Origin: Tannerella sp. | GTDB lineage: Bacteria > Bacteroidota > Bacteroidia > Bacteroidales > Tannerellaceae | Assembly (NCBI GenBank): GCA_031277335.1 | Contig: JAITMM010000074.1 | Span: 1-43,512 of the forward strand | Length of the DNA: 43,512 nucleotides | Direction: 5' to 3' | Shown here: positions 1 to 43,512 of the stretch, one piece after another | Numbering within the stretch: the first letter of the stretch is position 1 | Layout: each line of letters opens with the position of its first letter | Notes under the pieces: model-generated | What the model was told of the DNA's origin: nothing | What the model saw: the letters and a program-made list of their open reading frames with translations, nothing else | The model's database searches: none | Made by a program: the position numbers and the translations under genes

Positions 1-20
1 AAGGACGGCGGTTACGGGAC

Positions 21-1316
21 TTAGCGGTAATCATAGAATTTGACTAATTTGCGGCTGAGTGGGGGCATTTGTTTGCGTGCAATCAGTTCGATGGGTTCGA
101 ACAGGATCTCTGGGGCGACGCGAATTTTCGAACGGAACAAGTCTTTGATCTGTTTTACAAACAATTCGCTGTTGTTCCGGCTGCCCACCCGGATACAGAT
201 GTTATCCGTACCGATGGTACTGGTATATACTTCGACGATGTAGTTTTCAACGGCGGGAATGTTATCGAGGATATCGTATAATGCCGCAGGATACAGTGTA
301 GTTCCTTTATATTTAATCATTTGCCCTTTGCGTCCGATGATGGGGCCTATACGGAACGAGTTACGTCCACAGGCACACGGCTCCTCAAAATGCAGACAAA
401 TATCGCCTGTCTTGAACCTCACCAAAGGCATCCCTTCCACGCCGAGTGTGGTGACGGTGATTTCTCCCGGTTCGCCTTCAGCAACAGGCTTGTTGTTGTC
501 ATCGAGAAACTCCACAATGGTAAGGTTGGGTTTATGGTGCGCACCGCATTGGGCTTCACATTCGTTGAACGACGATTGCATCTCGGTGGACGCATAATTG
601 GTATACAACTTAAGTTCAGGCCAGAGCGACTGTATTTTCTCACCTAACACATTGAGTGTATGATCATTGTTTCGCAGACTTTCGCCGACGCAGATAGCCT
701 TGTTGACTGACGATTTTCTGTAATCAATGCCATGGGCTTCGGCAAACTCAATCAGTTTCAGGATAAATGACGGCACGCAATTCAAGACGGTGGAATGAAT
801 CTTCTTGATGGTGTTCCATTGAAGTTCAGGGATGCCGTTGCCGACGCGGATAATGCCCGATCCGAATTTGAAACTTCCCAGCAGACAGGCCAAACCTGCC
901 ATAAATGCCCGGTCGTTGGTGACCATCAACTGGATAATATCATCCTGCGTGCATCCGCAGTATTGATATGATAGACTTTCGCTTAGCGAGAGACGTTCCA
1001 AATCGTTTTTTGTCAGGGCAAAGGTGACAGGTTCGCCAAGTGTCCCCGAAGTGGTGACGTAATCCAACAATTGCTCACCCGGCACGCAAAGAAAATCCAT
1101 GTTTCGAACTTGCAAGTCCTGTTTTGTTGTTACAGGGATATGTTGCAGGTCTTCAATCGTTTTAATATGGGAGACATTGATCTTTTCCCTGATGAACAAT
1201 TCTTTGTAATATGGCGAACAGGCCTCGACATACGCCAGAATTTCTGCCATTTTCTTTTCCTGAAATAACTTTATCTCCGGCAGAGAGAGCTTTTGAAGCG
1301 TATCACTATCTAACAT
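21..1316 (-). CDS. PaaK-like phenylacetate-CoA ligase family protein (adenylate-forming)
   Basis: This 431-residue protein belongs to the ANL adenylate-forming superfamily, PaaK branch. The P-loop TTSGTLGEP is at about residues 88-96, YASTEMQSS (A5-like) is near 240, and a TGD motif is followed by the hinge-type segment IIGRKGQMIKYKGTTLYP. The length matches PaaK proteins (about 430). Such enzymes activate a carboxylic acid with ATP and usually pass it to CoA. The substrate cannot be read from sequence: there are no phenylacetate-pathway neighbours, so an aromatic or fatty acid in cell-envelope or secondary metabolism is equally possible. A cytosolic location is inferred from the absence of a signal peptide. 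The gene stands alone, and only 20 bp of the window lie beyond its stop. A TAnnTTTG-type -7 box is visible on the minus strand at 1360-1367. Confidence 0.85.
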   Translation of the reverse strand: MLDSDTLQKLSLPEIKLFQEKKMAEILAYVEACSPYYKELFIREKINVSHIKTIEDLQHIPVTTKQDLQVRNMDFLCVPGEQLLDYVTTSGTLGEPVTFALTKNDLERLSLSESLSYQYCGCTQDDIIQLMVTNDRAFMAGLACLLGSFKFGSGIIRVGNGIPELQWNTIKKIHSTVLNCVPSFILKLIEFAEAHGIDYRKSSVNKAICVGESLRNNDHTLNVLGEKIQSLWPELKLYTNYASTEMQSSFNECEAQCGAHHKPNLTIVEFLDDNNKPVAEGEPGEITVTTLGVEGMPLVRFKTGDICLHFEEPCACGRNSFRIGPIIGRKGQMIKYKGTTLYPAALYDILDNIPAVENYIVEVYTSTIGTDNICIRVGSRNNSELFVKQIKDLFRSKIRVAPEILFEPIELIARKQMPPLSRKLVKFYDYR

Positions 1317-1430
1317 TCAATTATCTATTTAAGATGACAAATTAATTATTTTTTGACTACAAAAGTAATCAAAAATAAACAAATACATGTTTTTTTTGTA
1401 AGTTTGTCGTTTGGAAAGTAATGAAAATAA

Positions 1431-1517
1431 GAATTGACGGACAGCTTCGGCACTGCCTGCAATGTCACAGGCGATGGCGCCATTGCGGTGGTGGTGGATA
1501 AGATTGCGAAAACTTGA
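1431..1517 (+). pseudogene. 3' remnant of a dicarboxylate/amino acid:cation (DAACS) symporter
   Basis: Read in frame from 1431 to the TGA at 1515-1517, this stretch encodes about 28 residues including FGTACNVTGDGAIAVVVDKI. It resembles the conserved last-helix signature of sodium:dicarboxylate symporters (NVTGDxxxAVVV). A stop codon at 1428-1430 closes the frame upstream and nothing else of the transporter is present, so it is a leftover of a deleted gene. The -33 element of the dut promoter begins at 1518, directly after the remnant stop. Family assignment is by eye on a short peptide. Confidence 0.55.
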
Positions 1518-1547
1518 TTGTTTTCCTCAAAAAAAACGTTATCTTTG
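1518..1547 (+). promoter_or_regulatory. Bacteroidetes-type promoter of dut
   Basis: TTG at 1518-1520, 19 bp, then TATCTTTG at 1540-1547. This fits the -33/-7 pattern of the Bacteroidetes primary sigma factor. Transcription would start near 1555, about 20 bp before the preferred dut start. Confidence 0.6.
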
Positions 1548-1574
1548 TGGCTTCATTCACTGAATGATATTGCG

Positions 1575-2006
1575 ATGAAAGTAAAAATTGTTAATAAATC
1601 AAATCATCCATTGCCTCGGTATCAGACGATTATGTCTGCCGGAATGGATATTTGCGCGTATTTGCAGGAACCGGTCGAACTCAAACCGATGGAGCGAAAA
1701 CTGATTCCTACGGGATTATATATCGCCTTGCCGAAAGGATACGAGGCTCAGCTTCGTCCCAGAAGCGGACTGGCTATCAAGCACGGTATCACACTGTTGA
1801 ATACGCCGGGCACGATAGATGCCGATTATCGCGGCGAAATAGGCGTCATCATGATCAACCTATCGAACGACATGTTTGTCATCAATGACGGCGAACGCAT
1901 CTGCCAGATGGTGATAGCTGCTTACAACCAGGTCGATTGGGAACTGACTGATAATCTGGACGAAACGGAACGTGGAGCCGGAGGGTTCGGGCATACGGGG
2001 AGATGA
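1575..2006 (+). CDS. dut: dUTP diphosphatase
   Basis: This 143-residue homotrimeric-type dUTPase hydrolyses dUTP to dUMP and pyrophosphate. It keeps uracil out of DNA and supplies dUMP for thymidylate synthesis. All five family motifs are visible: SAGMDICAY (motif 1), [11 protein letters not shown] (motif 2), [17 protein letters not shown] (motif 3), GERICQMVI (motif 4) and the C-terminal [11 protein letters not shown] (motif 5). The start at 1575 (MKVKIVN) gives the usual length and follows the promoter at 1518-1547. An upstream in-frame start at 1518 would add 19 residues unlike the family and would overlap the -33 box. It is the first gene of a same-strand run with the TPR, DUF4292 and LytM genes. 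Confidence 0.95.
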
Positions 2007-2107
2007 AGAGTTCAAGGTTTAAGGTTCAAAGTTCAAAGTTTAAGGTTCAAAGTTCAAGGTTCAAGGTTCAAAATTTAAATATTCGTGTCAATTCGTGTAA
2101 TTCGTGG
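2007..2107 (+). repeat. Tandem TTCAAAG/TTCAAGG repeats followed by an ATTCGTG repeat
   Basis: After the dut stop come about six copies of a GTTCAA(A/G)G-type 7-8-mer (about 2011-2073), followed by three ATTCGTG units (about 2083-2107). Degenerate relatives of the first occur near 14251 and 35980. The ATTCGTG family recurs at 18568-18597, 36037-36102 and 42008-42035. The stretch happens to be open in frame with the TPR gene, which artificially lengthens that frame to 2003. Confidence 0.8.
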
Positions 2108-2128
2108 CGAAAAAACAAAGATAAAAAA

Positions 2129-3865
2129 ATGCAACTCAAATATTTGATATTCACTCTTATAATTCTTTTTGCAAATGTGCGGCATATTGACGCACAGCAT
2201 CTTGAACAACAACCGCCGGCTGCTTCCGTGCAGCGCAAGGTGGATTATATCTTCTATGAAGCGCTCAATCTGAAAAATGCAAATAAACATGATGCCGCAT
2301 TCGATTTGCTAAGATATTGTTTATCACTTGATTCAACCGCCTCGGCAGTACTTTTCGAGCTATCTTCATATTATGTGCAGTTGGAGCAGCCCGAAAAGTC
2401 CGTTTCGTTGCTGAAAGAAGCCGTCAAGTACAGCCCCGATAATTTCACCTACAAGCAGGCTTTGGCTGCTATATCGCTGGGCATCGGGATGTATGGCGAA
2501 GCAGCCGAAGAATATGAAGAACTTGTCAAGGGCTGGCCTGAAAAAATAGAGCTAAACTATTATCTTGCACAAGCCTATATCCAGTCAGGCGATATCGGGA
2601 AAGCCATCGACACCTTCGACGCCCTGGAAAGCATGATGGGGATGAACGAAACAGTTTCGATGCAGAAATACAGACTTTACATGACGCTCGAACAGCCTGA
2701 CAAAGCATTTCGCGAATTGGAAAAATTAGTAGACGAATATCCCGGCAACGCCCGTTATCCAATCCTGATAGGCGACTTGTATTTGGAGCAAAACAAACCC
2801 GACAAAGCGCTTGAATACTACGTACAGGCGCACGCCATCGACCCTGAGAATCCTTACTATACCGTCTCAATGGCCAATTACTACGAACAGACAAATAATC
2901 CTCAAGCTGCTGAAGAACAGATACGTATAGCGCTTGTGAATGACAAATTGGACGTCGAGGTCAAGGTAGCGATTCTGGCGCGCTATATTCAGCAGTTGCA
3001 GAAAAGCCGAAACGGGACCGAAGGTGCAAACGCACTTTTCCAAACGTTGCTCGAACAACATCCTGAAGACTTGGAACTCAAAGAGATGTATGCCGGCCTG
3101 CTATCCACGCAAGGCAATAATGAAGAGGCGCGTTTCCTCCTTCAAGTAGTGACTGAAATGGAACCCGGCCGTGAAAGCGCATGGCATCAATTATTGAACA
3201 TATCTATTCAGGCACAGGACTTTGACGAAGTCATTAAAATATGCAACAAAGCAAAAGAACTGTTTCCCAAAGAGCCTATATATTATTTTTACCTCGGCGC
3301 AACATATTATCAGCAAAAGAATTATCAGCAAGGCATCGAATCTTATCAAGAAGGACTAAATATCATCCCCGAAGAAGACCGCTCGCTCCGCTCCGATTTT
3401 TACGGACAAATCGGCGACCTCTACTACCAGATGAAAAAGTATGATGAAGCATTTGCGGCTTACGATGAAGCACTCCGTTTCAACGAGCAAAACATTGTCG
3501 TACTGAATAATTACAGTTATTTCCTGACATTGTTGAAACGTGATTTGGAGAAGGCAGAGAGAATGAGTGCGCAGAGTATCAGGATGGAACCCGATAATGC
3601 AACATATTTGGATACATACGCCTGGGTGTTTTTTGCCAGAGGCAATTATACATTAGCCAAAATTTATATTCAAAGAGCAATTGAGAAAGACGATTCCAAG
3701 AATCCGACACTCGTCGACCATTACGGCGATATCCTGTTTATGTCAGGCGATATAAAAGGTGCTGTCACTCAATGGAAAAAGGCTAAAGAACTTGGGATGG
3801 AAAGTGAAATATTAGATAGAAAAATAGCAGAAGAAAAGTATTTTGAAGACCCGAACGCAGAATAG
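2129..3865 (+). CDS. Exported tetratricopeptide repeat protein
   Basis: A 578-residue protein. It begins with a signal peptide (MQLKYLIFTLIILFANVRHIDA, cleavage before Q likely) and is then almost entirely TPR units, for example repeated YxxLAxAYIQSGDIGKAI, GDLYLEQNKPDKALEYYVQA and GDLYYQMKKYDEAFAAYDEA. TPR solenoids bind partner proteins, so a periplasmic or outer-membrane scaffold role is the natural inference. The start at 2129 is chosen because it opens directly into the signal peptide. The frame extends to an ATG at 2003, but those 42 residues are encoded by tandem repeats and would bury the signal. The DUF4292 gene follows after 4 bp and the LytM protein after that, an order I recall from other Bacteroidales, suggesting a shared envelope function. 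Confidence 0.85.
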   Translation: MQLKYLIFTLIILFANVRHIDAQHLEQQPPAASVQRKVDYIFYEALNLKNANKHDAAFDLLRYCLSLDSTASAVLFELSSYYVQLEQPEKSVSLLKEAVKYSPDNFTYKQALAAISLGIGMYGEAAEEYEELVKGWPEKIELNYYLAQAYIQSGDIGKAIDTFDALESMMGMNETVSMQKYRLYMTLEQPDKAFRELEKLVDEYPGNARYPILIGDLYLEQNKPDKALEYYVQAHAIDPENPYYTVSMANYYEQTNNPQAAEEQIRIALVNDKLDVEVKVAILARYIQQLQKSRNGTEGANALFQTLLEQHPEDLELKEMYAGLLSTQGNNEEARFLLQVVTEMEPGRESAWHQLLNISIQAQDFDEVIKICNKAKELFPKEPIYYFYLGATYYQQKNYQQGIESYQEGLNIIPEEDRSLRSDFYGQIGDLYYQMKKYDEAFAAYDEALRFNEQNIVVLNNYSYFLTLLKRDLEKAERMSAQSIRMEPDNATYLDTYAWVFFARGNYTLAKIYIQRAIEKDDSKNPTLVDHYGDILFMSGDIKGAVTQWKKAKELGMESEILDRKIAEEKYFEDPNAE

Positions 3866-3869
3866 GAAG

Positions 3870-4706
3870 ATGCTCGTGAAGCAGACTACATTTATCTGTA
3901 TACTGCTTATTATCATGATGAACGGTTGCCGATCGAAGAAAGAAGTTTCGGCAACCGAAGGAGTATTGAACTTGAAAACAGAACGTGAGTTTTTTGCCTC
4001 CTTCCATGAAAATACTTTACGATACAACACATTATCAGCACGTTTACGGTTTGATATAGAAACATCGTCAGGCAAATCAGTCGGTTCGCGTGGGCAACTG
4101 AAAATCCTGAAAGACGACAGGCTGCAATTATCCGTACAGCCGATGCTTGGGATTGAAGCCATCAGAGCAGAGTTGACCCCCGACAGCATTAAAATCGTGA
4201 ACAGGTTGAATAAATGGTATATGGCCGAAGATTTTAACAACATAAAGGGCAACGTAGCTATTGAATTTAATTTCAGCAACTTGCAAGCGCTTCTTACAAA
4301 TAGGTTATTTTTGCCGGGAGAGAAAGAATTAGCTGTAGAACATTTCAATCTATTCAGATGGGAACAGACGCAAACAGGTTATACTCTGCGCACTAACGAC
4401 AGGACAGGATTTATGTATACTTTTTCATCCGATGCGAGCGAAAAACTATATTCCACCGATATAAAAGACAGAGAATCGCCATTCTCTCTCAATTGCGAAT
4501 ACAGCAATTTTCAACCGGTAGACCGACAGCTTTTCCCTATGCGGATAAATCTCCGCCTGAACGCCGAGAACATGACGCAATATTCTCTATTTCTGGACTT
4601 TTCGCAAGTAGAGATTGACACGCCTTTATCACTCAATTTTCAGATACCGGCTGACTACAGGCAAGTCGGCTTACAACAAATTCTCCAATCTTTTGATATT
4701 CAATGA
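3870..4706 (+). CDS. DUF4292 family lipoprotein
   Basis: A 278-residue predicted lipoprotein. The signal sequence MLVKQTTFICILLIIMMNGC ends in a lipobox with Cys at residue 20. The body (RLRFDIETSSGKSVGSRGQLKILKDDRLQ onward) looks like the DUF4292 family of Bacteroidetes, which resembles LolA/LolB-type beta-barrel-cup proteins. A role in outer-membrane lipid or lipoprotein handling is only an inference from that fold. The start at 3870 is preferred because it puts the lipobox at a normal distance. A TTG at 3843 would add nine residues and overlap the TPR gene. The stop overlaps the start of the next gene by 4 bp (ATGA), so translation of the two is probably coupled. Confidence 0.75.
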   Translation: MLVKQTTFICILLIIMMNGCRSKKEVSATEGVLNLKTEREFFASFHENTLRYNTLSARLRFDIETSSGKSVGSRGQLKILKDDRLQLSVQPMLGIEAIRAELTPDSIKIVNRLNKWYMAEDFNNIKGNVAIEFNFSNLQALLTNRLFLPGEKELAVEHFNLFRWEQTQTGYTLRTNDRTGFMYTFSSDASEKLYSTDIKDRESPFSLNCEYSNFQPVDRQLFPMRINLRLNAENMTQYSLFLDFSQVEIDTPLSLNFQIPADYRQVGLQQILQSFDIQ

Positions 4707-5944
4707 AGACGAAGAACAATATATGTCAGATGATTATCCTGATACTCGCTCTGCTACTGACCGGGGTGGGAAGGATGTCGGGACAGAAAGTTAAAGAATT
4801 GGAGTCGCAACGGAGAGCTGTGTTGGAAGAAATTGAACTTACGTCTCAGCTACTTAAAGAAATACGTTCATCCGCAAACATTTCCCTCAATCGCCTCAAT
4901 CTGTTGTCGGCGCAAGTGCAATCACGACAAAAGGCCATCAACCTGCTGAATGAAGAAATTGCCGTCATAGACAAGGATATGGCTGCGCAAAGAGACGAAC
5001 TGACCGTCCTGGACAACGAGTTGCAGAATATTCGCAAGAAATATGCCGCGTCAGTCAATGACATGTATACGCGTCACTCAGGACAGTATAAATGGCTTTT
5101 TGTATTGTCTACCAATAACTTCGCTCAAATGATACGCCGCATGAGATACATCAGGGAGTATACCGATTGGCAAAAGCAACAGGGCGAGTTGATTCTCAAG
5201 AAGCAGGAAGATATAAATCTGATACAGTCGCAATTGGAGCGGACACGCGCCGAGAAGGAGACGCTGATGGCTACCCGTCAGGAAGAAAATAACACTTTGC
5301 GCCGGGAAGAATCGTCTCAAAAAGAAGAGCTTCAACAACTGAACAAAAAACGAACTGCGCTTCAGACCGAACTGAACAGGCAACGCACCCAAGCCGCCAA
5401 CATTAACAGCCAGATAGAAAAGTTTATAACCAACGAGACAGCAAGCTCTAACAAAGCAACCGGAGCGCCTCGCAAAGCAGAAACGACCGGAGGTTATAAG
5501 ATGACTAATGAGGAGCAAAAGCTATCGGGCGACTTCGCCTCGAACCGTGGCAAGCTGCCATTTCCCATATCAGGCAGATACAGGATAGTGAGACCATTCG
5601 GCGAATACCAGCATCCTCAACTGAAAAATGTGCGCCTTAAAAGCTCGGGCATAATCTTTCAGACAGCAGCAGGCGCTGAAGCGCAAGCTGTCTTCGGAGG
5701 CGTCGTATCGAGAGTGTTCACCGTGCCGGGAAGTAATAGCTACGGCGTGCTGATCCGACATGGCAATTACGTGACCGCCTATATCAATCTTGGCGAAGTA
5801 TATATTAAAAATGGAGACAAAGTATCTGTCTCTCAAAAGATCGGCAAAATATATACTGATAAGAAGAATGGAAATACAACCATCCTGCACTTCGAAATTC
5901 GCAAAGAACGCGATGCGCTCAATCCGGAGCTGTGGCTTAGGTAA
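4703..5944 (+). CDS. EnvC-like murein hydrolase activator with degenerate LytM (M23) domain
   Basis: A 413-residue exported protein: signal peptide (about 1-27), long coiled coil rich in Q/E/R/L (about 30-240), then a LytM/M23-type domain (about 285-413). The usual metal ligands are missing. Where peptidases have HxxxD the sequence reads SSGIIF, and the HxH motif reads ILHFEIR with the first His lost. The HG (RHGNYVTAYINL) is retained. In the EnvC/NlpD family such degenerate LytM domains do not cut peptidoglycan but activate amidases during cell separation, and coiled coil plus dead LytM is exactly the EnvC architecture. It is the last gene of the dut-TPR-DUF4292 run. Confidence 0.85.
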   Translation: MKTKNNICQMIILILALLLTGVGRMSGQKVKELESQRRAVLEEIELTSQLLKEIRSSANISLNRLNLLSAQVQSRQKAINLLNEEIAVIDKDMAAQRDELTVLDNELQNIRKKYAASVNDMYTRHSGQYKWLFVLSTNNFAQMIRRMRYIREYTDWQKQQGELILKKQEDINLIQSQLERTRAEKETLMATRQEENNTLRREESSQKEELQQLNKKRTALQTELNRQRTQAANINSQIEKFITNETASSNKATGAPRKAETTGGYKMTNEEQKLSGDFASNRGKLPFPISGRYRIVRPFGEYQHPQLKNVRLKSSGIIFQTAAGAEAQAVFGGVVSRVFTVPGSNSYGVLIRHGNYVTAYINLGEVYIKNGDKVSVSQKIGKIYTDKKNGNTTILHFEIRKERDALNPELWLR

Positions 5945-6150
5945 GAATTGCCGGTTCACTTGGAAAGAATTCGGAAATTGTTTTACCGGGCGGTATATCT
6001 ACCACAATTACAGGAATTGGCATTTATTATCCCGATGGCAGGGAAACGCAACGAATCGGAATTATTCCCGATATTGAAGTAAAACCCACAATTCAAGGCA
6101 TTAGGGAAGGACGCGATGAATTACTGGAGAAAGCGATTGAACTGATGTGA
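5945..6150 (+). pseudogene. 3' remnant of an S41-family (tail-specific) peptidase
   Basis: In the frame of codon 5983, this region reads open to TGA at 6148-6150 and encodes about 67 residues. They include IVLPGGISTTITGIGIYYPD, RETQRIGIIPDIEVKPT and GRDELLEKAIELM. These are the C-terminal residues of S41/CtpA-like peptidases that follow the catalytic Ser/Lys region. The PDZ domain, catalytic residues and start are all absent, and the fragment begins directly after the EnvC-like stop, so it is a truncated relic. Substitutions look mild, which suggests a fairly recent deletion. Confidence 0.75.
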
Positions 6151-6163
6151 TTTTCTCGAACCG

Positions 6164-6436
6164 TCAACCATCATAATGGAACCGCACCGTAATAATGTTT
6201 ATAATTTTCTCTTTCTCATTTACTTCGTAAACAATACGATGCTCGCCGTTAATCCGGCGCGACCATTTGCCGGCAAAGTTATATTTAAGCATTTCCGGCC
6301 TGCCGATTCCTTCGTATGGATGTTTCTCCATATCTTCGAGAAGCGCAATAATTTTGCGTAAAGCCACCTTGTTTCCGCTCGTTTTGAAATAGAGATAATC
6401 CTCGTCAGCCTCCCGCGATAATGCCGTTACGTACAT
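6164..6436 (-). CDS. yoeB: YoeB-type toxin (Txe/YoeB, RelE superfamily mRNA interferase)
   Basis: A 90-residue protein with the YoeB core: EDYLYFKTS near the N-terminus, then MEKHPYEGIGRPEMLKYNF, GKWSRRINGEHRIVYEV and the C-terminal VRFHYDG. In YoeB the catalytic residues include a conserved Glu, Arg and the penultimate His-Tyr region, and equivalents are present here. YoeB binds the ribosome A site and cleaves mRNA when the labile antitoxin is lost. It starts 4 bp after the antitoxin stop, so the pair is bicistronic with the antitoxin first. A start a few codons further in is possible, but the given ATG is the only one that fits the pair. Confidence 0.92.
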   Translation of the reverse strand: MYVTALSREADEDYLYFKTSGNKVALRKIIALLEDMEKHPYEGIGRPEMLKYNFAGKWSRRINGEHRIVYEVNEKEKIINIITVRFHYDG

Positions 6437-6440
6437 GAAC

Positions 6441-6725
6441 TCAATTCTCCGCCCTGTTTAAAAAATCTTCCATACTTTCATCGGGACGCTTTACCCTGAC
6501 ATGGCCGCTCCGTATCTGTTCCTCGCCGCGCTCAATGGCTTCAACCATCTTTTTCGACGAGTTCAAATACTCCGTTTCCTTGATGGCGTTGTATTCTGCC
6601 AAAGAAATCAAAACCCCTGCACGTCCATTCGACTGGCCAATAATAACCGTGTCATTGTCCTCAATAACAGAGTTTAAATAACTCCTCAAATTGTTTCTCA
6701 ATTCCGAATAAGTTGCTACTTGCAT
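6441..6725 (-). CDS. yefM: YefM-type antitoxin (Phd/YefM family)
   Basis: A 94-residue protein. The N-terminal MQVATYSELRNNLRSYLNSV and TVIIGQSNGRAGVLISLAEY form the Phd/YefM DNA-binding and dimerisation half. The acidic C-terminal tail (about 60-94, ERGEEQIRSGHVRVKRPDES) is the expected toxin-wrapping part. The start at 6725 opens exactly at the family N-terminus. The frame continues upstream to 6935, but that extension runs through promoter and repeat DNA. The YefM-YoeB complex normally represses its own promoter, and suitable palindromes are present (6741-6773). Confidence 0.92.
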   Translation of the reverse strand: MQVATYSELRNNLRSYLNSVIEDNDTVIIGQSNGRAGVLISLAEYNAIKETEYLNSSKKMVEAIERGEEQIRSGHVRVKRPDESMEDFLNRAEN

Positions 6726-6740
6726 AATTTTATAATTAAT

Positions 6741-6773
6741 TTTGTACAAAGATACGGACATATTTTTGTACAA
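6741..6773 (-). promoter_or_regulatory. yefM-yoeB promoter with two TGTACA palindromes (operator)
   Basis: Two palindromes, TTTGTACAAA (6741-6750) and TTGTACAA (6766-6773), share the core TGTACA with centres 24 bp apart. On the minus strand the -7-like box TATCTTTG (6754 down to 6747) overlaps the first. A TTG at 6773-6771 inside the second can serve as -33, although the 16-bp spacing is short. The E. coli YefM-YoeB operator is known to have TGTACA cores, so autorepression through these sites is a strong inference. Confidence 0.75.
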
Positions 6774-6811
6774 CATAATTTTTATCTTCAAATCCCTTAA
6801 ACGAACAGGAG

Positions 6812-6864
6812 ATGGCGGGTCAAGACCGCCATGACGCAGTAGAGACGTTGCGTGCAACGTCTCT
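6812..6864. repeat. Two dispersed-type hairpins downstream of the adhesin gene
   Basis: The first hairpin has TGGCGG/CCGCCA arms around 6813-6831. The second is a near-perfect palindrome at 6841-6864 with 11-bp arms AGAGACGTTGC and GCAACGTCTCT. The second starts 4 bp beyond the adhesin stop on the minus strand and could form a transcript-end hairpin, but no T-run follows. The sequences look like intergenic palindromic repeats. Confidence 0.65.
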
Positions 6865-6867
6865 ATC

Positions 6868-9800
6868 TCAATTCCCTGCCACATCACATGTGCCGGCACC
6901 GGCATTGTAATAATATGATTCGTTTTGGGCGACACCGCCGCAGAGGACTATAATGCCGTTGTTATTTTTCACTTCAAAGCTCTCATTTATGTCACCCGGT
7001 GCTGATGTTGTTGCCGATTGGAAATTCCATATATAGTGTGAAAAGCCCGATGGATTGTTCACCCAGCCCGAAGTGAGAGGCATATTGTTCACAGTTGTCT
7101 GTGTCGCAGTAGCAGTTGGAGAGATAATTATCATATAGTGCATATTACCGGCTTCGTCAAGACGAGTATAGTCTGAAGAATTGATATCAAACATAAACGG
7201 TGCGATAATCTCTTCTTGAACCATCTGTCTATCAACGGCAGGTATCCAGCAAACGGAAGGATCACCTGCCATCGGCCCTCCGTTACTCCCCATCATAAAG
7301 TCAGCCACACCCACAGGTTTGTCTGCTTCGATATAACAGGCAGCCGTAGCAGGATTGCTTCCGGTGATCTCCAACTCTGCCCATTGTCCCGCATTAAGCG
7401 TTCCGCCTGAAGCAAGTGATGTACCTCCTACAAAAGTTGCACCCGTATAGATTATTTTAGTATTGTTCTGCGAAGCAATCACTCTGAGGCGATTATTCAA
7501 ATCATTTGCTCCTTCCGGAGCATTAGGCACCAAGAAACGGTTTCCCCATTGGTTTACAGGAGCCAGTTGTTCAAATAGGATATCTATATATACCCTACCT
7601 GGTGGTTCTTGAACACCTGTAGAGTGCGTAAAATATGCTACCGGTTTATTGGCGAAAATATGCCTTCCTGTCCTGTCGATTGCCGATAGATTGTAGTAAA
7701 CTTCTGAAGCATTAATTGTAGCTAAAGACAAACCTGTACCGGCATCATAAATAACTGTCCCGTCCTGATTTGCAATAATCATCTCAAAATCATAATACTG
7801 CGGATTTTGTGTTTCAATAAACGCCGGTTGAGAAGTAAGTCTATAATATTCCTGACCCCAAGCCGTAACGGGTAGTAGAGCCGTTGCATCTGTCGTGGCA
7901 GCACCTGTATTGAATGCATATACTGAAATAAGTTTGGGAGAGGTTATTTTCACCGTCTTATTAGTAGAACCGTTGATATTGGATTGGTAAGGCAGATAGA
8001 CATGACTTCTCATATCCTTTGTTCCGCTCGGAAACGGCACCTTTTCCAAGTCAATATGAAGCACATTCCCGGCAATAACCGGATAGGTGACTGAGGCAAT
8101 GGTATCTGTAAATTGAAGGGTTACTGTCGTAGTGACTGCAGACGCAACTCGTAATTCCAAACTTATTTCGTTATATGGATGAGTCGTATTTCTTCCGAAG
8201 CTAACCCAAAATTCATTCCCTTGCGTACTGTTATTAAAGCACAACAGCGTCCCATCAGGTCGTTGCACACAACGTACAGGCATTGCATAGTCTCTTTCGA
8301 AGTTACTAATCCTGTTAGCCGTAAGGCTGTTTGTATAGTCTGAGAACCATATATTTGTCTGCGTGCTTGATGTGCTCGTGAGATATCTGGCATGGCCTAT
8401 ACTGCTAAGTCCCTGATCAGTGCGGCTGCCGGCAGCAGGGAAGAAGAGGGACGCAAAATTATTAGGGTTATAGAACAGCTTGCCGGCATGTGCTATATCT
8501 TTGTTTGTAGCCGAAACTGTTAATTGTTCCGTTGGCGGGTTATTGCCGGGAGACGACTCGATTTTCAGCCGGTCGAAGTAACCGTCGGCATAATAGCCGA
8601 AAGCAGAGTTAGTCACAAGGTTGGAGACGCCCGGCCCGGGTTGATCATACAGAGACTGGCGCCACTCGGACGCTGACAGCGTAGGGACGGGGTCGGCCGT
8701 ATAAGTCAGTCCGTCCGACGGTCGGCGGAAGCCAGGAGGACACGTCTCGTGGATGGCAGCTAAAGCCTGCACTCCGCTTTGGGCTGTCCAGTAGCCGGTC
8801 ATAGGATAATCATCAGGTTCAAATCCGGGAGCCGGAGTGAGAATGAACGAATCCCAGGCGTAGCGCGTACGGTTATCTGCCCCAACACCGTTGTTGGCCC
8901 ACTGGAACATTGCCCCTGCCTTACTTGGGTAGTCGGTGAAGACGGCCGGCTGCTCGGGCTGAAGCGGCGGCGAGTATGGCACGCCGTTAATACTGACCGG
9001 CGCATCGAGCGTGGCCGCCGTTACGTTATAGGGCGAGAACTTGCGGGTTACAGTGCGTTCAGTCAGGTCGCCCGAACTGACGGCATCGACGTCACGCATA
9101 AGATAGTCGGCTCCTTCGCCCTGGCGAACCCAGATGCGCTGCCGCAGGTTATTATGACTATACGTCAGCAGCACAAAGCCGTAACGCGCCGGCTGTGTTG
9201 ACGTTGGCGGATATGGCGTTTTCAGGCCTATACGGAAATATATTTCATCGTCGCCTTTCCTGAATCCCGTTGCTGTGTCTGCCCTTAAAAAGCCGCTTAC
9301 GAAAGTGGATGTACTCAGTACGGGATGCGTGGCGTCAAAGGAAGTATTGTTACCGAGCATGGCCGATGAAGTATATATGCCGGGGTCGGTTGTATGAATA
9401 GTGTCAAGTACTATCCAGTCTCTGCCTTCAATCACCTGTGCCGTCCATACGCCGTCGGCATCTCCGCTCGATACCCTTGGCATGCGGATCAGTCGCTCGC
9501 CCGTCTGGGCAGCCCTCCAGAAGGCGCCGACAAAAGGCGTGAACCCGGCAGGAGGCTGGTCGTCCGTAAGTTCGGTAGACTCTCCTATACGCATAGTCAT
9601 CGTATAGGAATAGCCGCTTTGCAGCGACTTGGCAAATGTGGCGGGAAAACCGTTCAGTGGCGGCTTGCCGTTGACGGTAATGGAGCCTATGCTGATAATG
9701 GTCGGCATATCTCCCGGAGTGCCGGTATAGACAATTCTTGTATCGGATCTGATGGAATCAGGGCCAAGCGTGGGGAAGGTGAATGTCTGTATAACAGGTG

Positions 9801-10608
9801 TATTTGCAGCGAGAGCACCTGTTTGTGTAGTCATGTCGACAGTATATCCCGGTATCGTCACGTTACTGAAGGCAGAGATTCCGGAGCCGTCACGCGTCTT
9901 TGCCACCAGCGTGACTTGCGACAGCTTGTGCACCATCGTGATCGGGATATTCGTGATCGTACCATCCGGAACATAAACCGTCGGCGATGAACCCCATATC
10001 AGGTCATATTTGGGGTCAATGGCAGTGATGACCGGATCAAAGACGGGCAGCACTGTCGTCGAATCATTATAGGAATAAGCAATCAGTTTATAGTTGCCGG
10101 CAGGCAGATTGATCAAGTCGGTGCTGCCGCCGTCGCGGACAAGTACGCTGCTCGTGTTCACCTCGTAAAGCGCATCGTAAACCTTTGTGAAAACAGCAGT
10201 GGAATCATAGGCCACGATATGGATTTTGGCGCCGGGAGCAAATGCACGTGTCCTCACAGGATGAGATTCAACGGGATCGACGGCAAGCGTAGCATATATC
10301 AACACGTCATCGTCCACACGTATCACTTTCGTTTCCGGCTCCATATTGCGTGCTGCAAGTATCGAATCGGCTTCGGACTCGAATCTGTGCTCTTCAGGCA
10401 GCAAATCGCCTTCTCCATATCCGGCGAAACGGACAGAAATGGTGAAATTACCTTCCTGAACCAAAACAGACGGAATCGCCGGGACTAATGTGTCCGGAAT
10501 GTATTCAGTCTCGCACGAAGTAATCAATCCGACCAATCCGACGACCGGCAGAAAGACTTTGCATACCCGAATGATGTGCCCGACTAAAAGTTTTACTGAA
10601 GTTTTCAT
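6868..10608 (-). CDS. Large modular surface lipoprotein: fimbrillin-clan, FISUMP and IgGFc-binding-like domains
   Basis: A 1246-residue predicted lipoprotein (signal sequence ending LVGLITSC, Cys at 32). Residues about 40-345 resemble BF2992-type fimbrillin-A clan proteins (DSTTVLPVF, IPITMVHKLSQVTLVAKT, FAKSLQSGYSYTMTMRI). A connector near 480-510 (LLTYSHNNLRQRIWVRQGEG) is typical of Bacteroidetes surface proteins. Residues about 600-780 form a FISUMP-type domain (CPPGFRRPSDG, FFPAAGSRTDQG, YAMPVRCVQ). Residues about 797-1246 match the IgGFc-binding-protein N-terminal family (NEFWVSFG, SVYAFNTGAATTDA, ALLPVTAWGQEYY, NKPVGVADF, CWIPAVDR). An adhesin or pilus-tip role on the cell surface is inferred from these parts. 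Its GC-rich centre (8600-9700) and AT-rich upstream region differ in composition, compatible with modular assembly. It appears monocistronic. Confidence 0.75.
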   Translation of the reverse strand: MKTSVKLLVGHIIRVCKVFLPVVGLVGLITSCETEYIPDTLVPAIPSVLVQEGNFTISVRFAGYGEGDLLPEEHRFESEADSILAARNMEPETKVIRVDDDVLIYATLAVDPVESHPVRTRAFAPGAKIHIVAYDSTAVFTKVYDALYEVNTSSVLVRDGGSTDLINLPAGNYKLIAYSYNDSTTVLPVFDPVITAIDPKYDLIWGSSPTVYVPDGTITNIPITMVHKLSQVTLVAKTRDGSGISAFSNVTIPGYTVDMTTQTGALAANTPVIQTFTFPTLGPDSIRSDTRIVYTGTPGDMPTIISIGSITVNGKPPLNGFPATFAKSLQSGYSYTMTMRIGESTELTDDQPPAGFTPFVGAFWRAAQTGERLIRMPRVSSGDADGVWTAQVIEGRDWIVLDTIHTTDPGIYTSSAMLGNNTSFDATHPVLSTSTFVSGFLRADTATGFRKGDDEIYFRIGLKTPYPPTSTQPARYGFVLLTYSHNNLRQRIWVRQGEGADYLMRDVDAVSSGDLTERTVTRKFSPYNVTAATLDAPVSINGVPYSPPLQPEQPAVFTDYPSKAGAMFQWANNGVGADNRTRYAWDSFILTPAPGFEPDDYPMTGYWTAQSGVQALAAIHETCPPGFRRPSDGLTYTADPVPTLSASEWRQSLYDQPGPGVSNLVTNSAFGYYADGYFDRLKIESSPGNNPPTEQLTVSATNKDIAHAGKLFYNPNNFASLFFPAAGSRTDQGLSSIGHARYLTSTSSTQTNIWFSDYTNSLTANRISNFERDYAMPVRCVQRPDGTLLCFNNSTQGNEFWVSFGRNTTHPYNEISLELRVASAVTTTVTLQFTDTIASVTYPVIAGNVLHIDLEKVPFPSGTKDMRSHVYLPYQSNINGSTNKTVKITSPKLISVYAFNTGAATTDATALLPVTAWGQEYYRLTSQPAFIETQNPQYYDFEMIIANQDGTVIYDAGTGLSLATINASEVYYNLSAIDRTGRHIFANKPVAYFTHSTGVQEPPGRVYIDILFEQLAPVNQWGNRFLVPNAPEGANDLNNRLRVIASQNNTKIIYTGATFVGGTSLASGGTLNAGQWAELEITGSNPATAACYIEADKPVGVADFMMGSNGGPMAGDPSVCWIPAVDRQMVQEEIIAPFMFDINSSDYTRLDEAGNMHYMIIISPTATATQTTVNNMPLTSGWVNNPSGFSHYIWNFQSATTSAPGDINESFEVKNNNGIIVLCGGVAQNESYYYNAGAGTCDVAGN

Positions 10609-10963
10609 ACTTACTTATTTTTTATTTTTATTAAATCGAAATTCAGAGATTGTAGTCGTATTACTCAATGAAATTGTTTGGAAACAATTCAATCTCCATA
10701 CGGGTCGGATCAATGAAGGCCGTATTGTGGTTTTCAACCCAAACAGGCCTTACAGCTATCTCCGGCGGCATATAAGTCACTTCTACTACACGATGACTTT
10801 CAATTATAAACATTTCTTTTTCTATTCAATCAACCTATTAAATTGACTTAATTTGATTAAAACGCTGCAAAAATAGATAAAAAAATAATAAGTGCAAAAA
10901 AATAATAAAAAAAATAATAAAAATACTACTTAATTAAAAAAAGAGAAATCCTGATTTATAATA
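10609..10963. other. 355-bp intergenic region, AT-rich
   Basis: Located between the adhesin start and the flippase stop, both on the minus strand. It must hold the adhesin promoter, but I could not place a convincing -33/-7 pair. The stretch 10860-10945 is nearly pure A/T with repeated AATAAAAA units. No coding signal was found on either strand. Confidence 0.6.
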
Positions 10964-12223
10964 TTAACCTATAAATGGCCTGATAAAAATAAAATCACGA
11001 ATTTTCGTTCCCGTCTGTCTGATAAAGACAATAAAGGAGAATGTCAGCATGGCTGAAAAGGCAATGCTTGATGAGCAGGCGGCTCCGAAAACACCATAAG
11101 CCGGAATCAGAAAATAACCTGATATAAGCAAGACTACCAATCCGATACACGAGCATGCCGTGCTATACCTGACTTTGCCTGTGCCGATAAAGTAATGACT
11201 GAAAATGCTATTGCTCCCCAAAGCAATTATTCCTATGGCCAATCCGGTGATTACCTTTCTGATACCTGCAAATTCAGCAGAAAACAAATAATCAGTATAG
11301 ACCCATTCCGGAATCAGAAGGACTATCCCCATCACAAGTGCTATGGCGCAAAAAGTCAGCCGAAAGAAACGAATCGTCATCGACCGCTGCTCCTCGGCAT
11401 CGAAAGTCTTGGCTACCTGACTGTAAGATATAAAACTGACGCTACGGCTAATATGCCATACGCTCTCCGATATTTTAGTGCCCGCATCAAGCAAACCTAC
11501 CTGTCCGAAGCCGCCCAATCGCTGGATCAGGAAATAATTCAACCGCGCAGTCAATCCTTCCGCCAGATTATCTGCGCTGCTCCACAATCCGTAGACAAAC
11601 ATTTCCTTCAAGAATTTGGTGATTGATTTAGGAATTAACTGTCTATCATTATGTTGACGCAAGAAATAAGGTGACATAAATACTAAACTCACCAACCAAG
11701 CCAATCCATTTGTCGCATACATACCCCATAGATAGCCTCGTACATTTGTCATGCCTACTATATAATAAATGTATATGATGCTGAAAAACAAAAGTCCCTG
11801 AATCAGGAACGTGACGTTGAAGCCGCGAATATGGTCTTTCCCCAGCAGGATACGCGTGTGAACGGTGACAAACGACAAGAGTAGCGATAACACATAAACA
11901 TCTATTGCATAGCCTATTGGTAATACTCCCATTATCTTCATCGCCCCGCAAGATAAAGTAGAACCGATCAACGCCCATATATAAGCCGGCCAGAAGACAT
12001 ATCGGAAATCTACTCTGTTCATAAAATAAACTATCGTATTGCCTCCAAGTATACCATTGACAATCATTACTATATTAGCAGAAGCGTATATAACCCCGGC
12101 CAATCCCATTCCACTAACGCCCAAAATCTTGGCATTCACGAAAATGAGCGCCAAGTTAAAGGCAGCAGCCACATAACGGATGCCGACTGTTCCGATTACT
12201 TTTTTTGCGGTCGGAGAAAACAT
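10964..12223 (-). CDS. Wzx/MATE-like oligosaccharide flippase family membrane protein
   Basis: A protein of about 419 residues with roughly 12 hydrophobic segments. It begins KKVIGTVGIRYVAAAFNLALIF, the usual opening of polysaccharide-biosynthesis flippases of the MOP superfamily. Such proteins move lipid-linked sugars across the inner membrane. No glycosyltransferases lie nearby, so the substrate is unknown. The start at 12223 overlaps the stop of the M20 gene (TAATG arrangement, translational coupling); an ATG four codons earlier (12235) is also possible. It is the third gene of the ribF-M20-flippase operon. Confidence 0.8.
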   Translation of the reverse strand: MFSPTAKKVIGTVGIRYVAAAFNLALIFVNAKILGVSGMGLAGVIYASANIVMIVNGILGGNTIVYFMNRVDFRYVFWPAYIWALIGSTLSCGAMKIMGVLPIGYAIDVYVLSLLLSFVTVHTRILLGKDHIRGFNVTFLIQGLLFFSIIYIYYIVGMTNVRGYLWGMYATNGLAWLVSLVFMSPYFLRQHNDRQLIPKSITKFLKEMFVYGLWSSADNLAEGLTARLNYFLIQRLGGFGQVGLLDAGTKISESVWHISRSVSFISYSQVAKTFDAEEQRSMTIRFFRLTFCAIALVMGIVLLIPEWVYTDYLFSAEFAGIRKVITGLAIGIIALGSNSIFSHYFIGTGKVRYSTACSCIGLVVLLISGYFLIPAYGVFGAACSSSIAFSAMLTFSFIVFIRQTGTKIRDFIFIRPFIG

Positions 12224-13275
12224 TATAAATCCCATCCATCCAACAAATTCACATACAGCTCAATGGCTTCTTTTATTTCGGAAGGGCGAATAAACTCGTT
12301 GGCCGTATGTGAACGTCCTGAATCGCCGGGCCCCATCTTGACAGTCGGGAAATCCATTTTCGTCTGGTCGCTCAACGTCGGTGAGCCAAATGGCTTTCTT
12401 CCCATAGCAACGGCTCGCCGGACAAAGGGATGCTGAGGGTCAATACGCGATGAATTCATCTTGAATCCTCGCGGAACGACCTCACTCTCTATGTGTTGAG
12501 AGATAGCTTCGACCAATTCGCGGTTCGTATAGAACTCATTGCTGCGGACATCTACCGTAAATTCGCATCTGTCGGGAATCACGTTATGTTGCGTTCCGGC
12601 CTTAATCATTGTCGTAGTGATTTTTACGGGGCCTAACAGGTCGCTCTGCAACGGAAATGTCATCTCGCTTAATCGGTTTATATCCTTGATGGCCTGCAAG
12701 ATGGCATTACGTCCTTCGTTGCGGGCAGCATGTCCTGACACGCCGTGGCTGATGCAATCCAGCACCACCAATCCTTTTTCGGCAATGGCCGGTTGCATGT
12801 TAGTCGGTTCGCCCACCACGCCGAAAGCGATGGGCGGGAGTTCGCCCAACACACATTCCACGCCGTTCAGGCCCGACACCTCTTCTTCGGCCGAGGCCAG
12901 AAAAATCAAATTATACGACTGTTTGCGAGCGCTTAACAGTTTAAAAGTCTCGTACAACGCCACGACGCTGGCTCCTGCATCATTGCTACCCAGACCGTAG
13001 AGGCAATCGCCTTCCTCCACGGGCGTAAACGGGTCTTTCTCCCATCCTGCCACCGGTTTGACGGTGTCAATATGCGAATTGAGCAGGATCGTGGGACGGG
13101 CCGCATCGAATCCCTGTGCCGTAAGCCACAAGTTATGTCCCTTGCGACGCACCTCATGCCCGGCCGTGCGCCACTCGTCTTCAAGGAAATCGGCCACATT
13201 TCCCTCTTCCCGGCTAAAAGAAGGGCGCGATATGATGTCTTTAAGTAGGTTTATAGCGTGATTGAATTGATCCAT
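12223..13275 (-). CDS. M20-family deacetylase (N-acetyl- or N-succinylornithine deacetylase-like)
   Basis: A 350-residue metallopeptidase-fold enzyme. Zinc ligands and catalytic residues are visible: LLNSHIDTV (His/Asp near 70), YGLGSNDAGAS (bridging Asp near 100), ASAEEEVSG (Glu pair near 130), VVGEPTN, and the C-terminal GRSHTANEFI (His near 325). Relatives act as ArgE/DapE-type deacylases. In Bacteroidetes the arginine pathway uses succinylated or acetylated ornithine, so a biosynthetic deacetylase is likely, but no other arg gene lies in the window. It begins 6 bp after ribF and overlaps the flippase start. Confidence 0.8.
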   Translation of the reverse strand: MDQFNHAINLLKDIISRPSFSREEGNVADFLEDEWRTAGHEVRRKGHNLWLTAQGFDAARPTILLNSHIDTVKPVAGWEKDPFTPVEEGDCLYGLGSNDAGASVVALYETFKLLSARKQSYNLIFLASAEEEVSGLNGVECVLGELPPIAFGVVGEPTNMQPAIAEKGLVVLDCISHGVSGHAARNEGRNAILQAIKDINRLSEMTFPLQSDLLGPVKITTTMIKAGTQHNVIPDRCEFTVDVRSNEFYTNRELVEAISQHIESEVVPRGFKMNSSRIDPQHPFVRRAVAMGRKPFGSPTLSDQTKMDFPTVKMGPGDSGRSHTANEFIRPSEIKEAIELYVNLLDGWDL

Positions 13276-13281
13276 ACGATG

Positions 13282-14202
13282 TTATTGCAATAATTCTGCC
13301 GTCATCAGGCAATCCAGTTTAAGCTGTCGCTTTAGTGCTTCGACATTATCAAATTTCTTATTATCACGTAGATAATACTTAAATTCCACTTCTATGTGAG
13401 CACCGTAAATCATCGACGAGAAATTCAACAAATGCACTTCAATAGTTATTTCTTCACCGTCAAGCGTCGGGCGATTGCCGATGGCGAGCATTCCTTTGTG
13501 ACGAACTCCGTCAATATAAGCCCTTACTGCATAAACGCCCATGCCTGGCCATACTTTTAACGGATCATTCATCTCCATATTGGCCGTCGGGAATCCCAAT
13601 GTCCTGCCTCTCTGCTGGCCGCTGACGACTACTCCGCTTAAAGAATACGGATAAGTGAGCATCCGCGCCGCTTCATCCACGCGGCATTCAGTTAATAACT
13701 GTCTGATTTTCGACGAACTGACTATTTGATTGTTTAGTTTGAAAGGGGTGGAGTGCAATACCTCCATTCCGCATGTTTTCCCATATTCCATATATTGTTC
13801 GAATCCATCTTGCCTCTGATGGCCAAATCGATGGTCATATCCTATTAACAAGCACTTTACGCCCCATTCCTCCGACAGCGTATGTACTATGAAATCGGAA
13901 GCCGAGCGCGCAGCAAGTTCAGGAGTGAAATCAATGACGGCACAGTAATCAATTCCTGTCTTGTCCAGCAACGCCAGTTTCTCGTCGAGAGTGTTCAGCA
14001 GCTTCGGCCGGTATTGCGTCTGCAACACGAAACGCGGATGAACGGGGAAAGTAAAAACGATCGTCGGCAACTCTCTTTCATCAGCTAAGCGCCTCATTTC
14101 CTTTATTAAATGGCGATGCCCTGCATGTACTCCATCGAAAAAGCCGACGGCGCCCAAGCATCCATTTATTGCGTTTATTTTCGGTTGATACGTTACAATC
14201 AT
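13282..14202 (-). CDS. ribF: Bifunctional riboflavin kinase / FAD synthetase
   Basis: A 306-residue enzyme converting riboflavin to FMN and FMN to FAD. The N-terminal nucleotidyltransferase half carries GFFDGVHAGHRHLI (HxGH-type) and later SSSKIRQLL. The C-terminal flavokinase half carries GRTLGFPTANME and the family-typical ending. The start codon lies right beside a -7-like box on the minus strand (14214-14207), so a transcript from that box would have almost no leader. No good -33 partner was found. First gene of an operon with the M20 deacetylase and the flippase. Confidence 0.95.
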   Translation of the reverse strand: MIVTYQPKINAINGCLGAVGFFDGVHAGHRHLIKEMRRLADERELPTIVFTFPVHPRFVLQTQYRPKLLNTLDEKLALLDKTGIDYCAVIDFTPELAARSASDFIVHTLSEEWGVKCLLIGYDHRFGHQRQDGFEQYMEYGKTCGMEVLHSTPFKLNNQIVSSSKIRQLLTECRVDEAARMLTYPYSLSGVVVSGQQRGRTLGFPTANMEMNDPLKVWPGMGVYAVRAYIDGVRHKGMLAIGNRPTLDGEEITIEVHLLNFSSMIYGAHIEVEFKYYLRDNKKFDNVEALKRQLKLDCLMTAELLQ

Positions 14203-14203
14203 G

Positions 14204-14233
14204 TTGCAAAGATAGAAATTTTAATTATCTTTG
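14204..14233 (+). promoter_or_regulatory. Promoter of the homocysteine methyltransferase gene
   Basis: TTG at 14204-14206, 19 bp, then TATCTTTG at 14226-14233. It lies in the 87-bp divergent gap with ribF and overlaps an opposite-strand TATCTTTG (14214-14207). Confidence 0.6.
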
Positions 14234-14289
14234 TCACAGTTATTTCGTTATTAAAGTTCAAAAGTGTTAAGTTTAAAATTCACGTATGT

Positions 14290-15186
14290 ATGAATAAGTT
14301 AAAAATCACCGACTTGTTGAAGTCCGGGAAAATATTGGTATCCGACGGAGCATGGGGTACCTTTCTGCATAAAAAAGGTCTTCAGCCCGGCGAATGTCCC
14401 GACGAATGGTCGCTCTCCCACCCCGACGCCGTCAGAGACATTGCCCAAAGTTATATTGAAGCAGGTGCCGATATGGTCGAAACAAATAGTTTCGGAGCCA
14501 GCCGATTAAAGTTGCAGCATTACGGTCTGCAAGACAAGGCTGACGAAATAAACGAAGCCGCCGCCCGACTGTCCCGCGAAGCTGCAGGAGAAGACAAGTA
14601 TGTGATCGCCTCCATCGGACCGACGGGCAAGATGCTCCTGATGGGAGACGTGACGGAAACGGAGTGGTATGACTGCTTTCGCGAACAGGCCGTAGCCCTC
14701 GAAAAGGGAGGCGCCGATGCCGTGTGCATCGAGACGATGACCGATGCCGACGAAGCCGTTCAGGCCATCCGCGCCGCAAAAGAGAATACAGGACTGGAGG
14801 TTATCGCCACATTCACATTCGATAAGACGATGCAAGGCGAATACCGTACCATGATGGGACTGACACCGGCGGATGCTGCGGACCGGGCACTGGCAGCAGG
14901 CGCAACCATCATCGGCGCCAACTGCGGCAACGGAATGGAGCGGATGATCGATATTGTCAAGGAAATCAAGGCGTCATTCCCTGACGCATTGATCCTTGTA
15001 CATGCCAATGCCGGGCTGCCCGTGACGGTGAATGGTGTTGACACCTTCCCCGAAACACCGGAAATGATGGCTGCTCTCGTTCCGGCTTTGGTCGCGGCAG
15101 GCGCAAATATTATCGGAGGCTGCTGCGGCACTACACCGGCGCATATCAAGGCAATAGCCGACATCGTAGCCAAAATAAATCTTTGA
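14290..15186 (+). CDS. Homocysteine S-methyltransferase family protein (MetH N-terminal-like)
   Basis: A 298-residue TIM-barrel protein that matches the homocysteine-binding module of methionine synthase and BHMT. It begins with the DGAWGT signature (SDGAWGTFLHKKGL). The zinc-binding Cys residues are visible in IIGANCGNG (one Cys) and IIGGCCGTTP (the adjacent Cys pair near the C-terminus). It would transfer a methyl group to homocysteine to make methionine. As a free-standing module it needs either a small-molecule donor such as S-methylmethionine or betaine, or a separate corrinoid partner. The start at 14290 gives the normal N-terminus. Longer frames from 14110 would cross the promoter and ribF. 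Confidence 0.88.
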   Translation: MNKLKITDLLKSGKILVSDGAWGTFLHKKGLQPGECPDEWSLSHPDAVRDIAQSYIEAGADMVETNSFGASRLKLQHYGLQDKADEINEAAARLSREAAGEDKYVIASIGPTGKMLLMGDVTETEWYDCFREQAVALEKGGADAVCIETMTDADEAVQAIRAAKENTGLEVIATFTFDKTMQGEYRTMMGLTPADAADRALAAGATIIGANCGNGMERMIDIVKEIKASFPDALILVHANAGLPVTVNGVDTFPETPEMMAALVPALVAAGANIIGGCCGTTPAHIKAIADIVAKINL

Positions 15187-15219
15187 ATTTTTGAATCTTC
15201 GAATCTTTGAATAAAAAAT

Positions 15220-15256
15220 AAAGAGCTGCCTTTTTTAAAGGTAGCTCTTTATTTTT
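15220..15256 (+). terminator. Strong bidirectional-looking terminator
   Basis: The 14-bp stem AAAGAGCTGCCTTT / AAAGGTAGCTCTTT (one G-T wobble) is followed by ATTTTT. It sits between the convergent methyltransferase and 51-residue genes. A TTGAATCTTTGAAT-type repeat (about 15183-15212) lies just before it. Confidence 0.85.
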
Positions 15257-15279
15257 CAGATGATTGAAGAAATTGTGGT

Positions 15280-15435
15280 CTATAGATCGTGTGCCTTGAC
15301 TCGAAATACTTGCCCATTGCGGGCAAACACTAATTCACCGTTCTCTTCCTTACGTTTTTTAACCAAACGTTGAAAAGCGATACTGGCTCCTTTAATGACG
15401 CTTTCTTCAAATTTGCCCAACTCACGTTCATTCAT
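15280..15435 (-). CDS. 51-residue partner of the zeta-like kinase (candidate antitoxin)
   Basis: A small basic protein (MNERELGKFEESVIKGASIA at the N-terminus, ending NGQVFRVKAHDL). It overlaps the 3' end of the zeta-like gene by 8 bp and so is translationally coupled. I recall similar short genes ending in a WRDGKVV-like strand beside zeta-type kinases in other Gram-negative bacteria; the NGQVFRV segment resembles that pattern. It is not an epsilon antitoxin homologue that I can recognise. An antitoxin function is inferred only from size and position. Confidence 0.65.
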   Translation of the reverse strand: MNERELGKFEESVIKGASIAFQRLVKKRKEENGELVFARNGQVFRVKAHDL

Positions 15436-16003
15436 AGCGTTTTAATTTATTGTATATTAATTCATTATATATCGTTATTTCACCGTCTTGAACTCCTTTG
15501 GCAATGATTTCCATCGGAGACAAAGAGTTGTCGGTAATCATCCAGTAGTCGCAGATAGGCATGTACAGATTAAACAGATTGTAAATCCCTGCGTCGTAGC
15601 GACGCCTGATGGTAGACTCTGTCACATTGTGTCCGCCCGAAGCAACCCTGTTCTTGACGCGCTCTACTGCCAAGTCCGGCGTATTCAACCAGAAGTACAG
15701 TAAGGTCACGTAATAACCGTTTTCCTGCGCCCCGCTCAAGAGTTTTGCAATAGACCGACTTGCCAACGTCGTTTCCAATGCAAACGTCTTTTGCGCCGAG
15801 ATCAACTCTCTGATCCTCTTATACATTATCCTGCTGGCTTCAACGGCGACAGTGATATTGTCAGAATTGAAAGGCGACAGTCCTTTAGCAATTTCATCGG
15901 AATTAACGAACTCTCTACATCCCAGCATTTCAGGCAGAATCGTATACGAAGCCGTTGTTTTTCCCGCGCCATTGCATCCTGATATAATGTATAAATTAGG
16001 CAC
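15428..16003 (-). CDS. Zeta toxin-like P-loop kinase
   Basis: A 191-residue P-loop kinase. Walker A is SGCNGAGKTTAS near residue 8. NSDEIAKGLSPFN is the zeta-type substrate-binding loop with Asp. LETTLASRS is followed by LYFWLNTPDLAVERVKNRV and by RRRYDAGIYNLF, the Arg-rich lid. Zeta toxins phosphorylate UDP-N-acetylglucosamine and poison wall synthesis. Chromosomal relatives may instead have other nucleotide-sugar or small-molecule substrates. The start is GTG at 16003, supported by a promoter just upstream at 16023-16052; no ATG is in frame nearby. Confidence 0.8.
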   Translation of the reverse strand: MPNLYIISGCNGAGKTTASYTILPEMLGCREFVNSDEIAKGLSPFNSDNITVAVEASRIMYKRIRELISAQKTFALETTLASRSIAKLLSGAQENGYYVTLLYFWLNTPDLAVERVKNRVASGGHNVTESTIRRRYDAGIYNLFNLYMPICDYWMITDNSLSPMEIIAKGVQDGEITIYNELIYNKLKRYE

Positions 16004-16022
16004 AATAATCCGGTAATCGGTG

Positions 16023-16052
16023 CAAAAGTATGTATTTTATTTGATATGGCAA
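16023..16052 (-). promoter_or_regulatory. Promoter of the zeta-like kinase pair
   Basis: On the minus strand TTG (16052-16050), 19 bp, then TACTTTTG (16030-16023). Transcription would begin about 13 bp before the GTG start at 16003. Confidence 0.55.
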
Positions 16053-16142
16053 TAAAAAAAATCAAAAAAAAACGCATTTTGTATAAAATAATTTTCAGTT
16101 CGTACTTCAAACCGCTTGTTTTGTACTCCAAACAAGGCTATC

Positions 16143-17270
16143 CTAAACTTCCATCAGATTGCGAATCAGCCCGTCGGCCGTCATCATTCCTTTCCGGGCA
16201 ATGCGTAGCCGGTCATCGTCATTTTCCATCATTCCGTCTTTTAAAAACGGAGATGCCTCTGTCAAAAGCACGGAAAGCCGTTCCTGTCCGAACTTTTCGG
16301 CAAACTCTGTCAGTCCAATGCCCCGGCCGGTGCGCAGACGGGTCATCAGGTATTCATTATACCCGGTGCGTTCGTCCGTATATTCCTTTTCGATGTTCGG
16401 GATGCCTTTGGCGATACCTTCAAGATAATCAGGCAATGAAGCGATATTCCACTGCCGCGATTCGAGGTCGTAGGAGTGCGCCGACGGGCCGATGCCGATG
16501 TATTTCCGGTCCATCCAATAGGACGTGTTGTGACGCGAGTAACACTCAGGCCGGCTGAAATTTGAAATCTCGTAATGTATATATCCGCTTGCTTCCAATT
16601 TGTCTATCAATATGTTGAACATCTGTATAATCGTATCTTCTTCTACGGGATTGAGCAGTCCTGACTGCAACTGTTGGCTTAACGCCGTCCCTTCTTCATA
16701 CGACAGGCAATAAGCCGATAGATGAGGTAGTTGCAGGCTGATCGCCGTATCCAGGTTTTCCTCCCATTTGATAAGCGATTGATCCGGCAGTCCGTAAATC
16801 AGGTCGATGCTCAGATTCGAAAAACCGTATTGACGGCAGAGAGCGATTGCCCGGAGCGCCTGCGCTGCCGTGTGGCGACGGTTCAGCACGCGCAGTTCGG
16901 CATCATGGAAACTTTGTACCCCCATGCTGATCCTGTTAAAAGGCAGTTGCCGCAACGCAGCGACATATTCATCCGTCATATCATCCGGATTGGCTTCCAA
17001 CGTGATTTCGGGGGATGAAGATATTGTATAATAACGGTTTATGAGATTGAAAACCTGCTCGAAATCAGCCGGCTGCAACAAGGATGGCGTACCGCCGCCC
17101 CAATAGACCGTTTCAATGACGTCTCCTTCAAGGTAGTCTTTCCGCATTTCCAATTCTCGGAGGACGGCTTTTATATATTCTTCTTTATGAATGAGTTGCG
17201 TTTGAGAATAAAAGTCGCAATACGTACATCGCGTGAGGCAAAAAGGGACGTGGATGTAGAGGCCGGACAT
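16143..17270 (-). CDS. hemW: HemW-like radical SAM protein (heme chaperone, CPO-like)
   Basis: A 375-residue radical SAM protein. The cluster motif FCLTRCTYCDF (CxxxCxxC) lies in the first 25 residues, followed by YWGGGTPSLL, the ITLEANPDD strand, RISMGVQSFHD and SIDLIYGLPDQS. These define the oxygen-independent coproporphyrinogen oxidase-like/HemW group. HemW proteins bind heme and hand it to apoproteins; the true HemN has extra N-terminal features absent here. Start at 17270 (MSGLYIHVPFC) is the family N-terminus. The frame extends to 17321, but that would overlap the esterase stop. It follows the esterase by 7 bp. Confidence 0.9.
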   Translation of the reverse strand: MSGLYIHVPFCLTRCTYCDFYSQTQLIHKEEYIKAVLRELEMRKDYLEGDVIETVYWGGGTPSLLQPADFEQVFNLINRYYTISSSPEITLEANPDDMTDEYVAALRQLPFNRISMGVQSFHDAELRVLNRRHTAAQALRAIALCRQYGFSNLSIDLIYGLPDQSLIKWEENLDTAISLQLPHLSAYCLSYEEGTALSQQLQSGLLNPVEEDTIIQMFNILIDKLEASGYIHYEISNFSRPECYSRHNTSYWMDRKYIGIGPSAHSYDLESRQWNIASLPDYLEGIAKGIPNIEKEYTDERTGYNEYLMTRLRTGRGIGLTEFAEKFGQERLSVLLTEASPFLKDGMMENDDDRLRIARKGMMTADGLIRNLMEV

Positions 17271-17277
17271 GGGGTTA

Positions 17278-18534
17278 TTAAAAGTGCTTTTTCGCGAACG
17301 CGATGAATTGCTGCCAGTCAAAATCAGTCACATCATGACCGCCGGTGCGGACATGATATCCGATATGATTCATTATCGGTGTATTGATGGCAGGCATCTC
17401 GTTCGTTTCCAGGCCTTTCAAGCCATACAGTCCGTAGACGGTCCCGGCAAAGACACCGGATAGAAATTCACCTTTCGGGTCAGCCCACAAATCTTCAGCC
17501 GCACTCGCTATATAGACCGGACGCGGGGCAATCATGGCAATCAGCTCGTGCTGGTCGACCGGCAGCGCCGCTTCGTTATTGGCATAGCCGGTAAAAGCAG
17601 GGCAGAACCAGTGCGGAAAGCTCGACGTGATATGGTCTACCGTCTCGCCAAAAATACGCTTCGACAGCGCTGCGCCTCCGCAACCCGAATCGTTCGAAAT
17701 CACAATGGCAAACCGGCTATCAAGTACGCCTGCCCACAAAGCTGCCTTCCCCTGCCGCGAATGTCCCATCACTGCAACACGCTGAGAATCAAATGCAGGC
17801 ACCGATTCAATATAATCCATCATAATACTGTAACCCTTGGCCCAGGCGCCGATCGCCTGTTCGGCATGGGCGTCCGACTTCATCGCTGCATAACCGTCAA
17901 AAAGCGGAAGAATACTTTCATCCTTCATTCCCATTTTATCAGGATAAACATCGTGATAACAAGCAGTAATGACGGCAAAGCCCTCATCTATAATCCTTTC
18001 CAATGACCATCTGCGCGACTGCTCGCCTCGCGACGCCTCCTGATCCTTTGTTGATATTTTGCTTAGTGAAGGCGAAATAAGGATAATAGGATCGGCTTCA
18101 ACCGTATGATTGCCATTGAAATTGTAAGATAGAAACACGGGAATTTTAGTCTCCGCCTTCTTGGGCAGATAAATCAGCATCCAAATCTCACGCACGATAT
18201 CTCCTTTCGACAGGACAATCTTAACCTGCTGCTGTATGGCCTTGCCGTTAAGCGCATTAGTAAATTCGCGCATTTTCTCGTATTTGACGTCTATCCCGGC
18301 ATCTTTTAGAGCAAATGGGAATCCATAGACATGCTCCTGAAACAGCCACATCAACTCCGGACGGCGCATCTTTTCCCATTGCTCCACAGAAGTCACTTTC
18401 TCCCCGTTCGTACTTAGCAATACGTCAGGAAGCTGATATGCAGGAACTTTGCTCTCTTCCTCGATGGCATTTCGTTGCTGTGCGAGGGCCGGGAAAGCGT
18501 AGGAGAGCACACATAAAAAAAGTAAATATCTCAT
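17278..18534 (-). CDS. Exported CE15-type glucuronoyl esterase-like alpha/beta hydrolase
   Basis: A 418-residue secreted hydrolase: signal peptide MRYLLFLCVLSYAFPALA, then an alpha/beta-hydrolase body. The nucleophile elbow VMGHSRQGKAALWAG, the oxyanion-side SNDSGCGGAALSKR, PRPVYIASAAEDLWADP and the C-terminal GYHVRTGGHDVT (catalytic His region) match bacterial CE15 enzymes. These cleave the ester between xylan-linked glucuronic acid and lignin or other alcohols. A plant-cell-wall role is inferred. It is co-transcribed with hemW, to which it has no obvious functional link. An ATTCGTG repeat lies just upstream of its start. Confidence 0.85.
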   Translation of the reverse strand: MRYLLFLCVLSYAFPALAQQRNAIEEESKVPAYQLPDVLLSTNGEKVTSVEQWEKMRRPELMWLFQEHVYGFPFALKDAGIDVKYEKMREFTNALNGKAIQQQVKIVLSKGDIVREIWMLIYLPKKAETKIPVFLSYNFNGNHTVEADPIILISPSLSKISTKDQEASRGEQSRRWSLERIIDEGFAVITACYHDVYPDKMGMKDESILPLFDGYAAMKSDAHAEQAIGAWAKGYSIMMDYIESVPAFDSQRVAVMGHSRQGKAALWAGVLDSRFAIVISNDSGCGGAALSKRIFGETVDHITSSFPHWFCPAFTGYANNEAALPVDQHELIAMIAPRPVYIASAAEDLWADPKGEFLSGVFAGTVYGLYGLKGLETNEMPAINTPIMNHIGYHVRTGGHDVTDFDWQQFIAFAKKHF

Positions 18535-18567
18535 AATTAAATTGTTAAGCCACTAATATTTTTTTGT

Positions 18568-18640
18568 CGCCACGAATGACACGAATTAACACGAATTTAT
18601 GCATCCTTGAATCTTTGAATTTTTGAATCCTTGAATCTCT
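18568..18640 (-). repeat. ATTCGTG-type and TTGAATCTTTGAAT-type intergenic repeats
   Basis: On the minus strand three ATTCGTG units (18597-18568) precede the esterase gene. Next to them lie about four TTGAAT(C/T) units (18604-18640). The second family recurs near 15183-15212 and 42043. The function is unknown; these look like mobile or replication-slippage repeats. Confidence 0.7.
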
Positions 18641-18699
18641 TTTTCGAGGACAAAATCTTTTGCAAATATAGGCTTTATTTTGATTTTACAACGCTTGCC

Positions 18700-18729
18700 T
18701 TGTGGAGAGAAAAAAAATAATTATCTTTG
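18700..18729 (+). promoter_or_regulatory. Promoter of the EF-G paralogue
   Basis: TTG at 18700-18702, 19 bp, then TATCTTTG at 18722-18729. The start codon lies about 50 bp after the predicted transcript start, leaving a short AT-rich leader. Confidence 0.6.
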
Positions 18730-18786
18730 CAACTCATTTTATCAGACATCAAAGAATATTCAAATTCAAAATATAATATTTACATA

Positions 18787-20943
18787 ATGAAAGTTTATCA
18801 AACAAATGAAATCAGGAACATAGCTTTAGTAGGCAGTTCCGGCTCAGGAAAAACCACTCTCGCTGAAGCAATGCTTTTCGAGAGTGGCGTTATAAAACGT
18901 CGTGGCACAGTGGAAGCAGGCAATACGGTCTGCGATTATTTTCCGGTTGAAAAAGAATACGGATATTCAGTTCTTTCGACCGCATTCAGCATAGAATGGA
19001 ATAAGCTCAAAATCAACTTTCTGGATTGTCCAGGATCGGACGATTTCGTCGGAGGAGCAGTCTCCGCTCTCAATGTGATGGATGTGGCCTTGATGACGGT
19101 CAACGCGCAATACGGTGTCGAGGTCGGGACTATAAATCAGTTTCGTTACATCGAACAGTTTCACAAGCCGGTGATCTTTCTCGCCAATCATTTAGATAAC
19201 GAAAAGGCTGATTTTGACAACACATTTACTCAACTGAAAGAAAATTATGGCGATAAAGTAGTACAGGTGCAATATCCCGTACATACAGGATTGGGTTTCA
19301 ATGCCATAATCGATGTTCTTAAGATGAAGATGTATCAATGGAAATCAGAGGGCGGCGCACCGGAAATATCCGACATTCCTGCCGGCGAGCAATCAAAAGC
19401 CGCCGGGCTGCATAATACGCTTGTAGAGGCCGCAGCCGAACATGACGATGCCTTGATGGAGAAATTCTTTGAAGAAGGCACTCTCTCTGAAGACGATATC
19501 CGCACCGGTATATGCGCAGGCTTGATGAAAGGCGGGATTATACCTGTAATATGTGCAAGCAGCAGCAAAAACATCGGTGTGCATACAGTATTGGATTTCT
19601 TGGCCGACGCCGTTCCTTCAGCCGACAAGATGCCCGGCGTAGTGACAACCGACGGCACCGAAGTGTCAACAAATCCTGATGGCCCCACCAGCCTGTTCTT
19701 CTTTAAGACAACCATCGAATCGCATATCGGACAGGTATCTTTCTTCAAGGTCATATCCGGCAAAGTGAAGGTGGGCGATGATTTGATCAATTCCGATCGC
19801 GGATCGAAAGAACGTCTTGCTCAAATATTTTCCGTATCAGGACAAAACAGGATGGAAGTCAATGAAATGGCTGCCGGTGACATTGGCGCTACGGTGAAGC
19901 TGAAAGATGTCCGCAGAGGAAATACACTCAACGGTAAAGGCTGCGACTATAGGTTTGATTTCATAAAATATCCCGAACCAAAATATCGTAGGGCCGTAAA
20001 AGCCGTGAATGAAGCTGATGCAGAGAAGCTGAGCGAAGTACTTACACGCTTGCACGAAGAAGACCCGACTTGGATATTCGAACTGTCAAAAGAGCTGAAA
20101 CAGACCATCTTGTCGGGACAGGGAGAGTTTCATCTACGTACGCTGAAATGGCGTGTTGAAAATCTGGATAAGATACAAATCGAGTTTCTCGAACCGCGCA
20201 TTCCTTATCGCGAAACAATAACGAAGTCTGCACGTGCAGATTACCGTCATAAGAAACAATCGGGCGGAGCCGGACAGTTTGGTGAAGTACATCTGATCAT
20301 AGAACCTTACGTCGAAGGAATGCCTGATCCGTCAATGTATAGATTTGGAGGACAGGAATATAAGATTACTCCGAGAGATACTCAGGTAATCGAACTGGAT
20401 TGGGGCGGCAAACTGATTTTCATCAACAGCATCGTCGGAGGTTCCATCGACGCCCGTTTCCTGCCGGCCATTCTCAAAGGGGTGATGCAGCGCATGGAGC
20501 AGGGGCCTTTGACAGGATCGTACGCGCGCGATGTGCGTATCATTGTTTACGACGGCAAGATGCATCCCGTGGACAGCAACGAAATTTCTTTTATGCTGGC
20601 AGGCCGAAATGCATTCAGCACCGCCTTCAAGGAAGCCGGCCCCAAAATCCTGGAACCTATTTATGATGTGGAAGTGATGGTTCCCGGAGATTATCTGGGC
20701 GATGTGATGAGTGACTTGCAAGGTCGCCGCGCCATCATCATGGGGATGAACAGCGTCAAGGGATACGAAAAGTTAATGGCTAAAGTGCCGTTAAAGGAAA
20801 TGGCAAACTATTCTACGTCACTGAGTTCAATCACCGGCGGACGCGCTTCGTTTACGATGAAGTTTGCCAGCTACGAACTCGTCCCGACTGACGTTCAGGA
20901 TAAGTTGCTGAAAGAATACGAGGCGACACAGCAAGAGGATTAA
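18787..20943 (+). CDS. EF-G paralogue with altered GTPase motifs (EF-G2-like)
   Basis: A 718-residue translational GTPase with the complete EF-G domain order, including a domain IV signature (KKQSGGAGQFGEVHL) and the C-terminal fold (GDVMSDLQGRRAIIMGM). P-loop GSSGSGKTT is at 16-24. The G3 motif reads DCPGSDDF (80-87), so Ser84 stands where EF-G has the catalytic His of DTPGHVDF. G2 reads YGYSV instead of RGITI, and G4 reads NHLD instead of NKxD. A Bacteroides EF-G2 lacking GTPase activity and working in starved, gut-colonising cells is reported in the literature; this protein looks like that group. Start at 18787 gives the normal N-terminus. Monocistronic, ending in a hairpin at 20953-20988. 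Confidence 0.88.
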   Translation: MKVYQTNEIRNIALVGSSGSGKTTLAEAMLFESGVIKRRGTVEAGNTVCDYFPVEKEYGYSVLSTAFSIEWNKLKINFLDCPGSDDFVGGAVSALNVMDVALMTVNAQYGVEVGTINQFRYIEQFHKPVIFLANHLDNEKADFDNTFTQLKENYGDKVVQVQYPVHTGLGFNAIIDVLKMKMYQWKSEGGAPEISDIPAGEQSKAAGLHNTLVEAAAEHDDALMEKFFEEGTLSEDDIRTGICAGLMKGGIIPVICASSSKNIGVHTVLDFLADAVPSADKMPGVVTTDGTEVSTNPDGPTSLFFFKTTIESHIGQVSFFKVISGKVKVGDDLINSDRGSKERLAQIFSVSGQNRMEVNEMAAGDIGATVKLKDVRRGNTLNGKGCDYRFDFIKYPEPKYRRAVKAVNEADAEKLSEVLTRLHEEDPTWIFELSKELKQTILSGQGEFHLRTLKWRVENLDKIQIEFLEPRIPYRETITKSARADYRHKKQSGGAGQFGEVHLIIEPYVEGMPDPSMYRFGGQEYKITPRDTQVIELDWGGKLIFINSIVGGSIDARFLPAILKGVMQRMEQGPLTGSYARDVRIIVYDGKMHPVDSNEISFMLAGRNAFSTAFKEAGPKILEPIYDVEVMVPGDYLGDVMSDLQGRRAIIMGMNSVKGYEKLMAKVPLKEMANYSTSLSSITGGRASFTMKFASYELVPTDVQDKLLKEYEATQQED

Positions 20944-20952
20944 GAGTTAAGT

Positions 20953-20988
20953 GTAGCGGGACGCTAAGCTTGGCTGACGTCCCGCTAC
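20953..20988. terminator. Hairpin between convergent EF-G paralogue and DUF2007 genes
   Basis: Perfect 11-bp arms, GTAGCGGGACG (20953-20963) and CGTCCCGCTAC (20978-20988), with a 14-nt loop. There is no T-run, so it is a transcript-end or barrier hairpin rather than a classic intrinsic terminator. Confidence 0.6.
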
Positions 20989-21018
20989 TCTAACAATAAT
21001 ATTCTCCAAACTAATACA

Positions 21019-21261
21019 TTACTCCTCAGATCCGGGCACCGGGTATCCGCTGTCTCTCATGATCTCAAATGCACGAGGTGCATTGCTTTCCAGCAATTCC
21101 ACCCGTGCACCTATATCTATATATCCGCCGAAAACTCTGCTGCTCACCTCATTGCGAACATAGCAATCAATCCCTTCCGATCTTAGCAGGCTGGCTAATA
21201 TCTCGGCTTCATATACTTGTCTGAAATTGGCAATTTCCACTACTCTATCCATTGTCGTCAT
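21019..21261 (-). CDS. DUF2007 family small protein
   Basis: An 80-residue protein with the DUF2007 (putative signal-transducing) pattern: VEIANFRQVYEAEILASLL, then EGIDCYVRNE and VELLESNAPRAFEIM. The family has a ferredoxin-like ACT-type fold, and its role is unknown. Its ATG overlaps the stop of the LuxR-type gene by 4 bp, so it is made together with that regulator. A second Met three codons in is an alternative start. Confidence 0.75.
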   Translation of the reverse strand: MTTMDRVVEIANFRQVYEAEILASLLRSEGIDCYVRNEVSSRVFGGYIDIGARVELLESNAPRAFEIMRDSGYPVPGSEE

Positions 21262-21866
21262 ATTTCATTATTGGTAATCAATCCATTGGCTATAGCGTAA
21301 AACGTCAAGCCCGGTATTGTTTTGATGCCAAGCTTGGCAGTTATGTTTTTTCGATGTGTAAGCACCGTATTGAGACTGATAAATAACTGATCTGCTATCT
21401 CTTTGTTGATCATACCGGCTACGATCAGTTTAAGTACTTCACGTTCGCGTTTTGTCAAGTCTTTGCTTGTATTGGCTCGTGTAAGCGATGAGTCAGGTTC
21501 GCGTAAAATAGTGCGTAGCTGATCAATAATCTCCTCTTGCGAAAAAACAGTATTAACATAAGACCGTGATGCGGGATTCTTGACAGAAGACGGGACAGAT
21601 ATCGGCAAGCCTACTTCAGTACCTTTATTTATAATACATATCGTTTTCGCCCGTTTCGGCAAGAAGTAATCTGCTTGAACGACAAAAATGTCGGGCAAAG
21701 TAAAATAGAAATCGAAATATTCGTTTTCCGCCGGAAGAAAAGCCTCGAAAGAGGAAAAAAGCGATATTTCTACGGGGGAGAAATAATAGGTCAAGAGGCT
21801 TCGCAACCCTACACGCTGAAGTGTATCGGGCAAAATAATAGCAATTTTGTTAGACCGGGAGGACAT
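21258..21866 (-). CDS. LuxR/NarL-type HTH transcriptional regulator
   Basis: A 202-residue regulator. The C-terminal LuxR-type HTH is clear (LTKREREVLKLIVAGMINKE, then IADQLFISLNTVLTHR, about residues 137-182). The N-terminal 120 residues look like a receiver domain (IAIILPDTLQRVGLRSLL, FYFTLPDIFVVQ) but lack a clear acidic pocket and phosphorylation Asp, so control by phosphorylation is doubtful. The start at 21866 comes 8 bp after the hemerythrin-like gene stop. Upstream in-frame codons would run inside that gene. It is likely to act with the hemerythrin-like protein upstream. Confidence 0.8.
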   Translation of the reverse strand: MSSRSNKIAIILPDTLQRVGLRSLLTYYFSPVEISLFSSFEAFLPAENEYFDFYFTLPDIFVVQADYFLPKRAKTICIINKGTEVGLPISVPSSVKNPASRSYVNTVFSQEEIIDQLRTILREPDSSLTRANTSKDLTKREREVLKLIVAGMINKEIADQLFISLNTVLTHRKNITAKLGIKTIPGLTFYAIANGLITNNEI

Positions 21867-21874
21867 AAGAATGT

Positions 21875-22567
21875 TCACTGTCCTTTGTTCTCCATGCCTT
21901 CCACCATGGGTTGCAGGATGCGGAAGCGTATGCGATTGTGCTGTTTGATATCTTTTGCCAACAGGCTGATTGCAAAAATAACGGCATGACAAAGATTTTC
22001 ATCATATTCGCCTGACAGATGTTTTATCATTATGAGTTTCAAATCAGTCAGGAGTGCTTCAATGCAATCGTCGGCGTCTTCGGAATTATTATCAAGAGCG
22101 AAAACCACGTCTTTCAACGGGTTACTAAGCGAGATACAATAGGGAAACCATTCCTTTTCATCGTTTTTTATACGGCGAAGCAATATGTCCTTGAAAGAGG
22201 TGAATATTTTCTCTATCATGGACAAGGCGTTGTTATCCGGGTCGCTCATGGACAGAAACGAACGCAGATGTCGCTCTATATTAGGAAGTTGATGTCGTTG
22301 ATAATAATGATTTGTCTTTGTCAGATAGTCCACGATCTGCGACGTATGAAATCCAAGCAGTTTTTTCTGCGGGAAATAATCTTCATTCAGGAATGTGTTA
22401 ATCATAGTCAGAAAGAAATCCGTGTGCAGATTATACTGTTCACAAATTTCCTGCACAGTTGAATCACCCAGCCCGAGATGAATACCAAACCGGTGAATAA
22501 CAGGAATGAGTGAGGTGTTTTCTTCTATCACCTCACTCAATCTTATGTTAGGATAAACTAATGACAT
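21875..22567 (-). CDS. Hemerythrin-like (ScdA/RIC-related) domain protein
   Basis: A 230-residue protein. Residues 1-75 resemble the ScdA N-terminal domain (IRLSEVIEENTSLIPVIHRFG, here shown in part). The rest resembles a four-helix hemerythrin with His/Glu ligand candidates in KTNHYYQRHQLPNIERHL, NDEKEWFPY, IKHLSGEYDENLCHA and DIKQHNRIRF. RIC/ScdA proteins carry a di-iron centre and repair iron-sulfur clusters after nitric-oxide or oxidative damage. One usual His before the central EKEWFP seems replaced by Arg, so metal binding may differ. It heads an overlapping run with the LuxR-type and DUF2007 genes, suggesting a sensor-regulator unit for redox or NO stress. Confidence 0.75.
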   Translation of the reverse strand: MSLVYPNIRLSEVIEENTSLIPVIHRFGIHLGLGDSTVQEICEQYNLHTDFFLTMINTFLNEDYFPQKKLLGFHTSQIVDYLTKTNHYYQRHQLPNIERHLRSFLSMSDPDNNALSMIEKIFTSFKDILLRRIKNDEKEWFPYCISLSNPLKDVVFALDNNSEDADDCIEALLTDLKLIMIKHLSGEYDENLCHAVIFAISLLAKDIKQHNRIRFRILQPMVEGMENKGQ

Positions 22568-22615
22568 GGTTTATTACAGGTTGTAAAAAACTTACTCACC
22601 TTATAAAGAACCCTT

Positions 22616-23587
22616 TCAGGCTTGTTCCCACTGATCGCGCAACAGTTGCACGGCGGCCGTTACGGCAGCAGCACGATCTACTTCGCGGTCACGGGGCACG
22701 CCACATTCAAAGCTGACATATTTATCGTAGCCGATCATCTTTAATCCCTGGAAGCCGTCGATGTAGTTGTCTGCATCGCCGTCCAGGCCCGGAATCCAAC
22801 GGTTTTTACGGCTGGCCACATGCACGTGTTGCAGGTATTTTTTCCCTGCCGAGAGAAAGGCTCCTTTGTCGCTTGTCTCTTCCCATGTCATGTGCCAGAA
22901 ATCACCCATACACTTAACGCCCTCACAAGCAGTATCCCTGCAAAGCGAAGCAGCATCGGCTACCTGACGCAGGTAATGTGCTTCGCGACGGTTCAACGGC
23001 TCGAAGATGACTGTCGTATTGTGCTGAAGCGCAAAATCACCCATCTTCTTGAACTCTTCACAAAGGAAGGTGCGCGTCTCGGCCGTATGCGGTTTGCACG
23101 GTTCCTGCCGGTTGAAAGCAGGGACAATGATGACGCCGACCGAACCAAGCGCTCCGGCTCCCTTGATGATTTCGTTCATCGAGTCGATACATTCCTGACG
23201 CACTTTCTCGTCTTCGGAGAGGATAAATCCGCTGAAGCCTGCACATATTGCGCTGATCTTGATGTTACGTCCGCTCAAGGCTTTTTTGAGTTCCTCGACG
23301 CGTTCAGGTAAATACTTGACTGTCTTATCGTCCCGTCTACTTACCCTGCCGCTTATTTCAAGCCCTGTAACGCCAATCTTTTCCATGAAATCGAGTTTCT
23401 CGGCAAGCGTTTCGCCGGGTGCTACGCCTTCCTGTAGCGAGATATTTAATCTTGCTGACGGGTCGTAGCATCCATTGTTGACCAAAGCCTTTTGGGACGA
23501 AGCGCTTGCATTGGAGCAGGCGGCCAAGGATGCCAAAGCCGCACTGCCCAATGATGCGCGAATAAAATTTCTGCGATTAATTGCCAT
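22616..23587 (-). CDS. Tat-exported sugar phosphate isomerase/epimerase-like TIM barrel protein
   Basis: A 323-residue protein. It begins with a twin-arginine signal (NRRNFIRAS, hydrophobic stretch, then AACSNASA), which is lipoprotein-like at Cys. The body is an AP-endonuclease-2-type TIM barrel: FMEKIGVTGLEISGRVSR, TVIFEPLNRREAHYL, CMGDFWHMTWEE, YLQHVHVASRKNR and YVSFECGVPRD, with Glu/His/Asp metal ligands as in xylose-isomerase-like enzymes. It would isomerise or process a sugar in the periplasm; the substrate is unknown. It follows the Gfo/Idh/MocA gene by 14 bp. Confidence 0.8.
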   Translation of the reverse strand: MAINRRNFIRASLGSAALASLAACSNASASSQKALVNNGCYDPSARLNISLQEGVAPGETLAEKLDFMEKIGVTGLEISGRVSRRDDKTVKYLPERVEELKKALSGRNIKISAICAGFSGFILSEDEKVRQECIDSMNEIIKGAGALGSVGVIIVPAFNRQEPCKPHTAETRTFLCEEFKKMGDFALQHNTTVIFEPLNRREAHYLRQVADAASLCRDTACEGVKCMGDFWHMTWEETSDKGAFLSAGKKYLQHVHVASRKNRWIPGLDGDADNYIDGFQGLKMIGYDKYVSFECGVPRDREVDRAAAVTAAVQLLRDQWEQA

Positions 23588-23601
23588 TTTAGCAGTCTTT
23601 A

Positions 23602-25047
23602 TTATTGTTTTGCTGCTGCTGCTGCTCTTCTGGCAGCTTGTTCAGCCCTTCTGGCGGCTGATTGTACCTCTGCCTCTTCTGCAGAAATACCGGGAACAGG
23701 AACTTTATAGACTGACAAATCCATCTTTCCGGAGAAGTTCAGATCTTTGGGAGTCAAATCCTTGGTGTCTGCCGTCATCCCGTCCCAAGTCGTCATCTTG
23801 CCTGTATAGGCTGATTCACGTCCCATCAACGCTGCCATATTGGCAACGGCTGTTTCTGATGCCTGGTCTATTGATTTGCCTGCACGGATAATATTAATCC
23901 AGTTCACATGTTCCAGAGTATAAGGATCTTGCTGTTGAGTATTGGCTTTCTCGGCTTCAGAATCGTATTTCCAAATTACATTTCCGGCCAAATCCTTGAT
24001 CACATGCTCTCCTCTTGTCTCCCATGAGCCTTTCGTTCCCTGGATAAATTCATATACTCCTCCGTCACAACCACTTATCTGACGACACATGCTATGTACA
24101 TGGATACCGTTTTCCATTTCAAAATCAATACTGAAGTTATCGTATTGATCTCCTGTAATACGGCGCTGACGCGATCCGAATCCTAAGGCTGATTTTGGTT
24201 TCAGTCCTGTAAACCATGTCCATACGTCCAGATTATGTACGTGTTGTTCTACGATATGGTCGCCTGACAGCCAAATCCAGTTCACCCAGTTGCGGATCAT
24301 CCATTCACATTCGTTCCAACCCGGTTGGCGGTCGCGGTGCCATAATTTACCTCCATTCCAGTATACGGCGCCACCGGTGATATCACCGATCATACCGTTC
24401 ATAATCTGCTGATAAGATGCTACATAACTGCGTTGGTGATGGCGTTGCGTACCGGTAACTACGGCTAAGTTCTTGGCTTGAGCCTGCTTGGCTGTTGCTA
24501 TTACCGAACGGTAGCCTACTGCGTCTACGAACAACGGTTTTTCCAAGAAGCAATGTTTACCTTTTTCGACGGCATATTGAAAATGCTGCGGACGGAAATA
24601 CGGAGGCGTAGCCACGATGACTACATCTACACCGCTGTCGATGACCTGCTTGTAATTATCCAAACCGGTAAACCAGTTGTCCTGCGGGACATCAATATTG
24701 AATTTCTCCTTAATTCCCTTGGCGCAACTTTCAATCCTATCTCTATAGGTGTCGCCCAATGCTGTGATTGTTATTCCTTTGGCTGCTGCCAAGAAATTAA
24801 GCGCTGCTCCCGAACCACGTCCGCCGCATCCGATGACGCCGGCTTTTAGTTCCTTGCCGTCGGTTGCCAAATCGGGTAATTCAGGGACATAATATGTTCC
24901 CGCTTCTTTTAACGGCGTATATTTTACGGCGCCTGATTCACCTCCTGCACATGATGTGAGGATACTTCCGGTACCTACCATACCGGCTGCTCCGACTAAT
25001 GCAGAGCTTTTCAAAAAACTTCTTCTACTAATGCTGTTTTCTTTCAT
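23602..25047 (-). CDS. Tat-exported Gfo/Idh/MocA family oxidoreductase
   Basis: A 481-residue enzyme with a twin-arginine signal (SISRRSFLKSS...ILTSC, lipobox at the end). Next come a Rossmann start (AGVIGCGGRGSGAALNFLAA), the EKPLFVDA catalytic loop and the HQRSYVASY/MQNGM-like region of periplasmic family members. NAD(P) is normally bound before export. Such enzymes oxidise or reduce sugars at C2/C3, or use a bound nucleotide in internal redox. The last 30 residues are Ala/Arg/Gln-rich (QAARRAAAAAKQ), encoded partly by a CTG-type trinucleotide run (about 23610-23625). It lies between the cytochrome-SUMF1 gene and the isomerase. Confidence 0.85.
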   Translation of the reverse strand: MKENSISRRSFLKSSALVGAAGMVGTGSILTSCAGGESGAVKYTPLKEAGTYYVPELPDLATDGKELKAGVIGCGGRGSGAALNFLAAAKGITITALGDTYRDRIESCAKGIKEKFNIDVPQDNWFTGLDNYKQVIDSGVDVVIVATPPYFRPQHFQYAVEKGKHCFLEKPLFVDAVGYRSVIATAKQAQAKNLAVVTGTQRHHQRSYVASYQQIMNGMIGDITGGAVYWNGGKLWHRDRQPGWNECEWMIRNWVNWIWLSGDHIVEQHVHNLDVWTWFTGLKPKSALGFGSRQRRITGDQYDNFSIDFEMENGIHVHSMCRQISGCDGGVYEFIQGTKGSWETRGEHVIKDLAGNVIWKYDSEAEKANTQQQDPYTLEHVNWINIIRAGKSIDQASETAVANMAALMGRESAYTGKMTTWDGMTADTKDLTPKDLNFSGKMDLSVYKVPVPGISAEEAEVQSAARRAEQAARRAAAAAKQ

Positions 25048-25074
25048 GACAATTTTGTTTTAGAATGAATACTG

Positions 25075-26646
25075 TTATTTATTAATAATTGAATTATCCG
25101 GTTCGCAGACTAACCTGAAACCAATGCTGCGCACGTCGGAGTACCACCAAATACTCTTGGGTTGTTGCGGATCGGTTTTCAGCCAGTCTGTATGTTTAGT
25201 GTAACCGCGCGTAGCGCTTCGGACATCTGCCGCGTCGGACATATAGTCGCCTCCGCGCGTTACATATTCTTCTCCCTCTGTTACAAGTGGATCCGTTACG
25301 CTTGCTCCGGTTAGTGAGTATGCTTTCGGGTCGTATTTATCGGCGCAATATTCCATCACGTTGCCCAGCATATTTTTCAAACCGAAAGGATTGGCTCTGA
25401 CGGCGTCAGGTTCCTGAGTACGGTTTTTGCTGTTGAATGAATATATTACATAACTGCTGATAACATCTGTTTTGGCTGCAACGAATTTACGCATAAAGCC
25501 CTCATTGGAAAAGTCTTTGGGTCGACCTTCAAAGAAATACGGCGTCTCTGACCCGCCGCGGACAGCATATTCCCATTCGGCTTCCGTCGGGAGGCGATAT
25601 TTCTTTCCCGTACGCATCGACAACCACTGGCAGAATGTCTCTGCTGCATAATGTGTCATTGTGATGGCCGGCCTGTTGCCCAAGCCCCAGCCTTGTGCAG
25701 GGTCGCCGTAAGCCGGCGTAGGTCCTGAAACGGCGTCAATGTCGGGGTCAGTGTTATTGGCGTAAATCTGTTCGGGCGGTGTGCGTCCCTCGCTTTGTGT
25801 CTCGCTGATAAATGCCCAATACATGTCCCAAGTGGTCTCTACTTCGGCCATAAAGAACGGACTGACAGTCACTTCGCGCACAGGCGATTCATCAGGTTTA
25901 TGAAAGTCTTCTTTCTCCGAACTACCCATCGCGAATGTCCCGCCCGGAATGGCTTTCATGCTGATACTAATTGGTGTGCCCGGTATTTGCTCGGTAAAGT
26001 CGGCAAATTCCGTCACCACGGCGGCCGTTTCAAAGATAGGGCCGGACAATGTTACAGTGCTTGTCGGAATACCCGTCATCTTACCGTGCACATAATTAGG
26101 ATCATAATGTCCAACGCTCAGGTGACAACTGATACATTGAAGGTCTAATTTCGTTTCATTTTCCTCATAATAGAGGTGAGCGGAAATGCCGTCGTCGGCC
26201 AATCCTGCCGGAAAAAGATTCTGATGACATTCCTTGCACGATGCGTTCGGGATATATTTGACTGCATGTTCCAGCATTGATTTTGTTTCCCAATCGAAGT
26301 CGGCGCTGTCTTTTGTCAAGTAGCCCCATAAGTCTTTGATGCCGAGCTGTGCTTTGGCCAGGTAATGATTGACAGTCTGATTCTTAGGTGGCAAATGGCA
26401 ATCGATGCAATGTACGGTCACTCCGCTTGCATTGTTCACATGCGATGACATTTTCCAGCTTGCTTCGGCGTGAGGATGCACATGACACATCATACACGAC
26501 TCGTCAGTCGAGAAATAAACCGTCACCTGATAGAGTGATATAAAGCATATTACACCGATTAGAAAACCGAGCGTCAAGAGGATTGCTTTACCTTTTGGAG
26601 TTATTGAACTCTCTCGTTTTTTCTTTGTACGTTTCGTAAAGTCCAT
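25075..26646 (-). CDS. Tetraheme NapC/NrfH-like cytochrome c fused to a SUMF1-like domain
   Basis: A 523-residue fusion. A single membrane anchor (about 20-45) is followed by four CxxCH heme sites: CMMCH (51-55), CIDCH (80-84), CKECH (137-141) and CISCH (171-175). This matches the NapC/NirT/NrfH quinol dehydrogenase module. Residues about 230-518 are a SUMF1/FGE-fold domain (MKAIPGGTFAMGSSEKEDFH, YRLPTEAEWEYAVRGG, LGNVMEYCADKYD, GFRLV). The C-terminal Cys pair of true formylglycine enzymes is absent (TRGGDYMSDAADVRSATRG), so sulfatase activation is unlikely. The protein should take electrons from menaquinol into the periplasm, or the reverse, and use the SUMF1 part as a binding or assembly module. 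It is transcribed with the exported Gfo/Idh/MocA and isomerase genes. Confidence 0.85.
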   Translation of the reverse strand: MDFTKRTKKKRESSITPKGKAILLTLGFLIGVICFISLYQVTVYFSTDESCMMCHVHPHAEASWKMSSHVNNASGVTVHCIDCHLPPKNQTVNHYLAKAQLGIKDLWGYLTKDSADFDWETKSMLEHAVKYIPNASCKECHQNLFPAGLADDGISAHLYYEENETKLDLQCISCHLSVGHYDPNYVHGKMTGIPTSTVTLSGPIFETAAVVTEFADFTEQIPGTPISISMKAIPGGTFAMGSSEKEDFHKPDESPVREVTVSPFFMAEVETTWDMYWAFISETQSEGRTPPEQIYANNTDPDIDAVSGPTPAYGDPAQGWGLGNRPAITMTHYAAETFCQWLSMRTGKKYRLPTEAEWEYAVRGGSETPYFFEGRPKDFSNEGFMRKFVAAKTDVISSYVIYSFNSKNRTQEPDAVRANPFGLKNMLGNVMEYCADKYDPKAYSLTGASVTDPLVTEGEEYVTRGGDYMSDAADVRSATRGYTKHTDWLKTDPQQPKSIWWYSDVRSIGFRLVCEPDNSIINK

Positions 26647-26800
26647 TCTAACTAATAATAGATGTCAAAATATTTGGGCATAAAAGTAGTATATTTTTTT
26701 AAGAAAAATCATATTTGTTGGTTTTTATTAACAAAAAAATTTATCTATACCTGATTTTTTTGGCATTTGCAAGGATACGACCTTATGTTTTTTATCTTTT

Positions 26801-27964
26801 TTATTCAATCCAGGACTGCCATTTTTGATTGCTATTCCACCCTGCTTCTACCATTGTTTCAATGAATTGCATGCCGCGTACACCATCATTTACATTGGGG
26901 AAGTCGAGCATGTTTGCAGTCGGTTGCTCGCCATCGCGCAAAGCCATTACCGTTTTTGTAAAATTACGGTAAATATTTGCAAAAGCTTCAAAAAACCCTT
27001 CGGGATGTCCTGCCGGTGTGCGCACATTCCACTGGGCAAAGTCACCTAAAAACGTATTGCTGCCTATGTCTATGATTTCTCTCGGACGGTTGCCCCATTT
27101 CAGGACGAGATAGTTTGGATCTTGCTGACGCCATTCCATTCCTCCCTTGTCTCCATACACCCTGATATTTACGTTATTAGCCTCACCAATAGCTATTTGC
27201 GAAGCTGTAAGCACGCCTTTCAGGCCGCCGTCGTAATGCAGGAAAGCTGCGCCGTCGTCGTCAATCGGACGTCCCGGTACGAATGTATTTAGTTCGGCGC
27301 ATAGCTCGACAACTTTCTGTCCGGTCACATATTCGCTTAAATGCCAGGCATGTGTACCTATGTCACCTATACATCCGGCTTTCCCTGATTGTTTGGGGTC
27401 GGTGCGCCATCCGGCATTGTTGCCGCCCAACAATTCGATGCGCTCGGCCAGCCATCCCTGCGGATATTCCACATATAGACGGCGCAATGTACCTATATCA
27501 CCGCGTGCAATCCGCGCTTTCATCTCTTTTACAGCAGGATAGCCTGTATAGACATGAGTCAGGGCAAGTACAAGTCCTGTTTCTTCCACTTTTTGTCGCA
27601 GTTGCTTGGCCTCGTCGAGCGAAAAAGTCATCGGTTTGTCTAATACGACGTGAATACCCGCCTCCAATGCCATCATGGCAGGTTTAAAATGAAAGTGATT
27701 TGGCGTAACGATTGTTACAAAATCCATTCTCTCTCCTTTAGGAAGCAAAGCCTCCTGTTGAAACATTTCTTCGTAGGTAGCATAGATGCGATTGTCCGGA
27801 AGATGAAAAGAACGGCCTGAACTGAGCGAAATTTGAGGATCGATGCTGAAGCAGCCGCAAACCAACTCTATATCGTTCTCCATCAATGCCGCACGTCGAT
27901 GGATGGCACCAATAAAAGCATCGCTGCCACCGCCAACCATGCCCATACGTAATTTTTTCCCCAT
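26801..27964 (-). CDS. Cytosolic Gfo/Idh/MocA family oxidoreductase
   Basis: A 387-residue NAD(P)-dependent sugar oxidoreductase without a signal peptide. The Rossmann motif GMVGGGSDAFIGAIHR, the VTPNHFHF strand and LDKPMTFS (catalytic Lys loop) lead to the C-terminal substrate domain with CIGDIGTHAWHL. Close relatives act on 3-keto or other oxidised sugars in Bacteroidetes glycoside pathways. It precedes the cytochrome-SUMF1 gene by 154 bp on the same strand and diverges from the UxaE-type gene. The two Gfo/Idh/MocA proteins, one inside and one outside, plausibly act on the same sugar class. Confidence 0.85.
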   Translation of the reverse strand: MGKKLRMGMVGGGSDAFIGAIHRRAALMENDIELVCGCFSIDPQISLSSGRSFHLPDNRIYATYEEMFQQEALLPKGERMDFVTIVTPNHFHFKPAMMALEAGIHVVLDKPMTFSLDEAKQLRQKVEETGLVLALTHVYTGYPAVKEMKARIARGDIGTLRRLYVEYPQGWLAERIELLGGNNAGWRTDPKQSGKAGCIGDIGTHAWHLSEYVTGQKVVELCAELNTFVPGRPIDDDGAAFLHYDGGLKGVLTASQIAIGEANNVNIRVYGDKGGMEWRQQDPNYLVLKWGNRPREIIDIGSNTFLGDFAQWNVRTPAGHPEGFFEAFANIYRNFTKTVMALRDGEQPTANMLDFPNVNDGVRGMQFIETMVEAGWNSNQKWQSWIE

Positions 27965-28060
27965 AGCTAAAAACTTTTTTTAATGAATATTCTATAAAAT
28001 GCGGCTAAAATACAGCTTTTTTTTAAAATAGCAAAAAAAATGAATTTATTTTTTATTTTT

Positions 28061-28092
28061 TTGCTTGATAAATGAAAAAAGACCTACATTTG
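28061..28092 (+). promoter_or_regulatory. Promoter of the UxaE-type epimerase gene
   Basis: TTG at 28061-28063, 21 bp, then TACATTTG at 28085-28092. A second TTG at 28065-28067 gives 17 bp. The start codon is 35 bp downstream. Confidence 0.5.
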
Positions 28093-28126
28093 TGACTTCA
28101 ACAAAAATACATTACATTAATATATT

Positions 28127-29383
28127 ATGCAAATTGGAAAATTTTCTTTCGGAACAGGCGATCGTTTTGCGCATCAGGGCGAATCGCAATTGAAGGCATT
28201 GATGCAGGCAAGCCGCGAGTTGGGAATGGATATCGTGCCGGTATGGAACAAGTCGAATCGCGAACATGTGATCGTTCATTCTTCGCCGGCCGAAACACGC
28301 CGCGAAGCCGATGCCGCCGTGAATGCGCTGGGCTATGCAGGGGCCTATTTTGTGGATGCCGACCATATCAACCTGACCAATGTGGACAAGTTTGTGGAGG
28401 CATCCGACTTCTTTACGCTCGATGTGGCCGACTATATCGGCAAAAAAGCCGCTCAGGCCTCTATTGACGCATTTGTGGCTGATAATCTGAAATATACCGG
28501 GAAGCTAAGCATACCGGGTATCGACAAACCATTTGAGGTGACGCACGACTTGCTGACGGCCATCGCCGAAAAATTTTTATACGCCGTGCAGGAGGCCGGC
28601 AATATTTACCGGCATATCGAAAGCGCCAAAGGAGCAGGCAACTTCGTCGCCGAGGTGTCGATGGACGAAGTGAGCGAAGCGCAGTCGCCGGTCGAGATGT
28701 TTTTTATCCTGAGCGCCATAGCCCGTGAAAAAATCCCGGCACAGACGATTGCGCCCAAATTCACGGGACGTTTCAATAAAGGAGTTGATTACGTGGGAGA
28801 TATCGCTCAATTCACGCAAGAATTTGAAGCCGATCTGCTGGTGATCGATTTTGCTATCCGACAATTCGGACTGCCTGATAATCTGAAACTAAGCGTTCAT
28901 TCCGGCAGCGACAAGTTTTCCATCTATCCCGTTATCGGCAAGTTGCTACGGCAATATGACAAAGGCGTCCATGTCAAAACGGCCGGCACGACGTGGCTCG
29001 AAGAGGTGATCGGCCTTGCCATGTCGGCCGACGAAGAAGCCATAGACCTGGCTAAAGCCATCTACTCAGGCGCTTACGGCCGCTTCGACGAGCTATGCGG
29101 CCCTTACGCGTCCGTCATCGACATTGACCGCTCGCAACTGCCCACGCCTAAATCAGTGGAACGCTGGACTGGCGAAAAATTTGCAAACACATTGCGCCAC
29201 GTGCCCGGCCATCCCGACTTTAACCCTCACTTCCGCCAACTGATCCACGTCGGCTACAAAGTCGCCGCCGAATACGGTACGGAATTTACGGATACACTGA
29301 AAAAGCATCAAGCCATCATCGGCCAACAGGTGTTTGAGAATCTTTATAACAGGCATATTCTGCGGATGTTTGGGGAGAAATAA
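28127..29383 (+). CDS. uxaE: Tagaturonate epimerase family protein
   Basis: A 418-residue protein matching the UxaE family, which converts tagaturonate to fructuronate and links galacturonate and glucuronate catabolism. Recognisable segments are GKFSFGTGDRFAHQGESQL at the N-terminus, YFVDADHINLTNVDKF, FTGRFNKGVDYVGD, KLSVHSGSDKFSIYP (family signature), HVKTAGTTWLEE and GHPDFNPHFRQLIHVGYK. The many His/Asp/Glu residues fit a metal-dependent epimerase. No uxuA/uxaC genes are in the window. The nearby CE15-type esterase and CBM9-like gene point to uronic-acid-bearing plant polysaccharide as food, an inference from context. Confidence 0.85.
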   Translation: MQIGKFSFGTGDRFAHQGESQLKALMQASRELGMDIVPVWNKSNREHVIVHSSPAETRREADAAVNALGYAGAYFVDADHINLTNVDKFVEASDFFTLDVADYIGKKAAQASIDAFVADNLKYTGKLSIPGIDKPFEVTHDLLTAIAEKFLYAVQEAGNIYRHIESAKGAGNFVAEVSMDEVSEAQSPVEMFFILSAIAREKIPAQTIAPKFTGRFNKGVDYVGDIAQFTQEFEADLLVIDFAIRQFGLPDNLKLSVHSGSDKFSIYPVIGKLLRQYDKGVHVKTAGTTWLEEVIGLAMSADEEAIDLAKAIYSGAYGRFDELCGPYASVIDIDRSQLPTPKSVERWTGEKFANTLRHVPGHPDFNPHFRQLIHVGYKVAAEYGTEFTDTLKKHQAIIGQQVFENLYNRHILRMFGEK

Positions 29384-29405
29384 AATTAACTCATCAAATT
29401 TCAAA

Positions 29406-29474
29406 TAAACATATTTTATGCAACATGTTTTATGTTGCATATTTTATGTTTATTTTTTTACATGTTTTATGTTG
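29406..29474. repeat. 21-bp imperfect palindrome plus direct repeat upstream of the ATPase gene
   Basis: Arms at 29406-29426 and 29432-29452 match as inverted repeats at 18 of 21 positions, with the inner ATGCAACAT / ATGTTGCAT perfect and a 5-nt loop. The 15-mer ACATGTTTTATGTTG from the centre (29423-29437) is repeated exactly at 29460-29474, where its last bases form the -33 element of the next promoter. This geometry fits a repressor operator. Since it begins 22 bp after the uxaE stop, a terminator role is possible too. Confidence 0.65.
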
Positions 29475-29501
29475 GATATTTCTTAATTCTTTTTATCTTT
29501 G
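29472..29501 (+). promoter_or_regulatory. Promoter of the AAA-type ATPase gene
   Basis: TTG at 29472-29474, 19 bp, then TATCTTTG at 29494-29501. The -33 lies in the third copy of the half-site repeat, so a protein bound there would block initiation. Confidence 0.6.
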
Positions 29502-29527
29502 CGGCGTGAATTTAAAATGCAGATAAA

Positions 29528-30670
29528 ATGAAGAAAGAGAAATCGAACAATCCGTTTTTTGTATCAAGATACGGTGGTCCTGAGTACTTTTGTGACAGGG
29601 AAGCAGAAACCGAAAAGATTATTTCGGCATTACGCAATGATCGAAATATTTCATTGATCAGTCCACGTCGTTTCGGTAAAACAGGACTTATTCATCATGT
29701 TTTTCATCGATTGAAAGAAGAAAATAATGATGTTTTTTGCTTCTATTGTGATATTTTTGCCACACAAAATCTGCACGAATTTGTGCAGTTTTTTGGGAAA
29801 ACCGTCGTAGGAAGGATGGATTCATACGCAAAAAAAACAATAAAGAGCATTTCCGGCTTTTTTAAAACGTTTCGTCCTGTCTTTTCGCTTGACTCAATGA
29901 CCGGAGCTCCGGAAATATCTTTTGATCTCAGACCGGAAGAGGCGGAAACAGGTTTGCAGGAAATATTCAACTATTTGGAAAAGAGCGATAAACCATGTTA
30001 TATTGCTATTGACGAATTTCAGCAGATAACTGAATATCCTGAAAAAGGGATTGAAGCCCTGTTGCGTTCGTATGTGCAACTATCACATAATGTGAACTTT
30101 ATTTTCTCAGGCAGTAAAAAACATTTAATGGATGCGATGTTTTCAGCTGCTAATCGTCCGTTTTACCAGAGTACGCAGAAAATAAATCTACGTGAAATCC
30201 CTCAGGATCAGTATTTTGCCTTTGCGCAACACCATTTTGCCAACAACGGTAAAACGCTGGCACAACAGCTTTTTGAGACAATTTATCATCTGGTATCAGG
30301 CCATACATGGTATATTCAAATGATATTAAATCAGTTATACTCTCTTACAAAAAAAACATATTCCGAAAATGATTTGAATAATATCGTGAACGGCGTGCTG
30401 GAAGAAGAAAATGCTACATATAAAACGTACTGTGAACTGTTGACTAAAGGACAGTTACGTACACTGATAGCAATAGCGAAAGAGCGAAAAACAACGATAC
30501 CTGCATCACTCGATTTCTTAAAAAAACACAATCTTTCAGCAGTCAGCAGCGTAAAATTAGCTACTAAGTCACTTATTGACAAATCATTAATATTTAAAGA
30601 TGAAACCGGCAACTACGCCGTCTACGACCGCTTTTTTGCAATATGGCTTACAAACGGAATCACTTATTGA
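29528..30670 (+). CDS. AAA-type ATPase of the archaeal-ATPase/STAND-like group
   Basis: A 380-residue protein with Walker A in the arginine-rich form SPRRFGKTGLI (about 45-55), Walker B CYIAIDEFQQI (about 161), the sensor strand NVNFIFSGSKKHLM (FSGS) and a C-terminal winged-helix-like region (TTIPASLDFLKKHNLSAVSS, YAVYDRFFAIWL). This matches the family called archaeal ATPases or AAA ATP-binding proteins, scattered in Bacteroidetes in many copies; its cellular job is not known. It overlaps the convergent serine hydrolase gene by 7 bp. The palindrome array upstream points to dedicated control. Confidence 0.8.
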   Translation: MKKEKSNNPFFVSRYGGPEYFCDREAETEKIISALRNDRNISLISPRRFGKTGLIHHVFHRLKEENNDVFCFYCDIFATQNLHEFVQFFGKTVVGRMDSYAKKTIKSISGFFKTFRPVFSLDSMTGAPEISFDLRPEEAETGLQEIFNYLEKSDKPCYIAIDEFQQITEYPEKGIEALLRSYVQLSHNVNFIFSGSKKHLMDAMFSAANRPFYQSTQKINLREIPQDQYFAFAQHHFANNGKTLAQQLFETIYHLVSGHTWYIQMILNQLYSLTKKTYSENDLNNIVNGVLEEENATYKTYCELLTKGQLRTLIAIAKERKTTIPASLDFLKKHNLSAVSSVKLATKSLIDKSLIFKDETGNYAVYDRFFAIWLTNGITY

Positions 30671-31842
30671 TCCCGCAACATTTTAATCACCTCATCCACA
30701 TAAAAATACACATCCGTATCCAGATGGCCGAGGCCTAACGGTCTCGGGTCGCCTGATTTTCCCAGCCTGACAATCACCAGGTTTTCAGCGGGGATGAAGA
30801 TAATGCGCTGTCCGAGATGTCCCAGCAATGCGTAGATCGCCGGTTGGTGAATGTCGTCCATCCAAAGCGAATAGGCATATTCGCGTGGCTGGCCGGGCAG
30901 GAAAGCAGTTTCTTCAGGCGTCATCATCCGTTCCACAAACACAGAATCCAATAGCTGACGCCCGTTCCAGTTGCCTTTTTGCAACAGCAACTGCCCTATC
31001 TTTGCAAAATCACGGACGTTGCTGTTGATACAGCAAAACGCTTTCTCCAGCCCGCCGCTCAACGACCACAATGCATCGCGCTCCATCCCCAGCGGTTGCC
31101 AAAACTCTTCGGACAGATAGTCTGCCGGATTTTTCCCGATCGCCCGTTTGAGGATGATGGCAAGTAGCTGTGTATCAGCAGAACAATATCTGAAAAGTCC
31201 TCCCGGCCGGGCCGTGAACTTCCTTTTCAGCAGCATCCGTTCGACATCGTCTCCGTAATAAGATTCGGTAGTAGGATTCAAGGGCGTATGATAATCTTCC
31301 GTCCAGTCCAGCCCCGACCGCATGGACATCAAATGCCCTATCGTACAGAGCCTTCCCAGCGAATCGCCCAGAAATTCGGGGAGAAAATCGGTGATGGGCT
31401 GGTCGAGATTTTTGATAAATCCCTGCTCGATGGCCTTGCCTATAAGCATCGAAGTGACCGTTTTGGCCATTGAGAACGAGTTCGTCATGCTTTGCGCCGA
31501 GTAGCCGTCCCAATATTCTTCGTAGAGCAACTGCCCGTCTTTAAACACGGCAAAGCCTATAGAGCGGTAATCCTCAAGCTCTTTGCGGAGTCTTTCCGTC
31601 AGCTGCACGCGATTAAACAGCTCGTGCTGCGGCCAAAACTGAGGTGTTCCGGCCTTGACTTCGCGGTTTTGAAAATACGTGTGGTCATCGATATTGGCCG
31701 TCGTGAATCCCTTCAGATAGGTCGACCGGATGGCTTTGATGATATATCCGTTGCCGGTGACATACAGTCCGGCGACTAACAATAGCAGGATTGTCATGAG
31801 TATCAATATGATACGAAACAGAAGTTTACCGACTTTTTTCAT
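30664..31842 (-). CDS. Class C beta-lactamase-type serine hydrolase, membrane-anchored
   Basis: A 392-residue protein: N-terminal signal anchor (about 8-30), then a penicillin-binding-protein-like fold. The nucleophile SxxK motif is SMAK (about 125-128, in NSFSMAKTVTSM). A YxN-like YCSADTQ lies near 218 and GHLGQRI stands for the usual HTG/KTG box. In this family such proteins act as esterases, D-aminopeptidases or low-level beta-lactamases; activity here is unknown. It starts 22 bp after the CBM9-like gene, so the two form an operon. Confidence 0.82.
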   Translation of the reverse strand: MKKVGKLLFRIILILMTILLLLVAGLYVTGNGYIIKAIRSTYLKGFTTANIDDHTYFQNREVKAGTPQFWPQHELFNRVQLTERLRKELEDYRSIGFAVFKDGQLLYEEYWDGYSAQSMTNSFSMAKTVTSMLIGKAIEQGFIKNLDQPITDFLPEFLGDSLGRLCTIGHLMSMRSGLDWTEDYHTPLNPTTESYYGDDVERMLLKRKFTARPGGLFRYCSADTQLLAIILKRAIGKNPADYLSEEFWQPLGMERDALWSLSGGLEKAFCCINSNVRDFAKIGQLLLQKGNWNGRQLLDSVFVERMMTPEETAFLPGQPREYAYSLWMDDIHQPAIYALLGHLGQRIIFIPAENLVIVRLGKSGDPRPLGLGHLDTDVYFYVDEVIKMLRDQ

Positions 31843-31864
31843 TGCGTTTTTATTAAGTATACAA

Positions 31865-32512
31865 TTACCGGAAAAATATTTCCCCGAAATGCGCAGGACA
31901 GTGATAATCAGGCTTCGGCAGACCGATTGGACTCCAAGTCACATAATGCGGATTTTCGGTGCCGTCCGCACATTTGTAGAAATTCCCGTATATCTTTTCA
32001 GGCAGGTTACCGGCATCCAGCCCCATCAATTCAAATGGAATGGCAACAGTCAATTCCCAGGAATAAAGGCCATTAATCTCCTCAAATGCCATGCGTTGCA
32101 AGGTCGTGTAACGGCGTATGCGCTGAAATTCGCCGGAAGTCAGCGGAGTGCCTGTTTCACGCGATTGCCGACGGCACGAGTGGCAAGTCCCAATGCAATT
32201 GAACTCAAAATTGATATAGTCCATCTCACCGGCCTTGCGCATAAAAAACTCGACGCAACTGTCCTCATGGACAAAGTCACCGTCCGTATCAGCCACAGCC
32301 CGAATGGATAATCCCTTGACAAAGTAGCGGATATACAAATCGGACTTCCCCCGCGCAATATCAAATGCCACTATCGGTTTGTAAGGAAAAGATTCTTTCC
32401 AGTTCAGGACTTCAATACTTTCGCGTGAAGCATTCAGCTCCATAAGAGTCGATGTTTCAGACAGTTCGCACTCATCCAGCGATGGCACGAAAGGCACTTT
32501 CAGCGTTTTCAT
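31865..32512 (-). CDS. Carbohydrate-binding family 9-like (CBM9) protein
   Basis: A 215-residue protein resembling CBM9-like/DOMON-type carbohydrate-binding proteins: FDIARGKSDLYIRYFVKG, the acidic signature HEDSCVEFFMRKAGE, YINFEFNCIGTCHS, WELTVAIPFELMGL and GNFYKCADGTENPHYVTWSP. No signal peptide is visible with the start at 32512, so it would stay in the cytosol unless exported otherwise. This start is supported by the promoter at 32534-32563. It is the first gene of a pair with the serine hydrolase. Confidence 0.75.
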   Translation of the reverse strand: MKTLKVPFVPSLDECELSETSTLMELNASRESIEVLNWKESFPYKPIVAFDIARGKSDLYIRYFVKGLSIRAVADTDGDFVHEDSCVEFFMRKAGEMDYINFEFNCIGTCHSCRRQSRETGTPLTSGEFQRIRRYTTLQRMAFEEINGLYSWELTVAIPFELMGLDAGNLPEKIYGNFYKCADGTENPHYVTWSPIGLPKPDYHCPAHFGEIFFR

Positions 32513-32533
32513 CTCATTCACATATTTTTTTTG

Positions 32534-32563
32534 CAAAAATAGATAATATTTTGAGAATGGCAA
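32534..32563 (-). promoter_or_regulatory. Promoter of the CBM9-like gene
   Basis: On the minus strand TTG (32563-32561), 19 bp, TATTTTTG (32541-32534). The start codon follows 21 bp later. Confidence 0.55.
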
Positions 32564-32676
32564 AATTTGTCTATTCTTCGAATTTGCACGCACCGGTTCT
32601 CCCGTCATCTCCCTGTAAGAATGGCTGCAAAGAGATTTTCCCATACTGTTTCAACCGGTCATGATCGAAAAAAGTT

Positions 32677-32705
32677 TTGGTTTCCTTAAATTTTGACTAC
32701 CTTTG
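32677..32705 (+). promoter_or_regulatory. Promoter of leuS
   Basis: TTG at 32677-32679, 18 bp, then TACCTTTG at 32698-32705. The leuS ATG chosen here (32747) lies 41 bp beyond. An in-frame upstream start at 32693 would sit inside the promoter and is rejected. Confidence 0.55.
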
Positions 32706-32746
32706 TACCCGAATTTTATATTAAACGGAATGTATATATAAAGGTT

Positions 32747-35700
32747 ATGGAATACGCATTCAGAGACATCGAGAAGAAGTGGCAGGAATACTGGAAGAAT
32801 AATCATGTTTACCGGGTCAGCGAAGACGCCGGCAAGCCGAAATATTACGTGTTGGACATGTTCCCGTATCCTTCCGGGGCAGGGCTTCATGTAGGACATC
32901 CGCTGGGATATATCGCTTCCGATATTTATTCGCGCTACAAACGGCTGTCGGGTTATAACGTGCTTCACCCGATGGGCTACGATGCGTATGGTTTGCCGGC
33001 CGAACAGTATGCGATCCAAACAGGTCAGCATCCGGCGATTACGACCGAAAACAATATCAACCGATACAGGGAGCAGATGGATAAAATCGGATTTTCCTAC
33101 GACTGGAGCCGCGAGGTACGCACCTGTGATTCAAAATATTACAAATGGACGCAATGGGCATTTATTCAAATGTTCAATTCGTACTATTGCTACGGCAAAC
33201 AGCAGGCCCGCCCGATTGACGGATTAATCAGGATTTTCGAGACGCAAGGCACAGAGGGACTGAATATTGCATGCACCGAAGAATTGGAATTTTCTGCTTC
33301 CGAATGGAAAGCGAAAAGCGACAGGGAAAAACAGGAAATCCTTATGAATTACCGGATTGCCTACTTAGCCGATTCGATGGTCAACTGGTGTCCCGCACTT
33401 GGCACGGTGCTGGCCAACGACGAAGTGAGCGAAGGCATCTCCATCCGCGGCGGCCATCCCGTGGAGCAAAAGCTGATGCGGCAATGGAGCCTGCGCATCT
33501 CGGCCTACGCTCAACGATTATTAAATGGCTTGGAAACAATCGATTGGACGGACTCGCTGAAAGAGACGCAACGCAACTGGATCGGCAGAAGCGAAGGTGC
33601 AGAAATAAGATTTCACCTCACCCCTGACCCCTCTCCGAAAGAGAGGGGGAAAGAGGGATATAAATATATGACGACTAATAAGTTGGATTGGAATGCGAAT
33701 ATTGATAATGCAAGGAGGATGCGAAAAGCGCAGACTGATGCAGAAAATATTTTATGGAACAATTTAAAAAATAGAAGTATAAATGGATTAAAATTCAGGC
33801 GACAACATTTAATTGATCAGTTTATTGTTGATTTCGTCTGCCTTGAAAAAAAGATTGTAATAGAAATTGATGGTGAATATCATAATTCGCCTGAACAGCA
33901 GGAATATGATAAAAATCGCTCACAATATCTGAATGACAATGGATTTCAAGTCATCCGCTTCACCAACAATGAAATATTCTTTGATTTAGAAAATGTAATC
34001 AAAAAAATAACCTCCACCGCCCTCTCCCCTCTCTCTCGGAGAGGGGCCGGGGGTGAGGTGTTAATCTTCACCACCCGCCCCGACACCATCTTCGGCGTCA
34101 CCTTCATGGTCTTGGCCCCCGAAAGCGATCTTGTTCAGCAACTTACAACCCCCGCCCAGTCATCCGCCGTCCATGACTACCTCCTCCAAACAAAAAAACG
34201 TACCGAGCGCGAACGCATTGCCGACCGCAAGATCACCGGCGTCTTCTCCGGCTCTTACGCCGTGAATCCCGTAAGCGGTGCAACCATACCTATATGGATA
34301 GCCGACTATGTATTAGCAGGTTACGGCACAGGCGCCATCATGGCAGTACCGGGGCACGATAGCCGCGACTATGCTTTTGCCCGTCACTTCGACCTGCCGA
34401 TCATCCCCCTGATCGAAGGAGCCGATATCAGCGAAGAGAGTTACGACGCCAAGGACGGCATCATGATGAACTCCGGTTTTCTGAACGGATTGACTGTCAA
34501 GGAAGCCATCAAAAAGGCAAATGAATATATCGCGGATAACGGATTAGGCAGAATCAAAGTCAATTACCGCCTGCGCGACGCCATATTCAGCCGTCAACGC
34601 TACTGGGGCGAGCCGTTCCCCATCTATTACGATAAAGACGCTATGCCACAACCGATTCCCGAAGACAGACTGCCGCTCGAACTGCCTGCCGTCGACAGAT
34701 TTTTGCCGACCGAAACAGGTGCTCCGCCACTGGGGAATGCCTCCAAATGGGCGTGGGATACAGCTAATAACCAGGTGGTTGACACTTCATCCATTGATAA
34801 TCAAACCATCTTCCCGCTGGAATTATGCACCATGCCCGGATTCGCCGGTTCATCTGCCTATTACCTTCATTATATGGACCCTAACAGCGTCGACGCACTC
34901 GTCTCGCCAAAAGCCTGTGCCTACTGGCGCAACGTGGATTTATATATCGGAGGCACCGAACATGCCACCGGACACTTGATCTACAGCCGTTTCTGGAATA
35001 AATTCCTGTACGACACCGGCATTTCGTGCGAAGAAGAGCCGTTCAAAAAACTGATAAACCAGGGGATGATTCAGGGGCGCAGCAATTTTGTGTATCGCGT
35101 TCAAAATACAAATACCTTCGTGTCTCTCAACCTGAAAGAGCAATACGAAGTGACCCCTTTGCATGTCGACGTCAATCTTGTAAGTAATGACGTGCTGGAT
35201 ATCAACGCTTTCAAACGCTGGAACCCGGAATATGCGACGGCTGAATTTATCCTTGAAGACGGGAAATATATTTGCGGATGGGCTGTCGAGAAGATGTCGA
35301 AGTCGATGTACAATGTTGTCAATCCCGATATGATAGTCGAAAAATACGGTGCCGACACGTTGCGGCTGTACGAGATGTTTCTCGGTCCGCTGGAACAGTC
35401 CAAGCCGTGGGATACCAACGGGATAGACGGTGTGCACCGCTTCCTGAAACGGCTGTGGGCATTATTCTACGGCAATAGCGATACGCTGCAAGTGACTGAT
35501 GACGAGCCTACTGCCGCCGAATTAAAATCACTGCACAAACTGATTAAAAAGATAACGTACGATATTGAACATTTCTCGTTCAACACCTCGGTCAGCGCTT
35601 TTATGATATGTATCAACGAGTTAGGCAGCCTCAAATGCAGCAAGCGCGCCGTTCTTCAGCCTTTAGCGATTCTCCTCTCGCCATTTGCACCTCACCTGGC

Positions 35701-35974
35701 AGAAGAATTATGGCATTTACTTGGCTGCAATACAACTGTTTGCGACGCTAAATGGCCTGAATGGAATGAAGAATTTCTGCATGAAGACATGGTGACGTAT
35801 GTCATCTCCTTTAACGGAAAGGCGCGATTCAACATAGACCTTCCGGCAGATATATCAGCCGAGGATGCCGAAAAGGCAGCACTCGCCAATCCTCATTCCG
35901 CCAAATGGTTATCCGACAAAACCCCTAAAAAGGTGATAGTCGTCCCCGGAAAAATCGTAAATATTGTCGTATGA
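32747..35974 (+). CDS. leuS: Leucyl-tRNA synthetase carrying an in-frame DUF559 nuclease insertion
   Basis: A 1075-residue class I synthetase that charges tRNA-Leu. HVGH (48-51, HIGH box), [10 protein letters not shown] before the editing domain, TTRPDTIFG and [19 protein letters not shown] (CP1 editing site with the conserved Asp), and EKMSKS (KMSKS 849-853) are all present, so both synthetic and editing functions look intact. Residues 290-438 are foreign. They are encoded exactly by the inverted-repeat element 33614-34060 and include a DUF559 PD-(D/E)XK-like domain (about 308-425). Without it the enzyme would be 926 residues, normal for Bacteroidetes. The insertion lies in the loop between GAEIRF and LIFTTRPDT at the entrance of the editing domain, where length varies between species. 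No splicing motifs were seen, so the mature enzyme probably carries the passenger. The gene is followed by yitT. Confidence 0.95.
33614..33648 (+). repeat. Left 35-bp inverted terminal repeat of the leuS element
   Basis: Begins CACCTCACCCC. It differs from the reverse complement of the right end at three positions (12, 14 and 26). Confidence 0.9.
34026..34060 (-). repeat. Right 35-bp inverted terminal repeat of the leuS element
   Basis: Ends GGGGGTGAGGTG. It is the mirror partner of 33614-33648 and contains the hairpin CCCCTCTC / GAGAGGGG. Confidence 0.9.
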
Positions 35975-36003
35975 ACGGTCGAGGTTCAATGTTCCGCCGA
36001 TTC

Positions 36004-36031
36004 GTCATTCCGCACTTGATGCGGAATCCCC
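36004..36031 (+). repeat. 28-bp REP-like hairpin repeat, copy 1
   Basis: Palindromic arms ATTCCGCA / TGCGGAAT around CTTGA. An identical copy (28 of 28) lies in the opposite orientation at 41956-41983. Here it follows leuS by 29 bp. Confidence 0.85.
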
Positions 36032-36036
36032 GGTTC

Positions 36037-36102
36037 GTATTAATTCGTGTTCATTCGTGTAATTCGTGGCAAAAATAATTCGTGGCAAAAATAATCCGTG
36101 GC
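36037..36102 (+). repeat. ATTCGTG repeat cluster upstream of yitT
   Basis: Three ATTCGTG units, then a 16-bp unit AATTCGTGGCAAAAAT twice in tandem (36061-36076, 36077-36092) and a partial third. The GTG at 36098 inside the last unit opens a longer yitT frame but is repeat DNA, not a credible start. Confidence 0.8.
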
Positions 36103-36145
36103 TAAAGCAACTATTAACAACAAACTGACTAACGACCTCTCAAAC

Positions 36146-37018
36146 ATGAAGAAGTCGCTCAACCGCATCTACCATCCTTTTCGCGATTATATTTTTATCG
36201 TGATCGGGACGTTACTGTATGGCTTTGGTTTTAACGGTTTTATCCTGTCCAACGAGATTGTGCCCGGCGGCTTGACAGGCCTTTGCTCCATCCTGTTTTT
36301 TACGACACATATCCCTGTTTCCATTTCGTTTACAACCGTAAATATACTGTTGCTGTTTGCCGCCTATAAGGTGCTGGGTATCAAGTTTATGCTTAACTCC
36401 ATCTTTGGGATTGCTTCGCTGGCGCTGTCACTGATGTTTTTCGAGTGGCTACTTGGCAATAAGCCTGTTATCGAAGGTGAGCCATTCATGTCTATCGTGA
36501 TTGGCGGCGTGCTGTGTGGCACGGGGATCGGGATCGTTTTTTCGGCCAACGGCAGTACGGGCGGCACGGATATCATTGGCGCCGTAATCAATAAATACAA
36601 GGATGTGTCGATAGGCAGAACGCTGTTTTTCTGCGACTTCCTGATCATCGGCTCGTCGTTCTTCATTTTCCACAGCATCGACAAGGTGGTCTTCGGCCTG
36701 GTCGAGATGGCCATCAACAACTACGTGCTCGACAGAGTGCTGTATTCCAACAACCAATCCATCCAGTTCCTCATTTTTTCCAAACAATACGAAGAAATCT
36801 CCGCCCGCATCCTCAGCGACCTCAACCGCGGTTGTACACTGCTTGAGGGGATGGGAGGCTATTCCAAAGAGCCTATCAAGGCGATTATCCTGCTTGCCAA
36901 AAGTCGCGAAAGCGTCACCATCTTCCGCCTGATAAAATCCGTTGATCCTCATGCGTTTATCACGCAAAGTACGGTGCGTGGCGTCTACGGGGAAGGGTTT
37001 GAGCAGATAAAGGTATGA
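36146..37018 (+). CDS. YitT family membrane protein (DUF161/DUF2179)
   Basis: A 290-residue protein with about five transmembrane helices in the first 200 residues (YIFIVIGTLLYGFGFNGFIL, IVPGGLTGLCSIL, the GSTGGTDIIGAVINKY signature) and a C-terminal DUF2179 domain (ISARILSDLNRGCTLLEGMG, KAIILLAKSRE). It is the YitT group of putative inner-membrane transporters, substrate unknown. The start at 36146 (MKKSLNRIYHPF) is preferred because the longer frame begins in the upstream repeats. It ends 3 bp from the convergent thioesterase stop. Gene order leuS-yitT-rdgB is one I recall from other Bacteroidales. Confidence 0.85.
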   Translation: MKKSLNRIYHPFRDYIFIVIGTLLYGFGFNGFILSNEIVPGGLTGLCSILFFTTHIPVSISFTTVNILLLFAAYKVLGIKFMLNSIFGIASLALSLMFFEWLLGNKPVIEGEPFMSIVIGGVLCGTGIGIVFSANGSTGGTDIIGAVINKYKDVSIGRTLFFCDFLIIGSSFFIFHSIDKVVFGLVEMAINNYVLDRVLYSNNQSIQFLIFSKQYEEISARILSDLNRGCTLLEGMGGYSKEPIKAIILLAKSRESVTIFRLIKSVDPHAFITQSTVRGVYGEGFEQIKV

Positions 37019-37021
37019 TGT

Positions 37022-37423
37022 TCAAGGATCAAACGTCAACTTCTCATCCTTGCGATACGCCGTTGCCGTAAAAAGCGCGATGAGTTCATCCGCCTCGTTC
37101 GTTACTCGTACTTCAAAGGTAGCCAGCCGTTTATGGAGATTACACATTTTTGCGTCTGCAAAAAGTACGCCGCTATCGACAGACTTAAAAAACCGGATAC
37201 TCGTTTCAATAGATACCGCCCACTTTCCCAATGAATTGGCAGCCACAGCAAAAGTAAAATCCGCCAGCGTGAAAATGGCACCACCCTGCACTACATTCCC
37301 CGCATTGAGATGAATATCACGCACTTCCATGCGTGCTTTAGCATGCCCTTCTTCCGTCGACATCAATTCAACGCCTGATAATGAGGCATATTTGTCTGTT
37401 TTAAAAAATTCCTGAATCGTCAT
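37022..37423 (-). CDS. PaaI-like hotdog-fold thioesterase
   Basis: A 133-residue protein with the hotdog signature HLNAGNVVQGGAIFTLADFTFA, containing the usual Asn/Gly-Gly and acidic residue, and a following WAVSIETSIRFFK strand. PaaI-type enzymes hydrolyse aryl- or acyl-CoA esters in the cytosol. The substrate is unknown, although the PaaK-like ligase at the other end of the window belongs to the same general CoA chemistry. It is transcribed alone, against yitT. Confidence 0.82.
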   Translation of the reverse strand: MTIQEFFKTDKYASLSGVELMSTEEGHAKARMEVRDIHLNAGNVVQGGAIFTLADFTFAVAANSLGKWAVSIETSIRFFKSVDSGVLFADAKMCNLHKRLATFEVRVTNEADELIALFTATAYRKDEKLTFDP

Positions 37424-37517
37424 TATGTCAAAATTTCGTGTAAAAGTACTACTATTTGACGCAACTGCAAGTGTTGTACGACATAATTTAGGCAGACGAC
37501 TTTTCTTCCGAACGACA

Positions 37518-37600
37518 CATCCCTACGGGATGACTCTTGTGCAACATTGAGTATAAACATAAAATAAAATACGACTCACGCCGTTATTTAATTTAACGGC
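37518..37600. repeat. Palindromes in the thioesterase-rdgB gap
   Basis: CATCCCTACGGGATG (37518-37532) is an odd-length palindrome of a family that also occurs at the window end. GCCGTTA / TAACGGC (37580-37586 and 37594-37600) forms a hairpin 32 bp upstream of the rdgB-porZ start and may lie in its leader. No convincing -33/-7 promoter was found in this 208-bp gap. Confidence 0.6.
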
Positions 37601-37631
37601 CTCATTGCCCTAATGAATAGAACTGTTTCCG

Positions 37632-40493
37632 ATGAACAATAAACTTGTATTTGCAACAAATAACAAACATAAACTCAGAGAAGTAAAGGATATCGTATCC
37701 GGTAATTTTCAAATCGTCAGCCTTGCTGACATTCACTGCGAAGAAGATATTCCGGAAACAGCTGATACGCTTGAAGGAAATGCCTTATTGAAAGCCGATT
37801 ATGTCAAGGAGCAATACGGTTATGACTGTTTTGCGGATGATACGGGCTTGGAGGTGGAAGCGTTGAATGGCGCGCCAGGTGTCTATTCGGCACGTTACGC
37901 AGGGACAGCGCATGACAGTCAAGCCAATATGATGAAACTGCTGCATCAGATGCATGGACAAACGAACAGGAAAGCCCGTTTCAGAACGGTCATTGCTTTG
38001 ATAATGAACGATACAACGCACTTATTCGAAGGAATCATAGAAGGACAAATTACCGAATCGCCCCGTGGTGACAAAGGATTTGGTTATGACCCTGTTTTTG
38101 TGCCGGATGGATTTACGGAAACATTTGCAGAATTGGGAGACGCAATCAAAAACACTGTCAGTCACCGCGCTAAAGCCGTCCACGCATTGGCGAAATTCCT
38201 TACAACCCTTTGCCTGTTGTTAGCCGTGATCGCCATTAATGCCCAGAAAGTCGGCGAATGGCGCACATACCTGGCAAGTTACAACACGACGGCTGTCGCT
38301 GAAGCAAATAACATGGTTTTCGGAATGGCCGACGGTTCTTTATATAGTTACGGAAAAGACGATAACCGCGTCACTTTCTACTCGCGCCTAACCGGACTGA
38401 GCGAAAACGATATCAAACTAATTGGCTATAATCCGGCAGTCAAGATGCTGCTGATAGCGTATACTAACGGGAATATCGATCTGATGGGCGAAGATGGAAT
38501 TTACAATCTGCCGTTCTTGAAGAATGCCGGAAATATTGCCGATAAAGAACCGCTCGATGTATATTTCAATAACGAAAGAGCCTATCTGTCATGCCGTTTC
38601 GGTATAGTAGTCATCCAAATGGATAAAAGAGAAGTGGCTGAGACATATCGTTTCAATCAACCTGCTTATTCGGTTTGTATAATGGGAGAGACTATTTATG
38701 CATCCACAGATGAAGGACTTAGAAGAGGCAATTTGCGTGATAATCTTTTAGATAACAACAACTGGAGCCTTGTCTCGCTCAATTCACCCGATGTAAATGT
38801 AAAGAATATTCGCCAACTTGCGCTTTTCCAGGATAGGCTGTGCTTTCGCGTTGATGGCGGCGGCGTGTTTTACTTGGAAACCGACGGAACCGTAAAAACT
38901 ATAATCAAGCATACCGGCCTGACAGGCATGGTATTACTGCCAGGCTATTTAGCCGCTCATACAGCCTCGACACTTTATCTTTTCAATACACTTAATCGCT
39001 ATGAATCAGTAAATGTGGGCGTTATAAGCAATGTTTCGGCATTAACAAATAATGCCGATTTCTGGATTGCCGGAGGCATCAACGGGATCATCGGAATCAA
39101 GCGAAAAGCTGAAAATCAATTTGAAACGGCCGTATCTGGGCTAAATATAGATGGACCTAAGCGCAACTTAACTGCTTCCCTGACGTTGCACGGAGAGAAA
39201 TTATTGATTACGGGAGGAGGATTTGTATTTGACCGGTTTAATAATCCCGGCACCTTGATGACTTACGAAAATGGCATCTGGACAAATTTTGATGAGAATC
39301 AGATTATTCCGAAAATCGGTTATGGCATCAGGGATTTCACATCGGTGGCCGTAGACCCCGATGACGATACTCATTATTTCGTATCATCATTCGGGGAAGG
39401 CATTTTTGAAGTAAAAGACAATCAATTTATTACGCTCCACAATCACTTAAATAGCGCTTTACAAAGCGTTTTGCCAAACCAGTCTATCTCCGACCGTTAT
39501 GTCAGGGTTTGCTATGTTGCCTTCGATAAGGACAAAAACCTATGGGCTACCAACCGCGCCGGACGCAATGTGATGGTGGTACGAACGCCTGACGGACAAT
39601 GGGCTGCACTCACTTACCCCGGGCTAATCGAATCAAGCATAGTCGATAAAATACTCTTCACTTCCACCAATATGAAATGGTTGAATGTGCCGCATGCAAC
39701 AGGTATAAACGGCGGAATCTTAGTCGTTGACGATAATGGCACTCCAACCGATAACTCTGACGATCAATCATTTTACTACGACAACTTACGGACGGCAGGC
39801 ACCAATAATATACATGGCACTAAATTTTATTGCATCGTAGAAGACCTGACAGGGAAGATATGGATTGGCTCCAACAGTGGACCAATTATTTGTCAATCAC
39901 CAAATAATATTGACAATCTGCTATTTACGCATATAATTCGCGAAGATGACAATTTCGTGCCTTATTATTTCTTAGACGGTGAACAAATAAATACCATAGC
40001 CGTAGACGGCGGAAACAGGAAATGGATTGGCACAGCAGGATCGGGTCTTTTCTTAGTCAGTCCCGAAGGCGACAGGACGATTCTGCATTTCGACATGAAC
40101 AACTCGCCATTGTATTCTAATAATATTCAGAGTATTGTAATAGACAGCAATACAGGTGAAGTATTTATCGGGACTGATAAGGGACTGATTTCTTATCAGG
40201 GCGACGCCACCGAACCGTCCGCAGATTATTCCGACGTATATGCCTACCCAAATCCTGTGCGCCCTGAAATAGATGACCGCGTGGTTATCACCGGCCTGAT
40301 GAGCAACTCGAACGTAAAAATCACCGATTTATCAGGCAACTTGATCCATCAAGGCACATCAGCAGGCGGACAATTCGTATGGAATTGCCGCACACGCACC
40401 GGCTCACGCGTTGCCACAGGCATTTACTTAGTCCTCTCCTCCACCCCGCAAGCCGCCGAAAGCGTCGTGACGAAAATCGCGGTGGTGCATTAG
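37632..40493 (+). CDS. rdgB-porZ: RdgB (XTP/dITP diphosphatase) fused in frame to a PorZ-like T9SS propeller protein
   Basis: A 953-residue frame. Residues 1-190 are a complete RdgB/HAM1 enzyme: [51 protein letters not shown]. It cleans dITP/XTP from the nucleotide pool. Residue 191 on reads [20 protein letters not shown], a signal peptide followed by the PorZ/two-component-regulator-like beta-propeller (repeats such as [28 protein letters not shown]) and a C-terminal sorting-type domain ([21 protein letters not shown]). PorZ works on the surface with the type IX secretion system. No stop separates the two parts. A TTG at 38187 would start [19 protein letters not shown], a perfect signal peptide, so the halves may be made separately. 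Otherwise this is a true fusion. Confidence 0.85.
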
Positions 40494-40936
40494 AACGGAT
40501 TGACCTTAAAAACAAACTCCATCCACAGCCAATAGCGGAAAGCTTTTCCTAAAAGCATTGAAATAGCTGTGATCCAAATATTTGCTCTGAGAAATCCTAA
40601 GGCAACGATTATGAAATCGCCGATGACGGGCAGAAAAGCGAAAAATCCAATCCATGCGCCCTTGCCATCCAGCCAGCGTTGAACTTTCAAAAGACGGTCT
40701 ACATTCATTTTCAGGTATTTCCTGACCCATTCGATTTTTCCGGTCATTCCTATCCAGTAACATGTCATGCCGCCCAAAAAGTTGCCGAGAGTAGCCGCAA
40801 TCATTGTAGGCCAATAAGATGCACCGGCCAGTAAAACACCGGCTAACACTAATTCGGAGCTAAACGGCAGAACAGTCGCAGCCAAAAAGGATGCTATAAA
40901 AACTCCGACATAACCGTAATCAATCAAAAACTCCAT
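40490..40936 (-). CDS. YqaA/DedA-like (VTT domain) membrane protein
   Basis: A 148-residue membrane protein of the SNARE-associated/VTT family, YqaA type: [34 protein letters not shown] (the conserved G..GD-like turn), a basic amphipathic segment and [19 protein letters not shown]. Members are linked to lipid scrambling or export in the inner membrane. Its stop overlaps the convergent rdgB-porZ stop by 4 bp. Its start lies 13 bp inside the end of the next upstream gene, so the two are coupled. Confidence 0.85.
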
Positions 40937-41940
40937 GGACGCAGTAACAAAGAAACTACCATCAATGCCATCAAAAAATAATATGACAGGAAAGCAGTGG
41001 AGCCATATTTCTCGGAAAAATATTTTGACGCGACAATCGAAACCGGCAGAAAGAATACAGCCAAAAACTCAATATAATGAGGCGCATAAAGCAAAGACAA
41101 AATAAATGCAACAAATCCGAACAAAAACAGAAATGTCAAAAATTGGCGCGTCCGTATTGTCCTTTCTGCATCTTCCATAGAAATATGGACGGAGAGAAAA
41201 AGCATCAACAGGAAAAATAAGACAAGTGTAGACCAGTCTGTTATCCATGATATATTGGTGAAGAGGAAATGAAAATCCATCAAACAGTCCGCAAGATTTG
41301 TCAGCAATGCAAAATCATGTCTAAATAAACACCATCCCAACACAAACATAAAGAAAGTCAGCAAACTAAGCAATGCGGCTCCTAACGTGCGGGCATTTAA
41401 TATACGGAAAAGATACATACCTACGATAAAAACAGGAATAAACCAAAGAGCATAAGGCCATACTAAACTACCTAAACATATATAAAACACCATATTAAAG
41501 ATACGACCAATGGCCGTAAGCTGTTGGTAGGAGCCAAACAATTCGAACATGGCAATGATCATCAAAGGTAAAGCAAAAGTAACGGGATGTATTGGATATA
41601 AGCCTGTTATAACACTGTTTAACAGTAAGAAGATAAGAAAAGGCAGTTTTGTCTTACCCGGTATTATCATAAAAAGAAAATTAAAACGCTGTATTAAGGC
41701 AGCAGACAATAATATCAATATAAATCCTGTCAAATAGGGAGTTAGGTCGCCTGATATCCATCTTATACCTATATCCCATAAAAGCGTAGTACATCCGTCA
41801 AGTCTGACAGGCAATCCGATCCTGTTGTTATATGCGAATAACCAACATCCGGCACTTACAAGCAACGTGATGATTATTGTCGGCAACCCTGATGTATTTT
41901 GCCACTTCTTTTTGTTATATGAATCGTATCTTCTGTTCAT
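40924..41940 (-). CDS. Multipass membrane protein of unknown function
   Basis: A 338-residue protein with a short basic N-terminus (MNRRYDSYNKKKWQ) and about ten hydrophobic segments. I do not recognise a catalytic motif. The general look (GSLVWPYALWFIPVFIVGMYL, FGFVAFILSLLYAPHYIEFL) resembles the DUF6427-type membrane proteins found near purD and yqaA in Bacteroidales. It overlaps the YqaA-like gene by 13 bp, so a joint envelope role is likely. Confidence 0.7.
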   Translation of the reverse strand: MNRRYDSYNKKKWQNTSGLPTIIITLLVSAGCWLFAYNNRIGLPVRLDGCTTLLWDIGIRWISGDLTPYLTGFILILLSAALIQRFNFLFMIIPGKTKLPFLIFLLLNSVITGLYPIHPVTFALPLMIIAMFELFGSYQQLTAIGRIFNMVFYICLGSLVWPYALWFIPVFIVGMYLFRILNARTLGAALLSLLTFFMFVLGWCLFRHDFALLTNLADCLMDFHFLFTNISWITDWSTLVLFFLLMLFLSVHISMEDAERTIRTRQFLTFLFLFGFVAFILSLLYAPHYIEFLAVFFLPVSIVASKYFSEKYGSTAFLSYYFLMALMVVSLLLRPWSF

Positions 41941-41955
41941 ATTTTAATCGTACAA

Positions 41956-41983
41956 GGGGATTCCGCATCAAGTGCGGAATGAC
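41956..41983 (-). repeat. 28-bp REP-like hairpin repeat, copy 2
   Basis: Identical in reverse complement to 36004-36031. It lies between purD and the membrane-protein gene, 16 bp upstream of the latter's start. Confidence 0.85.
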
Positions 41984-42007
41984 GGGTCGGAGGAATTTAA
42001 AGTTTTA

Positions 42008-42050
42008 ATTCGTGTCAATTCGTGAAATTCGTGGACTAAATCTTTGAATC
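42008..42050 (+). repeat. ATTCGTG and TTGAATCTT repeats downstream of purD
   Basis: Three ATTCGTG-type units (42008-42035), then AATCTTTGAATCTT. It is the fourth ATTCGTG cluster of the window. Confidence 0.7.
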
Positions 42051-43313
42051 TTATCTCCCTATATCCCTTCGATAATACTTGCCTTCAAATTCGATTGTCT
42101 GCGCAGTCGAATAAGCTTTTCGCAATGCCTCTTCCTTGGTGTCGCCATAAGCGCTGACCGACAATACCCGACCGCCCGACGTGACGATTTGTCCGTCTTT
42201 TACGGCTGTACCTGCGTGAAACACAATCGCATCTGCGTTTTTATCTAAATTTGAAATCACTTTCCCTCTCTCGTAGGATTCGGGATAACCTCCACTGACA
42301 AGCATCACCGTGACGGCCATGCGCGGGTCCTCGGTCAACTCACTGCGTGAGAGGCTTCCGGTTGCGATACCCTCCAGCAAATCAACAATATCGCTCTTAA
42401 TACGAAGCATCACGACTTCCGTTTCAGGGTCACCCATCCGGCAATTGTATTCTATAACGTATGGCTCGCCAGCGACATTGATAAGACCTAAAAATATAAA
42501 ACCCTTATAATCAATATTTTCATCTTTAAGTCCCTCAATGGTACGACGAATAATACGTTCTTCCACCTTATCCATAAATACCTGATCTGCAAACGGTACG
42601 GGCGAAATGGCGCCCATGCCTCCCGTATTCAATCCCGTATCACCTTCGCCGATGCGCTTATAATCTTTGGCAACCGGTAAAATCTTATAATCAGCGCCAT
42701 CGGTTACGACGAAAACGGAACATTCCACTCCGGCCAGAAATTCCTCGATAACGACCGTTTTGCCGGCGTCGCCAAACATCCCTTGCAACATATTGTGCAG
42801 TTTGATTATGGCTTCATCCTGATTGTCAATGATCAGGACGCCTTTGCCACCGGCTAATCCGTCTGCTTTCAAGACGTAAGGAGGCGTTAGCGAGTCAAGA
42901 AACGACAGTCCTTCATGAAGATTGCCGGCAGTGACGCTAAAATAACGTGCCGTCGGAATCTGATGACGCATCATAAAGGCTTTGGCAAAATCCTTGCTTC
43001 CTTCCAGCTTCGCGCCTGCACGGCTCGGGCCAATAACGGGGATGGCAGTCAACGCAGGGTCATCGCGGAAGAAATCATAAATCCCCTTTACTAAAGGCTC
43101 TTCTGGACCGACCACCACCATATTTATACTTTGTGCCAGCACAAATTCTTTAATACGCTGAAAATCATTCACGCCGATATTTACATTTTCCCCGACTGCG
43201 GACGTTCCCGCATTGCCGGGAGCGATATACAGTTTTACGATTTTCGGGCTCTGAGCGATTTTCCAGGCCATGGCATGTTCACGTCCTCCTGAACCTAACA
43301 GTAATATATTCAT
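42051..43313 (-). CDS. purD: Phosphoribosylamine-glycine ligase
   Basis: A 420-residue ATP-grasp enzyme joining glycine to phosphoribosylamine in purine synthesis (GAR synthetase). The N-terminal [19 protein letters not shown] is the family signature. [34 protein letters not shown] (ATP-grasp loop), [14 protein letters not shown] and [15 protein letters not shown] (metal site) all appear in order. Length is normal (about 420-430). It stands alone on the minus strand with repeats on both sides. Confidence 0.97.
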
Positions 43314-43354
43314 CGTCTTATCTATTATATATGCTATTCAATGTTGCCTCAAAA

Positions 43355-43471
43355 CCCCGCAGGGATTACCGCTCGGTAGAAATATTGGCCTGTCATTGGT
43401 CGCATTCCGTACGGAATGCGTCCTGAACGCGATTCGCCTATCTACCGAGCGATGCAATCCTGACGGATTGC
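43355..43471. repeat. Nested palindromic intergenic element
   Basis: Outer arms CGCTCGGTAGA (43370-43380) and TCTACCGAGCG (43441-43451) enclose a perfect 20-bp palindrome (43401-43420, CGCATTCCGT and its mirror). A third hairpin, GCAATCC / GGATTGC (43454-43471), follows, and CCCCGCAGGGAT (43355-43366) precedes. The nested arms would fold into a multi-stem RNA or cruciform. The remaining 40 bases of the window show nothing else. Confidence 0.75.
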
Positions 43472-43512
43472 CTGATTTGGCATTGCATTGCGTATTCATT
43501 TTGATTTATTAT

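Follow-up and report, generated by a model that had tools for sequence, protein, structure and literature searches.

How does a leucyl-tRNA synthetase gene come to hold an element with inverted ends and a nuclease domain of its own, and how does the enzyme live with it? The question is raised by the window analyzed here, a stretch of 43,512 nucleotides from a draft genome of Tannerella sp. (contig JAITMM010000074.1), in which the reading frame of leuS runs through such an insert. The window element belongs to a widespread family of palindromic elements that lie in frame, carry a nuclease and show no sign of splicing; as an observation this is confirmed, and the interpretation is supported by the comparisons below. 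An earlier note on this DNA, made from its letters, had read the insert as a nuclease-bearing palindromic insertion that occupies the niche of inteins and homing endonucleases and stays unspliced, and the sequence tests support that reading.

The insert in leuS

The interrupted gene and its parts are as follows.

32747..35974, plus strand: leuS, leucyl-tRNA synthetase, ATG at 32747, stop at 35972-35974, 1075 aa including the insert
32747..33613, plus strand: LeuRS part 5' of the insert, codons 1-289, ending ...RSEGAEIRF at the CP1 hairpin
33614..34060, plus strand: in-frame element, considered mobile (see below), 447 bp or 149 codons, with inverted ends
33614..33648, plus strand: left end, a copy of a dispersed repeat, with the head CACCTCACCCC followed by the hairpin CCCCTCTC-loop-GAGAGGGG
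33668..33670, plus strand: in-frame ATG (M308) between the left repeat and the nuclease domain
33704..34015, plus strand: DUF559 nuclease domain (Vsr-like/EDxHD type), PF04480, aa 320-423
33743..33910, plus strand: conserved, presumed catalytic residues E333, D362, E373, D375, H379 and D388 (LeuRS numbering)
34026..34060, minus strand: right end, a second copy of the left-end repeat, inverted, with its head outward
34061..35971, plus strand: LeuRS part 3' of the insert, starting with LIFTTRPDT (editing domain)

A single open frame of 1075 codons spans the interrupted gene, and the element starts after exactly 289 leuS codons and ends with codon 438. The unit of 447 bp with 32 of 35 matching end positions and a DUF559 gene, placed in frame in leuS by the earlier note, is correct to the base. 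The NCBIfam model of the leucine-tRNA ligase equivalog (leuS_bact, TIGR00396; cut-off 548.4 bits) accepts the product at 900.6 bits. Pfam finds the synthetase, editing and anticodon domains and places DUF559 directly before the editing domain (PF13603, aa 435-594). In an alignment to the T. thermophilus LeuRS (1h3n) the match stops at query residue 290, which is chain residue 235, and resumes at 437, which is chain residue 242, so that the insert takes the place of a loop of about six residues, the site being placed on 1h3n by sequence alignment only.

All 61 genomes queried with the window LeuRS, its own included, give a match, and by hand count a DUF559 insert is present in 7 of the 52 genomes, again including its own, in which both flanks of the site are readable. 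The spacing from WIGRS to TTR in the genes compared is 19-23 residues at empty sites versus 156-217 at occupied ones. Most readable relatives have an empty site, as the earlier note had anticipated for their LeuRS, and the uninterrupted second leuS that it had named as the case against its reading is not seen: the matches listed in this genome hold one leuS, and the other four are weaker than 1.6e-8.

Pfam finds no intein domain in the interrupted LeuRS, and no Cys, Ser or Thr stands at the junctions, where the first element residue is H290, the last V438 and the next L439. With neither a Hint splicing domain nor junction nucleophiles, the insert is not classed as an intein. A group I or group II intron with a homing endonuclease was likewise rejected, since Rfam gives no ribozyme or intron match up to E = 1 in 32500-36200. 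The absence of splicing motifs claimed by the earlier note thus extends to the intein domain, the Rfam models and the junction residues.

Elsewhere in the window (37632-40493, plus strand), a Ham1-type nucleotide pyrophosphatase (PF01725) and a PorZ propeller protein of type 9 secretion (PF21544) share a single 953-aa ORF, and a stretch resembling a signal peptide lies where they meet. This may be a real fusion or reflect a lost stop between neighboring genes.

The DUF559 nuclease domain

PF04480 matches aa 320-423 of the interrupted LeuRS with E = 1.7e-36 and 124.9 bits against a cut-off of 20.6. The six conserved residues E333, D362, E373, D375, H379 and D388, which are E20, D49, E60, D62, H66 and D75 in domain numbering, are kept in 134, 135, 135, 132, 133 and 134 of the 135 embedded domains described below, respectively. 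Conserved acidic and histidine residues have a catalytic role in the Vsr-like and EDxHD families, and we presume the same role here. The window domain alone finds PDB entry 3hrl at 8.2e-20 and 3r3p at 0.0083. A profile made from embedded domains (A1) finds 3hrl, an endonuclease-like protein, at 6.8e-27 and 3r3p, which is annotated as a mobile intron protein and which we take to be I-Bth0305I, at 3.8e-8; the kinship of the nuclease to homing endonucleases is seen by way of this profile. PADLOC gives weak matches only (homing endonuclease 8.6e-5, DpdF 9.3e-4), and an assignment to a defense system was rejected.

The nuclease domain is under purifying selection. Of 18 pairs, 11 allow the dN/dS of the insert to be calculated, and it lies at 0.05-0.22, eight of these pairs having dS below 1; the other seven pairs are saturated. 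For the LeuRS flanks of other carriers the ratio is 0.03-0.10. The dS of the insert is below that of the host in two pairs (L117/L118 and L132/L121) and above it in another (L231/L232).

The in-frame ATG at 33668 makes a separate nuclease product possible for the window copy. A methionine lies within 16 residues upstream in 33 of the 135 embedded domains, the window copy being one of them, versus 37 of the 46 domains in short frames (p = 2.4e-11 by Fisher's test). Lacking a near upstream methionine, most embedded copies are probably made solely within the host protein.

Paired ends and the dispersed repeat

The start of the element at 33614 is the base from which 13 repeat copies align, in an alignment whose start points were set by us, and the solitary copies differ in their upstream bases. 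The inverted arms (33614-33648 and 34026-34060) are 35 nt long and 91% complementary, with 377 nt between them. Each end repeat consists of a head that begins with CACCTCACCCC and a hairpin whose stem is 8 bp long, and both heads point outward. Folding z-scores are -1.59 to -3.28 for four solitary copies and -2.05 and -1.15 at the two element ends; the right-end hairpin alone (z -1.15) is no stronger than expected.

The inverted ends of the window element are not a product of chance, given an end-pairing score of 29.0 and control medians of 9 for mispaired and 8 for shuffled ends. The test covered 134 of the 135 embedded elements, one with short flanks being dropped. Own ends pair with a median score of 14.5, versus 9.0 for mispaired and 8.0 for shuffled ends (p = 9e-16), and a score of at least 14 is reached by 72 own, 17 mispaired and 0 shuffled pairs. 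The other 62 of the 134 elements score below 14, which counts against the explanation that we favor. Short-frame DUF559 genes (n = 44) share the paired ends, with a median of 17.25 versus 10 mispaired and 8.5 shuffled (p = 1.1e-6) and scores of at least 14 in 28/44 own, 4/44 mispaired and 0/44 shuffled pairs; the association with repeats therefore belongs to the family and not to embedded copies alone.

The head motif, which was picked after examples had been inspected, is present in a minority of the 270 flanks of the 135 embedded copies, pointing outward 53 times and inward 6 times. Around 45 short-frame genes the excess is small (14 outward versus 9 inward). Three free-standing DUF559 genes (L058, L039 and L086) have very long, near-identical inverted repeats with pairing scores of 84.5, 69.5 and 57, and those of L039 and L086 carry the CACCTCA head like the window element.

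A 20-base repeat pattern with one mismatch allowed has 13 matches in the window genome, both element ends included, and none for the reversed control; eleven solitary copies align with both ends from the head onward. A looser pattern finds 17 other places, 10 of which fall wholly or partly within an ORF of 200 aa or more. Among these ten, L005 touches a doubtful N-terminus only, and L074 and L078 lie in one ORF. Hosts backed by Pfam are an alpha-2-macroglobulin (L002), an FAD oxidase with Fe-S domains (L068), an AP_endonuc_2 protein with the repeat at its C-terminus (L006) and a DUF6549 protein (L085); the ORFs of L074 and L081 match no Pfam family. The reading phase of the repeat in L002 and L074 is that of leuS, giving HLTPxPSPKERG. 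The search of the genome for the 35-bp ends and for DUF559, proposed by the earlier note, thus returned solitary copies of the end repeat, some of them in frame within genes, and a single copy of DUF559.

Across 41 genomes of the genus the overlap is weak, which again counts against the favored explanation: seven genomes are repeat-rich (at least three pattern matches), six have an embedded DUF559, and three are common to both sets (P = 0.051). The end of a ValRS element in genome G365 has one further match there, three in G013 and none in G551 or G614, and the single further match in its own genome means that element ends are not always high-copy repeats. In one LeuRS (L014, genome G031) the CP1 loop holds the repeat ends with a short spacer and without DUF559, apparently as an internal-deletion form of an element of the L013 type.

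Repeats are also seen alone in other places. The LeuRS of G019 carries, in a second loop near residue 150, a translated repeat on its own, SLTPRPPLQKRGGARAI (L044), and that of G018 has a shorter similar stretch in the loop near residue 150 (L047). In the activation-domain loop of one metH (L241), an in-frame repeat-like SPLGGDLEAA stands where L163 and L161 hold a full DUF559 element. Genomes G031 and G012, drafts that are 81% and 55% complete, have 43 and 26 repeat-pattern matches and no DUF559 match.

A family of embedded elements

At least 135 distinct DUF559 domains are embedded in long ORFs (frames of at least 280 aa), this being the number left from 143 unique domains after a score filter of 50. 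The counts are biased lower bounds, since nine domains embedded in synthetases went into profile A1 and not every matching place was included. LeuRS is the host in 35 cases at the CP1 hairpin and in 7 at a second site, IleRS in 15 (at more than one site), ValRS in 7 at the CP1 hairpin and MetRS in 2. MetH accounts for 26, 22 of them at the B12 domain, and RecG for 11. Smaller counts fall to a UvrD-type helicase, methylmalonyl-CoA mutase, chorismate synthase, Lhr helicase, a PurL/PurQ-type glutamine amidotransferase, sugar enzymes and restriction-modification proteins. The equivalent hairpin, before TTRPDT, TTRPET or TTTPWT, serves as the site in LeuRS, in ValRS and in one IleRS case (L155).

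Host labels were given by motif in 95 cases and by reading in 40. Twenty hosts were verified with Pfam, and every one of them shows DUF559 together with one or more host families. The labels WxcM and AddA are ours; Pfam calls these hosts an epimerase/polysaccharide-synthesis protein and a UvrD-type helicase, respectively. One site label may span neighboring sites, for example that of L226 in IleRS or of L203 in MetH.

Judged by title or kinship, nearly all carriers are Bacteroidota, the exception (L183) being labeled a Nitrotoga MAG. Elements are also carried by named strains of Gillisia, Flavobacterium, Dysgonomonas, Marinilabilia and Maribacter, and so do not stem from an artefact in a single draft genome. 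Within the order, 161 of 393 genomes contain Pfam DUF559; at the level of the phylum, profile A1 has a match in 190 of 395. By hand count, the matches listed at 120 bits or more (45 places) fall into 34 in frames of at least 425 aa and 11 in frames of at most 173 aa, and none of the 45 has an internal stop, with a profile from embedded copies that favors such copies.

Movement between sites and hosts

Mobility of the element is well supported by comparison of copies. One metH (L163) holds two copies at two sites that are identical at 383 of 458 aligned bases (84%), with the homology beginning and ending at the end repeats. Genome G107 has copies of 75% identity in L126, an HsdR gene, and in L131, which codes for a DNA methylase.

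In a tree of 92 domains, a single clade for the inserts at the LeuRS site is rejected (p-AU 2.6e-5, lnL difference 149), in a test that was run after an earlier quick tree had been inspected. The starred branches of the tree force at least four site changes. The tree was made without L146 and several host groups, and only five MetH B12-site and five short-frame domains were kept. The RecG, WxcM-like, AddA-like and mutase inserts form one clade each, a pattern compatible both with homing and with inheritance at the site.

The trees of insert and LeuRS, made for 27 of the 35 LeuRS genes, reject each other (p-AU 2.9e-5 and 3.4e-66) and have 6 of 24 splits in common, each of two or three rows. On a LeuRS tree of 39 genes, chosen and not random, the presence of the insert needs five changes, at least three of them forced. 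The window LeuRS is sister to that of G019, with 82% identity in the host and 52% in the insert, and the sisters G018 and G013 have 81% and 52%. From these conflicts and sister pairs it follows that the LeuRS loop has gained an element, or exchanged one for another, on several occasions, within the genus too. The identity data do not all indicate recent transfer: insert and host identity are weakly correlated (rho 0.23), and insert identity exceeds that of the host in 31 of 595 LeuRS pairs. A comparison of occupied and empty MetH sites revealed no recognizable target-site duplication, since the loops vary too much.

Discussion

We consider it likely that a DUF559 gene between inverted REP-like hairpin repeats is a mobile unit that inserts into permissive loops of conserved genes and persists in them, in frame and unspliced, as a domain of the host product. 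The nuclease would be active and drive the movement, for which two routes can be envisaged. In a homing route, empty alleles would be cut by the nuclease and repair would copy the element in, and this suits the recurrent sites, the site-specific clades and the preference for conserved genes. On such copying into an empty allele, the recurrent sites and the conflicting trees bear only indirectly. In a transposition route, the nuclease would act on the hairpin ends like the RAYT in REPtrons, and this suits the solitary repeats, which would be non-autonomous relatives of the element, as well as the outward heads and the jumps between unrelated genes. Both routes may operate. The domain is minimal and has no extra DNA-binding region of the kind found in I-Bth0305I, which does not account for the choice of site and counts against homing. 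We infer that LeuRS carries the nuclease permanently and functions with the domain in place. Unlike an intein, the element would not remove itself and would depend on a loop that tolerates a domain of 150 aa. Once it sits in an essential gene only a precise deletion would be survivable, and therefore its persistence would be favored. Two features of the window copy speak against the explanation as a whole, namely that DUF559 is single-copy in its genome and that it has an ATG of its own.

The nuclease might instead be a passive passenger. In that case the repeats would be moved by other machinery, such as replication slippage or a RAYT or other transposase acting in trans, DUF559 would be cargo, and the in-frame sites would be what selection has left over. 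The many solitary repeats in G031, which lacks PF04480, the LeuRS loop of L014 filled by repeat ends alone and the single DUF559 copy of the window genome are all in line with this, incompleteness of the G031 draft being kept in mind. Nonetheless we hold it to be unlikely: near-invariant catalytic residues and low dN/dS argue for a nuclease that is required, inverted repeats also surround short-frame DUF559 genes, and random insertion alone would not predict recurrence at a few sites of conserved genes. The purifying selection would equally be expected of a domesticated domain, for instance a defense or stress nuclease tethered to a translation enzyme, and the restriction-modification proteins among the hosts and the PADLOC matches, though weak, point the same way. 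Such a service to the host is quite improbable in view of the patchy distribution of the insert among readable genomes, hosts that have no common function and the conflict between insert and host trees.

Still less probable is that the insert is removed or skipped, by protein splicing, RNA splicing or translational bypassing, to give a normal LeuRS. The element does occupy the niche of an intein, and palindromic elements in Magnusiomyces mitochondrial genes are described as bypassed (PMC6649704). Against removal stand the lack of an intein domain, of any Rfam match at E up to 1 and of Cys, Ser or Thr at the junctions. All 135 copies are also in the host frame, which neither bypassing nor RNA splicing would need, although this is partly by construction, as frames of at least 280 aa had been selected. 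An assembly artefact or a decaying pseudogene, for which one could cite a draft genome of 284 contigs, is hardly credible when a like architecture is found in many independent genomes, including Gillisia mitskevichiae DSM 19839 (L214) and Dysgonomonas sp. 521 (L148), and when other carriers show strong purifying selection on their LeuRS parts.

A bolder version of the mobile-unit explanation, to which we give a little less than an even chance, would make DUF559 the mobilizing enzyme of a superfamily of hairpin repeats that lacks a recognized transposase. Its coding form would be a splice-free homing element, lodged permanently as a domain in the loops of essential enzymes and able to hop from one to another, and so would represent a third way beside introns and inteins. 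If true, this would add a third lifestyle within essential genes, in which a related nuclease is found in conserved genes repeatedly and apparently without splicing. The family would also show, by natural example, where aminoacyl-tRNA synthetases, RecG and methionine synthase have loops that tolerate a domain of 150 residues, and it could be tested in cultured bacteria.

In the open-access literature, judged by titles and with subscription papers outside its scope, we found no description of the element family. We found there no paper on DUF559 together with leucyl-tRNA synthetase and no mention of the repeat sequence, and among the open-access papers that mention DUF559 no title concerns in-frame embedded elements.

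Several known systems come close to the family described here. Rickettsia palindromic elements (RPEs), which the earlier note named as the nearest precedent, and intragenic REPs are palindromic repeats that lie in frame in conserved protein genes and are tolerated by the product (PMC2229807, PMC3733652, PMC6649704); RPEs, of 105-146 bp, are grouped with non-autonomous elements in the first of these (PMC2229807). The window repeat is like them in being palindromic, with several copies of which some are in frame inside genes. Unlike an RPE, which is short and without a gene of its own, the window element has 447 bp and a nuclease domain, and its family joins two inverted repeats around that domain and recurs at the same sites across families. 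Inteins and the EDxHD homing endonucleases of introns, such as I-Bth0305I, share with it a related nuclease, conserved hosts and recurrent sites, and one DUF559 gene has been assigned to the EDxHD homing family (PMC9403480); here no intron or intein was found, and repeat ends are present. The embedded DUF559 domain also differs from I-Bth0305I by being minimal, whereas the latter is described with an additional DNA-binding region (PMC3943268). In a REPtron (PMC3733652), the RAYT acts on REPs, and its gene is flanked by hairpin repeats that also occur alone. The element resembles this arrangement, with a nuclease gene between flanking hairpin repeats that are also found solitary. A REPtron with a RAYT was nevertheless rejected, for DUF559 is the sole extra domain that Pfam finds in LeuRS and is not an HUH tyrosine transposase; the head is of the CACCTC type and not GTAG, and the element is embedded in host ORFs. 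Finally, free-standing DUF559/Vsr-like endonucleases (3hrl; NCBIfam PRK09767) have the same domain. They are short ORFs, mostly with a near methionine (37/46), whereas in the family described here the domain is fused into large enzymes.
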